Source of the DNA: Flavisolibacter longurius
GTDB lineage: Bacteria > Bacteroidota > Bacteroidia > Chitinophagales > Chitinophagaceae
NCBI GenBank assembly: GCA_013327885.1
Contig: JABUMY010000015.1
Coordinates: 62,001 to 126,000 of the forward strand
Direction of reading: 5' to 3'
DNA length: 64,000 nt
Shown here: piece by piece, positions 1-64,000 of the stretch
Layout of the letters: each line of letters begins with the position of its first letter
How positions within the stretch are numbered: position 1 is the stretch's first letter
The notes under the pieces: model-generated
The model's database searches: none
What the model saw: the letters and a program-made list of their open reading frames with translations, nothing else
What the model was told of the DNA's origin: nothing
Program-made: the position numbers and the translations under genes

Positions 1-2638
1 ATTTCACTTCTTCCCCCAGCGATACTACCTCATGATCCCTGCTCTTCAAAATATAACGGTAGATTTTCGACATACCATCCAGAAACTGGCTGGCAAGTTT
101 TGGATCCACTTTAATCAGGCTGCCCAGCGACGTTAGGGAGTTAAAAAGAAAGTGCGGATTCAATTGCTGTTTAAGACCTTCATACATAACCAGTGCCTTT
201 TCTTTTTCAAGGGCCTGGGCTTTGGTTTGCAACAAAAAGATGCGTCGTTGTTGCCGCAGCCGGTTTTTATAATACCAGTAGGCAAATCCGATGGCGGAAC
301 TAAAAACAAGAGCCCAGAACCACCAGGCTTTGTAAAACACTGTACCGATGGAAACTGCCAGTGTTTTTTCATTCACAAGCCAGTGATTGGGATCATCGGT
401 GGCTTTGTAGCGAAAGGTGTACGTCCCGCCCGTTACATTGGTGTACGTAACGATCCGGTTTTTGGTATAGGTCCAATCCTTGTCAAAGCCGTCCAGCTTG
501 TACGCATACCAGGTTTGTTCGGGGTTGTCGTAATTAAAAGCCGTTAACTGCAACGTAAAAAAGTTCTGGTCCCATTTTAAATTAAGACTTGTCAGCGCTT
601 CTGCATTGACCGCATGCGTCTCCCGACCGGAAATGTGCAGTGAGGACAGCAGAACGTCCAGCACCTGTTTTTTTGCTGCATAACGATCGGGGTTAAACCG
701 CACAAAGCCCTTCATGGTTGGATAAATAAAATCACCTTCCGGCGTTTCAAATGCATCCATGTCGGCAAACTCCATGGTTGGCAACCCGTCGTTTACATCA
801 AAGGTTCTGAAGTTGGTCCGGCTGCTGTCAAATACCAGCAATCCTTGGGTACTGCCCATCCAGATATTGTTTCGCTTATCCACCTTTAAACCCGATAGTT
901 TTATAGAAGGCAGACCGTCACGACCCGTGTACCATTTGAATTTGCCCGTGCCTGGATTGTAAGAAGTAAGCCCGGTAAAACTGGTGCACCAAATAACACC
1001 ATCCCTGTCTTCCACAATTGAATTGATGGTGTTGTTGATGATGGTCGTATCACCGCCCTCTTTTCGCATCCAATGCTTAACCGTGTTGGTTACCGGATCG
1101 TAAAAGAGCAGGCCGGCGCCATTGCCCCCAAACCACAGGCGCTTTTTTCGGTCTTCATAAATGGTTCTTGCCCCTTTATTGGCAAAGGGCTTTAACACCG
1201 TATGTGTGTTGAGCGAAGAAAAACGACGGTGAACCGTGTCGCGATAAAAAATATTATCCCGTGCACCCACCCATACTATATTTCTACTGTCTAAAAAAAC
1301 TTTCCAGATAAACGTTTTGGGAAGCGAGTCCCGTTCATCCAGGAACTGCATTTTCCCCTGAGGGGTAAAGCGGTTCATGCCGCCGGCTGTGCCGATCCAG
1401 ATATTATTTTCCGCATCGGCAACCACCGACCGGACGGATGCATTGTGAAGCTGTACTTTTTTTTGTTCGTTGGTATAATAGCTGTATTGATGGGTAGACG
1501 GATCCTGCCGTAAAAGAAGTCCGCCATATCCAAACCAGTAGGCCCCCTTTTGATCAATGGCCATAGAGCGGGCCCACGAAACATTGGTTTTGTTCAGCAG
1601 AGCTATGGGCTGGTGAAGAACGGAAAACAAGTTATTGGCAGGATGAAAATAATTTACGCCATACCCTTCGCTGCCAACCCATAAAAATCCCCGTTTGCTT
1701 TGGTAGATAGCATTAAGCGGCCCGGCCGAAACCGTGCTGGGATCAAGGGGGTTGGGCGGAAAAAGTTGAAATGTATTCTTCTTTTGATCGAACTTGATCA
1801 CACCACTGAAATTGGTGGTTGCCCAGAGTTCGCCCCTGTTATCGACAAGAAAAGCATACACTGAACCACCTGTGAAACCGGAAGGCGTTTGCGAAAACTG
1901 GTTATACACTTGGAACCCGGTAAAGGCCCCGTTGGTTTTTGTAATGGCAGTATTATCGCCGGTACTAAACCAAATATTCTCTTGCCCATCCACTGCGATT
2001 AGTGTTACGTTTTTATCGGGTCCGCTTGGTGTAAATAAAAGTTTTGCCTGCTGGCTTTTACAGTCGTAAACAACTATACCATTTTGCGTGGCCAGGTAAA
2101 GCAGGTCGCCTTTCAGAAACATATCACTGAATGGGCCTAATAGCGAGTCTCCTCCCCTTTTTCTTTGGGCAAGGAACTCCAGTTGCTGTGAGGCCGGATT
2201 GAAGCGTACCAGCCCTTTGTTGGTCTGGAGATACAAGCTGCCCGAAGTATGCTGTACCATTTTAAGAATACTTACCTCCTCTGTGCCCGCAACTGCCATA
2301 AAGCGGGACGTGGCGTAGTTGTATTGCACCAGTTTTCGACTGCAACCAATCCAAAGCTTGCCCGCCTTGTCGCAAAAGATCGAACGAACGGTGGCAGCCG
2401 GCAACGAGGTACTGTCTTCAGGCTGGTTATAAAAGGTTTTCACCGAGTACCCATCAAACCGGTTCAAGCCACTAAGGGTACCAATCCAGATGTAGCCATA
2501 TTTGTCCTGGCCAATGGCCCGCACTACGCCATCCGCCAATCCTTTTGAAGCATCCAGGTGGTGAAAATTATACGTATGCTGGGCTTTTGTTGAACCCAAT
2601 AAGAATAGACAAAGCAGGATGGCAAAAAAGCGAAACAT
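1..2638 (-). CDS. Two-component sensor kinase, beta-propeller sensor + Y_Y_Y + LytS-like transmitter (3' end outside window)
   Basis: About 879 codons are visible; the C-terminus lies beyond base 1. The start at 2638 gives a signal peptide (MFRFFAILLCLFLLGSTKAQ). Residues about 25-680 carry repeated propeller-like blades of the kind seen in Reg_prop proteins (IGQDKYGYIWIGT, DGVIWCTS, KRNNIWMGS). A Y_Y_Y-like domain follows (WYAYKLDGFDKDW), then one membrane segment near 768-788, then a cytoplasmic His_kinase (LytS/YehU type) start with NPHFLFNSL, His829 being the likely phosphoacceptor. Such kinases usually pair with a LytTR response regulator, which would lie just off the left edge. A LytTR-like repeat pair sits about 50 bases upstream, suggesting autoregulation (inference). 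The ligand is unknown. Confidence 0.9.
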   Translation of the reverse strand, partial: MFRFFAILLCLFLLGSTKAQHTYNFHHLDASKGLADGVVRAIGQDKYGYIWIGTLSGLNRFDGYSVKTFYNQPEDSTSLPAATVRSIFCDKAGKLWIGCSRKLVQYNYATSRFMAVAGTEEVSILKMVQHTSGSLYLQTNKGLVRFNPASQQLEFLAQRKRGGDSLLGPFSDMFLKGDLLYLATQNGIVVYDCKSQQAKLLFTPSGPDKNVTLIAVDGQENIWFSTGDNTAITKTNGAFTGFQVYNQFSQTPSGFTGGSVYAFLVDNRGELWATTNFSGVIKFDQKKNTFQLFPPNPLDPSTVSAGPLNAIYQSKRGFLWVGSEGYGVNYFHPANNLFSVLHQPIALLNKTNVSWARSMAIDQKGAYWFGYGGLLLRQDPSTHQYSYYTNEQKKVQLHNASVRSVVADAENNIWIGTAGGMNRFTPQGKMQFLDERDSLPKTFIWKVFLDSRNIVWVGARDNIFYRDTVHRRFSSLNTHTVLKPFANKGARTIYEDRKKRLWFGGNGAGLLFYDPVTNTVKHWMRKEGGDTTIINNTINSIVEDRDGVIWCTSFTGLTSYNPGTGKFKWYTGRDGLPSIKLSGLKVDKRNNIWMGSTQGLLVFDSSRTNFRTFDVNDGLPTMEFADMDAFETPEGDFIYPTMKGFVRFNPDRYAAKKQVLDVLLSSLHISGRETHAVNAEALTSLNLKWDQNFFTLQLTAFNYDNPEQTWYAYKLDGFDKDWTYTKNRIVTYTNVTGGTYTFRYKATDDPNHWLVNEKTLAVSIGTVFYKAWWFWALVFSSAIGFAYWYYKNRLRQQRRIFLLQTKAQALEKEKALVMYEGLKQQLNPHFLFNSLTSLGSLIKVDPKLASQFLDGMSKIYRYILKSRDHEVVSLGEEVK

Positions 2639-2963
2639 CGGGATTCAATATAGAAACAAAAGGCAGCAGTCTCAAAAAATTACAATGAAGCGTGGCAAAT
2701 TTCAAATGAAACGTAGCCAACAAAAAACAACCCTTATCAGCGTGCCTGTTTGTTCGTTAGCAAAAGCACTTACGACGCATGAGCATCACAATCGGCAAGG
2801 TTATTTTCGCTTACTCTTTTTGAAGAATAGGGGCGGGTGATATAACTGCCGGCCATTCCTGTCTGCTCTGTATTGAGGAGGACATGCATCGCCACCGGCA
2901 AACCAGCAGGAGCAGCCGTGCTGCAGGCGCAGAACGGTTTGCAAAGCACAAACAGTGAAAAAG
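2639..2963. other. Intergenic stretch between globins and kinase
   Basis: 325 bases with no convincing gene; short ORFs here are read out of phase from the globin tail. It holds the 21-base-spaced direct repeat at 2685-2717 and, on the minus strand, a plausible promoter: TTTG, 20 bases, then TATATTGA ending about 7 bases before the kinase start. Confidence 0.5.
2685..2717 (-). promoter_or_regulatory. LytTR-like direct repeat upstream of the sensor kinase
   Basis: On the minus strand the two half-sites read GCTACGTTTCATT and GCCACGCTTCATT, with starts exactly 21 bases apart. Spacing and sequence resemble LytTR-family operators (two direct 9-10 base words about two helical turns apart). The proximal half-site lies about 50 bases before the kinase start. 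The regulator itself is inferred, not seen. Confidence 0.6.
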
Positions 2964-3380
2964 TTATACCGATGAATACGCTGCACCAATCATGGTGGCA
3001 GACAGCAGATCGTAACAGGTTTGCCAGGCCTCTGCCGTTTCCTGATTCCAGTCCTGTCCAAGGCCTTGCTGCAAGGTCCAAAGCATAGCTGCACCAACAG
3101 CCGTATAATGTTCGGGCTTTACGCCATATTGCACATGCCGCAGGGCCAATGCACGGATATCATCTTGCAAACCTTCCAGGTCGTCCAGGTGAAAAACAAT
3201 CCCACTTAACATGTCGATCAGTTGCTGCGATTGTTCGTCTAGCGAAATTTTAAACAGTCTGCGCAAGGAAGGCTGATCTGCAAATAATTTTTCGTAAAAC
3301 ACACCGCCAACCAGCCGCGGATCGATCTGGCGAAAAATGCGCCAGCTTTTTTTAACCAGGATAATTTGTTGTTCTTTCAT
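2964..3380 (-). CDS. Single-domain globin (copy 2 of tandem pair)
   Basis: 138 residues covering one complete globin fold and nothing else; no reductase domain follows. The likely haem-ligating proximal His is His91 in GVKPEHYTAVG, with a second conserved His at 82 (LRHVQYG). The B/CD region FYEKLF...LRRLF carries the usual Tyr and Phe. The C-terminal WTLQQGLGQDWNQE block is typical of bacterial neuroglobin-like or flavohaemoglobin-like single-domain globins. It lies 11 bases downstream of a paralogous globin on the same strand, so they probably share a transcript. Roles in O2 or NO sensing or detoxification are possible but not shown by sequence. Confidence 0.9.
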   Translation of the reverse strand: MKEQQIILVKKSWRIFRQIDPRLVGGVFYEKLFADQPSLRRLFKISLDEQSQQLIDMLSGIVFHLDDLEGLQDDIRALALRHVQYGVKPEHYTAVGAAMLWTLQQGLGQDWNQETAEAWQTCYDLLSATMIGAAYSSV

Positions 3381-3391
3381 AAGGGGATTCT

Positions 3392-3817
3392 TTAGGCAAG
3401 TTCCGCTTCCTGAGAAGCATCGATCATGGCTGTGGCCAACAGCCTGTAACAGGTAACCCAGGCGGCTTCCAACGTTTCATTCCAGGCGCCGGCCAGTCCT
3501 TTTCGCAGGGTCCAGATAAGCGCTTCGCCAACCAGGTCATAGTGCTTTGGCTCAACGCCGTACCGCACATGCCGCTGCGCCAGTTTTTGAATATCATGCA
3601 TCACCGTATCCAGTGCGTCCAGCCTGGCAATGACATAACTTATCATTTGCACCAGCTTTTTCGACTGTTCAGGTACGGGGCTCTTGAACAGTGGTCTTAG
3701 AGCAGGGTTAAATTCCAGGAGCCTGGTATAAAACAGGCCTCCCACCACTACGGCATCGAGCAAGGCAACCTGCTGCCAGCTTTCTTTAACCAAGGCTATC
3801 TGTGTGATCGTCATCAT
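3392..3817 (-). CDS. Single-domain globin (copy 1 of tandem pair)
   Basis: 141 residues, one globin domain. The proximal His is His92 in GVEPKHYDLVG, with His83 in QRHVRYG; FYTRLLEF and LRPLF give the expected B10 Tyr and CD1 Phe region. It is clearly paralogous to the next gene (both share WTL..GL...WN and AW.TCY.LL..MI), so the pair arose by tandem duplication. Two start codons are adjacent (MMTITQ); the second Met at 3814 is equally possible. A LytTR-like repeat lies 43-73 bases upstream in the same orientation, making it a likely target of the same regulator as the kinase and adhesin genes (inference). Confidence 0.9.
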   Translation of the reverse strand: MMTITQIALVKESWQQVALLDAVVVGGLFYTRLLEFNPALRPLFKSPVPEQSKKLVQMISYVIARLDALDTVMHDIQKLAQRHVRYGVEPKHYDLVGEALIWTLRKGLAGAWNETLEAAWVTCYRLLATAMIDASQEAELA

Positions 3818-3859
3818 GGCAATGTTTTTAAAAAAAGGAAAGAATAAAAATATTTTTAG

Positions 3860-3890
3860 GTGAAGCGTAGCAAATTTTCATTGAGCCGTT
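3860..3890 (-). promoter_or_regulatory. LytTR-like direct repeat upstream of the globin pair
   Basis: On the minus strand the half-sites are AACGGCTCAA and TACGCTTCAC, exactly 21 bases apart, with an AT-rich spacer ending AAATTTGC as in the kinase site. A TATTCTTTC element, possibly a -7 box, follows on the minus strand at 3846-3838. Confidence 0.55.
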
Positions 3891-3943
3891 GGGTATTGCA
3901 ACCATAGTTGTTTTACCCGAACATTTCGGTAAGGACAACCGGT

Positions 3944-4270
3944 TTACAGGGTGATTACAACGTGAGACAGATCACCAGGCAAAAAGCGAATACAAAGCCG
4001 TTTGCCCACCAACTGTTTTGCATCACAAGCCACAAAGGCGGCAGAAACTCGCTCCAACGCCAGACGGTCTTGCAGGGGGATAGACAACCGCAGGCGCACC
4101 AAACTAAATGGTGCCAGGGAATACTGCGTACCGTAGCAATCCTGCACATCTGCATAAAGTTGAACGCCATTTTCCAGAATAGCCGCCCGTTTCCGAAGAT
4201 GCCGGCTCAGCATACGCTGGTACATTCTGCGGTGCACCTGTTGCCATACCATTTGGAAAAACTGTTTCAT
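3944..4270 (-). CDS. Hypothetical protein, 108 aa
   Basis: Not recognised. It is a basic N-terminal helix-rich region (MKQFFQMVWQQVHRRMYQRM, LSRHLRKRAAILENG) followed by a strand-rich half ending KRLCIRFLPGDLSHVVITL. No signal peptide or membrane segment. It lies upstream of the globin pair on the same strand, with the globin operator between them, so it is probably transcribed separately. Residue composition looks like a real protein rather than a shadow frame, but there is no independent support. Confidence 0.5.
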   Translation of the reverse strand: MKQFFQMVWQQVHRRMYQRMLSRHLRKRAAILENGVQLYADVQDCYGTQYSLAPFSLVRLRLSIPLQDRLALERVSAAFVACDAKQLVGKRLCIRFLPGDLSHVVITL

Positions 4271-4766
4271 TTCCCAAAGCTGAAGCAGAAAAGAGAGGGC
4301 AAAAAATAGATTCAGCTCATAAGTAGGAAATGGGCAATAAAACAGTTTAAATCGGGATTGAGATGTAAGCCCCTCCGTCGGTATTGGCTGTTCATCAAAT
4401 GTGCAGAATCACCTGTTGCAACACAAAGTGGTATCACCGATCATAACCGTGATCTCCAGAGGGTCTTGTAGACGCTAAAGGCACAATTGAAAGATGCAGT
4501 TTCATGCAAGATATTCTATACAGCAACAAAGCATTGCATGGCAAGCAAAGCAACAAATGGGATCAACTTCTTTTACTCAGAAACTACAGTATCAAAATTT
4601 GGCGAGGGCCAGGTAAAACAAATTGTGTTTATCCTTTACGCTTCGTTTGAAAGCCGCTACGTTTCGTTAAAAACCGGGCGCAGCTGGCCGCAATAAATTT
4701 TCTTTCGCCTACCCACAATCCCAGTTTTGGCTTATCAATTACTCATCCCTCACGCAACTTCTTTTT
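4271..4766. other. Intergenic region upstream of the S74 adhesin
   Basis: About 500 bases between divergent genes. It contains the LytTR-like repeat pair at 4637-4668 and a probable -7 element TAAATTTTC at 4694-4702. A 69-codon ORF at 4487 has no coding character and spans the operator. Nothing else was recognised. Confidence 0.5.
4637..4668 (+). promoter_or_regulatory. LytTR-like direct repeat upstream of the S74 adhesin
   Basis: TACGCTTCGTT at 4637 and TACGTTTCGTT at 4658: near-identical words exactly 21 bases apart. A TAAATTTTC element begins 36 bases after the second word, and the ATG follows 73 bases later. The C1q-protein gene at 8854 has the same 36 and a spacing of 72, so the two promoters share one architecture. 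Confidence 0.65.
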
Positions 4767-7253
4767 ATGAAAAAAATTTTGATACTGCTCCTGGCTACCG
4801 TTTGCCTCAGCCAGTTTTTACAGGCGCAAAGCGTAGCCATTAACACCGACGGTGCCCAGCCACACAACAGCGCTGCGCTTGATATCAAAAGCACAGCCAA
4901 AGGCATTTTAATTCCCCGCCTCACATCGGCACAACGAACCGGCATTGCTACCCCTGCTGCAGGCCTGCTGGTATACGATACCGATAACAATTCGTTTTGG
5001 TTTTTTAACGGCAACAACTGGATTACCCTGGCCGCACCCAGCGGTGGCGCCCTTGGTGGCTGGTCGTTGAGCGGCAACAGCGGCACAGACTCTACCGTAC
5101 AGTTTATTGGCACTACCGATCTAAAGCCGTTGGTATTCCGGATGAACAACCAATATGCCGGTAAACTAAGCGCCAATGGTTCGGTTTTTCTGGGCCTTGG
5201 AGCAGGCAAGCTGAATACAACAACCAATACCATAGGCATTGGCAGTGGAGCGCTGGCACACACGACAGACCAGATAGGGAATGTTGCCATTGGCGACTCA
5301 TCACTGGCAAATAACGGTACCGGCGCAACAGCAGATACACCGGAAGGGGCAGGTAATGTTGGGGTAGGCACCAGAACCTTGTTTAGTAACACGACAGGTT
5401 ACATTAATACAGCTGTTGGACATGCTGCTCTTATAAGCAATACCACCGGATACGGCAATGTGGGGATCGGGTACTTAAGTGGTCATCATACAACAACCGG
5501 GCAATGCAATACAGCATTGGGAAGTGGAAGTTTGTTTGCCAACCAAAATGGGTCACAAAATACCGCGATCGGTTTTTACACCCTTGAAAGAAATGAGACG
5601 GGAAGTTCAAATGTGGCCGTTGGCACCTATGCTCTTCATTTAAATAGCAACCGCTCAAATATGGTGGCCGTTGGCGACTCCGCACTCTATCACAATGGCG
5701 ACAAGGTAACCAATGCAGCACAAGGCATCCGGAACACAGCCATTGGCTCAAAAGCACTTTATGTCAACAATGTTGGATCAGGCAATACAGCGCTGGGTTT
5801 TCAGACACTCAAAATGAACAGTAGTGGCGATAAAAACCTGGCAGCAGGTGACAGTGCTCTTTACAGCAATGCTTTTGGCAGCTATAACGTAGCCCTGGGT
5901 GCCGGCACGCTGGCAGGAAACACAACAGGGAATTACAACGTGGCAGTTGGTGGCGCAGCACTTTTTATGAACAAAGGCGGTGGTTCCAATATTGCTGTGG
6001 GCTATAGATCCTTGTACAGCAACAATGGGAGCTACAATATTGGCATTGGCGAGCAAAGCCTGGCAGAGAACACGTCCGGTGCCCGCAACGTCAGCATTGG
6101 CTATCAAACGCTGACAGATAATACCACCGGCAACAACAATACAGGCGCCGGATTCCAGGCATTGCAAAAAACGTCTACTGGTACCAGTAATGCGGCAGTT
6201 GGTTACCAGGCAATGAACGAAAACCTGACAGGCAATAATAACACGGCAATGGGCACACAGTCGCTTTTCAAAAACACTTCGGGCATGGCTAATGTGGCTA
6301 TCGGTATGCGTGCTTTGTATACCAATACCGATGGTTCAAACCTGGTAGCGATTGGCGATTCTGCCTTATTAAAAAACAGCACCAATGCAGATGCGAATAC
6401 GGCTGTTGGTTCCAAATCGCTCTTGAACAATACAATAGGAAGACACAATACAACCCTGGGCTTTCGAACCCTGGTGGCCAACACAAGTGGCAACAACAAC
6501 GTGGCTGTAGGCTCTCAAGGATTAAATGCAAATACGACGGGTACGTACAATGTCGCCCTGGGTTTTAATGCGCTGTCCGATAACACCACAGCTTCTTTCA
6601 ACACCGCTCTTGGTGCAAATGCCCTTTGGTCTACAACAACCGGTGCCGGCAATGTAGGCATTGGTTACTCCGCATTAGCCACCAACATTACCGGAACTTA
6701 CAATACCGCCGTCGGGTACAATGCGGACGTGGTGTGGTCATCGCTCACCAATGCAACGGCAATTGGCTATAATGCCAGGGTGAATGCAAATCACAAGATT
6801 GTGATTGGAAACAGCAGTGTTACGGCTATCGGTGGCTTTGCCAACTGGAGCAACTTTAGTGATGGCCGCTTTAAACGAAATGTAAAGGAAGATGTGCCGG
6901 GCCTTTCCTTTATTAAAAAGCTTCGTCCGGTTACCTACACGTTAGACATAGAAGCCATCAACGAATTTAACAGCATTGACTTACCGGCCGACAAAAAACT
7001 GAAAGTACTCAACCCGGAAAAAACAAAAATGATCCATACCGGCTTTATGGCCCAGGAAGTGGAGCAGGCCGCCAAAGAACTGGGCTATAATTTCAGCGGT
7101 GTGGAAAAACCCGAAGATGCATCGAAGCAGACTTATGCCCTGCGCTACAGCGACTTTGTCGTACCCATGGTAAAAGCAATGCAGGAACAACAACAGCAAA
7201 TTGAAGACCTGAAAAAAGAGCTGGAAGAAATAAAAAAGCTGCTCAGAAAATAA
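4767..7253 (+). CDS. Secreted beta-roll adhesin with C-terminal peptidase S74 chaperone domain
   Basis: 828 residues. A signal peptide ends near LQAQ (residue 21). A short conserved N-terminal segment (AALDIKSTAKGILIPRLTS) is typical of Bacteroidota cell-surface fibre proteins. Residues about 150-670 are degenerate repeats of roughly 22 residues with core N.A.G..AL..NTTG, a YadA-head-like left-handed beta-roll expected to trimerise. The tail holds an intramolecular chaperone/autoprotease domain of the S74 family: SDGRFK gives the Ser698-Lys703 dyad expected for self-cleavage, followed by TGFMAQEVEQ and a C-terminal coiled coil (QQQQIEDLKKELEEIKKLL). No T9SS sorting domain is visible in it. 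The gene is first in a surface-protein cluster and carries the LytTR-like operator. Confidence 0.88.
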   Translation: MKKILILLLATVCLSQFLQAQSVAINTDGAQPHNSAALDIKSTAKGILIPRLTSAQRTGIATPAAGLLVYDTDNNSFWFFNGNNWITLAAPSGGALGGWSLSGNSGTDSTVQFIGTTDLKPLVFRMNNQYAGKLSANGSVFLGLGAGKLNTTTNTIGIGSGALAHTTDQIGNVAIGDSSLANNGTGATADTPEGAGNVGVGTRTLFSNTTGYINTAVGHAALISNTTGYGNVGIGYLSGHHTTTGQCNTALGSGSLFANQNGSQNTAIGFYTLERNETGSSNVAVGTYALHLNSNRSNMVAVGDSALYHNGDKVTNAAQGIRNTAIGSKALYVNNVGSGNTALGFQTLKMNSSGDKNLAAGDSALYSNAFGSYNVALGAGTLAGNTTGNYNVAVGGAALFMNKGGGSNIAVGYRSLYSNNGSYNIGIGEQSLAENTSGARNVSIGYQTLTDNTTGNNNTGAGFQALQKTSTGTSNAAVGYQAMNENLTGNNNTAMGTQSLFKNTSGMANVAIGMRALYTNTDGSNLVAIGDSALLKNSTNADANTAVGSKSLLNNTIGRHNTTLGFRTLVANTSGNNNVAVGSQGLNANTTGTYNVALGFNALSDNTTASFNTALGANALWSTTTGAGNVGIGYSALATNITGTYNTAVGYNADVVWSSLTNATAIGYNARVNANHKIVIGNSSVTAIGGFANWSNFSDGRFKRNVKEDVPGLSFIKKLRPVTYTLDIEAINEFNSIDLPADKKLKVLNPEKTKMIHTGFMAQEVEQAAKELGYNFSGVEKPEDASKQTYALRYSDFVVPMVKAMQEQQQQIEDLKKELEEIKKLLRK

Positions 7254-7274
7254 CGAACCTTAAAATGAACGGGC

Positions 7275-8621
7275 ATGAAAAAAATTCTGATAACAGCAGC
7301 AGGTCTTCTTTCCATAGCATACGGCCAGGGCAGGTTGGAAACAGCAAGCAACACAAGCGTTGTGGCCACGCAGGAAACAAGGATTGTTTTGGACAACCTC
7401 CATTTGCAACACAACAGCCAGTCACCCCAGCTCAATTGTATTGTGCGTTTTACCGGGAATACAGCAACAGGTGTAGGTGGTATAAACAAGCTACAGGTTT
7501 TTGCCATCGAGATCGACAAAACTGCCGGTGAATTGCAACTGCAGCAGGATGTGACGGTGGCTGATCACGTTCGTTTTTTCAACGGTAAACTTAACCTGGC
7601 TGAAGCAGTAGTGCAATTGGCACCGACCGCCAAACTGCTTAACGAAACAGAAACGAACCGGGCTTATACAACCGGCAATGGGTATGTAACCATCACCACG
7701 GATATGAATGCACCTTCCCTTGTCAATGCGGGTAATCTCGGCGTTTTTGTTACTTCTGCTTCCAACCTGGGTTCGGTAACTATCAGACGAGGACACAAAC
7801 CGCAGGCAGGCACTGGTTTAACCAAAAGCATCAGCCGGTATTACGACATTGTTCCGGCAACCAATGGGGCCCTCGATGCCACGGTAGAGTTGCTGTACTT
7901 CGATGCGGAACTGAATGGCCAGGAAGAAAGCGCTCTTTCCCTGGTGCAAAGTACAAACAGCGGCACAGCATGGACATCGCTGGGTTTTGACCAGCGGAGT
8001 GCAACGGATAATTACATCCGGAAAGCGGGACTGGCCAGCTTATACCGGTACACAATTTCTTCGGCTACCGGAACAACGCTGCCTGTTTCGGGTCTTGAAT
8101 TTATTGCCAGGCGGCTGAACAAGCAGGTGGTACAACTGGACTGGAAAACAGCACAGGAAATGGACAACAAAGGGTTTTCAGTAGAACGCAAAAAAGACAA
8201 TGAGCCCGCATTTTCAGCTATCCATTTTGCGCCATCCAAGGGCGTCAATGGTAACAGCAATGCACCGCTTAACTATTTGCATGTTGATCAAAACAACTTT
8301 GCCGGCAAAACCTGGTACCGCCTGAAGCAGGAAGATGGGAAGGGAGCTTTTACCTACTCGCTGGTACGGGTAGTGGACGGAGAAGGGGGCAACGTTGTAA
8401 TTCTGAAAGCCTGGCCCATACCGGCACCCAAAGAATTTTCAGTCACGGTTACCGGCACCGAAAAAGACATGCTACAACTGTATGATGCCAGCGGCAAGCT
8501 GGTTCGCCAGCAGAACATAACAGCTGGTGAAGTGGTAATGATCACGGGGCTAACGGCTGGTACTTACGTGCTGAAACTGGCCAATCAAAATGAGGTTGTG
8601 CAAAAGGTAATTGTACAGTGA
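7275..8621 (+). CDS. T9SS-exported surface protein with type A-like sorting domain
   Basis: 448 residues beginning 21 bases after the S74 gene, so probably cotranscribed. Signal peptide MKKILITAAGLLSIAYGQ. The N-terminal half is beta-rich with no recognised domain. From LPVSGLEFIARRL a module of about 180 residues runs to the C-terminus, also present in the protein at 9719 (shared landmarks: WKT, DNKGF.VERK, WYRL.QED, AWP.PAP.EFSV). The last 75 residues, ending TAGTYVLKL...VQKVIVQ, are a Por/T9SS C-terminal sorting domain, so the product should cross the outer membrane by T9SS. An intrinsic terminator follows at 8643. Confidence 0.85.
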   Translation: MKKILITAAGLLSIAYGQGRLETASNTSVVATQETRIVLDNLHLQHNSQSPQLNCIVRFTGNTATGVGGINKLQVFAIEIDKTAGELQLQQDVTVADHVRFFNGKLNLAEAVVQLAPTAKLLNETETNRAYTTGNGYVTITTDMNAPSLVNAGNLGVFVTSASNLGSVTIRRGHKPQAGTGLTKSISRYYDIVPATNGALDATVELLYFDAELNGQEESALSLVQSTNSGTAWTSLGFDQRSATDNYIRKAGLASLYRYTISSATGTTLPVSGLEFIARRLNKQVVQLDWKTAQEMDNKGFSVERKKDNEPAFSAIHFAPSKGVNGNSNAPLNYLHVDQNNFAGKTWYRLKQEDGKGAFTYSLVRVVDGEGGNVVILKAWPIPAPKEFSVTVTGTEKDMLQLYDASGKLVRQQNITAGEVVMITGLTAGTYVLKLANQNEVVQKVIVQ

Positions 8622-8642
8622 TTGGATGAGGAGGATTGGTGT

Positions 8643-8675
8643 AACGCATGTACGAAAGTGCATGCGTTTTTTTTT
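8643..8675 (+). terminator. Intrinsic terminator after the T9SS protein
   Basis: An 11-bp stem AACGCATGTAC/GTGCATGCGTT (one wobble pair) closes a GAAA tetraloop and is followed by a run of T. It starts 22 bases past the stop at 8621. Confidence 0.9.
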
Positions 8676-8724
8676 GTTACCTGGAGGATTGCGCAGCAAA
8701 AGATGGGAAGCTACCATTTGTACA

Positions 8725-8756
8725 AACACTTTATATCAGATCTGCTACGCTTCATT
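8725..8756 (+). promoter_or_regulatory. LytTR-like direct repeat upstream of the C1q-like protein
   Basis: The second word TACGCTTCATT at 8746 matches the other sites well. The word 21 bases earlier (AACACTTTAT) matches TACGCTTCAT at 7 of 10 positions. TAAACTTTC, a likely -7 element, starts 36 bases after the second word, as at the 4767 promoter. Confidence 0.5.
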
Positions 8757-8853
8757 AAAAAGACAGCAGGCAACAGGCAAGTAAACTTTCCGGCGGCAAT
8801 GATGAAGGGCAATTTTGAGGAATCAATTCATTTTCTCAACGTAAATATTTTTT

Positions 8854-9699
8854 ATGAAACAGTTTTTTATTCTTGCTCTTTTTGTACTTGCCCACAGCAT
8901 TGCTTTCTCCCAGGCACCACTGGGCATCAATTACCAGGGTGTAGCCCGAAACGCACAGGGGCAGGCAATAGCCAATCAATCCATTAAAATAAAAATTAGT
9001 TTAATTAAAGAAGATGATGTAAACGTAAAATCGACTTTTTACTCAGAGACCCGTACCGTGACAACCAACGCATTGGGTCTGTTCAGCTTTACCATCGGCG
9101 TTGATCCCTCTACAAATTCCGGCTTTCTAAACCAGGGTAACTGGAACGACGGCAACAGCAAACAGTTCCTGAAAGTAGAGTTAGATGTAAACAACAGTGG
9201 TACTTGGACTGACATGGGTACGCAGCAAATTGTGTCTGTACCGTATGCGTTGTATGCAACTGAAGCTGCCAGGGCAAGAGAGCTATCGACGCCATTGACG
9301 GCTTTCGCTGTCAGCTCTACGGCATCTCAATCCCTTACATCAAACTTTGGAGCCCGCCTTAAGTTTGAATCAGCAGAAACAGGAAGTAGGGGTTTCGACC
9401 TCACAAATAACGAGTTTATTCCGCCAGCAGTGGGATGGTATCATTTTAATTTTTCAGTCACGGCATCGTACACAGTTACAAATACCGGGTCATTTCTAGT
9501 TGATATACGTGTGAATGGTAATTCAACCCGAACATTCCGGACAAGAACAACGGGCTTACAAGCAGACCTTGCGGGTAGCACAGACTTGTACTTGAATTAC
9601 GGCGACAAGGTTTCTTTGTATGTCTTTAACTTAAGCACAGGCACAACAGCTACAGTTGGTGGCGACTACACCTACTTCACCGGACACGCTATTCGCTAA
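8854..9699 (+). CDS. Secreted protein with C-terminal C1q/TNF-like domain
   Basis: 281 residues with signal peptide ending near AFSQ. The N-terminal 140 residues (GINYQGVARNAQGQAI, YSETRTVTTNALGLFSFTIG, QQIVSVPYALYA) are the conserved head of Bacteroidota proteins that carry tail-fibre or collagen-like stalks. The C-terminal 130 residues (VGWYHFNFSVTAS, LVDIRVNG, DKVSLYVFN, YFTGHAI) form a C1q/TNF-like beta-sandwich, a trimerising recognition fold. The collagen-like stalk usual between these parts is absent. The gene has its own promoter and LytTR-like operator; the next gene begins 19 bases after its stop, suggesting an operon. Confidence 0.8.
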   Translation: MKQFFILALFVLAHSIAFSQAPLGINYQGVARNAQGQAIANQSIKIKISLIKEDDVNVKSTFYSETRTVTTNALGLFSFTIGVDPSTNSGFLNQGNWNDGNSKQFLKVELDVNNSGTWTDMGTQQIVSVPYALYATEAARARELSTPLTAFAVSSTASQSLTSNFGARLKFESAETGSRGFDLTNNEFIPPAVGWYHFNFSVTASYTVTNTGSFLVDIRVNGNSTRTFRTRTTGLQADLAGSTDLYLNYGDKVSLYVFNLSTGTTATVGGDYTYFTGHAIR

Positions 9700-9718
9700 G
9701 CAACTAAACCAGCACAAC

Positions 9719-10705
9719 ATGAAGGACAAGAAAAAAACAGGGCTGGTGCTGGCTATTGTTTTAACAATGGCAGCCCATGCACAAACGGTCCAAAACAATA
9801 CGCTGAACGCTGCCGGCAATTCAACCATTAACAGCAATGTTTTCCTTGAATGGAGCGTCGGCGAATCGTTCACCGGGCAGGGAACAAGCAGCAACTACCT
9901 CTTACTGACACACGGCTTTTTACAACCGTTTGGTGGCGCTACGGCCACACCACCAGGCATACCTTCTTTGCCTGTAAATTCTTTCTCAAACGGCATCGAT
10001 AATGCGGGCAATTCTGTTTTGGCAGGCAACATCCTTTTGGAAAATACGGTGGGCGAATGGATGACCACAACCAGAACCGGTGGAAGCTACATGCTCACAC
10101 AGGGTATTCTGCAACCTTCCCAGCAAACGGTCAACATCCCGCTGCCGGTAACTGGTCTTACGTTTACGGCCAAACGCCTTCACGCCGGTACGGTGCAGTT
10201 AAACTGGAAAACGCTGACTGAAACAGACAACAAGGGATTTTATATCGAACGAAAACTGGACAAGGCTCCGGACTTTACCCAGCTAAAATTTGTCTCCAGC
10301 AAGGCAGCAAACGGCAACAGCACAGTGGCGCTTGACTACACGGAAACCGATGCCAATTCTTTTTCCGGCAAATCCTGGTACCGCCTGCGGCAGGAAGACC
10401 TAACCGGCAAAAACACCTACAGCACAGTGGAATTGGTGAATGGCGTAAAAGGCAAACCGGTAAAGCTGACCGCCTGGCCGGTACCGGCACCGTCTGAGTT
10501 CTCTGTATTGGTGGAAGGTTTGGAAAAGGACAAGTTGCAGGTATTTGATGTAAGCGGCCGCCTGCGGCACGAAACAACTATTACACAAGGGCAAGCCGTT
10601 AAAATCAGCCACCTCATGCCGGGCACCTACATCCTGCGCCTGGTGGGCAACCCAGACCTGGTGCACAAAATAATCGTGATGGGAAACAAAGCTGCCGGTA
10701 ATTAA
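9719..10705 (+). CDS. T9SS cargo protein sharing a C-terminal module with the 7275 protein
   Basis: 328 residues from the ATG at 9719, chosen because the longer ORF from 9656 would overlap the previous gene and lacks a signal peptide at its N-terminus. Signal peptide ends near AHAQ. Two related internal units (FLEWSVGESFTGQ...LLTHGFLQP and LLENTVGEWMTTT...MLTQGILQP) precede the roughly 180-residue module shared with the 7275 gene. The sorting domain (WPVPAPSEFSVLV, MPGTYILRL, HKIIV) is followed by seven extra residues (MGNKAAG plus Asn), an unusual extension for a T9SS signal that normally ends within a few residues of this motif. Confidence 0.8.
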   Translation: MKDKKKTGLVLAIVLTMAAHAQTVQNNTLNAAGNSTINSNVFLEWSVGESFTGQGTSSNYLLLTHGFLQPFGGATATPPGIPSLPVNSFSNGIDNAGNSVLAGNILLENTVGEWMTTTRTGGSYMLTQGILQPSQQTVNIPLPVTGLTFTAKRLHAGTVQLNWKTLTETDNKGFYIERKLDKAPDFTQLKFVSSKAANGNSTVALDYTETDANSFSGKSWYRLRQEDLTGKNTYSTVELVNGVKGKPVKLTAWPVPAPSEFSVLVEGLEKDKLQVFDVSGRLRHETTITQGQAVKISHLMPGTYILRLVGNPDLVHKIIVMGNKAAGN

Positions 10706-10781
10706 ACAAAAGCCTTCCGCAACAGTTCAACCCCTGTTTACACGGCTTCATTAATCCGTTGCTACACCCGAACGCAAAGCC

Positions 10782-10813
10782 TTTGTACCGGCAGGCCAGC
10801 GAATGTAATTTTA
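10782..10813 (+). promoter_or_regulatory. Predicted Bacteroidota-type promoter
   Basis: TTTG at 10782-10785, a 20-base gap, then TAATTTTA at 10806-10813, close to the TTTG/TAnnTTTG pattern. It lies 24 bases before the start at 10837. Confidence 0.5.
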
Positions 10814-10836
10814 TATACCATTATAATAAATAAGTC

Positions 10837-11610
10837 ATGCTTCACCCCACACCAAAATCAACCAACCTGCTGCGGCGCTTTGTTATGGTTTGCACCATTT
10901 GCCTTGGCGCGGCAGTACTGATCTGCGTTTTCTTTGGCTTATTGGTTTACAGCAAGCCTTTCTTTCTGCTAACAGATGTAGAGGTTACAGGGCCAATAGC
11001 CCTCACCGTCCTGTGTATTGCCGGCTCCCTGTTTTTACTCGACCGCTGCCTTTCTGTAGCAGAAGCCATTTTGTATCGCCGCGCCGGTAACCAAGGGCCA
11101 ATTTTTATCATCCTGGCAGCAGCAGGCCTGCTGGCCTTTTCCGGTTGCGACCAGGTATCGGTGAGCACCAATGTAAAAGGAGTCGTGCAGGGCACGGTTA
11201 ACAACCCGGCAACCGGTATGAAGGCAACTTACCGCAATATGGAAGCAAAAGACATCAAGCTGGTGATGAACAATGAAGTGCTGGGCCACACCGACATACC
11301 GCTGGGCGAAAAATTTTACATCATCAATGAAGGCATAAAAGGACTGGTGGAAAAAGAAGGCAAGGTTTCCATCGGTTGTTCGCTGCTCATAACAGATGAG
11401 CAGGGAAATGTGTTGATGGACGAACCCGACTTGTTCAGCGGTAACGACCTGTTCAAAAAAGAAGAAGCCACGTTCCTGCGTTGTGCCGTTTCCACCGGCC
11501 GTCCCATGGAAACCGAAAGCTATTATAACGTAAGAGCAAAATTCTGGGATAAATACGGCGACGGGTTTATAGACAATACCGTCCGCATCCGGTCTATCGA
11601 CATGCCCTGA
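10837..11610 (+). CDS. Membrane protein of unknown function with internal lipobox-like segment
   Basis: 257 residues, not recognised. Three hydrophobic segments are visible: about 15-42, 50-68 and 85-103. The third reads like a lipoprotein signal (AAAGLLAFSGCDQ), after which an apparently folded 150-residue domain begins (KGVVQGTVNNPATGMKATYR). This suggests either a three-pass membrane protein with a C-terminal soluble domain or a membrane segment fused to a former lipoprotein. No internal start codon with a good ribosome site was found before the lipobox. An intrinsic terminator follows. Confidence 0.7.
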   Translation: MLHPTPKSTNLLRRFVMVCTICLGAAVLICVFFGLLVYSKPFFLLTDVEVTGPIALTVLCIAGSLFLLDRCLSVAEAILYRRAGNQGPIFIILAAAGLLAFSGCDQVSVSTNVKGVVQGTVNNPATGMKATYRNMEAKDIKLVMNNEVLGHTDIPLGEKFYIINEGIKGLVEKEGKVSIGCSLLITDEQGNVLMDEPDLFSGNDLFKKEEATFLRCAVSTGRPMETESYYNVRAKFWDKYGDGFIDNTVRIRSIDMP

Positions 11611-11636
11611 TCAAAAAACTGAAAAACACCAACAGG

Positions 11637-11661
11637 AGACAGCCTTGCGCTGTCTTTTTTT
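11637..11661 (+). terminator. Intrinsic terminator
   Basis: Stem AGACAGC/GCTGTCT with a 5-base loop followed by seven T residues, 26 bases after the stop at 11610. Confidence 0.85.
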
Positions 11662-11684
11662 ATGCAGGAAAGCGATTGACGGCG

Positions 11685-11733
11685 GACGTGAAACGTCAGA
11701 CGAGAGACGAGAAACGTGAGACAAAAGACATCT
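11685..11733 (+). repeat. Heptamer array (GACGTGA-type words)
   Basis: Seven consecutive 7-base words in register: GACGTGA, AACGTCA, GACGAGA, GACGAGA, AACGTGA, GACAAAA, GACATCT. The same word family recurs at 58398 and 58513. It follows the terminator of the 10837 gene. Confidence 0.75.
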
Positions 11734-11761
11734 CGGAACGACAAACGGCCAACCAAAAAAC

Positions 11762-11793
11762 AATATCTTAATATCACATTATCTCAATATCTG
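11762..11793 (+). repeat. Octamer array (AATATCTN words)
   Basis: Four 8-base words: AATATCTT, AATATCAC, ATTATCTC, AATATCTG, starting at 11762, 11770, 11778 and 11786. Purpose unknown; it lies just upstream of the crotonase promoter. Confidence 0.6.
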
Positions 11794-11834
11794 ATTTCCT
11801 CCCTCCCCTCCTTACTTTTGGAAAAATTTGCGCT

Positions 11835-12605
11835 ATGTACAACACCCTTTTGACCAGCCTGGAAAATGGCATTCTCACGGTGACCCTTAACCGCCCCGAC
11901 AAACTGAATGCACTGAACCGCGAGGTGATGTCCGACCTGGATGCCGTGCTGGATGAGATAGCGTCCAATAATGAGATCAGGGCCGTGATCCTTACCGGCG
12001 CCGGGCAAAAAGGTTTTGTGGCGGGTGCCGATATTACCGAGTTCCAGGGCCTGAGCAAAGAGGAAGGTATGGCGCTGGCCAAAAAGGGACAGGATATTTT
12101 CTTTCGCATGGAGAATAACAGCAAACCCATTGTGGCAGCGGTGAACGGATTTGCCCTGGGTGGTGGTTGCGAACTGGCTATGGCCTGTCATTTCAGGATC
12201 GCCAGTGAAAACGCAAAGTTTGGCCAGCCCGAAGTAAACCTGGGGCTTATTCCCGGTTACGGTGGTACGCAGCGTTTGGTGCAGTTAATTGGAAAAGGAA
12301 GGGCCCTGGAGTTATTGCTATCCGGCAATATGATCGATGCGCAAACGGCTTTGCAGTATGGCTTGGTCAATCACGTAGTAACGCAGGAAGAACTCCTTAA
12401 CAAAACAAGATCGATCCTGGAAATCATCACCGCCAAAGCACCGCTGGCCATCAGCAAATGCATTGCAGCAGCCAATGCAGCTTACACAACTGATGGCTAT
12501 CAAACCGAAGTGGAAGCCTTTGGCGATTCCTTCGCCACCGAAGACATGAAAGAAGGCTCCGCCGCGTTTTTAGAAAAACGAAAACCATCCTTCAAAGGAA
12601 AGTAA
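11835..12605 (+). CDS. Enoyl-CoA hydratase/isomerase family protein (crotonase)
   Basis: 256 residues, full crotonase length. The oxyanion-hole regions are AGADITEF and the GGGCELAMACHF block; the two catalytic glutamates of true hydratases are both present, Glu113 in GGGCELAM and Glu133 in GQPEVNLGLIPGYGGTQRL. It therefore should hydrate 2-enoyl-CoA esters in beta-oxidation or butanoate/amino-acid breakdown; the exact substrate cannot be read from sequence. A TACTTTTG element at 11813-11820 fits a -7 box with a short leader. Neighbours are unrelated, so it is probably monocistronic, ending at a terminator near 12691. Confidence 0.9.
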   Translation: MYNTLLTSLENGILTVTLNRPDKLNALNREVMSDLDAVLDEIASNNEIRAVILTGAGQKGFVAGADITEFQGLSKEEGMALAKKGQDIFFRMENNSKPIVAAVNGFALGGGCELAMACHFRIASENAKFGQPEVNLGLIPGYGGTQRLVQLIGKGRALELLLSGNMIDAQTALQYGLVNHVVTQEELLNKTRSILEIITAKAPLAISKCIAAANAAYTTDGYQTEVEAFGDSFATEDMKEGSAAFLEKRKPSFKGK

Positions 12606-12639
12606 TGTATAGCCGGGAAGGCGATGAGACGGGAAAAGA

Positions 12640-12674
12640 GTAGGCAGTTGGCAGTAAGCAGTAGGCAGTCGCGT
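12640..12674 (+). repeat. Heptamer array (GTAGGCA-type words)
   Basis: GTAGGCA, GTTGGCA, GTAAGCA, GTAGGCA, GTCGCGT in strict 7-base register, 35 bases past the crotonase stop and leading directly into a terminator hairpin. Confidence 0.75.
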
Positions 12675-12699
12675 AGCTGCTTAGGCTAGCGTTTTTTTT
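12670..12699 (+). terminator. Probable intrinsic terminator after the crotonase
   Basis: CGCGTAGC pairs with GCTAGCG (one bulged G), loop TGCTTAG, followed by eight T. Its left arm overlaps the last unit of the heptamer array. Confidence 0.65.
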
Positions 12700-12778
12700 A
12701 TTGCCGTTATGCAGAACGGTATACTGGTGAAATGTTTCCGTAAAAAATTTCGCCTTCTTTCATTGTCGGCAAAAATAA

Positions 12779-13429
12779 TCATCCCGGGAAGATGCGCACG
12801 GTTTTTACATACCGGCCCTGGTAATAGGCGTTTAGCGGTGTAATGGTGACGCCGTTAGCTTTACCCGATGTAGAATGTATAAATTGCAGCGTATCGCTAT
12901 TGGCAACCACAATGCCCATGTGGCCAACAAACCGTTCGGTGCTGTCGGTACCGGTAAACAGGATCAGGTCTCCGGGCTGCGCGGCTTTGGCATCCACTTC
13001 CCTTCCCACGTTGGTAAAATCAATGGACGACCGGGGTACGATAATTCCAAAATGGTTGAACACATAGGTTATAAAGCCGGAGCAGTCAAACCCTTTGGCC
13101 GGATCGGTAGAGCCATACAAGTAAGGTACTCCCATCAGGGTTTTGGCATAACTCACCACATGTGCCGGTGCCACACCTTTGGTATCAATGTTTCCCGGCA
13201 GGGTCACCACTTTCTTTTGAACCGTATCGAGTTGTCCCGCGATTTTTACGGTATCAATACTGTCACCACCGGCCGCACCGGTGCTATCCAAAACCGGCCG
13301 TTTGGCCAGCAGCGAATCGGTCACCTGCAGGCTGGCGCTTTCGCCGCCATTGCTATTTATAAAATGACTGGCCACCTGCCAGCCAATAAACAAAACCGCC
13401 AAAACAATAATTACCCGTACCATAACCAC
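12779..13429 (-). CDS. Membrane-anchored NlpC/P60 cell-wall peptidase
   Basis: 216 residues. An N-terminal membrane anchor (VRVIIVLAVLFIGWQVA) and a 70-residue linker lead to an NlpC/P60 domain from about 88. The catalytic triad is visible: Cys116 in GFDCSGFITYVF, His170 in VGHMGIV and His185 in FIHSTSG. The enzyme should cleave peptide cross-links or stem peptides of peptidoglycan on the periplasmic side. No SH3 domain is present. It is divergent from fumC. Confidence 0.9.
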   Translation of the reverse strand: MVMVRVIIVLAVLFIGWQVASHFINSNGGESASLQVTDSLLAKRPVLDSTGAAGGDSIDTVKIAGQLDTVQKKVVTLPGNIDTKGVAPAHVVSYAKTLMGVPYLYGSTDPAKGFDCSGFITYVFNHFGIIVPRSSIDFTNVGREVDAKAAQPGDLILFTGTDSTERFVGHMGIVVANSDTLQFIHSTSGKANGVTITPLNAYYQGRYVKTVRIFPG

Positions 13430-13518
13430 ATCCGTTCAAAAAAAGGTCCAAAGTCCGGCAACGCACCGCTCCTGAAAATTGCGGAACGCTGTACGCAGTC
13501 TTTTACCCGTCGCCCCTA

Positions 13519-13547
13519 TAACCAATAATCAATAACCCAATAACGGA
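13519..13547. repeat. Heptamer-like array (TAACCAA words)
   Basis: TAACCAA, TAATCAA, TAACCCAA (8 bases), TAACGGA. It lies between two divergent start codons rather than behind a stop codon, unlike most arrays here. Confidence 0.5.
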
Positions 13548-13578
13548 TATCTCCCATCCAATCGCAACCTCCCGCAAC

Positions 13579-13586
13579 TATCTTTG
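13579..13586 (+). promoter_or_regulatory. Predicted -7 element of fumC
   Basis: TATCTTTG, 20 bases before the ATG. The same octamer occurs directly before folD (46091) and guaB (51613), implying short leaders. No clear -33 TTG is seen here. Confidence 0.4.
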
Positions 13587-13605
13587 CGCTCTTTAAACCA
13601 TTGCT

Positions 13606-15012
13606 ATGTCAAATTACCGCATTGAAAAAGATACCATGGGCGAAGTGCAGGTGCCTGCAGATGCCATTTATGGTGCACAAACGCAACGCAGTATCGAGAA
13701 CTTTAAAATTGCCCAGGACATCAACCGGATGCCCAAAGAGATCATCCGTGCTTTTGCCTACCTGAAAAAAGCCGCCGCCATCACCAACTTTGAAGCCGGT
13801 GTGCTGCCCGAAGAAAAGAAAGACCTGATTGGCAAAGTTTGCGACGAGATCCTGGACGGAAAACTGGACGACGCCTTTCCGCTGGTGGTTTGGCAAACCG
13901 GTAGCGGTACCCAAAGCAATATGAACGTGAACGAAGTGGTGGCCTACCGTGCCCACGTGATCAACGGCGGCGCCCTTACCGATAAAGAAAAAGTGCTGCA
14001 CCCCAACGATGATGTCAACAAGTCGCAGAGTTCCAACGACACCTTCCCTACTGCCATGCACATTGCGGCGTATAAGATATTGATCGAGACCACCATCCCC
14101 GGCATCGAAAAGCTGCGCAACACGTTGGCCGAGAAAAGCAAGGCCTTTATGAACGTGGTGAAGATCGGCCGTACGCACTTTATGGATGCCACGCCGCTCA
14201 CCTTGGGCCAGGAATTCAGCGGGTATGTGTCGCAGTTAGACCATGGCCTGAAGGCGATCAAAAACACGCTGGACCATCTTTCCGAACTGGCACTTGGCGG
14301 TACCGCCGTAGGTACGGGCATCAACACACCGAAAGGCTATTCGGAAAATGTAGCCCGCCACATTGCCAGCCTCACGGGCCTGCCCTTCCGTACGGCGGAA
14401 AATAAGTTTGAAGCCCTCGCGGCACATGATGCCATCGTAGAAGCACATGGTGCGCTGAAAACCGTGGCTGTCAGCCTGATGAAGATTGCCAACGACATCC
14501 GCATGCTTTCTTCCGGTCCGCGCAGCGGCATTGGCGAGATCTTTATTCCCGACAACGAGCCGGGATCTTCGATCATGCCGGGAAAGGTCAACCCAACTCA
14601 GTGCGAAGCCCTGACCATGATCGCCGCACAGGTAATGGGCAACGATGTGGCGATCAACATTGGTGGCTCGATGGGTCATTTTGAGCTCAACGTGTTCAAA
14701 CCCATGATGATTTACAACTTTTTACACAGTGCAAGACTGATTGGTGATGGCTGCGTATCGTTTACCGAAAGGTGCGCCGCAGGCATCGAGCCCATTGCGG
14801 CGAACATTAAAAAGCATGTGGATAACTCGCTGATGCTGGTGACGTCACTGAATACAAAGATTGGTTATTATAAAGCCGCCGAAATTGCGCAAACAGCGCA
14901 CAAAGAAGGAACGACGCTGAAAGAAATGGCCGTGAAACTCGGATACGTCACTCCCGAGCAGTTTGACGAGTGGGTGGTTCCCGAAAACATGGTAGGCGAC
15001 CTGCCAAAATAA
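13606..15012 (+). CDS. fumC: Fumarate hydratase class II
   Basis: 468 residues, standard length for the tetrameric iron-independent fumarase that interconverts fumarate and L-malate in the TCA cycle. The family signature [11 protein letters not shown] is intact, as are [23 protein letters not shown] and [17 protein letters not shown], which contribute to the active site. An aspartase-like assignment is less likely because the sequence matches FumC closely throughout. Monocistronic: preceded by a TATCTTTG element and closed by a strong terminator at 15087. Confidence 0.96.
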
Positions 15013-15331
15013 GCCAAACATCAAAACCCTTTCCCATTTGTATATGACGCTGGGTGAAGGGCTTAGTAAGAAATAGATGCAACAGTAAAAAAGAAAGCTG
15101 CCCCTTTGGCAGCTTTCTTTTTTTGCCCTTTAGCCAGGAAAACACATACTTCTTTTTCGCCATCCGAAGCCCCAAAAAGCGGGCTGAACTTGCCTACCTG
15201 CAACCGCTGAAATGCAGGCCACGCTTGCGTTTTTCAAATAATTCCAGCCATTGGGCTGTCAATAAATAATGGTAGGATAATATTATTTTTTGCCGTGCAA
15301 GTCGCACCTTTGCAGCAAATTTTACACACTT
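15013..15331. other. Intergenic region fumC - TonB receptor
   Basis: About 320 bases with the fumC terminator at 15087-15123. Beyond it nothing conserved was recognised; the AT-rich tract at 15255-15290 is a likely promoter region for the receptor gene, but no confident boxes were assigned. Confidence 0.4.
15087..15123 (+). terminator. Intrinsic terminator of fumC
   Basis: A 16-bp stem AAAAAAGAAAGCTGCC/GGCAGCTTTCTTTTTT around a 5-base loop, ending in a T tract. The flanking A and T runs make it symmetric, so it could work in both directions. Confidence 0.9.
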
Positions 15332-18300
15332 ATGCTGAGAAGAATCTTATTCCTGCTGTCAATTAATTTATTAATTGCGCAGTATTCAGGTGCCCAGGTG
15401 ACAACGAGTAGTGTCACCGGTACCGTGAAATCAGGTACCAATGAGGCCCTGGCAGGTGCTACCGTAACGGCCACCTACCAGCCTACCGGTACCGTTTACA
15501 CCACCACCTCCACACAAAACGGGCAGTTCAACATTCAGAACATGCAGGTGGGTGGACCGTACACCATTACAGTAACATTTGTAGGGCAACAGCCTTCTAC
15601 CTACCGGGATGTTTTCCTGCGCCTGGGTGAGCCTTTTGTAATGGATGTTGTGCTCTCCGGTACTGAATCTGCGCTGAGCGAGGTTGTGGTTAGCGCCACC
15701 GGACGCAATTCAATTCTGAATGCAAAGCGTACTGGTGCCATCACCAACATCAACACCCGCCAGTTGAGTTCACTGCCAACGATTACCCGTAGCCTGAATG
15801 ATTTTATTCGCGTTACACCGCAAGGGTCTTCTACGAGCACCGGCGCCATTGGTGGTGGTAATTATCGCCAGAACTACATCACTGTAGATGGTGCAGACTT
15901 CAACAACACCTTTGGTATTGGCGGTAACCTGCCTGCCAACGGCTCTCCTATCTCCCTGGATGCCATTGGCGAAATCTCTATCAACGTAACCCCATATGAT
16001 GTAAAGCAATCCGGCTTTGTTGGTAGCGCCATCAACGCCGTTACCCGTGCCGGTACCAACAACGTTTCAGCTTCGGCTTACACCTTGTGGCGTAACCAGG
16101 ACCAGCAGGGAAACAAGGTTGGCAACAACACACCATTTGCCCGCCAGAACCTGCAGGAGAACACGTATGGTTTCCGCGTGGGTGGTCCCATCATCAAAAA
16201 CAAACTGTTTTTCTTTGTGAACGCTGAAAAAGGCGACCGCACACAGCCCGGCCAGACAAGGGTTGCGGCAACCGCTTCAGCTCCTTTTGGCAGCTCTCCC
16301 GATGTGGTTAGGCCTACTGCCGACTTCCTGAATTCGGTTCGCAGCCACCTGAAAAACACCTACAACTACGAAACCGGCGCTTACCAGGGTTATGACAACG
16401 TGAGCGACAACACCCGTTTTGTAGCCCGTATCGACTGGAACATTGCCCGCAACCACCGGTTTAACGTTCGTTACAGCCAGGTAGAAAGCAAATCCCCCAG
16501 CTTTGCCAGTACCTCCAGAAGCCCGCTGACGGGTTATGGTTCCGGTAACGGTCGCCAAGGCAACAACCACCTTTGGTTTGAGAACAGTAACTACTTCCAG
16601 GAGTCAAACTTTTACTCCCTGGCAGCAGAGCTGAACTCTACGTTTGGCAAATTTGCCAACACCTTCCGTGGTACATTCACCCACCAGAACGACCCCCGCA
16701 GCTCTAACAGCTCCATCTTCCCGCTGGTAGATATCCTGGACGGAACCAATGCAGCCGCCCCCGGCTCTGTACTGACAACGTTTGGCTACGAAGGTTTTAC
16801 CTATGGTAACCTGCGTGACGTAAGAACCACGTCTTTTGTTGACTATGTAACTTTCCAGACCGGTAAGCACAACTGGACCGTTGGTGGCCAGTTTGACATC
16901 AGCGCTACCAAGAATGGTTTCCAGCGTTTTGGTACCAGCTACTATACCTTCCGTTCCTGGGATGATTTTGTGAATGGCGAGAAACCGGTTGACTTTGCCG
17001 TTACCTACCCGCTGAACGCCAACCTTGAGCAGGCCTTCCCCCGCTTCAAGTTTGCCCAGTTTGCCCTGTATGCACAGGATGAAATTGCCATGTCGGACAA
17101 GTTCCGCCTGACCCTGGGTCTGCGTGCCGAACTGCCTTCTTACCTGGATATCCCCGAAATTCAAACGCATCCCCTGGTGCAGAACCTGACGTTTGAAAAC
17201 GGCCTGAAACTGAACACCGGCTCACTGCCAAAGAACCGCATTATGTGGTCTCCACGGGTTGGTTTTAACTACGACATCAAAGGCGATCGCTCCCTGCAAC
17301 TGCGTGGCGGTAGCGGTATCTTTACCGGTCGCGTACCAACAGTTTGGATCGTAGCGCAGTCTGGCGATGCCGGTATGCTGCAGTTCACGCAAACGTATGA
17401 AACACCGGCTGCTGACCGCAACAACCCTGCTGCGTTCACAACCCCTGGTCCTTTCAATGCCGATCCGTTCTATTATGTTCCCGGCCAGCCCGGAAATCCC
17501 GGACAGTCGTTCCCGAAAGCCGGTACGGCTATTCCCAGCTCTATCAGTGCGATCGATCCTGACTTCAAGTTCCCGCAGGTTTGGAAATCAAGCATTGCGC
17601 TTGATGCCCGTCTGCCCTGGGGACTGGTAGGTACCATTGAAGGTATCTACAACAAAGACCTGAACGTAGCCTTTGGTAAAAACCCCAACCTGGTTGCACC
17701 GCAGGCACTCAATGTTGCCGGTTACCCCGACAGCCGTCCTGTGTACCCGGTTAGCACCGCTGCCCGTTTTATTAACCCGATCTCAAGAGATGGACAGCCT
17801 TTGGCAACTGGTGCTTCTGGTGGCAGTGCCTTTAACCCCGCTTACCTGACCAACGGATCAAAAGGTCACTACTGGTCGTTAACGGCCCGTTTGGACAAAC
17901 AATTTGCCGGTGGCTTCTCCGGTACAGTTGCTTACACCCGCAGCCAGGCCAAAAACCTGTATGACGGTAGCGGCGACCAATTGCTGAACACCTGGTCACT
18001 GACACAGATCGTGAACAATGCCAACAATCCTCCGCTGAGCTATGCTAACTACATTGTTCCCGACCGTATCATTGCAGCGCTTACCTATCGCAAAGAATAC
18101 CTGAGACACCTGGCTACCCAGATCTCTATCTTCTACGAAGGTTCTATCCAGGGTCGTTTTTCGTACACCTATTCGTCTGACTTCAACCGCGATGGCCAGA
18201 CCAATGACCTGATCTATGTTCCAAAAGACGCATCTGAGATCCAGTTTGCTGACCAGACCTATGGTTCCGGTTCTTCAGCTGTTACGTACACGGCCCGCCA

Positions 18301-18766
18301 GCAAAGTGACCTGTTCTTCCGCTTTATCGAGCAGGATCCTTACCTGAGCTCCCGCAGAGGACAATATGCTGAGCGCAATGGTGCCAAGCTGCCCTGGCGC
18401 AACCAGATCGACGTAAAGTTTGCACAGGACATCTTTACCAATGTACTCGGCAAGCGCAATACCCTGCAGTTCACCGTTGACATTTTCAACTTTGCCAACC
18501 TGCTGAACTCCAACTGGGGCGTTTTCGACCAGATCAATGCCGCTGGTATCCTGGTTCCGCGTAACGCTACCAACCCAACAGGTGGTACGTTGAACGTGAA
18601 CGGAACCGCTACACCGGTTACCGCTTATACGCCTGGTGGCACTACCAAGCCTTACTTCAGCCTGGCGAATGACCGTAACAGCCCGGCGACTGTTTCATAT
18701 CGTCAGAACAACACACTGACCTCTACTTATTACATGCAGTTTGGCCTGCGTTATATCTTTAACTAA
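15332..18766 (+). CDS. Oar-like TonB-dependent outer-membrane receptor
   Basis: 1144 residues from the ATG at 15332, chosen over 15290 because it places a clean signal peptide (MLRRILFLLSINLLIAQY...) first. A carboxypeptidase-regulatory-like beta-sandwich (SVTGTVKSGTNEALAGATVT) spans about 25-105. A plug-type region follows with ITVDGADFNNTFG and SINVTPYDVKQSGF, characteristic of the OmpA-related Oar family rather than SusC. The rest is a large barrel ending in an aromatic-rich strand (LRYIFN). It should import an unknown substrate using TonB energy. No SusD partner is adjacent. Confidence 0.9.
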   Translation: MLRRILFLLSINLLIAQYSGAQVTTSSVTGTVKSGTNEALAGATVTATYQPTGTVYTTTSTQNGQFNIQNMQVGGPYTITVTFVGQQPSTYRDVFLRLGEPFVMDVVLSGTESALSEVVVSATGRNSILNAKRTGAITNINTRQLSSLPTITRSLNDFIRVTPQGSSTSTGAIGGGNYRQNYITVDGADFNNTFGIGGNLPANGSPISLDAIGEISINVTPYDVKQSGFVGSAINAVTRAGTNNVSASAYTLWRNQDQQGNKVGNNTPFARQNLQENTYGFRVGGPIIKNKLFFFVNAEKGDRTQPGQTRVAATASAPFGSSPDVVRPTADFLNSVRSHLKNTYNYETGAYQGYDNVSDNTRFVARIDWNIARNHRFNVRYSQVESKSPSFASTSRSPLTGYGSGNGRQGNNHLWFENSNYFQESNFYSLAAELNSTFGKFANTFRGTFTHQNDPRSSNSSIFPLVDILDGTNAAAPGSVLTTFGYEGFTYGNLRDVRTTSFVDYVTFQTGKHNWTVGGQFDISATKNGFQRFGTSYYTFRSWDDFVNGEKPVDFAVTYPLNANLEQAFPRFKFAQFALYAQDEIAMSDKFRLTLGLRAELPSYLDIPEIQTHPLVQNLTFENGLKLNTGSLPKNRIMWSPRVGFNYDIKGDRSLQLRGGSGIFTGRVPTVWIVAQSGDAGMLQFTQTYETPAADRNNPAAFTTPGPFNADPFYYVPGQPGNPGQSFPKAGTAIPSSISAIDPDFKFPQVWKSSIALDARLPWGLVGTIEGIYNKDLNVAFGKNPNLVAPQALNVAGYPDSRPVYPVSTAARFINPISRDGQPLATGASGGSAFNPAYLTNGSKGHYWSLTARLDKQFAGGFSGTVAYTRSQAKNLYDGSGDQLLNTWSLTQIVNNANNPPLSYANYIVPDRIIAALTYRKEYLRHLATQISIFYEGSIQGRFSYTYSSDFNRDGQTNDLIYVPKDASEIQFADQTYGSGSSAVTYTARQQSDLFFRFIEQDPYLSSRRGQYAERNGAKLPWRNQIDVKFAQDIFTNVLGKRNTLQFTVDIFNFANLLNSNWGVFDQINAAGILVPRNATNPTGGTLNVNGTATPVTAYTPGGTTKPYFSLANDRNSPATVSYRQNNTLTSTYYMQFGLRYIFN

Positions 18767-18781
18767 GCCAGCCTGTTTTAG

Positions 18782-18813
18782 AAAAAACCGCCTTCTTTCG
18801 AAGGCGGTTTTTT
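18782..18813 (+). terminator. Intrinsic terminator of the Oar-like receptor
   Basis: Perfect 14-bp stem AAAAAACCGCCTTC/GAAGGCGGTTTTTT with TTTC loop, 15 bases after the stop. Confidence 0.93.
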
Positions 18814-18824
18814 TATTGCCGGTT

Positions 18825-18846
18825 CTTGTAGAAATACTTCTACAAG
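18825..18846. repeat. Short perfect hairpin before tamB
   Basis: CTTGTAGAA/TTCTACAAG with a 4-base loop, 12 bases after the previous terminator. It has no T tract and could be an operator or RNA structure upstream of tamB; function unknown. Confidence 0.4.
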
Positions 18847-18966
18847 GCCTGCCGACCTTCTGCCATCCATCCTTAAAACGCTCAGTTTCATCCGGTAATC
18901 CGTTCAGCCTGATTAAAGGAATAGTCTTTGCGAGGGTTTGCTTACACAACGCCATAACACCTATCC

Positions 18967-21900
18967 ATGCAAGAACAAGAAGAAAAAAAGACCACCACTA
19001 TAAAAAAGAGAAGTTGGCCGCAACGTGTTGCAAGGATCTTTTTGAAAACGATCCTATTTCTTCTCCTGTTTGTTCTCCTAATTTTCCTGCTCCTTCTTAC
19101 ACCACCGGCACAGCGCTTTTTAACCGTTCGGGTAGAGAACTACCTGGAGAATAAGCTGAAAACGAACGTTGACATTGGCCGCATTGGCTTTGGCCTTTCA
19201 GGCAATATTTACCTGAACAATGTTTATGTAGAGGACCAAAAAAAGGACACCCTTCTTTCCGGTGGAACCATCAAGGCCAACCTCAATTTCATGAAGCTTT
19301 TTTCTAACGAAGTAGAGGTAAAAGACATTGAGCTGCAAAACATCACCGCCAAGATCAAACGGGTGCTGCCCGATACGGTATTTAACTACCAGTTTATTGC
19401 CGATGCCTTCATGACCGAGCAGGCCAAAGATGCCGACACGGCACAAACGGCACCGATGAAACTTTCCATCAGCGATATTACATTGGACAATGTTTCGCTG
19501 CTTTACCAGGATGCCATTGCCGGCATGGATGTGAACGGACGCATTGGCTATGCCACCACCACCATCGACAAACTGGACCCCTATACGCAAACCTTCGATT
19601 TTCCTACCCTTATCATTCGCAACAGCCGCTTGCAAATGAAACAGGTAAAGCCGTTGCTGGAACCCAAGCCCTTGTCGCAGGACATTGCCGAAGCACAGGC
19701 ACCGGCACCCATGAACCTGAGTTTTGGCGTGATCGATGTGAGCAAAGTAGCCATCCGTTACGACAACGATGTTTCTGCACTCTATGCAAACGTCAACGTG
19801 GGCAAGCTGAAAGCTGATGGCCGGCTGCTGGACCTAAACAACAACCGCGTTTACCTCGATGAGCTGTCGCTGGCCAACACTACCGCCGCCATCCGGCTGG
19901 GCAAGTCGGAAGGCGCCAAAGTGGTAAAAGAACAGGCAGCCCAGGAAGTAGTGGCCGAAAGCACGGCGGGCTGGGATTTCAGAGCAACCAAAGTGCGGTT
20001 CGACAACAACAACATACGTTACGATGACGACAACATGCCGCAGCTTTCTTACGGTATGGACTATGCGCATTTAAAAGCCGACGCCCTGACCCTGCACGCC
20101 GACAATTTTGTTTTCAAGCCTGATTCCACTGCGTTGAATGTGCTGAAAGGTTCGTTCCGGGAAAAAAGTGGTTTTGTACTGAGCGATCTGCAGGGCGATA
20201 TTTTGTACGGCGCTACGCAAACCCGATTAAATAACCTGCTGATCAAAACACCGGGCTCCGAGATCAAGCGCAATGCCGAGTTACGTTATGCTTCGCTGGA
20301 TGAACTGACCAACCATTTTGAACGGGCGGTAATTGACCTGGAAGTGGTGGACAGCTATGTGCAGGTAAAAGATATTCTAACCTTTGTGCCGGACCTGCGC
20401 AGCCAGCCGGCCTTTCGCAACCCGGCCGATGTGTGGACGATGGAACTGGTGGGTGAAGGCACCATGGACCGGCTGAATGTTGCCAGGCTGCAGTTTGATG
20501 GCTTGCAGGACACAAGGATAAATGCGTCCGGCACCTTGCTGGGCCTTGCCAACCCGCAGCACGCCGGCGGCAATTTTACTATTTACAACTTGCACACCTC
20601 CCGGGCCGATATGGAAATGCTGGCGGGCAACTCCCTTGCCGGCACCAGCATCCGGCTGCCGCGGACAGTGGATGTATCGGGCCTGATCAGCGGCAATACA
20701 GGCCGGCTCAATACAAGACTTGACATTAACTCAACGGATGGCAACCTTGACCTGCAAGGCAGCTTTGCCAACCTGATGAATCCGGCATTGCTTACCTACG
20801 ACGCTACGGTCAGGGCTTCCCGCCTGCAGTTAGGAACCATCCTTGGTATGCAGGACCAGGTAGGTTCGCTTACCGGCACCATCAGCGCCAACGGCCGCGG
20901 TGTTACTCCCGATGCCATCAACACAACGTTTAAAGCCAACATTGCCAGCGTCGGCTACAACCGGTACAATTACCGCGACATCAAGGTAAACGGCTCACTG
21001 CGCAAATCTGTTTTTAACGTAAATGCTGATGTGGACGACCCCAATGCCGACATAACGCTGACGGCTAGTGGCGATTATGCCGCATATGGTCCTTTCAAGG
21101 TTGAAGGGATGGTGGACAGCCTGAAGCTGCACAACCTCAACTTCAGCCCCGAGCCACTAAGCTTTCGCGGGCAGATCAACGGCACCGCCGATAACCTGGA
21201 TACCGAAAACCTGACGGCCGACCTCACCCTGACCGATGCCATTTTGGTTTCGGGTACCAACCGTTTGCCCATTGATTCGCTGCAGGTGATTGCCGGTCAT
21301 GATACCGAAGATTACATTGAGTTGCGCAGTAACATTGCCTCGGCGGAAATAAGGGGAGAATACAACATGCTGCAATTAGGCGATATCATCCAGAACAACC
21401 TGGCGCCTTATTTTGCCACCACTACTACAAGTCCCAAGCCGGTAGATCCTTACAACATCCGGTTCCGGGCCGAACTATTTCTGTCGCCGGCCCTGCAGGG
21501 ATTTGTGCCCGACCTGAAAGAGGCCGATAGTGTGCGGATGCAGGGAACGCTGGTGACGGGAGAAGGGTTGGATGCAACGCTGTCAGCAGCCGAACTGGTG
21601 TACCAAACCAATACGATCAGGAACCTGAATGCAGTCATCAATACCAACGACAGCGGTTTACACGTAAACGCCACCGTTAACCGCCTGCAGGCTGCTGGGT
21701 TTGATGTGTATGCCACCCGCATCAATGCTACCGCCATGCAGAATAACATTGACTTTTCGGTTGGCGTGGATGACAAGGCGGAAAAACTGCAGTACTTCCT
21801 GAGCGGCAACGTGGCCCAGCAGGAAAACGGCGACATGGCGCTTCACCTGAACAGCGACAGCCTTTTATTGAACTACGACCGCTGGCAGATCAACCCGGCC

Positions 21901-24060
21901 AATAACATTACCATTGGAACCGGCATAACGGCCAAGGACTTTATCCTTTCACAGGCAGGGCAGCAACTGAGCATACAAAGCCTGGGAACCGGCGCCGATT
22001 CGCCACTGGAAGTAAAGCTTACCGCCTTTCAACTCGGTACGCTGACCTCATTCTTACAGGCCGATTCGGCACTGGTGGACGGCGTTGCCAACGGAACGAT
22101 TACGTTTACCAATCTTACGCAACAGCCTCTTTTTACAGGTGGACTAACCATCACCGACCTGGCCGTGCAGCGGGATACGATTGGCAACGTTAATGCGCAG
22201 GTAAGCTCTAACGGCAGCACCTACACGACCAACACAACCATAACAGGCCGGGGCAACGACATTGCCTTAACGGGAAGCATTACCCCCCGGGAAAATGACA
22301 TGGCACTTGACCTGGACCTTGCTATCAAGCGCTTTGCCCTGAATACCATGCGGGGAGCGATGAAGGACTTTATCACCGATGCAAGCGGCAACCTTTATGG
22401 CAACGTCAGCATCAGCGGTAGCACTACTGATCCCAATATCGATGGCAAGGTGAACTTCGACAATGCGGTGATCACCACCGTAACCATTGGTGGGCCGTTC
22501 CGCATCAACAACGAAAGCCTGGTGATCGTCAACAACGAGGGCCTTATCCTGGACCGTTTCTCTATCCGTGATTCGGCCAACAATGCTCTTACGTTTGACG
22601 GCAAGGCAGCCACCACCAATTTTACCAACTACAACTTCGACATCAACATCAGGGCTCGCAACTTTATGGCGGTAAACAATACCAAAAAGCAAAACGAGCT
22701 TTTTTACGGGAAGCTGAATATCTCCACCACCCTGCACATTGGCGGTACAGAAACGGCTCCAGTGATAGACGGCAACCTGAATGTGAACGAAGGCACCAGC
22801 TTTACCGTAGTGATTCCGCAACAGGACCCCGGCGTGGTGTCGCGGGAAGGTGTGGTGGAATTTATAGACTTTGATGCTGACCTGAATGACTCGTTGCTGA
22901 TGGCGCCGTATGATTCACTGAACCGGTTTTCGCTGGTCGGCTTCGACGTAACGACAAACATCATTGTAAGCAAGGATGCCATATTCAATATTGTGATCGA
23001 CGAAGCCAATGGCGACCTGGTGAACATACAGGGCGAGGCTACGCTTTCGGCAGGCATCGATCCCAGTGGCAAGATCAACCTCACCGGTAACTATGTCATC
23101 GACCAGGGATCTTACCAGTTAAGCTACAACTTTATCCAGCGGCGCTTTGACATTGAAAAAGGCAGTCGCATTGAATGGTTTGGCGAACCCACGGCAGCTG
23201 AAGTGGATCTCACGGCCATCTACATTGCCAACACCGCCCCGCTAGACCTTGTATCGGATTATATTTCTGCGTCCAACGCCGCTATCCGAAACACTTACCT
23301 GCAGAACCTCCCCTTCCAGGTGCTGCTGAACATGGATGGTGAGTTGCTGAAGCCTGCCATCACTTTTGACATCAGGCTGCCTACAGACAAGAATTACAAC
23401 GTGTCTTCGGACATTATTTCCAATGTAGACATTCGCCTAACGCAATTACGGCAAGAGCCATCGGAACTGAATAAGCAGGTGTTTTCGCTCCTTTTGCTGG
23501 GACGATTTGTAGGCGAAAATCCATTCCAGTCCAGCGGTGAGGGCTTTAACGCCGGAGCCTATGCGCGGCAAAGCGTCAGCAAGCTGTTGACAGAGCAGCT
23601 CAACAACCTGGCGGGCAACCTCATTGCCGGTGTGGACCTCAATTTTGACGTAGCCTCCAGCGACGATTACACCACGGGCACAAGGCGCAACCGCACCGAC
23701 TTGAATGTAGGCCTGAGCAAACAGCTCCTGAGTAACCGCCTGACGGTTTCGGTAGGCAGCAATTTTGCGCTGGACGGCCCTCAAACCGCCAACCAGCAAG
23801 GCTCTAACCTGGCCGGCAACGTAGCCCTCAGCTACCAGCTCAGCCGCGATGGCCGCTATATGCTGCGGGCTTACCGCCGCAACGAATATTTCGGTGTTGT
23901 GGATGGCTATATTGTTGAAACAGGCCTGCGCTTTATTATAACACTGGACTACAACAAGTTTATGAACCTGTTCAGGCGCAAGAAATTACGGGTGGAAAAC
24001 AGCGAAAACAGGGAGCAAAGCGAAGAAAACAAAGGCAGGCAAAACGAATCGAACCAATGA
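18967..24060 (+). CDS. tamB: TamB-like translocation/assembly module protein
   Basis: 1697 residues. A basic N-terminus is followed by one inner-membrane segment (ILFLLLFVLLIFLLLL), then a very long repetitive beta-strand region typical of AsmA/TamB bridge-like proteins. The conserved TamB C-terminal domain (DUF490) lies around 1330-1620, with GNYVIDQGSYQLSYNF and IEWFGEPTAAEVDLTAIY as landmarks. The extreme C-terminus is a charged Glu/Asn/Lys tail. The protein should span the periplasm as a groove for lipid or outer-membrane protein delivery. Its stop overlaps the start of the Omp85 gene by 4 bases (ATGA), indicating translational coupling with its TamA-like partner. Confidence 0.92.
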   Translation: MQEQEEKKTTTIKKRSWPQRVARIFLKTILFLLLFVLLIFLLLLTPPAQRFLTVRVENYLENKLKTNVDIGRIGFGLSGNIYLNNVYVEDQKKDTLLSGGTIKANLNFMKLFSNEVEVKDIELQNITAKIKRVLPDTVFNYQFIADAFMTEQAKDADTAQTAPMKLSISDITLDNVSLLYQDAIAGMDVNGRIGYATTTIDKLDPYTQTFDFPTLIIRNSRLQMKQVKPLLEPKPLSQDIAEAQAPAPMNLSFGVIDVSKVAIRYDNDVSALYANVNVGKLKADGRLLDLNNNRVYLDELSLANTTAAIRLGKSEGAKVVKEQAAQEVVAESTAGWDFRATKVRFDNNNIRYDDDNMPQLSYGMDYAHLKADALTLHADNFVFKPDSTALNVLKGSFREKSGFVLSDLQGDILYGATQTRLNNLLIKTPGSEIKRNAELRYASLDELTNHFERAVIDLEVVDSYVQVKDILTFVPDLRSQPAFRNPADVWTMELVGEGTMDRLNVARLQFDGLQDTRINASGTLLGLANPQHAGGNFTIYNLHTSRADMEMLAGNSLAGTSIRLPRTVDVSGLISGNTGRLNTRLDINSTDGNLDLQGSFANLMNPALLTYDATVRASRLQLGTILGMQDQVGSLTGTISANGRGVTPDAINTTFKANIASVGYNRYNYRDIKVNGSLRKSVFNVNADVDDPNADITLTASGDYAAYGPFKVEGMVDSLKLHNLNFSPEPLSFRGQINGTADNLDTENLTADLTLTDAILVSGTNRLPIDSLQVIAGHDTEDYIELRSNIASAEIRGEYNMLQLGDIIQNNLAPYFATTTTSPKPVDPYNIRFRAELFLSPALQGFVPDLKEADSVRMQGTLVTGEGLDATLSAAELVYQTNTIRNLNAVINTNDSGLHVNATVNRLQAAGFDVYATRINATAMQNNIDFSVGVDDKAEKLQYFLSGNVAQQENGDMALHLNSDSLLLNYDRWQINPANNITIGTGITAKDFILSQAGQQLSIQSLGTGADSPLEVKLTAFQLGTLTSFLQADSALVDGVANGTITFTNLTQQPLFTGGLTITDLAVQRDTIGNVNAQVSSNGSTYTTNTTITGRGNDIALTGSITPRENDMALDLDLAIKRFALNTMRGAMKDFITDASGNLYGNVSISGSTTDPNIDGKVNFDNAVITTVTIGGPFRINNESLVIVNNEGLILDRFSIRDSANNALTFDGKAATTNFTNYNFDINIRARNFMAVNNTKKQNELFYGKLNISTTLHIGGTETAPVIDGNLNVNEGTSFTVVIPQQDPGVVSREGVVEFIDFDADLNDSLLMAPYDSLNRFSLVGFDVTTNIIVSKDAIFNIVIDEANGDLVNIQGEATLSAGIDPSGKINLTGNYVIDQGSYQLSYNFIQRRFDIEKGSRIEWFGEPTAAEVDLTAIYIANTAPLDLVSDYISASNAAIRNTYLQNLPFQVLLNMDGELLKPAITFDIRLPTDKNYNVSSDIISNVDIRLTQLRQEPSELNKQVFSLLLLGRFVGENPFQSSGEGFNAGAYARQSVSKLLTEQLNNLAGNLIAGVDLNFDVASSDDYTTGTRRNRTDLNVGLSKQLLSNRLTVSVGSNFALDGPQTANQQGSNLAGNVALSYQLSRDGRYMLRAYRRNEYFGVVDGYIVETGLRFIITLDYNKFMNLFRRKKLRVENSENREQSEENKGRQNESNQ

Positions 24061-26345
24061 TGAGAAATCTATGTATAACAGGCATGGTCACCCTATTGTT
24101 ACTGGTGGCCTGCAGTCCTACGAAGCACATTCCGCAGGGCGATGCCCTTTACACCGGTGCTGATGTAACCCTTACTGCACAAAATGTAAAACCGGGACAG
24201 GAAAAAATATTGCGGGCCGACCTGAAAGGCATGACAAGACCAAAGCCCAATAGCCGCTTTTTGGGCATTCCGTTCAAGCTCATGCTCTGGAACTTTTTTT
24301 ATACCACGAAAGAAAAAGGGCTGAAAAAAAACCTGCAAAACAAACTGGGTGAACCACCCGTGCTGGCCAGCGATGTTGACCTGGATGCCAATACGCAACT
24401 GCTGGACAACTACCTTGAGAACAAAGGCTTTTTTAGTGCCGGCGTAACCGCCGATTCTACCTGGAAAGGAAAAAAAGCAAGCGTTAGCTACACGGCCAAT
24501 GCCGGCAACCAGTATAAAATCCGCTCGGTAGTATTTGACCCTGACAGCAGCTCGCAGCTAACCGCCGCCATCCGCGAGATCAGCGAAAACACCCTGCTCA
24601 AACCCGGCGAGCCTTACGACCTTGACCTCATCAAAGGCGAACGCCTGCGGATAGATGCCTTGCTGAAAGAAAGAGGCTTTTATTATTTCAGCCCGGAGCA
24701 CCTGCTGGTGCAGGTTGACAGTACCCTGGGCACCAATGAAGTGGACATGCGGGTGGTGGTAAAGCCCGACGTACCGGCGGTAGCAAGACAGATCTATTCC
24801 ATCAACGATGTGTATATCTACAGCAATTACAGCCTGAACTCTGCCCGGGCAGATACCAACCGTACACAAGGTGTTTTTCACGAAGGCTATTATGTGATCG
24901 ACAGGCGGTCGCGGTTCAAACCCAAGCTTTTTAGCCGCACCATGCTGTTTCAACCCGGTGATGTGTACAACCGCACCGATCATAACCAAACCCTGCGCCG
25001 GTTGATGGACCTGAACGTTTTTAAGTTTGTAAAAAACAGGTTTGATCCCGTGGCAGCCGATTCGCCCAAGCTGAATGCATATTATTACCTGACGCCGCAA
25101 TCGGAAAAAGCCATCCGCGCCGAAATTGGCGCCAACACCAAAAGCAACAACCTGAATGGCTCCGAAGTGAGTTTTGGTTTTACCCACCGCAATACGTTTC
25201 GCGGTGCCGAGCAAATGGACATCCGCGCTTACGTGGGTACGGAGGCCCAGTTCAGCGGATCGTTCCAGGGTACCAGCACCTTCCGTATCGGGGGTGAACT
25301 AAACTTCAGTATTCCCGGTTTTGTAACGCCGTTCTTTCGCTTCCGTCCCAAGAGCAGCTATATACCGCGAACCAACATTCAGCTTGGCTACGAAGCACTG
25401 AACCGCCGCACCCTTTACACGCTGAATTCGTTTCGCGGTGGCTTTGGATATCTCTGGAAAGAAAGCATTGCCAAGGCGCATGAATTTTATCCCATTGCCA
25501 TTACCTATGTGCAGCCGCTGAATGTTACCACCAAGTTCGACACATCGTTACGCAACAACCCTACCCTGCGCCACATTATCGACACGCAGTTTATTTTGGG
25601 TTCTACCTACCAGTACACCTTTAACCAGGATGCTTTGGGACTGCAGCGCCGCAATACTTTTTTCTTTAATGGCCTGGCCGATATTTCGGGCAACGTGGCC
25701 GGGCTGCTCGTTGGTGAAAACAATGCCGGCGAAAAACGTTTATTTGACCTGCCTTTTTCGCAATACCTGAAGCTGGAAGTGGATGGCCGGTGGTACCGCC
25801 GCATTGGCCTGAACCACACCTGGGCCAACCGCATTGTCCTGGGTTATGGCCTGCCTTATGGCAACTCCCGCCAGCTACCCTATATCAAGCAGTTTTTTAC
25901 CGGTGGCAACAACAGCATTCGTGCTTTCCGCAGCCGCACCGTTGGACCCGGCACTTACGTAGCACCGCTGGTGCAGGGTTTTATTCCCGATCAAACCGGC
26001 GACATCAAGCTGGAACTGAATACGGAGTTCAGGCCCAAGATATCAGGCCCGCTTTATGGCGCCCTGTTTGTAGATGCCGGTAACATCTGGCTGGCCAACA
26101 CCGATCCCAATAAACCTGGTGGCACCTTTGGTAAAAACTTTTTAAAAGAACTGGCCGTTGGTGCCGGTGTGGGCATTCGCCTCGACATCCAGATCTTTGT
26201 GATTCGCCTGGATGTTGCCTTTCCCATTCGCAAGCCCTGGCTGGCCGATGGCGAACGCTGGGTGCTGAATGATGTTGATTTTAGCGACAAAGCCTGGCGG
26301 CGTGAGAACGTGATCTATAACCTGGCGATTGGTTATCCGTTCTAA
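24057..26345 (+). CDS. tamA: TamA/BamA-like Omp85 outer-membrane protein
   Basis: 762 residues. It begins as a lipoprotein (LLLLVACSPTKHIPQGD, lipid Cys19), which is common for Bacteroidota members of this family. Periplasmic POTRA-like repeats occupy about 40-330 (e.g. PGEPYDLDLIKGERLRIDALLKERGF with the strand-helix pattern), followed by a 16-strand barrel ending in NLAIGYPF with terminal Phe. The loop motif region GGNNSIRAFRSRTVGPGTY matches the VRGF-type motif of Omp85 loop 6 (here IRAF). Together with the overlapping tamB gene it forms the TAM pair. A strong terminator follows. Confidence 0.92.
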   Translation: MMRNLCITGMVTLLLLVACSPTKHIPQGDALYTGADVTLTAQNVKPGQEKILRADLKGMTRPKPNSRFLGIPFKLMLWNFFYTTKEKGLKKNLQNKLGEPPVLASDVDLDANTQLLDNYLENKGFFSAGVTADSTWKGKKASVSYTANAGNQYKIRSVVFDPDSSSQLTAAIREISENTLLKPGEPYDLDLIKGERLRIDALLKERGFYYFSPEHLLVQVDSTLGTNEVDMRVVVKPDVPAVARQIYSINDVYIYSNYSLNSARADTNRTQGVFHEGYYVIDRRSRFKPKLFSRTMLFQPGDVYNRTDHNQTLRRLMDLNVFKFVKNRFDPVAADSPKLNAYYYLTPQSEKAIRAEIGANTKSNNLNGSEVSFGFTHRNTFRGAEQMDIRAYVGTEAQFSGSFQGTSTFRIGGELNFSIPGFVTPFFRFRPKSSYIPRTNIQLGYEALNRRTLYTLNSFRGGFGYLWKESIAKAHEFYPIAITYVQPLNVTTKFDTSLRNNPTLRHIIDTQFILGSTYQYTFNQDALGLQRRNTFFFNGLADISGNVAGLLVGENNAGEKRLFDLPFSQYLKLEVDGRWYRRIGLNHTWANRIVLGYGLPYGNSRQLPYIKQFFTGGNNSIRAFRSRTVGPGTYVAPLVQGFIPDQTGDIKLELNTEFRPKISGPLYGALFVDAGNIWLANTDPNKPGGTFGKNFLKELAVGAGVGIRLDIQIFVIRLDVAFPIRKPWLADGERWVLNDVDFSDKAWRRENVIYNLAIGYPF

Positions 26346-26381
26346 AACATTATTGCAATACAGATCACTATTGGTTTTTTG

Positions 26382-26413
26382 AAAATGCGCCTTGCAGAAG
26401 CAAGGCGCATTTT
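26382..26413 (+). terminator. Intrinsic terminator of tamB-tamA
   Basis: Stem AAAATGCGCCTTGC/GCAAGGCGCATTTT with AGAA loop and a T-rich tail, 36 bases after the stop at 26345. Confidence 0.92.
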
Positions 26414-26570
26414 TATTGTTTGTTGTTGCATTTTTTCTCGGGCTTTGTGTGTGATAAGGTTGTCGTGACTTTTTAGGTAAGCACAATTCTGCAGCCTCCC
26501 CCATGACACTTTACCGGCATTTTCTTTCGTTATGAACAGTTGAATTATTAGTTTTTCAGCAATATCATTG

Positions 26571-26650
26571 TGTTAGATTTCTTGCTCTATTTGGTATTAA
26601 AAATTAAAATAATTTGGAGCAAGAATGGGCGTAAATACAATTGTTAGCGG
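26571..26650 (+). mobile_element. Degenerate attC-like element, left border of the accessory island
   Basis: TTCTTGCTC at 26579 pairs with GAGCAAGAA at 26617, and GTTAGCGG follows at 26643. The GTTAGCGG end matches the right end of the element at 27244-27380. The complementary ACCGCTAAC expected on the left is missing, so this copy is probably decayed. Confidence 0.3.
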
Positions 26651-26697
26651 TAATTTATAGAACTGTCCTAAAAAATAGTCTCACTATAAAACGTGTA

Positions 26698-27270
26698 ATG
26701 AAAGTTTTCCTTTCCATTCTGATCTTATTACTCTTCCAAGCTATTTTTACAAGTTGCAACCGAGCCAAAAACAATACGTATCAGGCAAGAAAGGTTGATT
26801 TCTTTGACCCAATAGCACTTGGGGCAACAAGTAAAACGGATAATCTATTAATTGAAGCAAGATTCAGCGAGTGCGGAGAGTGGAGCGGACATAAGGAGAA
26901 GATAATAGTTTACGCTGATTCGACTGGAAATATTCATGCTCTTTATCAATTATTTCCCTATAACTGTGACTCATTGCAATACTACTACGGGAACGAAGAT
27001 ATAAGTCCAATCATTGAGAAGGATCAGATAGTCGGGGACAGAGAAAAGCAAGCTATTTCGGAATATATTCAAGGATTGACACAGGCTAAGATGACCGAGA
27101 GACCTATAGACAGGGCAAGTCATTCAGCTAAGGTATTTTCACTAAAAACTGCAGATTCTACGTTTCTTATTCGGTTAGTCACTAATAAGGAATCTGACGA
27201 GAAGCACTATAAAGGATTAGTGAGTGAACTTTTCGGCTCAACTACCGCTAACACTACATTGCCAAAATAG
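26698..27270 (+). CDS. Small lipoprotein, cassette-like
   Basis: 190 residues from ATG 26698, chosen because it gives a lipoprotein signal (MKVFLSILILLLFQAIFTSC) directly; the longer frame from 26641 has no signal at its start. No recognised domain; the mature part is hydrophilic with CGEWSGHKEKIIVYADSTG and a Cys/Tyr-rich FPYNCDSLQYYYGNED block. The last codons (encoding TTANTTLPK) lie inside the inverted repeat at 27244, a feature typical of gene cassettes. Codon use is clearly AT-richer than in the surrounding genes, consistent with acquisition by transfer. Confidence 0.7.
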   Translation: MKVFLSILILLLFQAIFTSCNRAKNNTYQARKVDFFDPIALGATSKTDNLLIEARFSECGEWSGHKEKIIVYADSTGNIHALYQLFPYNCDSLQYYYGNEDISPIIEKDQIVGDREKQAISEYIQGLTQAKMTERPIDRASHSAKVFSLKTADSTFLIRLVTNKESDEKHYKGLVSELFGSTTANTTLPK

Positions 27271-27380
27271 TGGCGAAAGCAATGCTATAAGGCAGAAGAA
27301 TAATTTGTTTACTTTACAACATTGATCAACGGCAGTACTGCCAAGTCCACTACTTCGGCAATGCTTTCTCCGTTAGCGGT
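27244..27380 (+). mobile_element. attC-like inverted repeat element (137 bp)
   Basis: Outer arms ACCGCTAAC (27244) and GTTAGCGGT (27372) are perfectly complementary. After a 4-base and an 8-base unpaired spacer come CATTGCC (27257) and GGCAATG (27357), continued by AAAATAGTGG versus CCACTACTTC with two mismatches. This R''-spacer-L''...L'-spacer-R' layout is that of an integron attC site, although GTTAGCG departs from the classic GTTRRRY core at one position. Confidence 0.5.
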
Positions 27381-27386
27381 TATCTT

Positions 27387-27908
27387 ATGCGACCAATCCT
27401 TATAGCTTTAATATTGCTGCTTTCTTGTAACGACCAGCCTATGAAGGCTCCTAAACATGACGACGAGGAACATGCATTGTCCTTAGACACAATATCTAAA
27501 AGCCGTGACTTTGACAATTCTCAATCAACGGGGACACATTTATATGTTTGGCAGGTTGATTATGAGAATAAAACAAAAACGAAGAACGTACAGTTTCAGG
27601 ATAAATACTTAAACGTGGACACCATCATCAAAGGTCTGAATAACCTTTACCCTGAAATTCAGCTTTACAAAATCAAAATAAGCAGCGACACACTTTATAC
27701 TGAAATCAAGGACAGCTACTATTTGGGTGAAAGCATTGGCAGTTATGGAGCAAATGCATACATAGCAGACGCTGTCATCAACCTGACGTCTGTAGAAAAC
27801 ATCAATTATGTACGGTTTGATTTTGAAGATGGAAGTCATATCTCTCAAGGAACTTGGAGCAGGGCGCAATTTAAAGACTATGTGGTGAGACAAACTTACA
27901 ACCGCTAA
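27387..27908 (+). CDS. Small lipoprotein, cassette-like
   Basis: 173 residues; starts 6 bases after the attC-like element and its stop codon lies within the next one, so the gene fits tightly between two such elements. The N-terminus MRPILIALILLLSCND gives lipid Cys14. The mature part (LYVWQVDYENKTKTKN, SSDTLYTEIKDSYYLGESIGSYGANAYIADAVINLT) is unrecognised but coherent. AT-rich codon use like its neighbour. No function proposed. Confidence 0.7.
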   Translation: MRPILIALILLLSCNDQPMKAPKHDDEEHALSLDTISKSRDFDNSQSTGTHLYVWQVDYENKTKTKNVQFQDKYLNVDTIIKGLNNLYPEIQLYKIKISSDTLYTEIKDSYYLGESIGSYGANAYIADAVINLTSVENINYVRFDFEDGSHISQGTWSRAQFKDYVVRQTYNR

Positions 27909-28037
27909 CACGACATTTCTGCAATAACCGCTGAAAAATATAAGAACAAGAACAGTAGTTCTGTTGAACTAATTTAATAAATTTAAAATGACGAAACACG
28001 GACTTCCGCTACTGCAGAAATACCTGTTCCGTTTGGC
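27901..28037 (+). mobile_element. attC-like inverted repeat element (137 bp), second copy
   Basis: ACCGCTAACAC at 27901 and GTTTGGC at 28031 mark the ends. The inner arms ATTTCTGCA (27915) and TGCAGAAAT (28013) are perfectly complementary, with partial pairing continuing inward. Overall length equals that of the 27244 element, and both open with ACCGCTAACAC, although their inner sequences differ as expected for attC sites of different cassettes. Confidence 0.45.
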
Positions 28038-28087
28038 ATCCCCATCGCAGCCATCCCGTTTAAGCCAGAATGATTAAATTTGTTCTT

Positions 28088-28315
28088 ATGATAGTGCAGG
28101 TAGACATAGGATTTGAGCAACTCGTTCAATTGGCGAAACAACTCCCGCTGACACAGTGGAGAAAACTCAAAACAGAGGTTGAGAAAGAACAGCAGCCTAA
28201 AGAGCCTGTTTCTGATATGAAAACTTTGCTCTTAAACGCCCCAACTTTTACAAAGAAGCAACTCGACGAAGTTGCCAAAACAAGAAAAGCAATCAGCCAA
28301 TGGCCCAGAAAATAG
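28088..28315 (+). CDS. Putative antitoxin of a VapBC-like pair
   Basis: 75 residues from ATG 28088 (MIVQVDIGFEQLVQLAKQLP), preferred over 28070. The short helical protein (QLVQLAKQLPLTQWRKLKTEVEKE, TLLLNAPTFTKKQLDEVAKTRKAIS) resembles antitoxins that precede PIN-domain toxins in Bacteroidota. Its end overlaps the start of the PIN ORF at 28300 by 16 bases. Since the toxin is broken, this gene may be a remnant or may still act in trans. Confidence 0.55.
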   Translation: MIVQVDIGFEQLVQLAKQLPLTQWRKLKTEVEKEQQPKEPVSDMKTLLLNAPTFTKKQLDEVAKTRKAISQWPRK

Positions 28316-28688
28316 TGCTGGCGGACACTTCCCTTCTTATTGACCTTTTTCGTAAGACAGATAAAACAAATGCCGTTTGATTGCCTTGGTTCGACAAGGC
28401 TATTCCTATTGTATTTCTTCTGTAACCGAATACGAAATTTATTCCGGCGCTGCTTTGGGGCAAATGAAGTTTTGGGAAACCTTGCTTTAAAAAATACAGG
28501 TTTTACCTGTCGATAAAGATGTGGCCAGGGTTGCCGTTGACATTAATGCTGAACTAAAGCGCAAACGCAAGCAAATTGCTATTCCTGCCCTTTTTATTGC
28601 GGCAACTGCTATGGGTAATAACTTGCCACTTGCTACCTTAAACAAAAAGCATTTCGAACGCATAGACGGATTAACTATCGTTGACTAA
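28300..28688 (+). pseudogene. Broken PIN-domain toxin
   Basis: The reading MAQKIVLADTSLLIDLFRK carries the first PIN aspartate (ADTSLLID). The frame then breaks near 28370; continuing in another frame gives SSVTEYEIYSGAALGQM (with the conserved Glu region), then an in-frame TAA where a sense codon is expected near 28488, then VLPVDKDVARVAVDIN and a C-terminus ending DGLTIVD. One frameshift plus one nonsense codon in about 130 codons means it is inactive unless the sequence contains errors. Confidence 0.75.
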
Positions 28689-28806
28689 GGCGAAAAATCC
28701 AGCAACAGAAACTGAAGTGCAACAAGTGGCAGCTAATCCTGTAACATTCAATTAGTGCCGAATCGCTAAAAACATGTGACGGCTACTGGCAATCTAAAAA
28801 TGATAG

Positions 28807-29622
28807 ATGAAAACAGTATTGTTTAGCTCCCTCCTTATCCTCATTGCGTTGCTTCCCGTAAGCTGTAAAAAGGAGAATTTAAGCAGGGTTGATTGCAATC
28901 GTTTAGAAAGGGGCCTGTTGTCGGAAGATGTAAAAATTGTAAGCTTCGCATTACGGCATCAACTTGTATCGTACTCACAACAAAACATCAAGAAATTGTC
29001 GGAAGCCCTTTCGGGTAATTGTAATATTTCGGTAGAGAATGTTTGTTTTGACCGCGTGTATAACTATCCGGCGCCAGGGTTAGAAAAAGGAATCAATATC
29101 ATCCGTACAAATGCGAACAGATGTGGATCGCTACCATTCACAATTGACGGTTCAATGCTACAACAGGATGCACCTTCCTTGCGGCCTTATTGCGCCAGCA
29201 AGGCTTCCAGTTTCTGCGCCACCTTTTCTGCATTGGGCAGCATAGCGGCTTCTAATCCCATGTTCAGCGGAACAGCCGGCAGGTCCAGCGCACCCAGCAC
29301 TTCAACGGGCAGATCAAGCCAGGAAAAGCAGGCTTTTGAAATGCGGCCCGCCAGGGCTTCGGCAAAGGAATTGGTTTGCTGTTCTTCGGTCAGCACCAGG
29401 CATTTGCCGTGCTTTTTTACCGTGGTAAACACCAGCTCTTCGTCCAGCGGAGCCAGGGTACGCAGGTCAATGATCTCGATTTGCCCGGAGAAACGTTTCG
29501 CTGCTGCTTTGGCCCAGTACACACCCATGCCATACGTTATCACACAGGCCGATTCGCCGCTGAATACGGCATCGTCACTGGCCTTTTGCACCACCGCTCC
29601 TTTGCCAAACGGCAGCACATAG
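28807..29622 (+). CDS. Lipoprotein ORF running into antisense of E1 dehydrogenase
   Basis: The 271-codon frame begins with a good lipoprotein signal (SSLLILIALLPVSCKKEN, Cys20) and a Cys-containing domain (VDCNRLERGLL, GNCNISVENVCFDRVYNYPAP). From about base 29187 onward it is antisense to the 3' end of the E1 gene and reads as low-complexity Ser/Ala/Thr, which is not protein-like. The genuine part is therefore probably residues 1-126, and its original 3' end seems lost at the junction with the E1 gene. Function unknown. Confidence 0.55.
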   Translation: MKTVLFSSLLILIALLPVSCKKENLSRVDCNRLERGLLSEDVKIVSFALRHQLVSYSQQNIKKLSEALSGNCNISVENVCFDRVYNYPAPGLEKGINIIRTNANRCGSLPFTIDGSMLQQDAPSLRPYCASKASSFCATFSALGSIAASNPMFSGTAGRSSAPSTSTGRSSQEKQAFEMRPARASAKELVCCSSVSTRHLPCFFTVVNTSSSSSGARVRRSMISICPEKRFAAALAQYTPMPYVITQADSPLNTASSLAFCTTAPLPNGST

Positions 29623-31433
29623 TCACGGGAAGGCTCAACCGTTTTTGCGTCTTCGGTTCCCGGCACCTTGCTCCAGTAAAGACCTTTGTGCTCCAGCATC
29701 ACCACGGGGTTAGGGTCGTAAAAGGCAGCTTTCACCAGGCCTTTCATATCGGCAGCGTTGCTGGGATAAGCGATCTTGAGTCCTTTGATGCTAAGCAACG
29801 TTGTTTCAATGCTGCCGCTATGATAAGGACCGCCACCGTTGTAAGCACCAATGGGTACCCGAATGATGGTGGAAACAGGAAACTTACCGCAGGAAAGAAA
29901 ACACGACTTTGATATCTCTGTAACCAGTTGGTTAAACCCAGGGTAGATATAATCGGCAAACTGCACTTCCACAATCGGTTTTAAACCAACAGCACTCATG
30001 CCCACGGTGGAACCAATGATATACGCCTCCTGGATGGCGGTGTTGTAAACACGATCGTCGCCAAACTGCTCTCCCAGGGTTGCGGCTTCGCGAAAAACGC
30101 CTCCCAAGCGTTTGCCCACATCCTGGCCGTAGAGCAGGCATTCGGGATGGTCTTCCATGATCTCGCGGATGGCAAAAAGGGCTGCATCCACCATGATCAC
30201 TTTATTGCCACCTGCAGGTTGCCTTTCTCCCCTTTCTTCGGTAATGGTTGTGGGTGCAAACACATGGTGCGAAACCGTAGCCGGATCGGGCTCCGGCGCA
30301 GCCACCGCTTTTTCAAACGCTTCCCTTATCTCTTCTTCCACTTCGCTTTCGATCTGGCGGATATAGTCGGGGCCAAAATCACCAATGGCGTAGGCCCTGA
30401 ATTTTACATAAGGATCGCTGCAGGCATGCTTGCTTAGGTCCTCTTCGTTGCGGTAAAACTCTTTGCGTACACCGCTGGTGTGGTGGTTGAGCAGGCAAAC
30501 TTTTGCATGCACCAGCCAGGGCCGACGGTGTTGCCGCACATCAGCAATCACCTTTTCCATTACAGCATAACTCTCAAAAAAATCGGTGCCGTCAACCCGG
30601 ATCTTATTCAGGCCTTTAAAGCCTTCGGCATATTCATAGGCATCCATGGAACGGCCTTCCTCGGCCGGCACACTGATGCCCCATTCATTGTCCTGCACCA
30701 GGTAAATAATGGGCAACTGCTTTAGCGCCGCAAACTGTAAGGCTTCACTCACCTCACCTTCGGTGACAGAGGCATCGCCAAGGGAACAGATAACAACTGG
30801 CCGCCCCCCTCCCGAGCTTCGCTCCCAACCTACGGTTGCCCCGGTGGGGGAGTGACCCAACACACCGGCCCCGCTTTGCGACATGTTTGCATCCGTTGTA
30901 GCATTCTGCACAGGAGAGGGCTGTGTGTTGGAAAGCCTCTCCACCGGAGGGGTTTGGGGAGGCCTTATTCTCTCTTTGTATTGTATGCCCTGCGCCACAC
31001 CCGTTGTAGGAATGGCCTGCATGCCGGTAGCGCTGCTCTGGTGAATGATCTTTGGCTTGTCATTGTCTAACGATGCGGGGTGCGAATAATAGCTGCGCCC
31101 CCCGGTGAACGGATCGCCGGCTTTTGTCAGCAGTTGCAGCATTAGTTCATAGGGCGTCCAGCCCATACCCAGCAACATGCTTTCGTCGCGGTAATAAGGA
31201 CTCACCCAGTCCTGCGGCTGCAGTAAAAACGCCGTTGCCAATTGAATGGCTTCGTGCCCGCGGGACGTAGAATGCACATATTTGGTGATGGTACGATTGG
31301 CCTCGTAGGTTTCGGCCATCAGCTTAACGCTATGCATCAGCCGGTAGGCTTTCAGCAACAGGTTACGGTCGATATTACCGGTGTTCACGGAAGAATTACG
31401 CTGATCTGAATAGTCCCTTTTCTCGTCTCCCAT
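29187..31433 (-). CDS. Fused 2-oxoacid dehydrogenase E1 alpha-beta, with in-frame repeat insertion
   Basis: 748 residues. The alpha half contains HEAIQLATAFLLQ, the phosphate/ThDP motif region GDASVTEGEVSEALQFAALK and DNEWGISVPAEEG; the beta half (from about 415) contains GQDVGKRLGGVFREAATL, QEAYIIGSTVGM, and VPIGAYNGGGPYHSG. This architecture is that of Bacteroidota fused E1 enzymes, generally annotated as branched-chain 2-oxoacid dehydrogenase; it decarboxylates a 2-oxoacid with ThDP and passes the acyl group to E2. No E2 or E3 gene is adjacent. Residues about 156-211 (from PPQTPPVERLSNTQ to ERSSGGG) are foreign to the family and are encoded by a palindromic repeat. Confidence 0.9.
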   Translation of the reverse strand: MGDEKRDYSDQRNSSVNTGNIDRNLLLKAYRLMHSVKLMAETYEANRTITKYVHSTSRGHEAIQLATAFLLQPQDWVSPYYRDESMLLGMGWTPYELMLQLLTKAGDPFTGGRSYYSHPASLDNDKPKIIHQSSATGMQAIPTTGVAQGIQYKERIRPPQTPPVERLSNTQPSPVQNATTDANMSQSGAGVLGHSPTGATVGWERSSGGGRPVVICSLGDASVTEGEVSEALQFAALKQLPIIYLVQDNEWGISVPAEEGRSMDAYEYAEGFKGLNKIRVDGTDFFESYAVMEKVIADVRQHRRPWLVHAKVCLLNHHTSGVRKEFYRNEEDLSKHACSDPYVKFRAYAIGDFGPDYIRQIESEVEEEIREAFEKAVAAPEPDPATVSHHVFAPTTITEERGERQPAGGNKVIMVDAALFAIREIMEDHPECLLYGQDVGKRLGGVFREAATLGEQFGDDRVYNTAIQEAYIIGSTVGMSAVGLKPIVEVQFADYIYPGFNQLVTEISKSCFLSCGKFPVSTIIRVPIGAYNGGGPYHSGSIETTLLSIKGLKIAYPSNAADMKGLVKAAFYDPNPVVMLEHKGLYWSKVPGTEDAKTVEPSRDYVLPFGKGAVVQKASDDAVFSGESACVITYGMGVYWAKAAAKRFSGQIEIIDLRTLAPLDEELVFTTVKKHGKCLVLTEEQQTNSFAEALAGRISKACFSWLDLPVEVLGALDLPAVPLNMGLEAAMLPNAEKVAQKLEALLAQ
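30799..30964 (-). mobile_element. Palindromic repeat element inserted in frame in the E1 gene
   Basis: 166 bp bounded by GGCC at both ends. Nested inverted arms: CCGGTGG (30841) with CCACCGG (30941), CCAACACAC (30857) with GTGTGTTGG (30923), and C-rich outer arms. The sense-strand half TTGGGTCAC...CCCACCGG matches the element at 56914-56951, and the CCCCGGTGGGGG core matches 53101 and 53353. It adds about 55 codons without breaking the frame, comparable in kind to Rickettsia palindromic elements (analogy only). Confidence 0.7.
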
Positions 31434-31480
31434 ACGTTTACCTCAGTTTATAGCAAGCAATAAGATTCGTGCACAAAATA

Positions 31481-31515
31481 AAGAAAGCAATTCCTTCTGC
31501 AGGAATTGCTTTCTT
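31481..31515 (-). terminator. Intrinsic terminator of the FAH-family gene
   Basis: Perfect 14-bp inverted repeat AAGAAAGCAATTCC/GGAATTGCTTTCTT with a 7-base loop. On the minus strand it is followed by a T-rich stretch. It separates the FAH gene from the E1 gene. Confidence 0.8.
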
Positions 31516-31550
31516 AAATAATTATAGCGGGAAAACAACGGCTGGGCTTC

Positions 31551-31599
31551 TACCAATTACCTGTTGCCCATTGCTGGTTGCAAATTGCCAATTGGCATT
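31551..31599 (-). repeat. Heptamer array (TGGCAAT-type words) abutting the FAH-family stop codon
   Basis: On the minus strand, immediately after the TAA at 31600-31598, the words read TGCCAAT, TGGCAAT, TTGCAAC, CAGCAAT, GGGCAAC, AGGTAAT (plus-strand register 31551-31599 in sevens). Nearly the same word series follows the dipeptidase stop at 55237. Confidence 0.8.
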
Positions 31600-32209
31600 A
31601 CTTCACTTCCATGGCAAACAGGCTCTGGTCTTCCATAAAGCCTTCCAGTTCATCGCCAACAACCGCTTCGCCAACACCTGCCGGCGTACCGGTAAAAATG
31701 AGGTCGCCTATGTTGATGGAAAAGAAATTGGAGATATAAGAAACAATGTAGTCGAAGGAAAAGATCATTTCGTCTGACCCGCCCTGCTGCACCAGTTCCT
31801 TGTTTTTATAAAGAGCAAACTTTACGTCGTTCTTGTTCTTTAACCCGGTCACCGGCACCCACTTTCCTACAACAGCCGAGTTATCCCAGGCCTTGGCCCT
31901 TTCCCAGGGAAGTCCTTTTTGCTTTAATTCGGTTTGAATATCGCGGGCTGTAAAATCAATGCCCACCGTAACGGCGTCGTAATATTTGCTGGCAAATTTT
32001 TCCTGGATGTATTTACCGTTCTTCGCAATGCGCAGCACCAGTTCAGCTTCGTAGTGCAACTCATTGGTAAATTCGGGGTAATAAAACGGCGTGTGAGGTT
32101 GAAGCAAGGCACTTTTGGGCTTCATAAAAATCACAGGTTCATCAGGTACTTCGTTGTTAAGCTCCTTGGCATGGTCCGCATAATTCCGGCCTACGCAAAA
32201 AATTTTCAT
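31598..32209 (-). CDS. Fumarylacetoacetate hydrolase (FAH) family protein
   Basis: 203 residues from the ATG at 32209 (MKIFCVGRNYADHAKEL), the family's usual start; the frame extends further upstream without conserved content. Core motifs are FMKPKSALL, HYEAELVLRI (metal-binding Glu pair), VTVGIDFTARDIQ, and FTGTPAGVGEAVVGDEL. Proteins of this size act on acyl-pyruvates or oxaloacetate (YcgM/FAHD1-like); substrate not determinable here. Monocistronic, closed by the terminator at 31481. Confidence 0.9.
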   Translation of the reverse strand: MKIFCVGRNYADHAKELNNEVPDEPVIFMKPKSALLQPHTPFYYPEFTNELHYEAELVLRIAKNGKYIQEKFASKYYDAVTVGIDFTARDIQTELKQKGLPWERAKAWDNSAVVGKWVPVTGLKNKNDVKFALYKNKELVQQGGSDEMIFSFDYIVSYISNFFSINIGDLIFTGTPAGVGEAVVGDELEGFMEDQSLFAMEVK

Positions 32210-32362
32210 ATTTGAATGGTTTAAGTGGAATAACAAAGGATACTAACGCCGGACTGGGTAGTTAATCCTTTTTATTTCGCGGGTTCATCAAAAGAAAATC
32301 GGATTTTTTGCAGGCAACCTGCGGTGGTTAGACGTCCAAAGTAAGGAAATAAATTTTTATCC

Positions 32363-32941
32363 TCACAAACTTATCTCAATATTATTATATTTATTCATAG
32401 TGTTGCTGATGCCTGCGGCCGCATAGGATTCAATCACCTCAACGCTCAAGGCAATTTTTTTCGCCACCAGCGGCTCTTCTTCTTTCAGCCATTTTCCCAA
32501 CACAAAATCTGCCTGTGCACCTTTGGGATAGTTGTTGCCGATGCCAAAGCGCAGCTTGGGATAAGCCGTTGTACCCAACAGTTCCTGCAGGCTTTTTAAT
32601 CCGTTATGGCCACCATCGCTGCCACCGGCGCGGATGCGAAGACGTGTCAGGGGCAGGGCCACATCATCCACAATTACCAGGATGTTTTCCAGGGCGATCT
32701 TTTCTTTGTCCATCCAGTATTTTACGGCCTTGCCGCTAAGGTTCATATACGTAGTAGGACAAATACAAACAAAGATCTTCCCCTTCCATTTTAGTTCTGC
32801 CACGTAGGCCAACCGATCCTGCCGAAGGGCGCCGCCGTGCTTTTGCACAAAGGCCATCACCACATCAAAGCCAATATTGTGACGGGTATGCGCATACTCC
32901 GCTCCTACATTTCCCAAGCCAACGATCAAAAACTTAACCAC
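32363..32941 (-). CDS. pth: Peptidyl-tRNA hydrolase
   Basis: 192 residues from a GTG start (MVKFLIVGLGNVGAEYAHTRHNIGF). It cleaves peptidyl-tRNAs released from stalled ribosomes. Catalytic and binding residues are present: Asn11, His21 in HTRHNIGF, and the Asp in VIVDDVALPLTRLRIR, followed by GGSDGGHNGLKSL. It is downstream of rplY and prs on the same strand, the classic pth-rplY-prs neighbourhood, although a terminator at 33122 separates it from rplY. Confidence 0.95.
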   Translation of the reverse strand: MVKFLIVGLGNVGAEYAHTRHNIGFDVVMAFVQKHGGALRQDRLAYVAELKWKGKIFVCICPTTYMNLSGKAVKYWMDKEKIALENILVIVDDVALPLTRLRIRAGGSDGGHNGLKSLQELLGTTAYPKLRFGIGNNYPKGAQADFVLGKWLKEEEPLVAKKIALSVEVIESYAAAGISNTMNKYNNIEISL

Positions 32942-33121
32942 TGATTACCACGATTTAAAGGGATGAATATTATTCTTTTTACGAACAGCCCTTCGGCTAC
33001 ACGAAACGCAGCGAAAGGAAGACGCAAGTAAAACAAATATTTACAACGGTTCTACGTTGCTTTCTAATTTTCTATCCGGATAAAACAATTGTCATTCCAG
33101 CATGTTGAATGGAGTCAAAAC

Positions 33122-33153
33122 AAAACAGGATTGTTTCTTCCGAAACAATCCTG
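33122..33153 (-). terminator. Intrinsic terminator of rplY
   Basis: Perfect 14-bp stem AACAGGATTGTTTC/GAAACAATCCTGTT with a 4-base loop; on the minus strand a T-rich tail follows. 33 bases past the stop of rplY. Confidence 0.9.
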
Positions 33154-33185
33154 TTAATCTGTTCAAGAATCCAGCAGATCCACGG

Positions 33186-33776
33186 TTATTTTTTCTTACC
33201 GGGAGCAGCAGCGGCAGCTTCTTCCTGGCGCAGGGCACGGGTTGTTACTACCGATACAATGGGAATACGAGGAGAGTTTACAAACTCATAGTTCTCGTCT
33301 TTCACATCCTGCACACGCAGGTTCTCACCAATCTCCAGTGCGTCTACGCTCACTTCGATTTGTTCACGCAGGTGCTTTGGATAGGTCTTTACTTTCAGCG
33401 ATTTCATTTTCGGTACCAAACGGCCACCGGCACGAACACCTGAAGCCACACCGGTAAACTTCAATGGAATCTGGGCGACTACTTTTTTGTCTTCAACCAG
33501 TTCCAGCAGGTCTACGTGGATCAGCTGATCGGAAACTTTATCAAACTGCAGGTCTTTCAAAATGCAGCGATAGGTTTTTCCGTCAACGGTCACTTCTGCC
33601 AGTTGGAAGTTTGGTGTATACACAAGGCCTTTGAAAGCCTTGGCCGGAGCAGAAAAATTAATTTCCTGTGCACCCCCGTAAATTACACCAGGCACCAGGT
33701 CCTGAGAGCGAAGCTGGCGGGTGGCTGACTTGCCATGTTCGGTCCTCAGTTGTCCTTCGATTGTAATTGTCTTCAT
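33186..33776 (-). CDS. rplY: 50S ribosomal protein L25 (Ctc form)
   Basis: 196 residues, the long L25/Ctc form: an N-terminal 5S rRNA-binding domain (ITIEGQLRTEHGKSATRQLRSQDLVPGVIYGG) and a C-terminal TL5-like beta domain (VPKMKSLKVKTYPKHLREQIEVSVD). It ends in an Ala/Glu/Lys-rich tail (RQEEAAAAAPGKKK). It lies 95 bases downstream of prs on the same strand with heptamer arrays in the gap. Confidence 0.95.
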   Translation of the reverse strand: MKTITIEGQLRTEHGKSATRQLRSQDLVPGVIYGGAQEINFSAPAKAFKGLVYTPNFQLAEVTVDGKTYRCILKDLQFDKVSDQLIHVDLLELVEDKKVVAQIPLKFTGVASGVRAGGRLVPKMKSLKVKTYPKHLREQIEVSVDALEIGENLRVQDVKDENYEFVNSPRIPIVSVVTTRALRQEEAAAAAPGKKK

Positions 33777-33799
33777 TTTATTGAGTGTTTAATTTAAAC

Positions 33800-33835
33800 G
33801 TTTACATGTTTACCGTTTACCGTTTACCGTTGAAA
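33800..33835 (-). repeat. Heptamer array (GGTAAAC words) between prs and rplY
   Basis: Plus-strand register: GTTTACAT (8), GTTTACC three times, GTTGAAA. It directly adjoins a second array with a different word. Confidence 0.75.
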
Positions 33836-33840
33836 GAACC

Positions 33841-33875
33841 AACTGCAAACTGTGAACTGCAAACTTTGAACTTAC
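33841..33875 (-). repeat. Heptamer array (GTTTGCA words) abutting the prs stop codon
   Basis: Plus-strand register AACTGCA, AACTGTG, AACTGCA, AACTTTG, AACTTAC. On the minus strand it starts within the prs stop codon (33874-33872) and reads GTTCAAA, GTTTGCA, GTTCACA, GTTTGCA. Confidence 0.8.
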
Positions 33876-34825
33876 TTGTCCCTTCCCTGCGAGTGAAAGA
33901 ACAGGTTGTTGATGCTCTTGTTCTCGTAGGCGTGGCGGATGGCCACGGCAAAAAGATCGGCCGTAGTGATGCAGCGGATCTTTGATGACTCCTGCTTCAG
34001 CGGAATCGTATCGCAAACCACCAGTTCTTCCAGTACACTTTCTTCAATGTTCTGGTAAGCTTTGCCACTCAGCACCGGGTGGGTGATCATGGCTCTTACA
34101 CTGCGGGCACCTTTTTCTTTTAAAAGAGCGGCTGCTTTTTTCAGCGTTCCTGCCGTATCGCAGATGTCGTCGATAATAACGATATCGCGGTTGGTAACGT
34201 CTCCAATCACCACCATGCTTGAGATCTCATTGGCCCGCTTCCGGTGCTTGTCGCAAATCACCATTTCGGCTTCAAAATAGGTGGCGATCTCACGAATGCG
34301 GTTGGTGGCGCCTACGTCAGGGGCCGCAAAAGTAAGGTTTTCGAGGCGTAATTGTGTTATATAAGGTATAAAAACGGCCGAAGAGTCGAGGTGGTCCACC
34401 GGTATGTCGAAGTAGGCCTGGATTTGGGGAGCATGCAGGTCCATGGTAATGATACGGTCGGCACCGGCAGCGGTGAGCATATTGGCAATCAGCTTAGAGC
34501 CAATGGCCACCCGGGGGCGGTCTTTCCGGTCCTGGCGGGCATACCCGTAGTAGGGCATCACCACAATGATCCTTCCGGCAGAAGCCCGGCGGGCCGCGTC
34601 GATCATGAGCAGCAGCTCCATCAGGTTATCGGCAGGCGCATAGGTGCTTTGCACCAGGAAAACAGAATCACCGCGGATACTTTCTAAAAAAATGGGCTGA
34701 ATCTCGCCGTCGCTGAACTTTTGGATATTGATCTTACCTAACTGGCAGCCGTAGCTTTTACAGATTTGCTCTGCCAGGTTTTGCGAGCCGGTGCCCGCAA
34801 AAATTTTGGCGTTCGGAGTGTTCAT
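33872..34825 (-). CDS. prs: Ribose-phosphate pyrophosphokinase
   Basis: 317 residues, full length. It makes PRPP from ribose 5-phosphate and ATP. Seen: ATP-binding region SDGEIQPIFLESIRGDSVFL, the flexible/catalytic stretch YGYARQDRKDRPRVAIGSK, the metal-binding DLHAPQIQAYFDIPVDHL, and the PRPP loop VIIDDICDTAGTLKKAA. It sits upstream of rplY on the same strand, as in many Bacteroidota. Confidence 0.96.
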   Translation of the reverse strand: MNTPNAKIFAGTGSQNLAEQICKSYGCQLGKINIQKFSDGEIQPIFLESIRGDSVFLVQSTYAPADNLMELLLMIDAARRASAGRIIVVMPYYGYARQDRKDRPRVAIGSKLIANMLTAAGADRIITMDLHAPQIQAYFDIPVDHLDSSAVFIPYITQLRLENLTFAAPDVGATNRIREIATYFEAEMVICDKHRKRANEISSMVVIGDVTNRDIVIIDDICDTAGTLKKAAALLKEKGARSVRAMITHPVLSGKAYQNIEESVLEELVVCDTIPLKQESSKIRCITTADLFAVAIRHAYENKSINNLFFHSQGRDK

Positions 34826-34887
34826 AAATGAAAATGTGCGGCGAAGATAGGCAGAAGCCTAGCAAAGATTTTCAGCCCGGCCCAAAT

Positions 34888-35073
34888 TTACTTTAGGGCC
34901 GTCAGTCTTTCCGCTTTGGGCACATCTGTACCGGCCATTGTTTCGGTGTTGTGCAGGCTGTTGTAGATAGTGGTACAAACAAACAAGGCCAGCACGACAG
35001 AAATAAAATAAATCATTACCATAAAAAGGAAAGGGTGCAGGGCACCAAACGTAGAGTAAGATTTGCGGTTCAT
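34888..35073 (-). CDS. Small single-pass membrane protein
   Basis: 61 residues with a central membrane helix (FLFMVMIYFISVVLALFVCTTIYNSL) and polar ends. No recognised family. It is divergent from radC and 62 bases upstream of prs. Composition and a proper start support a real gene. Confidence 0.6.
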   Translation of the reverse strand: MNRKSYSTFGALHPFLFMVMIYFISVVLALFVCTTIYNSLHNTETMAGTDVPKAERLTALK

Positions 35074-35137
35074 AAGCTTCGGTTTAGGTATTCAAAGGAT
35101 TGTTGACAAAGCCAAAAATAAACACTAAACTTGGGTG

Positions 35138-35830
35138 ATGCAAGGCCAGAACTACTCAATTAAACAGTGGGCAAAAGACGACAGGCCCCGCGAAAAACTA
35201 CTTGAAAAAGGGGCTGCGGTTTTGAGCAATTCAGAACTTTTAGCCATCCTGATTCTGAATGGAAGCGGCGGCCGCAGCGCCGTAGAACTGGCGCAGGATG
35301 TATTGCGACTGGGAAAGGACAACCTCAATGAGCTGGGCAAACTGTCCATAAAAGAACTGACAAAGATCAAAGGCATCGGCGAAGCCAAAGCCATCACCAT
35401 AGCGGCGGCATTGGAGTTGGGCCGCCGGCGTTATGCAGCCGCCTCGCTGGAAAAGCCGGTGGTCAGCAGCAGCCTGGATGTGGCCACCTACATGCAAACC
35501 AAGCTCCGCGACTACAAGCACGAGGTTTTTGCCGTGCTCTTTTTAAACCGGGCCAACAAGATCAATGACTTCCGGATCATCAGCGAAGGCGGCATTACCG
35601 GTACCGTTGCCGATCCGCGGATCATTTTAAAACGAGCGCTGGAAGAAGATGCCGTTAGCCTGATCCTTTGCCACAACCACCCATCGGGCAGCCTAAAGCC
35701 CAGCCGCGCCGATGAAGACCTGACCCTGAAGATCAAGGAAGCCTCCAAATATTTTGACATCAAAGTGCTGGACCACATTATTGTAAGCGAAGATGGTTAT
35801 TACAGTTTTGCGGATGAGGGAATCTTGTAG
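35138..35830 (+). CDS. radC: RadC family JAMM-domain protein
   Basis: 230 residues from the ATG at 35138 (the GTG one codon earlier is also possible). The N-terminus (IKQWAKDDRPREKLLEKG) and helix-hairpin-helix region (IKELTKIKGIGEAKAITIAAALELGRR) are typical. The JAB/JAMM metalloprotease-like signature is complete: His179 and His181 in CHNHPSGSLKPSRADED with Asp192. Historically linked to DNA repair, but the biochemical role is unsettled. A heptamer array begins at its stop codon. Confidence 0.93.
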   Translation: MQGQNYSIKQWAKDDRPREKLLEKGAAVLSNSELLAILILNGSGGRSAVELAQDVLRLGKDNLNELGKLSIKELTKIKGIGEAKAITIAAALELGRRRYAAASLEKPVVSSSLDVATYMQTKLRDYKHEVFAVLFLNRANKINDFRIISEGGITGTVADPRIILKRALEEDAVSLILCHNHPSGSLKPSRADEDLTLKIKEASKYFDIKVLDHIIVSEDGYYSFADEGIL

Positions 35831-35850
35831 TGAATGGTGAATGGTGAGTT
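35830..35850 (+). repeat. Heptamer array (GTGAATG words) at the radC stop codon
   Basis: GTGAATG, GTGAATG, GTGAGTT, the first base being the last base of the radC TAG. Confidence 0.6.
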
Positions 35851-36003
35851 TGGGTCGTTTACATTTGGCTATTTGCGTTTTAACTACGGCAGCGTAAGAA
35901 CAGCGTTGCATGATCAGAATGCGAATCGTATTGATCTATCATCATAGCAACCAAACTACCCAGTTGCAATAACTGCCTTTTGCAAAATTTCATCCACATT
36001 TTT

Positions 36004-36162
36004 GGCGCTGAAGGCGCCCCGTGTTTATAGAAAGTTTATCAACCCAATTGAATTAGCTCTGAAGGAGCTTCGTGTTACCTGACCCAGAAACACGAGGCAC
36101 CTTCGGAGCCCAATTGTTTTTCTTTAGAAGATTTACTATAAACACGTGGCTCCTCCGGAGCC
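36004..36162. repeat. Nested hairpin cluster downstream of radC
   Basis: Four short hairpins with GC-rich arms and TGAAG/CTTCG-like loops: GGCGC..GCGCC at 36004, AGCTC..GAGCT near 36054, GGCACCTTCGGAGCC at 36096, GGCTCCTCCGGAGCC at 36148. Outer arms CGTGTTTATAG (36020) and CTATAAACACG (36136) are perfectly complementary, as are CGTGTT (36071) and AACACG (36089). The rest of the 400-base gap 35831-36234 shows no gene. Confidence 0.65.
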
Positions 36163-36234
36163 GGTTAGTTTTTCACGTTGCAGCCTTTAGAGTGCGGCCT
36201 ATTTCAGCCCGACCCACAAAGGCCAGGAGTTGGC

Positions 36235-36921
36235 TTATTGCAGCACTGTAGTCAGGTAACGAAAAAGCGACTGCAGGTCTTCTTCTTTTTTAAAATCAAT
36301 CTTGTTTGCATCGAGGTAGCTGCTGATCTCTTTTTCTTTTTTTCCAAATACCCGGGCAAGGTTCTTTTTGTTCACCGGGTAAAACTCGTTGCGGTCGCCA
36401 ATGAAATAATAGGTCTTCCGCACCAGCGTAAGATCTTCTTTTATCACCAGCTTTACCGTAGTGCGGCTGTTGGCATAGGAGCCAAAGGTATTGGCACCTG
36501 AGTAGGTGGGCTGATTGAAAGCGCCGAGTTTTTTGGAATCAGACAGTTCAACAAACTGCCTGCGGGTGAGTTTTTTAGTTTGAAAAGAAGCCAGTTGTTC
36601 GTGATAGCCTTCGGCGTAATAGAAGGTATCTTTCCCAATGGCTACATGCTTAATATCCACCTCGTCGGCCAGCGAAAGTGTGTCGCCGGAAGAAGTTATA
36701 AAATCCATTTCGCCTTGCAGGTAATTATAATTTAGTTTGGCTGCGGAAGTTCTGCCATCCCGAAACGATACAATACCAGCCATAAAGCTTGGGTATCTGT
36801 AAACGTCGGTAAACGACATTACCTCCGAGATTTCCTGGTTGGCTTTTATATAGTAAACTTTTTCCTGTGCGCTTAGCGACAGGGACAAACCCATGAAAAT
36901 AAGTGCAATGAGCGATTTCAT
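36235..36921 (-). CDS. Secreted hypothetical protein
   Basis: 228 residues from ATG 36921, chosen because it gives a signal peptide (MKSLIALIFMGLSLSLSAQ); the longer frame to 36987 overlaps the next gene and lacks one. The mature part is beta-rich (VSFRDGRTSAAKLNYNYLQGEMDFITSSGD in two blocks) and then helical with many Lys. A similar layout is seen in uncharacterised Bacteroidota periplasmic proteins. No function assigned. Confidence 0.8.
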   Translation of the reverse strand: MKSLIALIFMGLSLSLSAQEKVYYIKANQEISEVMSFTDVYRYPSFMAGIVSFRDGRTSAAKLNYNYLQGEMDFITSSGDTLSLADEVDIKHVAIGKDTFYYAEGYHEQLASFQTKKLTRRQFVELSDSKKLGAFNQPTYSGANTFGSYANSRTTVKLVIKEDLTLVRKTYYFIGDRNEFYPVNKKNLARVFGKKEKEISSYLDANKIDFKKEEDLQSLFRYLTTVLQ

Positions 36922-36961
36922 TGCACCAATATAGCGTTTATCCTGCATATACAAAAGACGG

Positions 36962-37270
36962 TCAGGCCTGTGCGGTGGGGCCGCCAAAACTCAGCGGGAT
37001 CTGGATTTCTTCCAGGTCTTTGATAGCACCATTGGCAGCTTCATAACGCTGCACATTTTCGGTTAGCGCCTTCATAAAACGCTTGGCATGCTGGGGCGTG
37101 AAAATGATGCGGCTTTTTACTTTACTCTTAGGGGTGCCCGGCATTACATTGACGAAGTCAATCACAAATTCGGCGTGAGAATGGGTGATGATGGCCAGGT
37201 TGGCATAGGTTCCCTCAGCTACATCTTCCGTGATCTCTATATTTATCTGGCTTTGTGGTTGTTGTTCCAT
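36962..37270 (-). CDS. DUF3467 domain protein
   Basis: 102 residues, single DUF3467 domain (INIEITEDVAEGTYANLAIITHSHAEFVIDFVN split over the first half; IIFTPQHAKRFMKALTENVQRYE in the second). These small proteins are widespread and uncharacterised. The N-terminus is Gln-rich (MEQQPQSQ). Confidence 0.9.
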   Translation of the reverse strand: MEQQPQSQINIEITEDVAEGTYANLAIITHSHAEFVIDFVNVMPGTPKSKVKSRIIFTPQHAKRFMKALTENVQRYEAANGAIKDLEEIQIPLSFGGPTAQA

Positions 37271-37320
37271 TCGTTGTATTTAAATGAGCAAAGGTAAGTT
37301 TTAACGGTATTGGCAATAAA

Positions 37321-37352
37321 GAAATAAGCCACTCAATTGAGTGGCTTATTTC
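37321..37352 (-). terminator. Terminator of the susCD operon
   Basis: A perfect 32-bp palindrome built on GAAATAAGCCACTCAA and its complement, 19 bases past the stop at 37371. It could act in both directions. Confidence 0.8.
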
Positions 37353-37370
37353 TATCCGAAAAAAATAGTC

Positions 37371-38309
37371 TTATCGGGATTTATTGTATTTGATAACCAT
37401 CTCGTATTCTCTGACAGCACCGGTTGGATTCCAGTGAAAAGCCAGGTAAAACGTTTTGGTGGCCGGATCATAGCGGTTCACTTTTCCTGGCCAGTTTTTA
37501 AGGCTTGGGTTACCGCCGGCTGTCATGGTTACCAGGTTGGTGGCAGGATCTACCGTTGCTCTCAGGTTGTCGATACCGGCAACACCAGAAGTCCCACCCG
37601 CCCAACGCAGGTTTCCAATCAGAACAGTAGTGGCGCCCACAGTAGACAATGTCAGATCAGGGTTGCCTGTTACGCTGCCGCTCAGGGCATCGCCGGCTGC
37701 TTCGCCAGGTGAGTTGTAACGTGTTACAGTACCCGATTGAATGGAGTAAACGCCATCATAGGGGTTTTTCACACCTACATTGTACAAAACATTCTTCATA
37801 GCGCCACTGATCTGGCCAGTAGAGCCAACTTCGGTGATGCTGTAACCCAGGGCATATTGTTTGGACAGATCGAGTTTGCTTTTGTCCAGGTTCATGCTAA
37901 ACGTTTTTACTGTTTCGCCGGGTTGAAATGTGATCGTACCAGGATCGCCACTCAAGGTATACGCTTCTGCCGGTAGTTCAACAAAGCTGCTGCCTGCGTG
38001 TGCTGTATTGTAAGCCGTAATTAAACCATTGTTCTTCGTAACCTTAACCGTTAAGGGCATATTCAACTGGCTTTGGTCCTTCGGGCTCCTGGTGATCGTC
38101 ATCAGCTCAAAGGTTTCATTGGCCGGTGCTACATCGCGGAAAACACCAACGATCGCATCACCTCCATTGACAATATTTACAATCTGACCGCGATTGGCAT
38201 CGCCGGAATCTTTTGGAAAGATTTCTTTATCTCGTACGCATCCAGACAGTAAGGCTGATGCCATCATTACTGCTGAAGCAACAGAAAACATTTTATTAAG
38301 TCGTAGCAT
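37371..38309 (-). CDS. DUF1735-type SusE-like lipoprotein
   Basis: 312 residues from ATG 38309, which gives a lipoprotein signal (VASAVMMASALLSGCVRD, Cys24). It contains a DUF1735-like beta-sandwich (PLTVKVTKNNGLITAYN, FVELPAEAYTLSGDPGTITFQPGE) and a C-terminal domain ending FHWNPTGAVREYEMVIKY. Such proteins are exposed on the cell surface together with SusD-like proteins and may bind ligand. Last gene of the susC-susD-susE-like operon. Confidence 0.85.
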   Translation of the reverse strand: MLRLNKMFSVASAVMMASALLSGCVRDKEIFPKDSGDANRGQIVNIVNGGDAIVGVFRDVAPANETFELMTITRSPKDQSQLNMPLTVKVTKNNGLITAYNTAHAGSSFVELPAEAYTLSGDPGTITFQPGETVKTFSMNLDKSKLDLSKQYALGYSITEVGSTGQISGAMKNVLYNVGVKNPYDGVYSIQSGTVTRYNSPGEAAGDALSGSVTGNPDLTLSTVGATTVLIGNLRWAGGTSGVAGIDNLRATVDPATNLVTMTAGGNPSLKNWPGKVNRYDPATKTFYLAFHWNPTGAVREYEMVIKYNKSR

Positions 38310-38337
38310 AGTTTCTTTTTTTACAGTTCGTTTTGAA

Positions 38338-39792
38338 TTATTTATCCCACCAAATTCTGCCATATGGCGAATTATCGATATTGCCTACGCTATACCGTTT
38401 GGCTGCTTCTTTTGCTGCATTTGAATTCAGGTTGAAGTCATTTGAACCATAGGGGAAACGTCGTGGAATCCCAGCCGTTCCGGTATTAGCAGCAGGCGTA
38501 AGTGTTGGGAATCCTGTTCTGCGATAAACATTCCATCCTTCCAGCCCATTGGGGAACCATGACACCCACTCTTCTTTGGCAATTGTCTCCAGGCTCGTAG
38601 GCGGAAATGACGCAATGTAAGAACCAAAAGTTCCTGCATTGTAAACACCCCACTGCTGCCAGCTACGCTGTACGCCATTGCTATAGGCAGTGGCCACATT
38701 TTCAGTAGTAAGGGTGCGGAAGGCGGCTTCGGCACGGGCTAACCACATATGAGCAGCGGTAATAATTGGCAAGGCAGAGCTGGAACTATTCCAGGCAGAG
38801 CCAATAACCCTCGCCCAGTTAGGTGTAGAGTTGTTAAAGGCTGTTGCCTGGTCGCGGGTAAGACCATAGGGGAAACCAACATTGGTTGTTGCCAGGGAAG
38901 TGATACGTGGGTCGTTCGAGCCGTTAAGCTGGTTTACAAACGTTTGGCTAACTGCATAGTCTTTACGCTGTGTTACATTATAATAGTTGTAGAACACATT
39001 CGGAAAGTTTCCACCGGGGTAAACGATGGCTGCATTGTCGGCATTTTCTTCGATTACGCCAGCCGTAACAGCAGCAGAAAACTCAGTGGCCGCAGAGCCC
39101 TGGTTAGCCTTTACCATGTTGAGTGCAAGCAGTGCCCGCAAAGAGTTAGCGTACTTTATCCAGCGGCTCATGTTGCCACCATAAAGCAAATCTCCCTGCA
39201 CGCCACCAGCACTTACATTGATTTGGGCAGCGGCTTCTTTCAGTTCTGTGATAAGAGCCGGGTAAATGGTTTCCTGTTTGTCATAAACAACCTCGCCGGT
39301 TTCTCCTTTCAAAGCCTGTGTGTAGGGAACATCACCTACCATATCCGTTAAAAACTTGAAATAATGCACTTTCAGAATACGGGCAATCGCGATCTGGTTG
39401 GCATTGTTTCCGTAAGCGGCTGCTTTGGAAGCAGTGGCCGCGTCTGAGTTGTAGTTGATGATCGTTTGCAGATCGTACAGGGGCCCGGAGTAATAGGTAT
39501 CCCAGTTAAAGGTTGGTGTGGCGTACCGCGAAGTTTCGGTGTACTGTGTTTCGGAGAAATACTGTACATATAAACCGGCAACGGTATTGGCACCGCCCTG
39601 ATCCCATACGATGTTGTTACCAAAGTTGGCCAGCACATTGGTCAGCAGGGCCGACATGGGCGGCTCTGTTACCCGGCTTGGATCGGAGTTAAGGTCTCCA
39701 AAGCCATCTATTTTACTGCACGATGGTGCCATGGTTATCCCGGCAACAACCGCAAGTCCGTAAAAAATATTTTTGATTCTGATATTCTTCAT
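38338..39792 (-). CDS. SusD/RagB-like nutrient-binding lipoprotein (SusD-like family 2)
   Basis: 484 residues with lipid Cys25 (GITMAPSCSKIDGF). Markers of the SusD-like_2 family: DLNSDPSRVTEPPMSALLTN, VAGLYVQYFSETQYTE, YFKFLTDMVGDVPYTQALKGE, WLARAEAAFR and the C-terminal WWDK. It forms the lid of the SusC barrel and captures substrate. It begins 9 bases downstream of susC. Confidence 0.93.
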   Translation of the reverse strand: MKNIRIKNIFYGLAVVAGITMAPSCSKIDGFGDLNSDPSRVTEPPMSALLTNVLANFGNNIVWDQGGANTVAGLYVQYFSETQYTETSRYATPTFNWDTYYSGPLYDLQTIINYNSDAATASKAAAYGNNANQIAIARILKVHYFKFLTDMVGDVPYTQALKGETGEVVYDKQETIYPALITELKEAAAQINVSAGGVQGDLLYGGNMSRWIKYANSLRALLALNMVKANQGSAATEFSAAVTAGVIEENADNAAIVYPGGNFPNVFYNYYNVTQRKDYAVSQTFVNQLNGSNDPRITSLATTNVGFPYGLTRDQATAFNNSTPNWARVIGSAWNSSSSALPIITAAHMWLARAEAAFRTLTTENVATAYSNGVQRSWQQWGVYNAGTFGSYIASFPPTSLETIAKEEWVSWFPNGLEGWNVYRRTGFPTLTPAANTGTAGIPRRFPYGSNDFNLNSNAAKEAAKRYSVGNIDNSPYGRIWWDK

Positions 39793-39801
39793 GATGTTCG
39801 A

Positions 39802-42800
39802 TTAAAAGTTGAATTTGAAATTGATTCCAAGGCTTCTGGTGCCAGGCATGTTTCCATCTTCACCCTGCAGGCCAGAGATCTCAGAAGGATCGAAGCTTTC
39901 TGTTTCGCGGTAGAGCAGCAAGGGGTTACGGGCAACCAGCGAAATAGTAGCACCTTTCAGCACATTGCCTACTCTTCCCAGCTTGGTTACGGGTACACGG
40001 TAACCCAGGCTTACTTCTCTCAGTTTCACAAATGACAAACCGTGAACAAAAGGCTCAGCGATCTGGGAATTGTAGAACTGGTGATAATATTCCTGCGCAT
40101 CAACATACATATCAACAGGTGTTTTACCATCTGCAGCGGCAACACCTACAACATGCACACCACCGCCATCAGACACGGCATCTCGTACGTTCATGCCTTT
40201 GTCGTTCGAAGCGGCAGTTGCCTCCAACAAGCCTGAGTAGTGACCCCACATTTCAGACAAGGAGAAGAATTTACCACCGAATTGGTAATCAATGTTGAAA
40301 TTGAAGGTAAAGCCTTTGTAGAAGAAGGTATTCACCAAACCACCGGTCATTTTTGGAACAACAGAACCATAGTGCTTGTCAGCATCCGCTACAAACATAC
40401 CGCTGGGGCTCAACAGGGGCAAACCATCTTCATTGCGCTTGATACCACCGCCAATCAATTGTCCCCAATCCTGGCCCAGTTCATGGAAGGCACGGGCAAA
40501 GCGGGTACCAAAAGAACCACCGGCTAACAGGAGCCTGTTCTGACCCGGAAGCAGTTCAACGATTGGGTTTTTGATCAGGTAGCCAAAAGTCTTGTTTACT
40601 GTCCACTCAAAATCCCTGCTTGTCATCACTTTGGCATCCGCCACAATCTCAATCCCTTTTCTGCGGACTTCCGTTGCATTCATCAATACAGATGTATAGC
40701 CGCTGTATGCAGATGTAGAAACGGAGAGCGGAGGATTTTTGGACGTTTCATCGTAGTACGTAAAGTTCAAACCAAAGCGGTTTCTGGCAAATTTAAAATC
40801 AAACCCAGCTTCGTAGGTAGTGATCAACGCACCGGTTACACCAGGTGTGATACCTGCGCCGGGAACCGTTGTCAGGAAGTTGCCATTCCATTGGTTCTGA
40901 CCGATGGTATAAGCAAAGTTGTTCTGGTATACAGTTAACGACAAAGGCTTTTTACCCCAGCTCGCAAACAATTTACCATAGCTCAACCAAGGCAGGGCGT
41001 TCTTCGTCAGGTCGCTAAAGAAGAAACTGGCACCAACCGAAGGAGAAAGCAGGCTGTTGTCACCGGCTGGCAAAGTAGAATACCAGTCGTTACGCAAAGC
41101 AAAGTTCACAGCGAACATGCGGTTCCACTCAATATCACCAAATCCGAAAACAGAGCGAACCTCAGTACCCTGCCGGCGATTGGTGATGGTTGGGTTGGCT
41201 TTTGAGTTGGAGATAGTGTACAGTCCCGGAACGTTCAAACCCTGAACGGTATTAGACTCCGCATCATTGTATCGTGTCTGCAACACGTTACCACCCACGT
41301 TGAAGTTTACATTCAGCTTATTGTTCAGGAACATGCTGGTATAAGAAGCCAGACCCTCATAGTTCATTTCGTTAGAACGGGTAAGACCTGTAGAGTACGT
41401 AGCCAGTTCGCCGGTTTGTGAAGCACTCTGCTCAATTTCCGATGGGATGATATTCTCATAGGTTGTGTTGAGTGAGTTCTTACGAACCGTACCTCTCAGC
41501 TTGAAGTTCTTGTTGATGTTATAGGTCAAGGAAACATCACCAAAAAGCCGGTCGCGTACTTGCTTGTAGTTGATCTGCTCAAAATAGGTATAGAAGTTAT
41601 ACCAGTAGTTGCCTTTGTACAAATCGGTAGATCCACCGGGGTTGGCTGCCGTGTTCCAGCTTGCATACGTACCAATGGGGGTACGAAGCCTGCTGTGTTC
41701 ACGCATTTTGTCAATGTCCAGGTTACGGTGGAACCACTGGTTAAAACCACCCGCTGATTGGTTAGAGTAACCATCATCAAAGGTTCCTACGATCTGGTAG
41801 TTAACAAAATTCACAGTAGCTGCAAGCGTCAGGCGAGAGCTCAGGTCCAGTGAAGCCGTTGTGAAAAGAGTATGCTTGTTTGCACGGGTGTTGGGCAACA
41901 TGCCTTTGATACCATTATTGGTATACGAAACCCGTGTGTTAAAGCCTTGTCCTGTTTTAGAAAAAGAGACGTTGGTAACGTTGGTAACACCGGTATTCCA
42001 GAAATCACGCATGTTATCGGGCTGTCCTACCAGCGGAACAGATTTTCCAAAATCAGCCGATCCGGGAATCCATGCATACCAGGGAAGGTATTGCTGTCCC
42101 ACCATTCTTGGTCCCCAGGAAGCATCATCGGTCATGTCATGGTAGTAACCACCACTCAAGGCCTGCCACTCTTGCGGCATGCCGGGAGCCCAGGTAAACT
42201 GCCTTAATTCCGGTGCAGAACCACCAGCATATAAATTTTGATATTTAGGCAGGATGTAAACCTTATCGAAGGTGATACCCTGGTTTACCTCAATACCGGT
42301 TGTATTTCTTTCGCCTCTTTTACGGGTAGTGATCATTACGGCACCACCACTGGCTCTTTCACCCAACAGAGCGGTTGCGTTGGCACCTTTCAGTACCGTA
42401 ACGCTTTCAATATCATCGGGGTTGAGGTCAAACGAGTTTACGGGAGTTCCGTCCACTACGTACAGGGCTCCCACATCACCGCCAATGGCAAGACCACCGC
42501 GCAAACGCAGAGAACCTTGTTCACTCAGCCGGATGGGCGACTGGCCACGGAACTGCGCACCGGCTACTTTACCAGCCAAAGCACTGTTTACATTGGTTTG
42601 TGGAATAATGGCAAGCTGCTCACGTTCAACAGTTTGCGCACTATAAGGTGTAATACGTTGCGAACGCTTCACACCAAATGCGGTGGTTACAACAACCTCC
42701 TGCATTTGTGCATCCACTACGGGAAGCGTAACGCTAACAGTGTTACCAGATACGGTAACGGTTTGTGGTTGGTGACCTGTGGCGGTCACCTGCAAACGGG

Positions 42801-42993
42801 CATTCTCAGCCACCTTCAGTGTAAAAACACCGTTGGCATCGGCAGTTGCCGCATTTGTTTTTCCAACTTCATTTACGGTAGCAAAAGGAACAGGATTTCC
42901 CCGTTCATCACGGACGGTACCGGTAACGGTACGTTGTGCAAACACCAACATGCTGCATGCAAGCAGCAGTAGCAGGGCTACAATTTTTCTCAT
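39802..42993 (-). CDS. SusC/RagA family TonB-linked outer-membrane protein
   Basis: 1063 residues from ATG 42993, chosen for the signal peptide (MRKIVALLLLLACSMLVFAQ). Domains: carboxypeptidase-D-like regulatory domain (RTVTGTVRDERGNPVPFATV), a SusC-type plug (SALAGKVAGAQF, LRLRGG, PLYVVDG-like ALYVVDGTPVNSFDLNP, SVTVLKGANATALLGE) and a large barrel ending GINFKFNF. With the following SusD-like lipoprotein it forms an importer. No glycoside hydrolase or peptidase is adjacent, so the substrate is not predictable. Confidence 0.94.
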   Translation of the reverse strand: MRKIVALLLLLACSMLVFAQRTVTGTVRDERGNPVPFATVNEVGKTNAATADANGVFTLKVAENARLQVTATGHQPQTVTVSGNTVSVTLPVVDAQMQEVVVTTAFGVKRSQRITPYSAQTVEREQLAIIPQTNVNSALAGKVAGAQFRGQSPIRLSEQGSLRLRGGLAIGGDVGALYVVDGTPVNSFDLNPDDIESVTVLKGANATALLGERASGGAVMITTRKRGERNTTGIEVNQGITFDKVYILPKYQNLYAGGSAPELRQFTWAPGMPQEWQALSGGYYHDMTDDASWGPRMVGQQYLPWYAWIPGSADFGKSVPLVGQPDNMRDFWNTGVTNVTNVSFSKTGQGFNTRVSYTNNGIKGMLPNTRANKHTLFTTASLDLSSRLTLAATVNFVNYQIVGTFDDGYSNQSAGGFNQWFHRNLDIDKMREHSRLRTPIGTYASWNTAANPGGSTDLYKGNYWYNFYTYFEQINYKQVRDRLFGDVSLTYNINKNFKLRGTVRKNSLNTTYENIIPSEIEQSASQTGELATYSTGLTRSNEMNYEGLASYTSMFLNNKLNVNFNVGGNVLQTRYNDAESNTVQGLNVPGLYTISNSKANPTITNRRQGTEVRSVFGFGDIEWNRMFAVNFALRNDWYSTLPAGDNSLLSPSVGASFFFSDLTKNALPWLSYGKLFASWGKKPLSLTVYQNNFAYTIGQNQWNGNFLTTVPGAGITPGVTGALITTYEAGFDFKFARNRFGLNFTYYDETSKNPPLSVSTSAYSGYTSVLMNATEVRRKGIEIVADAKVMTSRDFEWTVNKTFGYLIKNPIVELLPGQNRLLLAGGSFGTRFARAFHELGQDWGQLIGGGIKRNEDGLPLLSPSGMFVADADKHYGSVVPKMTGGLVNTFFYKGFTFNFNIDYQFGGKFFSLSEMWGHYSGLLEATAASNDKGMNVRDAVSDGGGVHVVGVAAADGKTPVDMYVDAQEYYHQFYNSQIAEPFVHGLSFVKLREVSLGYRVPVTKLGRVGNVLKGATISLVARNPLLLYRETESFDPSEISGLQGEDGNMPGTRSLGINFKFNF

Positions 42994-43169
42994 GTACTTT
43001 TTTTTAGAGTTTATTTTCTGACACGACAGGGGTGGGAACCCGCCGCAGAACACAAAAGAGACAGTCTTCTCCTTCAATGCGCTGCGCCAAGTTATGTTTT
43101 TTTTAACACCAACCTAAAAAAATCCAAAAAATTACAATTGGTAGATAAAAATGATGAGTGGAAACAATT

Positions 43170-45176
43170 TCAGAAGAGCCATTGAATCTGGGTTTTTAGA
43201 TCCGTTCGGCTATTCCCATCGATGAGATCGAGCCCTGAACCAATAGTTTCTTTATTATAATAGGCTGTATGGGCAAGGCGGAGCCAAAATGTTAGCTGCT
43301 TCGCTAATCGCACGGAGCCATTCAGGTAAAGTCGTACGCCTTTGTCGAAAAAAGCCGGCGTTGAGAAGCTGTAAAGCACATCACTTTCATAAGTATAAAT
43401 CCGGCTATTGAAGCCACCGGTTTCAAAATATTGTACCCTTCCGTTCAACCTGAGCTTCGGCTGCAGCTCCCAGGCACATTCGGCATAAGCAAGAAAACCC
43501 TCTTCCTTTGGCGCTTCACCATCCTGGAACCAAAGCATTTCTGTGCGGGTTTTCAATGTAAGTTTTGCATTGAGCCCAGTTACCAGGTGAAGGCGCAGGC
43601 TTGTCCGCTCCTGTGCCACAGGAAAATTGATCACGGAGCCGGAGCCGTTCAGCGGCTTGTTTTCGGTGCGGAATCGCAGGTAAACCTCGGTCCGCTTGTT
43701 TGGCGTATGGGTGAGTTGCGCCAGGTAATCCTGCCCTCTTGTAGGTGCCGATACCCTGAACTTAATAAAAGGAAAACTGAAATGATCTGCGTAAGCCGAA
43801 AGCTGCCATCCGTTGGCCGGCCGAACCTGGATGCCGGTATAAAAACCGGTTTCATTGGAGGGTAATGTGCTTTCCGTAAAGGCGTTGCCAAACGGCGACT
43901 GGCACTCTTTTGAAAGATTGCGGTAAAAAAGAGAAAGGTCCACTTTCGGGTCGATGCTCAGCAAGGCTCCCTGTACCAGGGCTGTATGGAAAGACGCATC
44001 GGTGGCCCACTCGCCAAAGAGGTGGATATTTTTATAGGTATAACTATAGTCAATACTTGCCAGGAAATGATTTTTGCCCGCAAGGGCAAAGCGGTTATAC
44101 GGTTCGTCTCTTTTTTGCAGCGGCAGTGAAAAGCGGTGGGTAACGGCATTCAGGCCCAACTTAAAGCCCGGTTGCTGAAAGGAAAGATTGCCGCCAGCAG
44201 AATAATGAGTGATGCGGTAGCGGTCTGCCACTTCAGAAACCGTACGGTAATATCCCGACGTTCCAAACGCCGTAAACCGGTTGACGGAATCCACTTCGAG
44301 GTTGCCGCTTATTTTTTTGTACGAAACAAAACCTGTCGCCTCCAGCCTGCCCAACCGCACGGTAGCCGCCCCTCCCCTGCTGAAATAAAATTCTCCGGCC
44401 GAACGGTAAGGAAGCAAAACCGGCAACTGCCGCTTGGTATTGACCACATCGGCACTTTTGCCAAAGGCCATCGACTGCCAATGCGTAAGTCCCTGTCCCA
44501 GGTTCACGGCATAATCGCCAAGCGCCAGCGCTTTCACACGACCCAGGTTGCGGGCAAAAAAGTGCACCGAATAAAAATCAAATCCCAGCTTTTGAGCCCC
44601 TTTAAAAAACTGTTCGCCGGCATCTTTGTCGGCTACAAGGCCATAATACAACAGGTTCTTGTATTGATAATTGGTGCGGAACTGCAATTGATTGCGATTG
44701 CCAAGGTAGTGGGTTGATCGACTTTTATCATAGCCTTTGGCTTTCTGAAGCACACGACTCAACCGGAAAATGGCCATGCGGCTGCCACCCTTAAAGCGGG
44801 CAGCCAGGGCCTCGCCGGCACTTTGTGGATCGCCCACCCGCACAAATGGCAGCAACTTCTGAATTGTCAACAGGTCAAAGCCGGGAACAGCCTGCAATTC
44901 ATAAATCGACAACAGGTTTCCCAAAACAGCGCGGTGACGCACCAGGCTTTGTATCTGCAGGGCACTGAGCAGGCGCAGTTGCGCCAGTTCTTCGGCGCCG
45001 GCCTCGTTCAGATTCAGCGGATGTTTTTGATAAAAAGAGAGTTGCTGCAGCAAGGCGTCATCTTCCACCGCCTCGTCGGCAAGGTTTTCCAGTTGTTGCT
45101 CGGTAGTGGCAGGCAAATCCTGTCCATTGGCCAGCAGCCCGATGGCAAAAGCCAATATGGTCAAAAGACCTTTCAT
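43170..45176 (-). CDS. Helix-hairpin-helix outer-membrane beta-barrel protein
   Basis: 668 residues. Signal peptide MKGLLTILAFAIGLLANGQ. Residues about 35-115 form ComEA-like helix-hairpin-helix units (HPLNLNEAGAEELAQLRLLS, LLSIYELQAVPGFDLLTIQKLL). The remaining 530 residues are barrel-like and end with DLKTQIQWLF. The family is common in Bacteroidota but uncharacterised. Its start overlaps the stop of the upstream PorV-like gene by 4 bases (ATGA), so the two are translationally coupled and probably work together. Confidence 0.85.
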   Translation of the reverse strand: MKGLLTILAFAIGLLANGQDLPATTEQQLENLADEAVEDDALLQQLSFYQKHPLNLNEAGAEELAQLRLLSALQIQSLVRHRAVLGNLLSIYELQAVPGFDLLTIQKLLPFVRVGDPQSAGEALAARFKGGSRMAIFRLSRVLQKAKGYDKSRSTHYLGNRNQLQFRTNYQYKNLLYYGLVADKDAGEQFFKGAQKLGFDFYSVHFFARNLGRVKALALGDYAVNLGQGLTHWQSMAFGKSADVVNTKRQLPVLLPYRSAGEFYFSRGGAATVRLGRLEATGFVSYKKISGNLEVDSVNRFTAFGTSGYYRTVSEVADRYRITHYSAGGNLSFQQPGFKLGLNAVTHRFSLPLQKRDEPYNRFALAGKNHFLASIDYSYTYKNIHLFGEWATDASFHTALVQGALLSIDPKVDLSLFYRNLSKECQSPFGNAFTESTLPSNETGFYTGIQVRPANGWQLSAYADHFSFPFIKFRVSAPTRGQDYLAQLTHTPNKRTEVYLRFRTENKPLNGSGSVINFPVAQERTSLRLHLVTGLNAKLTLKTRTEMLWFQDGEAPKEEGFLAYAECAWELQPKLRLNGRVQYFETGGFNSRIYTYESDVLYSFSTPAFFDKGVRLYLNGSVRLAKQLTFWLRLAHTAYYNKETIGSGLDLIDGNSRTDLKTQIQWLF

Positions 45177-45988
45177 TTTTTTTCAGCATAAAGCAGTAAC
45201 AAGCCCGGCGTGGTGCCCAGGTAGGGATGAACAGAAACGGTAACATCTACGCGGAAGCGGTTCATCTGAAAACCAAATCCCAGGTAATACAGTCCCGTGG
45301 CGGAGCGGACGCCTGCCCTGGCCACCAGCTTTTCCGCAAGTACATAATGAATTCCGGCATTGATGCTTACTGGCACATCTTCGGTCTTTTCTGCTTCCGC
45401 AGCCAGGAAAACCTGCGGTGAAACATCGTAACCAAGTCCCAGCGTATAAACGGCCGGCAATTTCTCCCCCTTATTCTTTCCCCACGAAACGCCAACAGGG
45501 TTGGAAGCCTGCAGACCGGCCGACAACTGTGATGACAACCGCAGCAAGACAGCGGCATCAAAACCCACGGTGGAAGCTTTGCCGTAACCGGCTGCTTTCA
45601 GCGAAAAATAATTGAACTGAACACCCACCGCCAGGTTGCTACCCAACTCCCGGCCATAGGCAATTCCGGCAGACGATTCATTGTAAGCAGCACTGCCGGC
45701 ATAGTCGCCCTTCCAGGCAAAGTTTCCGGAAGTTGTGGGCAGCACAACGGAAGCCTGTAAGGTGGTCAGTGCATTAAGGAGAAAACGTTTTTCGGTATAC
45801 ATTCCTGCAGAAAAAGGTTGGGTGGTACCCAGTGCGCCCAGGTTTCCGCAGGAAGAAAAGGCATCCCTAAACTGGTGGCTATAACCTGTGAGGCGAACAT
45901 AGGTTGCCGAAACAGAGGTGCGCAGCGTTTGCGCATCGGCAGCAGTGAGCAACGAAAGAAATGCATACAGGTAGCAGCAGCGAAGCAT
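45173..45988 (-). CDS. PorV/PorQ-like outer-membrane protein
   Basis: 271 residues from the ATG at 45988 (a TTG two codons earlier is possible). A signal peptide ends near TAADAQ. The barrel shows the FadL-like pattern of PorV/UPF0164 proteins (SSAGIAYGRELGSNLAVGVQFNYFSL, SSQLSAGLQASNPVGVSWG, GIHYVLAEKLVARAGVRSATGLYYLGFGF). Coupled by a 4-base overlap to the helix-hairpin-helix barrel gene. A T9SS-shuttle role is possible but not shown. Confidence 0.75.
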   Translation of the reverse strand: MLRCCYLYAFLSLLTAADAQTLRTSVSATYVRLTGYSHQFRDAFSSCGNLGALGTTQPFSAGMYTEKRFLLNALTTLQASVVLPTTSGNFAWKGDYAGSAAYNESSAGIAYGRELGSNLAVGVQFNYFSLKAAGYGKASTVGFDAAVLLRLSSQLSAGLQASNPVGVSWGKNKGEKLPAVYTLGLGYDVSPQVFLAAEAEKTEDVPVSINAGIHYVLAEKLVARAGVRSATGLYYLGFGFQMNRFRVDVTVSVHPYLGTTPGLLLLYAEKK

Positions 45989-46090
45989 AAGCAATTAGTC
46001 TTTTGAAGATATAACTATTCTGTTTTATATAAAAATGGTTTCCGAATCTGAAAGGAATGTTAGAAGCATTAACGGCAGGAACCATCCACC

Positions 46091-46098
46091 TATCTTTG
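46091..46098 (+). promoter_or_regulatory. Predicted -7 element of folD
   Basis: TATCTTTG four bases before the ATG; TTA lies 19 bases upstream where TTG is expected. Predicts an extremely short leader. Confidence 0.4.
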
Positions 46099-46102
46099 CG
46101 CC

Positions 46103-46984
46103 ATGCAAGTTTTGAACGGCAAGGAAACAGCTCAGGCAATAAAAGATGCATTGAAAATAGAAGTGGCACAACTCTCCTCAAGAGGCAACCCCGTGCCCCA
46201 CCTGGTGGCCATTTTGGTAGGAACAAACGGGGCCAGCGAAACCTACGTAGCTTCCAAAGTAAAAGCCTGCCAGGAAGTTGGCTTTAAGTCAACGCTTATT
46301 CGCCTCGAAGAGGACATAACTGAATTGAAACTCCTGGAGATCATCCGTGGCCTCAATGCTGATCCGGAAGTGGACGGCATCCTGGTACAACTGCCCCTGC
46401 CGAAGCATATTTCCGACGAGGAAGTGATCAACACCATCGACCCTTTAAAAGATGTGGATGGCTTTCATCCCAGCAATGTTGGCCGCATGGTACAGGGACA
46501 ACCCACCTTTGTACCGGCAACACCTTATGGTATTATGCTGATGCTGGAGCATTATAAAATTGAAACCAAAGGCAAGCACGCCGTGGTCATTGGCCGCAGC
46601 AATATCGTGGGTCGGCCGATGAGCATTTTGCTAAGCGGCGCCACCAATCCCGGCAACTGTACGGTCACCATTTGCCACTCCAGCACCGTCAACCTGAAAG
46701 AGATCTGCCAATCGGCCGACATTATCGTTGCCGCCCTTGGCCGGCCAGCTTTTGTAACCGAAGACATGGTAAAAGACGGCGCCGTTGTGATAGATGTGGG
46801 TATTACCCGGATTGAAGATGCCACCAAGAAAAGCGGTTACCGCATTAGTGGTGATGTGGATTATTCCAACGTAGCCCCCAAGTGTTCTTTTATCACGCCG
46901 GTGCCCGGCGGCGTTGGCCCCATGACCATTGCCGCCCTGATGAAAAATACGTTTCGTGCCTGCGCCTTAAAGAATTATGAATAG
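46103..46984 (+). CDS. folD: Bifunctional methylenetetrahydrofolate dehydrogenase/cyclohydrolase
   Basis: 293 residues. FolD converts 5,10-methylene-THF to 10-formyl-THF. Seen: the catalytic Lys/Tyr region ([16 protein letters not shown]), [26 protein letters not shown], the NADP-binding [21 protein letters not shown] and the C-terminal signature [19 protein letters not shown]. It overlaps queE by 8 bases. Confidence 0.96.
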
Positions 46985-47639
46985 TGTGAACGAAAACCGT
47001 GTATACGATAGCGTTATTTCGCCTGCGCAAAACAGCACCGGCATTACCCTGCCGGTAATGGAGCATTTTTATACCCTACAGGGCGAAGGTGTGCACCAGG
47101 GAAAAGCCGCTTATTTCATCCGACTTGGCGGCTGTGATGTGGGCTGCGTTTGGTGCGATGTAAAAGAAAGCTGGGATGCCGGCAAGCACCCATTGTATGC
47201 TGTAGAAGAATTGGTAAGTACCGTCAAAGCCACGCCTGCACAGATCGTGGTAATCACGGGCGGCGAACCTTTGCTTCATGACCTTGCTGTATTGACAACT
47301 GCCTTGCACAAGGCTGGGCTCCGGGTGCACATTGAGACCTCTGGTTCTTCTCCTCTTTCCGGTGAATTGGATTGGATCACGCTTTCGCCGAAAAAATTCA
47401 AAGCGCCACTGGCAGAAGTGTTGCCCTTTGCCAGCGAGCTAAAGATCGTTGTCTTCAACAAATCGGATTTTGCCTGGGCAGAGACCTGGGCCGCACAGGT
47501 GTCGCCGGAATGCCGCTTGTTTTTGCAACCCGAATGGTCGAAGCGGGACCAGATGACGCCTTTGATCGTTGACTACATCAAGGAAAATCCCCAATGGCAG
47601 CTTTCGCTGCAGGTGCACAAGTATATTAACGTTCCGTAG
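46977..47639 (+). CDS. queE: 7-carboxy-7-deazaguanine synthase, radical SAM
   Basis: 220 residues. QueE makes 7-carboxy-7-deazaguanine in queuosine (or 7-deazaguanine DNA modification) synthesis. The QueE-type cluster motif is Cys53, Cys57, Cys60 in [16 protein letters not shown]; upstream is [20 protein letters not shown] and downstream [13 protein letters not shown]. No other queuosine gene is in the window; the 8-base overlap with folD indicates an operon. Confidence 0.93.
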
Positions 47640-47682
47640 GGTGCCGCAGCCTGAATAAATCTTATTTTTAGAAAAAGGTTTT

Positions 47683-47892
47683 ATGGAGGTTGTACCTGGC
47701 AAACTCACCAATGCGCAGCTTGAGTTATTAAAACTTTTTAGCCGCCCAATGACTGATGAAGAAGTAAAAGAGCTAAGGACAGTTTTGGCAAATCATTATG
47801 CCAAAAAGGCAACTGAAGAAATAGACCGGTTGTGGGACGAAAGAGGATATACACAGCAAACAATGGATCAGTGGCTGAAAGAAAACTCATGA
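47683..47892 (+). CDS. Putative antitoxin of PIN toxin pair
   Basis: 69 residues (LTNAQLELLKLFSRPMTDEEVKELRT then IDRLWDERGYTQQTMDQWLKE). The small acidic helical protein is typical of genes 5' of COG1569-type PIN toxins in Bacteroidota. It ends three bases before the toxin start. Confidence 0.75.
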   Translation: MEVVPGKLTNAQLELLKLFSRPMTDEEVKELRTVLANHYAKKATEEIDRLWDERGYTQQTMDQWLKENS

Positions 47893-47895
47893 AAA

Positions 47896-48306
47896 ATGAA
47901 TGTAGTACTGGATACAAATGTGCTACTTGTTTCGTTTTCGATGAGATCCCGGTCACGCTGGCTTATTGAATCTTTTTTAGCAGGCAGATTCACGCTTTCC
48001 GTCACTTCTGAAATTATCCATGAATATGAAGAAAAGTTCTGTGAACATTGGAATCAATTGGCAGCCGAAAATGTGATCCGAACAATCTTGGAGTCGCCCC
48101 ATACACAATTCATAAACATCTATTTTAAATTCAATTTACTACCCGATGAAGACGACAATAAATTTGCAGATTGTGCCATTGCCTCCAACGCAGACTATCT
48201 CATCACCGAAGACAGAGATTTTACGATTCTGAAAACCATTTCCTTTCCCAAGGTTCATATAAGAACTTTATCTGAATTTGAACAGGTTTTAGAAAACCAA
48301 AGATGA
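47896..48306 (+). CDS. PIN-domain toxin (COG1569 type)
   Basis: 136 residues. The PIN fold begins MNVVLDTNVLLVSF with Asp6; the conserved acidic residues continue in HEYEEKF and in DEDDNKFADCAIASNADYLITEDRDF. These enzymes are presumed metal-dependent ribonucleases. Unlike the PIN module at 28300, this one is intact. Its stop overlaps the frame upstream of the OmpA-like gene. Confidence 0.88.
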   Translation: MNVVLDTNVLLVSFSMRSRSRWLIESFLAGRFTLSVTSEIIHEYEEKFCEHWNQLAAENVIRTILESPHTQFINIYFKFNLLPDEDDNKFADCAIASNADYLITEDRDFTILKTISFPKVHIRTLSEFEQVLENQR

Positions 48307-48314
48307 TTCTTTCT

Positions 48315-50222
48315 ATGAAAAACATATTTACAGGCTTACTCATACTTTGTTGCATTGCTGCTTCTGCCCAAACAGACATCACCAAAATCGACAAAAAAGC
48401 CGTTGCCTTTTACGAACAGGCCCTGGCGTTAATTGACGCAGCCAAGTATAAGGAAGCAATTGCTGCTTTGCAACAAGCCATTGGCCGCGATGATCAATAC
48501 ATTGACGCTTACCTTTCCATGGCCGGCGTTTATGGCCAGCTAAAAGATTACAAGCAAAGTGCGGCCACCTACGAAAAAGCAATGGCGATGGATGCTGCTT
48601 ATACGGCCGACTATGCCCTGCCTTATTCCATCAACCTGGCCGGCAATGGCGAGTTTGAAAAAGCCTTGCAGGTAGTGAACACACTGCTACAAAAACCCAA
48701 CCTGCATCCCAATACAAAAAAAGCGGCCGAATACCGGCAAAAGACCTTTCAGTTTGCGGTTGATTATGCCAAAACGAAAGGCCAGTCTGCCTATGTTTTC
48801 TCGCCAAAGAACCTGGGCGATGCCGTGAACTCGGCAGAATCAGAGTACTTTCCTTCCATGCCTATCGAAGGCAAACTGCTGGTGTTTACCCGGCGGCTGA
48901 ACAACTTCAACGAGGACTTTTTTGCGGCAGAAAAGGGCGGCGATATCTGGGAGAAATCGGTTCGCCTGCCCGGGCAGATCAACACACCGCAAAACGAAGG
49001 TGCCCAGAACATTTCGCAGGATGGCAACTGGCTGGTGTTTACGGGCTGCAACCGTCCCGATGGCCAGGGAAGCTGCGATATTTATATTTCCTACAAAACA
49101 CCCGAAGGCTGGTCGCCGGCCTTTAACCTCGGTGGCAAGGTCAACTCCGACCAGTGGGAATCGCAACCCTCCCTTTCACCCGACAAGCGTCATCTTTATT
49201 TTGCCAGCAGGCGCTTTGGCGGCTTAGGAGGAAGCGATATTTATGTATCAACCCTGCTGCCCAGCGGCAAATGGAGCGAACCCGAAAATTTAGGTCCCGG
49301 CATCAACACGGCTGGTGACGAATCCACACCGTTTATTCATGCCGACAACCAAACCCTGTTCTTTGCCTCCAATGGTTTGCCAGGGTATGGCGGCGAAGAT
49401 CTTTTCGTAGTGCGCAAAGGAGCTGATGGTACCTGGGGCAAGCCTGAAAATTTGGGTTATCCTATTAATACTATCGATCACGAAGGTTCCTTGTTTATTG
49501 CGGCTGATGGCAAATCGGCTTATTATGCCAGTGACCGCAGCGACAGCAAAGGTGGACTGGATATTTACTCCTTTGAATTGCGGGAAGATGTGCGCCCTGC
49601 CAAAACACTTTGGGTAAAAGGAAAAGTGTTCGACAACAAAACAAATAATGGTTTGCCATCTTCCGTTGAATTGATAGACCTGGCGTCAAAACAAACCCTT
49701 TCCAAAGTACAAACCGACGAAACCGGCAATTACCTGATTACACTGCCGGTGGGAAAAGACTATGCGTTTAACGTGGCACGGAAAGGTTACCTTTTTTACT
49801 CAGATAACTATTCGCTGAAAAACAAAGCGGCAGATTCTACCTACCAAAAAGACATTCCCTTGCAGCCGATTGAAGTAGAAGCCGGAATTGTACTGCGCAA
49901 CCTGTTTTTTGAAACGGCCAAATACGACATCAAACCCGAATCGGAAGTGGAACTGGACAAAGTCGTGCAGTTCCTGCAGGAAAATCCAACGGTTAAAATT
50001 CAGCTTGAAGGACATACCGATAATGTGGGTGCGGCGGCTGATAACGAAAAACTGTCATCTGCCCGGGCTTATGCTGTTGTCAACTACCTGGTGCGTAAAG
50101 GCATCAAGGGCACTCGCCTGGTGGCAAAAGGTTTTGGCGCCAGCAAACCCATTGCCGACAACAAAACAGAAGAAGGCCGGTCGCAGAATCGTCGCACGGA
50201 ATTGCGCATTCTTGAAAAATAG
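48315..50222 (+). CDS. OmpA-family protein with TPR and PD40 repeats
   Basis: 635 residues from ATG 48315 (MKNIFTGLLILCCIAASAQ signal); a start at 48303 would add only four residues. In order: TPR-like helices (AVAFYEQALALIDAAKYKEAIAALQQA in two halves, about 25-130), WD40-like PD40 propeller (SPDKRHLYFASRRFGGLGGSDIYVS, DNQTLFFASNGLPGYGGEDLFVV; about 170-410), a carboxypeptidase-like domain (NNGLPSSVELIDLAS) and a C-terminal OmpA peptidoglycan-binding domain (IQLEGHTDNVGAAADNEKLS, RRTELRI). The same architecture occurs in PorE-like proteins linked to the T9SS; equivalence is not proven. Confidence 0.88.
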   Translation: MKNIFTGLLILCCIAASAQTDITKIDKKAVAFYEQALALIDAAKYKEAIAALQQAIGRDDQYIDAYLSMAGVYGQLKDYKQSAATYEKAMAMDAAYTADYALPYSINLAGNGEFEKALQVVNTLLQKPNLHPNTKKAAEYRQKTFQFAVDYAKTKGQSAYVFSPKNLGDAVNSAESEYFPSMPIEGKLLVFTRRLNNFNEDFFAAEKGGDIWEKSVRLPGQINTPQNEGAQNISQDGNWLVFTGCNRPDGQGSCDIYISYKTPEGWSPAFNLGGKVNSDQWESQPSLSPDKRHLYFASRRFGGLGGSDIYVSTLLPSGKWSEPENLGPGINTAGDESTPFIHADNQTLFFASNGLPGYGGEDLFVVRKGADGTWGKPENLGYPINTIDHEGSLFIAADGKSAYYASDRSDSKGGLDIYSFELREDVRPAKTLWVKGKVFDNKTNNGLPSSVELIDLASKQTLSKVQTDETGNYLITLPVGKDYAFNVARKGYLFYSDNYSLKNKAADSTYQKDIPLQPIEVEAGIVLRNLFFETAKYDIKPESEVELDKVVQFLQENPTVKIQLEGHTDNVGAAADNEKLSSARAYAVVNYLVRKGIKGTRLVAKGFGASKPIADNKTEEGRSQNRRTELRILEK

Positions 50223-50250
50223 ATGACAGGCAACGGATAACTGATAACAG
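50223..50250 (+). repeat. Heptamer array after the OmpA-family gene
   Basis: Directly after TAG: ATGACAG, GCAACGG, ATAACTG, ATAACAG in 7-base register. Confidence 0.6.
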
Positions 50251-50281
50251 TTTTTTTCTATCTTACCGTTATCAGTTATCC
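50235..50281. repeat. Perfect 14-bp inverted repeat between OmpA-family gene and dprA
   Basis: GGATAACTGATAAC at 50235 and GTTATCAGTTATCC at 50268, loop of 19 bases containing seven consecutive T. The right arm ends 6 bases before the dprA start, so it could act as attenuator, terminator or block to ribosome entry; the left arm is part of a heptamer array. Confidence 0.75.
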
Positions 50282-50287
50282 TCACCA

Positions 50288-51388
50288 ATGCATTCCGAAC
50301 TGCTTTACCAACTTGCCTTAACCCTTGTGCCCAACATTGGCGACGTTCACGCCAAAACCCTTGTGCAACATTTTGGCGATGCCACCTCCATTTTTAAAGC
50401 AAAACAAATCCACCTGGAAAAGGTCGAGGGCATTGGCGAGATAAGGGCCAAAGCCATTAAGCAGTTTGATGATTTTCACCTGGCCGAAACCGAACTGCAG
50501 TTTATTGAGAAGTACAAGATCAAACCGATTTTTCTTACCGATGCTGCCTACCCCCAGCGCCTACTGAACTGTTACGATTCGCCCACGCTTCTTTTTTACA
50601 AAGGCACGGCCGACCTGAATGCGCCAAAGGCGGTAGCCATTGTTGGCACACGCAGCAATACCGATTATGGCAAGTCTTTCACCGAAGCCTTGGTAAAAGA
50701 CCTGGCGGCAGAAGGCGTAGTGGTTGTCAGCGGGCTTGCCTTTGGCATCGACGCCATTGCCCACAAAGCATCGATCAAAAACGGCGTTTCCACTATCGGT
50801 GTGGTGGGGCATGGCCTGAACAAGATCTACCCATCGCAGCATGCTGGCCTGGCCAAAGAAATGATCGCTGCCGGTGGCGGCCTGCTTTCCGAATTCTTTC
50901 ACAACATTAAACCGGACAAACATAATTTTCCGTTGCGCAACCGCATTGTGGCGGGCATGAGCGACGCAACAATTTTGGTGGAGACAGCCATAAAAGGCGG
51001 GAGCATGATCACCGCAAAACTGGCCGATGGCTACAACCGCGATGTCTTTGCCGTTCCCGGCCGAACCACCGACAAGGTAAGCGCCGGGTGCAATCACCTG
51101 ATCAAATACAACAAAGCCATTTTGCTGACCGATGCTGCCGAATTGCTGGACGTGATGGGATGGAAAGAAAAAAAGGCAACGCCTAAAAAGCAGCGGGAAC
51201 TTTTTATTGAGCTTTCACCCGAAGAAGATACCGTGTTTAAGCTGCTGCAAGCAAGGGAAGCAGCGCACATCGATGAGATCAATGCCATCAGTGCGTTAAG
51301 CAGCAGCACGGTGGCTGCCGCCATTCTTAACCTGGAGTTGCAAGGCATTGTGCAAAGCCAGCCGGGAAAGATGTACAGGCTCGTATGA
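50288..51388 (+). CDS. dprA: DNA-processing protein DprA
   Basis: 366 residues. DprA binds single-stranded DNA and loads RecA during natural transformation. N-terminal helix-hairpin-helix (LTLVPNIGDVHAKTLVQHFGD), the Rossmann core (VGTRSNTDYGK, VVVVSGLAFGIDAIAHKASI, GVVGHGLNKIYP, RNRIVAGMSDATILVETAIKGGSM in parts) and a C-terminal winged-helix (LQAREAAHIDEINAISALSSS) are all present. Heptamer arrays follow its stop. Confidence 0.95.
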   Translation: MHSELLYQLALTLVPNIGDVHAKTLVQHFGDATSIFKAKQIHLEKVEGIGEIRAKAIKQFDDFHLAETELQFIEKYKIKPIFLTDAAYPQRLLNCYDSPTLLFYKGTADLNAPKAVAIVGTRSNTDYGKSFTEALVKDLAAEGVVVVSGLAFGIDAIAHKASIKNGVSTIGVVGHGLNKIYPSQHAGLAKEMIAAGGGLLSEFFHNIKPDKHNFPLRNRIVAGMSDATILVETAIKGGSMITAKLADGYNRDVFAVPGRTTDKVSAGCNHLIKYNKAILLTDAAELLDVMGWKEKKATPKKQRELFIELSPEEDTVFKLLQAREAAHIDEINAISALSSSTVAAAILNLELQGIVQSQPGKMYRLV

Positions 51389-51401
51389 ACCAGACTGTAT
51401 C

Positions 51402-51437
51402 GAACCGCAGAATAACGAACAAGGAATATAGAAGTAG
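51402..51437 (+). repeat. Heptamer array (GAATAAC words) after dprA
   Basis: GAACCGCA (8), GAATAAC, GAACAAG, GAATATA, GAAGTAG. The segment GAACAAGGAA is complementary to TTCCTTGTTC in the array at 51543. Confidence 0.7.
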
Positions 51438-51524
51438 TTAAACCCATATTTCAGAACGAATGCTGTAAGCTGTTCAATCTTGCGTTGTTTTAACAACCAA
51501 TCTGCAGAATGAGAAAAAGAATAG

Positions 51525-53099
<1,575 letters not shown>

Positions 53100-53100
53100 C

Positions 53101-53130
53101 GGCCCCCTGTCCCCCGGTGGGGGAACTTAG
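53101..53130 (+). repeat. G/C-rich palindromic element directly after the guaB stop
   Basis: Thirty bases beginning GGCCCCCTGTCCCCCGG, starting one base after TAA. An exact inverted copy lies at 53353-53382. Core CCCCCGGTGGGGG is self-complementary. Confidence 0.85.
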
Positions 53131-53265
53131 ATCGCTTATACTTTTCTATTCGCATCTTTTCTTACAGCAAAATGTTTTTTCATTTGCAGAAAAGGATGAA
53201 AGGCCACTCACTTATAAAACATAAACGGCGAGAATCGGTACCACATCATAACAATACATAAAAAG

Positions 53266-53296
53266 AAAAATGCCTGTTTTTATAACGGGCATTTTT
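53266..53296 (+). terminator. Intrinsic terminator downstream of guaB
   Basis: AAAAATGCCTGTT/AACGGGCATTTTT (one wobble), loop TTATA-like, T tail; about 170 bases after the guaB stop, so the palindromic element is probably transcribed. Confidence 0.8.
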
Positions 53297-53352
53297 AATT
53301 GATAGAATGGTCTTGCTGAGGAAAAGGCTGCATCTAAAAAAGATATTCCGGC

Positions 53353-53382
53353 CTAAGTTCCCCCACCGGGGGACAGGGGGCC
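53353..53382 (-). repeat. Exact inverted copy of the palindromic element, coding the end of the S4 protein
   Basis: Identical over 30 bases to 53101-53130 on the opposite strand. It supplies the last nine codons (GPLSPGGGT) and the stop codon of the S4 gene. Confidence 0.85.
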
Positions 53383-53775
53383 ATCCTCCCCAAAAAATTC
53401 GTCTATTTCTCTTCGTTGTTTCTTGGTAGGTCGTCCCACTTTGCTGGGGCGTTTGCCGGTATAAAAAGAAACCGCCTGGAAGTTGGAACGGTCAATTTCT
53501 TCTGCAGGCGTCAGGTCAATATAATAGTTGATGGCTTCGGAATACGCCACGCGGTTGTGCAACAAGCCGGTGACTTTGATGATCCATTTTTTGGCTTCGG
53601 TTTTTACTTCGTATTCGTCGCCAATACTCACGCTTTTTGCTGCTTTTACACCCGTGCCATTCTGCTTTACTTTCCCTGTATCGCAGGCGGCTGCCGCCAG
53701 GGTTCTGGTTTTAAAAAGCCGAATGGACCAGAGGTATTTATCTAACCGCAACTTTTCTTTTACTTCTTTTTTCAC
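53353..53775 (-). CDS. S4-domain RNA-binding protein (HslR/Hsp15-like)
   Basis: 140 residues from a GTG start. An S4 domain at about 8-65 (LRLDKYLWSIRLFKTRTLAAAACDTGKVKQNG split) is followed by a basic C-terminus (KRPSKVGRPTKKQRREIDEFFGED). Related to Hsp15, which rescues stalled 50S-nascent chain complexes. The last nine residues GPLSPGGGT are encoded by a palindromic repeat and are not family sequence, so the original stop was displaced. It overlaps the upstream gene by 4 bases. Confidence 0.88.
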   Translation of the reverse strand: MKKEVKEKLRLDKYLWSIRLFKTRTLAAAACDTGKVKQNGTGVKAAKSVSIGDEYEVKTEAKKWIIKVTGLLHNRVAYSEAINYYIDLTPAEEIDRSNFQAVSFYTGKRPSKVGRPTKKQRREIDEFFGEDGPLSPGGGT

Positions 53776-54209
53776 ACTAGTTCTTTTTGACTGTTTTGCA
53801 ATCGATAGAGAATATCCTGGTAGATCAGTTTACGCACTTCCCGTTCTGTTTTCCGGAAACGGTAGAAAAGCGAATAATAAGCTGTCACCACAAAAAACAG
53901 CAGCACCATACCACTGATGAAGAGCAGGCTGAGGACTGCCTTTATCCAGTTCTCCGAAAACTTTTCCGCGTAATCGCTGGCAATAAACACAACGGTCAGC
54001 GAAAGAAAAAACGCATCGATCCAAATCCAGCGCACCAGTTTCTTTTTTTGCTGCACCAGGTTTTTCCAGGCCGGCAAATGCGCATAGGTAGTGGAATCAA
54101 TACCAAACGAAAGCTTGCCCTTTTGGGTGATCTCCTTTAGGTCTGCTTCCTTTTCCATTTCAGCTAACCGCTGCTGTAAATATTGCTCCAATCCCAAGTG
54201 CTGCTCCAT
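53772..54209 (-). CDS. Membrane protein, two helices, unknown
   Basis: 145 residues: an N-terminal helical region (LEQYLQQRLAEMEKEADL), two membrane segments (IWIDAFFLSLTVVFIAS and VLSLLFISGMVLLFFVVTAYY) and a basic tail (YRFRKTEREVRKLIYQDI). No recognised family. Its stop overlaps the GTG of the S4 gene, so they are coupled. Confidence 0.75.
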   Translation of the reverse strand: MEQHLGLEQYLQQRLAEMEKEADLKEITQKGKLSFGIDSTTYAHLPAWKNLVQQKKKLVRWIWIDAFFLSLTVVFIASDYAEKFSENWIKAVLSLLFISGMVLLFFVVTAYYSLFYRFRKTEREVRKLIYQDILYRLQNSQKELV

Positions 54210-54250
54210 ATGTAACGGATGAATTCACTAAATTAGAAAAAACTTTTGCC

Positions 54251-54613
54251 ATGAAATGGCTGCTGATTCTTCTGCTGGCAACATCATGCCCGGTTCTGTT
54301 AATGGCCCAGGAAGAAAGTTCCGAAGTACCGAAAAACAATGATACCGTTTCGGTACAGATTTCACTGCAGGAAAAGCCTTCAGCAGGTGAAACGCCCCAG
54401 CAAAACGAAATGGATTATTCTACACTTCGTCCGAAAAACCTGCAACCCGGCGTTAACCGGCTGGCGTTAGACGGAACACCCTGCCTTGTTCCCGACGCCG
54501 ATAAAACAATTGCCATACCCAACGCCTGGAAAGGCCCGCTGCGGATTCCGTTTAAAAAGAAAAAACCAGCAGCATCGTACAACGAAACGAACAACAACCC
54601 GGTCTTATTTTAA
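54251..54613 (+). CDS. Secreted small protein with PGxxRLxxDGxPCxVPD motif, copy 1
   Basis: 120 residues, signal peptide ending LLMAQ. The mature protein is largely disordered (Glu/Ser/Pro/Gln-rich) except for a motif shared with the next gene: PGVNRLALDGTPCLVPDADK and TIAIPNAWKG. A lone Cys lies in the motif. No known family. Confidence 0.7.
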   Translation: MKWLLILLLATSCPVLLMAQEESSEVPKNNDTVSVQISLQEKPSAGETPQQNEMDYSTLRPKNLQPGVNRLALDGTPCLVPDADKTIAIPNAWKGPLRIPFKKKKPAASYNETNNNPVLF

Positions 54614-54659
54614 ACCAACCTGCATTTAAGTTCAGTTTATTCGCACTAAAATTATTGCT

Positions 54660-55070
54660 ATGAAACGACTGCTCTATTTTCTGTTTTCTTGTACGACGCC
54701 TACTGTAGCCAAAGCCCAATTGCTTTCCGGTGAAGTAGAAAAATACCAGCTGGACGCCACTTATCGGAATCGTGTCATTCAAAAATTACAAGCGCTAAGA
54801 AAGCAGAGCGATACCAACATTGTAAAGACGCCAACTCTGCCCCTTTATTTGGTAAATCCCAAACCCGGTATTCACCGCCTGCCGCAGGATGGTATGCCCT
54901 GTATTGTTCCGGACATGAATGCAACAGTTGCCATCCCCAATACCTGGCGTGGCGAAAAAAAGGTCCCGTTCCGCGGTGCACAACCCAGTATTCCCAATCC
55001 CGCAAAGCCATCCCGGTTGGCACCTTCGCGGCCCCTGTTAACCTATCCTGATACTGACAAAACAAAATAA
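54660..55070 (+). CDS. Secreted small protein with PGxxRLxxDGxPCxVPD motif, copy 2
   Basis: 136 residues, 46 bases after copy 1. The N-terminus (MKRLLYFLFSCTTPTVAKAQ) is a signal peptide. It shares PGIHRLPQDGMPCIVPDMNA and TVAIPNTWRG with copy 1, while the rest differs, so the motif is under constraint. The C-terminus is Pro/Arg/Ser-rich. Function unknown. Confidence 0.7.
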   Translation: MKRLLYFLFSCTTPTVAKAQLLSGEVEKYQLDATYRNRVIQKLQALRKQSDTNIVKTPTLPLYLVNPKPGIHRLPQDGMPCIVPDMNATVAIPNTWRGEKKVPFRGAQPSIPNPAKPSRLAPSRPLLTYPDTDKTK

Positions 55071-55078
55071 CCCCCATA

Positions 55079-55112
55079 AAAAAAGAGACCTGCCAAAACA
55101 AGTCTCTTTTTT
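55079..55112 (+). terminator. Probable terminator after the paralogous secreted proteins
   Basis: AAAAGAGAC...GTCTCTTTT arms around a 12-base loop with a T-rich tail, 9 bases past the stop at 55070. Confidence 0.7.
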
Positions 55113-55202
55113 CTTTTCCCCCTTTTCTCCTCTTATACCCATTTCAAATAAGCATTTTGGTATGGCAGCCGCCGAAACCTGCGCCGGGAGCCTTTTTACC
55201 AC

Positions 55203-55237
55203 TTGCCAATTGCCTGTTGCCTATTGCCAATTGGTAT
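55203..55237 (-). repeat. Heptamer array (AGGCAAT-type words) abutting the dipeptidase stop
   Basis: Plus register TTGCCAA, TTGCCTG, TTGCCTA, TTGCCAA, TTGGTAT; on the minus strand it begins right after TAA at 55239-55237 and nearly repeats the series behind the FAH gene. Confidence 0.8.
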
Positions 55238-56604
55238 TAGCCCTGGGCAAAAAACTTATGGAAGTAAGGGATCGTTTCGATGCCTTTGTAATAATTCTCC
55301 AGGTTGTATTTTTCGTTGGGCGAATGCAGGTTGTCGTTATCCAATCCAAAGCCCATGAACACGATCTTGATGCCGAGTTCTTTTTCCAGGATGGAACAGA
55401 TAGGAATAGAACCGCCGCCACGCACCGGCACGGGATCTTTCCCGAATGTTGTTTGAATGGCTTTGGCAGCCGCTTTGTAACCGTTGCTGTCGATGGGTGT
55501 CATGTACGGTTCGCCACCGTGGTGCAAGGCTGCTTTAACCGTTACCGATGCCGGTGCAGCCTTTTCGAAATAGTCGATCAACAGCTTTGTTATGTTGTCC
55601 GAAGACTGGTTGGGCACCAGGCGTGCTGAAACCTTTGCATACGCCTTCGATGGCAGCACCGTTTTAGCACCTTCGCCGGTATAACCACCCCAAATGCCAT
55701 TCACCTCAATAGTAGGGCGAATGCCCGTTCGTTCGTTGGTAGAAAACCCTTTTTCACCCCAGAGTTCTTGCACACCCAATTCAGCTTTGTATTCCTGCTC
55801 ATCAAACGGTGCTTTTGCCATCAGTTCCCGCTCTTCGGCTGTTGCTACAGCCACATCATCATAAAACCCGGGAATGGTCACATGGTTATTTTCGTCGTGA
55901 AGACCGGCTATCATCTGGCAAAGAATGGTGATGGGATTGGCCACGGCACCGCCGTAAGTTCCGCTGTGCAGGTCGCGGTTGGCACCGGTCACTTCTACCT
56001 CTATGTAAGAAAGACCGCGTACACCAATGTCAAGCGAAGGATTTTCCATGCTGATCATAGAACTGTCGCTGATAAGAATCACATCCGCTTTTAGCATCTC
56101 TTTGTTCTGCCGTACAAAATCGGCCAGGTTGGGTGAGCCTACTTCTTCTTCTCCTTCGATCAGGAATTTGACATTGGTTTCCAGGCTGCCGGTTTTCACC
56201 ATAGTTTCCAACGCCTTTACGTGCATATAAAACTGTCCTTTGTCATCGGCGCTGCCGCGGGCATATACTTTTCCTTCTTTGATCACGGGCTCAAATGGGC
56301 CGCTGTGCCACAGTTCCAGCGGATCGGCGGGTTGCACATCGTAGTGACCATACACCAGCACCGTGGGTTTTGAGGGATCAATGATTTTCTCGCCATAAAC
56401 AACCGGGTGACCGGCGGTTTCCATAACGTCTGCTTTGTCGCAACCAGAGTCCAGCAAACGTTGCTGCACCAGGCTTGCGCATTTGCGCATATCGTCTTTG
56501 TGTTCGCTTTTTGCACTGATAGAGGGAATGCGGAGAAGCTCCAGCATTTCATCCAGGAATCGTTGCTCGTGTTGTTTCTGATAATCTTTCCACGCTGTTT
56601 GCAT
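55237..56604 (-). CDS. M20-family dipeptidase
   Basis: 455 residues. A zinc metallopeptidase of family M20 (CNDP/PepV-like). Metal-ligand and catalytic motifs: YGHYDVQPADPLELW, RGSADDKGQF, LIEGEEEVGSPNL, and RGGGSIPICSILEKELG with a late His in LDNDNLHSPNEKY. The dimerisation domain (NRDLHSGTYGGAVANP) is present. Cytoplasmic, no signal peptide. Hydrolyses dipeptides; specificity not assigned. Confidence 0.92.
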   Translation of the reverse strand: MQTAWKDYQKQHEQRFLDEMLELLRIPSISAKSEHKDDMRKCASLVQQRLLDSGCDKADVMETAGHPVVYGEKIIDPSKPTVLVYGHYDVQPADPLELWHSGPFEPVIKEGKVYARGSADDKGQFYMHVKALETMVKTGSLETNVKFLIEGEEEVGSPNLADFVRQNKEMLKADVILISDSSMISMENPSLDIGVRGLSYIEVEVTGANRDLHSGTYGGAVANPITILCQMIAGLHDENNHVTIPGFYDDVAVATAEERELMAKAPFDEQEYKAELGVQELWGEKGFSTNERTGIRPTIEVNGIWGGYTGEGAKTVLPSKAYAKVSARLVPNQSSDNITKLLIDYFEKAAPASVTVKAALHHGGEPYMTPIDSNGYKAAAKAIQTTFGKDPVPVRGGGSIPICSILEKELGIKIVFMGFGLDNDNLHSPNEKYNLENYYKGIETIPYFHKFFAQG

Positions 56605-56695
56605 ATCGTTAGAATTGAGGGCTAAAATTAGGGATAGTTCGGGTTGTAAACCGCAGAGAAAGGAGAAGCGGAGGGTTTCGCAGAAAAAATGATTC

Positions 56696-56762
56696 GAACC
56701 ACGGAGACAGGAAGAGAGGGAGTAACACAGTGGATCTCGGTGTCCCTGTGTCTTCGTGGTTC
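56696..56762. repeat. Long imperfect hairpin, ACCACGGAGACA type
   Basis: GAACCACGGAGACAGG at 56696 is complementary to CCTGTGTCTTCGTGGTTC at 56745 apart from one base change and two extra bases. The purine-rich filler between (GAAGAGAGGGAGTAACACAG) looks like degenerate copies of the same words. Confidence 0.7.
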
Positions 56763-56852
56763 AAAAAAAAGCTGAATAGAATTACCAGCCGCACAAGTGT
56801 GCGACGCAACGGGAGTCTAATGGATATTCTTCCGCCGGTAACCAAAAGAAAA

Positions 56853-56880
56853 AGCCTCCGCCAAAAAACTGGCAGAGGCT
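56853..56880 (-). terminator. Intrinsic terminator of the desaturase gene
   Basis: On the minus strand AGCCTCTGCC/GGCGGAGGCT with an 8-base loop followed by TTTTCTTTT. About 75 bases after the stop. Confidence 0.85.
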
Positions 56881-56913
56881 AAAAATGTATCGTGGAAAAG
56901 CAAGGGTCTGTGC

Positions 56914-56951
56914 TTGGGTCACCCCTCCACCGGAGGGGACGGGGGAGGCCC
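56914..56951 (-). repeat. Palindromic element directly after the desaturase stop
   Basis: On the minus strand AGGGCCTCCCCCGTCCCC... follows TAA at 56955-56953. It contains CCCCTCCACCGGAGGGG (self-complementary) and ends with the GTGACCCAA segment shared with the element in the E1 gene. Confidence 0.8.
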
Positions 56952-56952
56952 T

Positions 56953-57696
56953 TTAGGCCGCCTGTAAGCTATTGTTCACCTTAATCACACCCAGCTTATT
57001 CAGCATCAGGATCAGCGGGTAACAAGGATCAAACTCGCCCTTCTTTGCGGCAAAATTGCTGCGGCTGGGATGTACGTGGTGGTTGTTGTGATACCCTTCG
57101 CCAAACATCAGCCAGTCTACTTTAAAGAGGTTGCGGGACGTGTTGTCGGTTTCAAAATTCACATCGCCATACTTGTGTGCATACCAGTTGATGATCACAC
57201 CGTGCAAAGGGCCCATGACGGCGTGAACGGGTACCAGCAAAAGAAACCAGGCCGAGGGTGCAAACAGCAGGTACAATGCAATGTAAACGCCGATCCAGAA
57301 AATGCGGGAAACCCAACTGCTGGCAAACATGTCAAACTTTTTCCAGCTGGGAACATTTTTGGTGAAGCGGGGCTCAATGGCGGTACGTTCGTATAAAATA
57401 TCGGAATAAATGTTTTTGGTGCGCCACATCATCGCAAACAGGTTCTTGTCGTACGAAGGCGAATGCGGGTCAAGTTCCGTATCGGTATACGCATGGTGAA
57501 TGCGGTGCATAATGCCATAAGCTCTTGGGCTCAGGTAGGAGGAACCCTGCGTAAGCCAGGAAAAGAAAAAGAAGAAACGCTCCCAGCCTTTGTTCATGTC
57601 AAACGCCTTGTGGGCGGCATAGCGGTGTTGAAAAAAGGTTTGCGAAAAAAGAGACAGGTACCAGTGCAGTACAAAAAAAAGAATAACAAAAATCAC
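56953..57696 (-). CDS. Acyl-CoA/fatty acid desaturase
   Basis: 247 residues from a GTG start. Membrane di-iron enzyme that introduces a double bond into acyl chains. Three His boxes: QHRYAAHKAF (HxxxxH), MHRIHHAYTD (HxxHH) and GYHNNHHVHP (HxxHH). Hydrophobic segments flank them. The length is short for the family but complete. No electron-transfer partner is adjacent. Confidence 0.92.
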   Translation of the reverse strand: MIFVILFFVLHWYLSLFSQTFFQHRYAAHKAFDMNKGWERFFFFFSWLTQGSSYLSPRAYGIMHRIHHAYTDTELDPHSPSYDKNLFAMMWRTKNIYSDILYERTAIEPRFTKNVPSWKKFDMFASSWVSRIFWIGVYIALYLLFAPSAWFLLLVPVHAVMGPLHGVIINWYAHKYGDVNFETDNTSRNLFKVDWLMFGEGYHNNHHVHPSRSNFAAKKGEFDPCYPLILMLNKLGVIKVNNSLQAA

Positions 57697-58009
57697 GGCT
57701 GAAAAATTGAATTAACGATTAACATTCATCTACAAATCTTGCGCCATCCAAAGCGAGGCAGATTGGAGAAATTAACCCCGCGAAAGTAAGTTATCATGCG
57801 CAACGAAACATGTTAAGACTCTGTTTTTAGGTAACCTTTCCTTAACAAGATAGATTTTCGCAGGTGCGGGTATTCCAGTACATTTGTCGTGTTAATGAGC
57901 ATCGCATTAGGTTAAGTGTTGAAATCATCTGCTACGTTTTTTCCGCTGTACGTTTCACCCTTTGCTTTCTTGCCTCGACTCAGATTATTAAAATTTATCA
58001 AAAGAAAGT
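57697..58009. other. Intergenic region upstream of the RRM protein
   Basis: 313 bases without a gene. It holds TACG words at 57933 and 57949 (GCTACGTTTTTT and TGTACGTTTCAC) spaced 16 bases, not 21. A cold-shock-type leader for the RRM gene is possible but cannot be shown. Confidence 0.35.
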
Positions 58010-58348
58010 ATGAACATTTACGTTTCTAACTTGAGCTTCAACATTCAGGATGAAGACTTGAGAGAATTCTTCGCCGAGTACGGTGATGTTACCTCCGCAA
58101 AAGTTATCACAGACAAATTCACTGGCAAAAGCCGCGGCTTTGGCTTTGTGGAAATGAGCGATGATGAAGCAGCGAAAAAAGCCATTGCAGAACTGGACCA
58201 GGCTTCTGTAGACAACAGAACCATCCGTGTAATGGAAGCAAAACCCAAAGAAGACAAACCTAGCCGTAGCGGCGGTGGTGGCGGCTTCCGCAGCAATGGC
58301 GGCGGTGGCTTCAACGGCGGCGGCGGTGGTTTCAAGAAAAGATATTAA
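58010..58348 (+). CDS. RRM-type RNA-binding protein with Gly-rich tail
   Basis: 112 residues. A single RRM at 1-78: RNP2 is IYVSNL at the N-terminus and RNP1 is KSRGFGFVEM. The tail is Gly/Arg/Ser-rich (SGGGGGFRSNGGGGFNGGGG) ending KKRY. Typical of bacterial RRM proteins of the cyanobacterial Rbp type, often cold-induced. Followed by a UUCG-loop terminator. Confidence 0.94.
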   Translation: MNIYVSNLSFNIQDEDLREFFAEYGDVTSAKVITDKFTGKSRGFGFVEMSDDEAAKKAIAELDQASVDNRTIRVMEAKPKEDKPSRSGGGGGFRSNGGGGFNGGGGGFKKRY

Positions 58349-58370
58349 TTGTATCCGCTTCGAAAGAAAA

Positions 58371-58397
58371 GTCCCTGCTTCGGCGGGGATTTTTTTT
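58371..58397 (+). terminator. Intrinsic terminator of the RRM gene
   Basis: GTCCCTGC/GCGGGGAT arms with TTCG tetraloop and eight T. Confidence 0.88.
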
Positions 58398-58425
58398 ACG
58401 TGAGACGACAAACGAGAGACGTGAA
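58398..58425 (+). repeat. Heptamer array (ACGTGAG words) after the RRM terminator
   Basis: ACGTGAG, ACGACAA, ACGAGAG, ACGTGAA starting at the end of the terminator T tract. Confidence 0.75.
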
Positions 58426-58512
58426 ATAGCAGCCTCACGATTTGTTTATTTCTTTAACGATAGTTCGTTTCTTCGTTTCACTGGATACACCTTTCAACCC
58501 ATTTTCTTGTTT

Positions 58513-58561
58513 TCACGACTCACATCTGACGTTTCCTGTCTGACGTCTCTCGTCTCACGTC
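58513..58561 (-). repeat. Heptamer array (GACGTGA words) behind the PAP2 stop
   Basis: Plus register TCACGAC, TCACATC, TGACGTT, TCCTGTC, TGACGTC, TCTCGTC, TCACGTC: seven units in perfect register, ending one base from the PAP2 stop codon (58565-58563). Read in the sense of the gene it is the same word family as 11685 and 58398. Confidence 0.8.
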
Positions 58562-58562
58562 C

Positions 58563-59516
58563 TTAGAACCTGTACACAAATCCCGGCGTGATCACGCCCT
58601 GGTTAAAGGCTACGGTAACGTTTAGTTTGGGCTTTTGTGCTTTGGCAGTTCTTTGGCTTGCAAAGCGACGATAATTTTTCACCACTTGTTTGCCGGTAAG
58701 AAATCCCAGTGCGGCGCCGGCCACCACGTCGGTCAGCCAGTGCTTGTTTTCGGTAAGCCGGCTTACCCCAACAAGGCTGGCAGCAGAATAGGCAACAACT
58801 GGTATCCAAGGCTTGTTCTTGTACGTTTCAGAAAATACCGTAGCCACGGCAAAAGCAGCCGTAGTATGACCCGATGGAAAGGAGCTGCCAACCCGGTCTT
58901 CGCGGCGCTCCCGCAGCACATAAACAGGACCATGAAAAATGGGCTCCGGACCACCTTTTGCGGAACTGATGATAAACGGCCGTTGCCGTCCGGCTATTAA
59001 TTTTACGGTTCGCTCCAGCAGGCCGCTGGTAATAAAAGCCTGTACAGAAAGCAGCGTTGTTGTCTGCAGCTTTTCCTTCTTCAGCAAAAAGCTATAGGCG
59101 CCCAATGCTCCCATTGCATACACCACATAGGGTCCGCCAAACCGGGTTACCTGGTGACTAACATCAACCAATCCCTGGTTAGTATTGCGCATGTCAAGCG
59201 CCAGTTCCTGTACGGGCCTGTCGGCAAACGAAAGGGCGCCCAAGACCAGGGCAAACTTTCCGGCAGCGGCCCAATCTCGCCCCGACATATGAAACGGTTT
59301 CAAAAAAGCTTCTTTAATGCTGCCGGCCTGCAGGTGCAGAAATTCTTTCGCTGTAAGGTTGTACTCTTCAGAAGTGGAGAGTGGTGCAAGCGAATCCGAA
59401 GGCAGGCCATTTAATATGATTGAGTCGCCAGGTTTCGTGGCCACGGAATCAGCCTGCTGGCTAAAACTATAGGTAAAGCAAAAAAGCAGGGGAAACAGGA
59501 AAGAGAATCTTCTCAT
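58563..59516 (-). CDS. PAP2-family phosphatase
   Basis: 317 residues from ATG 59516 (RRFSFLFPLLFCFTYSFSQ signal). The PAP2 motifs are complete: KLIAGRQRPF, PSGHTTAAFAVATVF and SRLTENKHWLTDVVAGAALG, giving the Lys/Arg, Ser/His and Arg/His catalytic set. It should dephosphorylate lipid pyrophosphates or phosphatidate in the envelope. It is divergent from dinB. Confidence 0.92.
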   Translation of the reverse strand: MRRFSFLFPLLFCFTYSFSQQADSVATKPGDSIILNGLPSDSLAPLSTSEEYNLTAKEFLHLQAGSIKEAFLKPFHMSGRDWAAAGKFALVLGALSFADRPVQELALDMRNTNQGLVDVSHQVTRFGGPYVVYAMGALGAYSFLLKKEKLQTTTLLSVQAFITSGLLERTVKLIAGRQRPFIISSAKGGPEPIFHGPVYVLRERREDRVGSSFPSGHTTAAFAVATVFSETYKNKPWIPVVAYSAASLVGVSRLTENKHWLTDVVAGAALGFLTGKQVVKNYRRFASQRTAKAQKPKLNVTVAFNQGVITPGFVYRF

Positions 59517-59609
59517 AAACATCCGGGGTTTTTCATACGACTGGCCATTAGCAGCTTTGGCAAAAGCCACAACTTATTCATAACGACCGAAAATAATATT
59601 TCTTGCCCT

Positions 59610-59617
59610 TACTTTTG
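59610..59617 (+). promoter_or_regulatory. Predicted -7 element of dinB
   Basis: TACTTTTG ending four bases before the GTG start at 59622. Confidence 0.35.
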
Positions 59618-59621
59618 GAAG

Positions 59622-60806
59622 GTGAATCTTCCTCCCCGCTTTATTGCTCATTTTGACCTGGACGCCTTCTTTGTTTCGGTGGAAATATTGAAGGATCCCT
59701 CCCTCAAGGGCAAGCCTATTATTGTGGGCGGCGACGGGCAGCGCGGCATTGTGGCCGCCTGCAGTTACGAAGCCAGGAATTTTGGCATCCAAAGTGCCAT
59801 GCCCTCATTAACCGCCAAGCGGCTTTGTCCGCATGCTACGTTTGTGAAAGGCAGTTACCACGACTACAGCCGGTATTCACGCCTGGTGACGCAAATCATT
59901 GCCGATGCGGTACCGCTTTACGAAAAAGCTTCCATCGACGAGTTTTATGTTGACCTGACAGGCATGGACAAATTTTTCGGCGTAAGCCAATACACCGGCG
60001 AGCTTCGCGAAAAGATCATTCGCGAAACAGGCCTGCCTATCTCCTATGGATTGTCAGCAAATAAGCTTGTCAGCAAAATGGCCACCAACGAGGCCAAACC
60101 CAATGGCTTTAAAGAAGTGCCGCACGGGAAAGAAACGGAATTTTTATGGCCATTAACAGTTGACAAAATTCCTATGGTGGGCAAGCAAACCCAGGAGACC
60201 CTGCATACCATTGGCATCCACCGCATCGAACAACTGGCCAAAACACCGGTGGAGCAACTGGAATATGTATTTGGGAAATGGGGAAGAAAACTCTGGGAAA
60301 AAGCACACGGCGTGTACGATTCGCCAGTGGAGCCTTACAGCGAGCAAAAGTCGCTCTCGCATGAAAATACATTTCGGGAAGACAGCCAGGATATTGCTTT
60401 TCTGAATAAAGAACTGGTTCGGCTGACAGAAAAAAACGCATATGACCTGCGGAAAGAAGAAAAGCTTGCGGGCTGTGTAACGGTAAAGATCCGGTACGAC
60501 GATTTTACCACAGTGTCGAAACAGGAAATGGTGGATTACACGGCGCTGGACAATGTGCTTACCGAAAAAGTAAAAGCGCTGTTTGCCAAGCTTTACAAGA
60601 AGGGGCAAAAAGTACGGTTACTTGGCGTTAAGTTCAGTCACCTTGTACCGATGTCATTTCAAATGAATCTTTTTGATAAATCGGTAGAAAAGCTTCAACT
60701 GTTCAAGGCCGTCGATACCATTAAAGACCAGTTTGGCAGTGGCGTTATCATGAAAGCAACCGGGCTTACCGGCAAAAAAAAGGACGGAACGCCAGGCAAT
60801 GCATAG
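59622..60806 (+). CDS. dinB: DNA polymerase IV
   Basis: 394 residues from a GTG start. Y-family translesion polymerase. Catalytic carboxylates: Asp12 in AHFDLDAFFVSVE and Asp106-Glu107 in ASIDEFYVDLTGM; SYEARNFGIQSAMP supplies the finger region, LSANKLVSKMAT and GVGKQT-like VGKQTQETL the thumb. The C-terminus has a little-finger domain but no classic clamp-binding peptide was identified. No LexA box was found. Confidence 0.95.
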   Translation: MNLPPRFIAHFDLDAFFVSVEILKDPSLKGKPIIVGGDGQRGIVAACSYEARNFGIQSAMPSLTAKRLCPHATFVKGSYHDYSRYSRLVTQIIADAVPLYEKASIDEFYVDLTGMDKFFGVSQYTGELREKIIRETGLPISYGLSANKLVSKMATNEAKPNGFKEVPHGKETEFLWPLTVDKIPMVGKQTQETLHTIGIHRIEQLAKTPVEQLEYVFGKWGRKLWEKAHGVYDSPVEPYSEQKSLSHENTFREDSQDIAFLNKELVRLTEKNAYDLRKEEKLAGCVTVKIRYDDFTTVSKQEMVDYTALDNVLTEKVKALFAKLYKKGQKVRLLGVKFSHLVPMSFQMNLFDKSVEKLQLFKAVDTIKDQFGSGVIMKATGLTGKKKDGTPGNA

Positions 60807-60857
60807 CCGTAGGGCAAAGGCATCGCTGCCTTCACGCTTCATCACTAAGCAAAAAAA

Positions 60858-60906
60858 TATGCATTTATTGTAACTGTCCCGAAGGCAAGCAAACAATAAA
60901 TGCATA
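60858..60906 (-). terminator. Intrinsic terminator of the 60945 gene
   Basis: Perfect 14-bp arms TATGCATTTATTGT/ACAATAAATGCATA with a 21-base loop; on the minus strand followed by seven T. Confidence 0.82.
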
Positions 60907-60944
60907 GTCTGTGGTGATACACTGCCAACGGCAGGTACCTGTCA

Positions 60945-61211
60945 TTAGGATGACAGCTGGTACGTAAGCTTGGAAACGTTCATGTCGTTAACCAAACCAT
61001 AGGTTTCAACAACTTCTTCCGCATTTAAAATAACGGCGTTGAAATCGTTGCAAGCCATCCGTGCTTCTTTTTCAGAACAGTTGCAGAGAACAGTCAGATC
61101 ATTGAGATTAACTTCCCAATAAGAGGCTTTTGCATACTTCCTGAAAGCAAGGAGGTAAATGGAACTGGTGAACTTTAAAAGGGTTTTTTTCATGTCTTTA
61201 GCTTTTTTCAT
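60945..61211 (-). CDS. Small hypothetical protein, 88 aa
   Basis: Not recognised. Basic N-terminus (MKKAKDMKKTLLKFTSSIYLLAFRK) and an acidic/Cys-containing middle (VLCNCSEKEARMACNDFNAV). Met7 at 61193 is an alternative start. It has its own well-formed promoter and terminator, so it is a genuine single-gene unit. Confidence 0.65.
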   Translation of the reverse strand: MKKAKDMKKTLLKFTSSIYLLAFRKYAKASYWEVNLNDLTVLCNCSEKEARMACNDFNAVILNAEEVVETYGLVNDMNVSKLTYQLSS

Positions 61212-61758
61212 AAGGTCTCAATGCGGATATTGAAAGCTAAAAGACTTTTCAGGGGATAACTTGGACGTGGTTAGGGCGATGAGGGACAAAGATAATGTTT
61301 AAATCCTAAGTAACAACACTTAGTAAAAAAACGTTTCATTTCTTTTCGCCAAAGCTTTAAAAGTGGCTTTTTGTCGCTTGATCACCGGTAGAAATCCAGC
61401 CCGTGCTCTAGCAAAGGGCTACGAACGGCCCTTACAAGGTTCCTGCTTACGGCTACTAAAAAAATCCGGAACGGGCAAATCCTTCGCAATTTTACGAGTC
61501 GTATTCCCCGTTCTTGCTGCATAAATGTTTCTTCCCATGTTTTCAATTTAGTCATTCCACTATGCAACAACCATGCTTACCCCATTACTCACTAACGATA
61601 AAATTAGCAATGCTGTGAATAAACCTGTGCATAACCCCGATTTTCCGGCGGGTAAAATGTGAAAAACGGCAAGCACTCCCTCCTTCTTCTGGCATAAATC
61701 TGGCTTCAGTGGAAAAAGCGAGTGCACCGGTGAAATGGGATAATTCAACACAGAGCGT
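61212..61758. other. Intergenic region 61212-61758
   Basis: About 550 bases. The promoter of the 60945 gene is at 61287-61316. A 62-codon minus-strand ORF (61382-61570) is Arg-rich and without support. Nothing else recognised. Confidence 0.4.
61287..61316 (-). promoter_or_regulatory. Bacteroidota consensus promoter of the 60945 gene
   Basis: On the minus strand TTG at 61316-61314, exactly 19 bases, then TATCTTTG at 61294-61287. This is the best promoter match in the window. Confidence 0.75.
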
Positions 61759-61920
61759 ATGCCGTTCAAAAGAAGCTATATGAAATCGATACAGGAGCCT
61801 GCCGTCTCCAAGCAGGACCGATCTGCCATTAAGATTCTGCTTATTTTCTTGGTAACCTCTTTGCTGACAACAGCCGTGATCGTGTACTTTGTCAACCTGT
61901 TGTTGCGGGTGGGATCGTGA
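61759..61920 (+). CDS. Single-pass membrane micro-protein, 53 aa
   Basis: Starts MPFKRSYMKSIQEPAVSKQD, then one membrane helix (ILLIFLVTSLLTTAVIVYFVNLL) near the C-terminus. Met8 at 61780 could also be the start. No known family; the clean hydrophobic helix with a positive N-terminal side supports a real gene. Confidence 0.5.
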   Translation: MPFKRSYMKSIQEPAVSKQDRSAIKILLIFLVTSLLTTAVIVYFVNLLLRVGS

Positions 61921-62616
61921 GGGGACATATTTGTGGGGAAGAGAGCGATGCCGGAAAATTCTAAAATTTATTGGGACATTTTCTCCATCTACGAAACAGT
62001 AATCAGGTAAAATAAAATAGCCAGGAACCGTGATGATTTCTGGCGATTGATAGTGTAGAAGCGGGTTGTACCAGGTCGAACTTCATTAAGGGCCTTAAGC
62101 TTATTGAAGACTATATGCAAGTGGGCAGGTATTGAGAAGGTTTCTATTTGAACTAAAAAAAAGTCGTGGAAACGTATGTTCATTTTTATTGAGTGTACAC
62201 GTTACGTGAACAGGAGTAAAAAATGAACATACCCTTTCGAGGACAAAAGCTTGTGGATCCAGATCTATTTTTTAGTTCCAACGATTCAAATCATTTCACA
62301 TCGTTTTCGGCTCAAATCGTCTCATTTTTTTATCCGCGCATTGTAAGCAATTGAGCCGATGATGAGCCCATTTAGCACTTTTTGAACCGATCTGGATGCA
62401 ATTGATGCATTTATGATTCAATCTTGGGTAAAAATACTTGGGCTGGATTTTGCATTTATGGGTTCAGATGCCATTCCATATGTTCCCATTTTGCGCTTTT
62501 TTGGACCTATGCCGAATGAGATGTACCCATTTTAGACATTTTGGGTACATATAAAGCACCTAATGTACCCATTTTGGCATTTTAAGAACTTCTCTTCGCT
62601 AAAAAGAAATCAGCGA
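61921..62616. other. Region between micro-protein and helicase, with degenerate direct repeats
   Basis: About 700 bases, AT-rich. The 64-codon ORF at 61989-62183 (minus) has no support. From 62230 the sequence is filled with CCCATTT-containing repeats described separately. Confidence 0.5.
62361..62585. repeat. Degenerate CCCATTTT repeats downstream of the helicase
   Basis: Four related units: ATGAGCCCATTTAGCACTTT (62362), ATGTTCCCATTTTGCGCTTT (62480), ATGTACCCATTTTAGACATT (62521), ATGTACCCATTTTGGCATTT (62563). The last three start 41-42 bases apart. The segment 62280-62340 also contains two TCAAATC.TnTCA words about 25 bases apart. Confidence 0.6.
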
Positions 62617-64000
62617 TTAGGCCAATCGTTCTTCCATCATATCTTTCCAAAGAACAAAGCCCTTTTGTGCATTGGAATAATCATGAAGAATGCGGCTGAA
62701 ATTCTCTGGCTTCGAATCAAGAAACACCTGCCGGCCCTGGTTACGAATAATTTGAAGTTGGGCATCAATTTCTTTCAGCTTTGAGGGCAATAATGATGAG
62801 CTCTTATGGAAATGCCACAAATAGGTAGCTTCTTCGGTATCCAATGTTTCCAGTATAATGTGGTATTGTTCTGTTCCGGTAATCAAAAACACAAACGAAA
62901 AAGGACGAAGAACAAAACGAATCTTCAGCAAATTACCAGCATGCCTTTCAGCAAGGTAGCGAAGCTGCTTATAGTGCCTGAACTGGTTGTTCTTCAGTAA
63001 ATCATCCAAAAGCTCTTCGCCGGTTTCATAGATCTGGTGGCCGGATTGAACCTGTGTGATGTCGAGAAGATTACCCTTTCTTTCCAGGACCTGGTCGTTC
63101 AAAATGTGTTTGGAGACGAATCGAAAGCGCATCCCTTCAATCACTTCCCTGTTGATTCTTTTAATATCTTCCGAATCTGCAGATTGCGAAACCAATTTGC
63201 TATTCTCAAATTCAGCATGGATCGAGACACTTACATTCTTTGATTTCAAAGCTTTTTCAAAATATGGCTTTAATACGTCAAACTCTGGGCGGATCTCATC
63301 ATTTTCGATTTCAAATTCTAAAGTTGCCGCCGTTTCAGCAGCCTCGTATTGAAACGCTAAACTGGCATATTTGAACACCAGTGACTCAATTGGCACCTTT
63401 ATTTCTTTTTCAATGGTGATGATATCCCTCGTCTCTGGAGATTCTTCTTTGGGATCATCAAATAAGGTTGCCTGACGTTGCAGCTTTCTGTAGTAGGTAT
63501 TTCTTTTAAGAAAGAGCTTATTCAGGTAATCAATTTTACTATCTCTATAGTCATAGATTATAGGATGGATTTCAGAGCGCTGAATTCGGCCGATGTACTG
63601 AATCAACTTTCCTTCGAAGGAGAAAGGATAAACCAAAAACAAAGTGCCAGCATTGTTTAAATCAGTTCCTTCTCCAAAATACTGGCCAGTTGTAATGAGT
63701 GCCTGGTAAGCTCCTTCTTTAACCAACTTCCATTTTCCGGCCCGGCTGCTTTCGCTATCCTCTCCGCTCAACGTCACTACTTCATATGATTGCTTCAGGT
63801 ATTGATTAAGAGAATCAATATGCTCCTTTCGCTCTGTAAGAATGACAGCCTTCTTCCCGGAATTTAATTCCTCAACTATATCTTTTAAAATCAATTTATT
63901 TCTTGCCGAATCATGCACCAAAATTTTTGAAAGAGTTTCAAACTTGTCTGTTTTGGCGTTAAACGGAACATCCAGTTCCGTATTGCGGATTATTACTTTT
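62617..64000 (-). CDS. Superfamily 2 helicase, C-terminal part (5' end outside window)
   Basis: About 461 codons visible; the frame is open to the right edge, so the TTG at 63921 is not the real start. Helicase C-terminal domain: GKKAVILTERKEHIDSLNQYLK (motif IV region), LITTGQYFGEGTDLNNAGTLFLVYPF (motif V) and YIGRIQRSE (motif VI, arginine finger). A YDYRDSKIDYLNKLFLKRNTYY segment resembles helicases of the TOTE conflict (primase-helicase) type. The last 250 residues have no recognised domain. Type III or other defence association is possible; upstream genes would decide. Confidence 0.8.
   Translation of the reverse strand, partial: KVIIRNTELDVPFNAKTDKFETLSKILVHDSARNKLILKDIVEELNSGKKAVILTERKEHIDSLNQYLKQSYEVVTLSGEDSESSRAGKWKLVKEGAYQALITTGQYFGEGTDLNNAGTLFLVYPFSFEGKLIQYIGRIQRSEIHPIIYDYRDSKIDYLNKLFLKRNTYYRKLQRQATLFDDPKEESPETRDIITIEKEIKVPIESLVFKYASLAFQYEAAETAATLEFEIENDEIRPEFDVLKPYFEKALKSKNVSVSIHAEFENSKLVSQSADSEDIKRINREVIEGMRFRFVSKHILNDQVLERKGNLLDITQVQSGHQIYETGEELLDDLLKNNQFRHYKQLRYLAERHAGNLLKIRFVLRPFSFVFLITGTEQYHIILETLDTEEATYLWHFHKSSSLLPSKLKEIDAQLQIIRNQGRQVFLDSKPENFSRILHDYSNAQKGFVLWKDMMEERLA

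Follow-up and report, generated by a model that had tools for sequence, protein, structure and literature searches.

The palindromic element and its host gene

The window, by which we mean the whole stretch of 64,000 nucleotides that was analysed, lies on contig C6 of genome G000 (5.75 Mb in 52 contigs). It carries a gene for a fused alpha-beta 2-oxoacid dehydrogenase E1 with the Pfam domains E1_dh, Transket_pyr and Transketolase_C, whose reading frame continues uninterrupted across a palindromic element with GGCC at both termini. In the protein, the element is placed between GVAQGIQYKER and VVICSLGDASVTEGE, ahead of what we take to be the ThDP motif. The features of the locus and the evidence for each are as follows.

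29187-31433, minus strand: host gene, fused alpha-beta 2-oxoacid dehydrogenase E1, 748 aa (ORF list, Pfam, solved relatives)
30799-30964, minus strand: in-frame palindromic element of 166 bp, coding for PPQTPPVERLSNTQPSPVQNATTDANMSQSGAGVLGHSPTGATVGWERSSGGGR (sequence, ORF, repeat search, arms, fold)
30936-30952, minus strand: left terminal hairpin CCCCTCCGGTGGAGAGG, the family signature, with 1 mismatch to the pattern (hairpin pattern scan)
30839-30852, minus strand: right terminal hairpin, CTCCCCCACCGGGG on the coding strand (sequence, copy alignment)
30826-30838, minus strand: part of a small nested palindromic extension (comparison of copies)
30841-30870, no strand: inverted-repeat arm 1, pairing with 30918-30947 (inverted-repeat search)
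30918-30947, no strand: inverted-repeat arm 2, pairing with 30841-30870 (inverted-repeat search)

A search for inverted repeats in the element returned this one pair of 30-nt arms, which are 70% complementary. Folded as single-stranded DNA, positions 30795-30970 are more stable than expected (z = -2.84, with 1 of 200 dinucleotide shuffles equally stable), and as RNA the element is more stable than all 60 synonymous permutations (z -3.2) and than 59 of 60 codon shuffles. The open frame, the arms and the DNA and RNA folds bear out the original prediction of a 166-bp, GGCC-bounded segment of inverted repeats lying in frame within E1, and we confirm that 30799-30964 is one copy of a dispersed palindromic family inside an open E1 gene. 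This copy is free of stops in three of its six frames, so that stops alone are not constraint enough to fix the choice of frame. Rfam gave no match up to E 1 over 30500-31300, and Pfam gave none for two bare insert peptides.

An AlphaFold model of E1 built from 30 sequences (pTM 0.82) places residues 159-209 at pLDDT below 50, between a helix (136-156) and a strand (214-219), a low value that is partly expected because the alignment had no other row carrying the insert. Foldseek with this model returned E1 and transketolase-type structures. The insert is therefore predicted to be an unstructured loop before the ThDP motif; the original prediction had asked whether it forms a surface loop, and the model speaks for the loop as such.

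The E1 loop in related genomes

We tabulated the corresponding loop at 109 other loci (116 less the element loci L119-L124 and the window's own L009), to which a survey of 58 genomes contributed its best 30 E1 loci, window included, and in which some genomes appear twice (e.g. L018 and L039, with an identical loop peptide). The loop has 5-11 residues at 100 of these loci, 19-21 at three and 38-47 at six. This supports the proposal that the peptide is foreign to the E1 family, with the qualification that other genera hold other inserts in this loop; the outcome named beforehand as refuting the proposal, the peptide in all orthologues, was not observed. The three closest named E1 loci belong to Flaviaesturariibacter, Flavisolibacter and Cnuella, presumably all Chitinophagaceae, in agreement with the titles of further loci.

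None of the 15 congeners tabulated has the insert, their loops being 5-11 residues long in 13, 21 in G003 and 39 in G014, where the peptide looks unrelated. The closest relative, G006 (91% identical in its best segment), and also G007 and G009 have 10 other residues at this place, from which we conclude that the element replaces about 10 residues. Of the approximately 55 added codons first estimated, the size of the insert stands (53-54 residues), and the net gain over the closest relatives comes down to about 43. The residues of G006, G007 and G009 (L011, L014 and L015) form QLAIGN- and QYAVGS-like peptides. Other micro-repeats, of GGCAATTGGC and GGCAGTCGGCAGT types, occur in the window at 31580, 55198-55234 and 12643-12666, and repeats of these types seem to fill the E1 loop of the three congeners.

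The six long loops represent five different peptides, and three of the five are encoded by palindromic DNA (L012, L044 and L097, with synonymous z of -3.0, -2.3 and -3.0). We rejected the inserts of L010 and L079 as palindromes (z 0.0 and -0.1). Parts of two of the palindromic inserts are also repeated elsewhere in their own genomes: short pieces of the L012 insert at 7 further places (E up to 0.005), and pieces of the L097 insert at 2. The loop peptide of L097, which comes from another genus and probably from genome G167, matches the profile of the family described below (E 1.1e-6, and 4.3e-7 in a second search). Different palindromic inserts at the same loop suggest that it has been entered repeatedly. 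Among short linkers, L011, L242, L244, L261 and L266 (E1 and MetH) have no clear structure beyond their peptide, and L013 and L047 have z of -1.6 and -2.2.

A dispersed family in the source genome

Used as a query against G000, the E1 segment finds 9 places at E <= 0.001, itself included (8 others). The hairpin pattern CCCCYCCGGTGGRGGGG with at most 2 mismatches has 44 matches in this genome, one site being counted on both strands, against 1 for the reversed pattern. These copies are mostly intergenic, as judged by sorting their surroundings by eye. One intergenic type continues into a terminator-like AGCCTCTGCC hairpin, with several copies directly 3' of a stop codon. In another, two hairpins in inverted orientation are separated by about 120 bp (L156, L158, L165, L169, L170). 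GGCC lies within 20 nt outside 35 of 43 hairpins.

Copies of the E1 type have a core of their own, around GGAGAGGTTGAACAGAAT..CAACCACTTCGCAAAGCGAGG. A profile of this core has 10 matches in G000, of which 8 are within ORFs of at least 554 residues and the other two in short frames, at C33:117125 (which contains a stop) and C13:26641 (partial). Nine matches were found in G003, six within ORFs of at least 539 residues and three in frames of at most 72, for which reason these three are probably non-coding. Two matches that lie in ORFs, L296 and L312 (the latter in G003, covering 17 profile positions), are not counted among the hosts, and L218 (203 aa) entered the phase tally only. L162, a 2-mismatch hairpin in a long ORF, was rejected as a host because the core was not seen. 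With limits set by eye, 21 of 22 coding copies measure 132-177 nt, and the inserts are 44-59 aa long in 21 of 22. The family has two GC-rich hairpin ends in inverted order with a short core between, the coding form being about 130-180 bp, and the terminal inverted repeats by which MITEs are recognised are present as these hairpin ends.

Three further units in the window resemble the element.

56909-56950, minus strand: intergenic relative directly 3' of the stop codon of ORF 56953-57696 (repeat match)
53101-53125, plus strand: possible intergenic relative, a similar hairpin directly 3' of the stop codon of ORF 51582-53099
53353-53382, minus strand: inverted partner of the 53101 unit, giving ORF 53353-53775 its last residues GPLSPGGGT and its stop

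Recurrence of the DNA had been predicted at 53101, 53353 and 56914. The third site holds (29 nt between 56909-56950 and the E1 element at 86%, E 2.5e-4). For the units near 53101 and 53353, identity with the element is limited to 13 exact nt (E 0.45), and the hairpin pattern at 2 mismatches does not reach them; their likeness in sequence is weak, and their possible kinship is judged from the appearance of the hairpins. Together, positions 53101-53382 form an inverted pair of similar hairpins that separates two convergent ORFs. The terminal residues GPLSPGGGT of ORF 53353-53775 are shared by the RapZ-domain ORF in L173.

In G000 the copy within methionine synthase (MetH) bears a short nested palindromic extension, and the corresponding copy of G006 is without it. 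This extension is nearly identical among the E1, MetH and RapZ copies of G000, and its history may have been one of exchange between copies, of nested insertion or of loss in G006.

Host genes

The original prediction called for a search for other host genes, and this returned seven more in G000 and others in congeners and other genera; placement in hosts other than E1 was judged by the borders of Pfam domains. Together with the window E1, the in-frame hosts of G000 number eight. The element lies between the E1_dh and Transket_pyr domains in a second E1, within the activation domain in MetH and between the interaction and DNA-binding domains in UvrA. Further hosts are an EcoEI-type type I restriction R protein, an Lhr-type helicase, an ORF with APH-like and RapZ domains, and a B12/MeaB/mutase fusion. 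The insert of this fusion is longer than the others and consists in part of ordinary sequence; in the linker (L167 on G000:C44, residues ~213-320), family hairpins stand at both ends of an ordinary-looking middle, as if the linker had been entered more than once.

Among congeners, G003 has a GH43 protein and an Eco57I-type methylase as hosts, to which the peptide profile adds a flavodoxin/FAD reductase and a tRNA U5-methyltransferase-type protein; G011 has a tryptophan dioxygenase and a protein that we take, from its domains, to be MiaB-like; G001 has NAD synthase; and G009 has a GntR/aminotransferase protein, with the match near the start of the frame. At L218 and L220 the match falls early in a stop-to-stop frame, possibly ahead of the true start. 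In other genera the profile finds AlaRS (G088), UvrA (G077) and E1 (G167). The core DNA is matched by 6 of 18 genomes of the genus and the profile by 5 of 195 Chitinophagaceae genomes sampled, own genome included in both counts; by the latter count the range is narrow, a point against the reading favoured below.

Filled and unfilled orthologues

We compared orthologues for the window E1, the second E1, MetH and UvrA. For the last three, both filled and unfilled versions exist, and the unfilled MetH, UvrA and E1 sites are too diverged to define a target-site duplication. The MetH linker has 54 residues in G000 and 48 in G006, and 2-19 in the 14 other congeners (five with 4), 16 of 18 genomes being measurable (MetH of G013 is split over two frames and the G017 row is not MetH; rows L272-L273 were dropped as genomes already counted). 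The linker of the second E1 has 46-51 residues in G000, G006, G009, G007 and G001, the inserts of G007 and G001 being assigned to the family by look, and 17-28 in 14 others; these 19 genomes (own and 18 relatives) were chosen by hand from the 58-genome E1 survey.

In UvrA, the linker has 46-57 residues in G000, G003, G007, G011 and G012 and 7-15 in 11 others, again with 16 of 18 genomes measurable (G001 and G004 are fragments; L290-L293 are other proteins or paralogues). Among these inserts, the profile links only those of G000 and G003 to the family; by look, those of G011 and G012 are related and that of G007 is unrelated, the latter being also without RNA structure (z +0.6). In the UvrA rows (L274-L289) the insert is missing in G006 and G009 and present in the seemingly more distant G003, G007, G011 and G012. 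This distribution conflicts with the overall relatedness of the genomes and may reflect loss, recombination or repeated insertion at one spot.

Reading phase and RNA structure of the coding copies

Measured against one core query, orientation and codon phase agree in 12 of 15 host genes, the exceptions being MiaB and two genes that were matched over 23-25 nt of hairpin, UvrA and NAD synthase. The RNA of the coding copies is often more stable than their peptides require. Synonymous permutation gives z of -2.3 or lower in 6 of the 8 copies of G000 and of -2.4 or lower in 5 of 14 copies from relatives; over all 22, z ranges from -4.8 to +0.6, and in nine of them no more than 1 of 60 permutations reaches the stability of the copy. 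In 21 control windows of E1 and MetH the mean z is -0.46 (sd 0.81, minimum -1.74). Palindromy therefore exceeds the requirement of the peptide in most G000 copies.

In an alignment of 16 copies, the predicted stems retain 91% standard pairs and contain 26 double changes, against a shuffled mean of 10.5 (0 of 500 shuffles as high) and a maximum of 11 with slid partners, although both the derivation of the stems from this same alignment and the relatedness of the copies inflate the counts of double changes. Matched arms of this kind can arise by template switching or copying, so that a selected RNA need not follow from them.

Origin and spread of the element

We observe that the family is dispersed, that it lies in frame in many unrelated hosts and in one phase in most of them, and that filled and unfilled orthologues exist. 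The element is very probably a dispersed, non-autonomous palindrome of a Chitinophagaceae genus, found between genes and also tolerated in frame in the loops and linkers of proteins. We infer that its spread, whether by jumping or by copying, takes place as DNA. Insertions would survive in a loop or linker when they fall in a stop-free frame, which would yield a hydrophilic and unstructured peptide rich in Pro, Ser, Gly and Thr and harmless to folding. Those into structured parts or in other frames would be lost. Translation of the mRNA presumably runs on across the element. Copies would drift afterwards; template switching in hairpins and exchange between copies would temporarily preserve the match of the arms, and with age copies would decay to ordinary linkers. 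The mobility, translation and neutrality of the element are thus inferred. No moving event was seen, and a search of G000 for Y1_Tnp linked no transposase to the element.

Movement by such a transposase is nevertheless the alternative that survives best, although we regard it as unlikely: the element would be of REP/BIME type and moved by a RAYT (Y1) protein of G000. This genome has 8 Y1_Tnp matches (L228-L235), the hairpins occur in inverted pairs with several copies directly 3' of stop codons, and intragenic REPs have been published (PMC3733652). Against this, GTAG, CGTC and GACG occur 0 times and CTAC twice within 8 nt of the 43 hairpins, and the Y1 loci bear other inverted repeats, a related hairpin being present only at L232, where it stands about 345 bp beyond the match to Y1_Tnp. 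We ruled against RAYT as the mobiliser on these two grounds. Four of the Y1 loci (L228, L230, L231, L233) have a common inverted repeat of about 50-100 nt, which is also found inside or within about 300 bp of the intergenic copies L155, L176, L178, L179 and L182.

It is also quite unlikely that the selected entity is an RNA structure in the mRNA (an attenuator, an RNase site or a pause site) with the peptide as a by-product. Hairpins beyond the need of the peptide in six of the eight G000 copies and the matched changes in stems would agree with this, but Rfam is empty, the hosts have no evident pathway in common, several copies of relatives are weakly structured, and copying or template switching would also preserve matched arms.

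That the E1 loop is ancestral, shortened in most lineages and only secondarily similar to a repeat, is improbable. The match of the L097 peptide to the family profile and the filled second-E1 linkers of five congeners are in its favour; the short E1 loops of 13 of 15 congeners, with 21 residues in G003 and an unrelated-looking 39 in G014, the presence of the same DNA within unrelated genes and the filling of MetH in two genomes only are against it. An assembly artefact or a decaying pseudogene, which the 52 contigs of G000 and the repetitiveness of the element might suggest, is hardly credible given an open E1 ORF with all three Pfam domains, the MetH insert in G006 too and the inserts in other genes of the one-contig assembly G003.

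Beyond the dispersed, tolerated palindrome that we favour, we tentatively consider a wider reading for which the odds are somewhat short of even, namely that Chitinophagaceae have their own system of protein-invading palindromes with a gene-dwelling sub-family, which would pass between genes, in part through exchange among its copies, and re-enter the E1 and UvrA loops across genera. The core of this sub-family would be stop-free in one frame and without the terminators of its intergenic kin. If true, such a system would continually supply new linkers to the conserved enzymes of bacteria other than reduced endosymbionts.

Comparison with known repeats

The Rickettsia hosts of palindromic elements are obligate intracellular bacteria, and their elements raise two questions: by what route palindromes come to spread in coding sequence, and whether the peptides are tolerated or useful. 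The present system is similar and lies outside Rickettsiales; its family has cultured members, and congeners offer both filled and unfilled MetH, UvrA and second E1, which makes tolerance, cost and mobility testable. Annotators should also be aware that a Pro/Gly-rich stretch of about 50 residues in an enzyme of this kind can be a repeat instead of a domain.

The elements of Rickettsia and Wolbachia are described as dispersed palindromes of about 100-150 bp that occupy intergenic positions as well as in-frame, solvent-exposed positions in unrelated conserved proteins, and one gene may hold different elements in different species (PMC2229807, PMC3767692, PMC10969869). The present family is similar in size (the E1 copy has 166 bp, and 21 of 22 coding copies have 132-177 nt), in its dispersal and in its intergenic and in-frame copies in unrelated proteins. 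It differs from them, as compared by description, in belonging to Bacteroidota and not Rickettsiales (the nearest named E1 loci are from Chitinophagaceae), in genomes of 2.6-7 Mb among those compared, and in its GC-rich hairpins. The proposal of a Bacteroidota counterpart is therefore supported, with the proviso that in-frame palindromes have already been described beyond Rickettsia, in Wolbachia and enterobacteria (PMC2229807, PMC3767692, PMC2267715, PMC10969869). Among the open-licence matches listed, no paper on coding palindromes in Chitinophagaceae was found by titles and starts of abstracts; we take the family as new, of a kind known from other taxa, and in another phylum.

The GTAG/CGTC REPs found in genes of Opitutus terrae, Thauera, Xanthomonas and others are palindromic units that frequently form dimers; they lie in frame in genes for repair and RNA functions, uvrA included, the dimers encoding 20-30 aa inserts, and have intergenic copies near 3' ends; CGTC repeats in Bacteroidetes are named in one sentence (PMC3733652). 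Our element shares palindromic units, in-frame copies that include uvrA, and intergenic copies after stops. It differs in lacking the GTAG, CGTC or GACG tag, in its longer inserts (44-59 aa in 21 of 22) and in the absence of its repeats from the 8 Y1 loci, save for the hairpin near L232. ERIC/RU-1, YPAL/RU-2 and the Correia elements of Neisseria are also small non-autonomous repeats with open frames that are found fused to genes, and they are described as primarily intergenic, several having TA ends (PMC2229807). The present element is likewise small, non-autonomous and open in frame inside genes, but, compared by description and not by sequence, it ends in GGCC and not in TA. By analogy, then, the element would work like the Rickettsia palindromic elements and the intragenic REPs, and we file it as a separate family.
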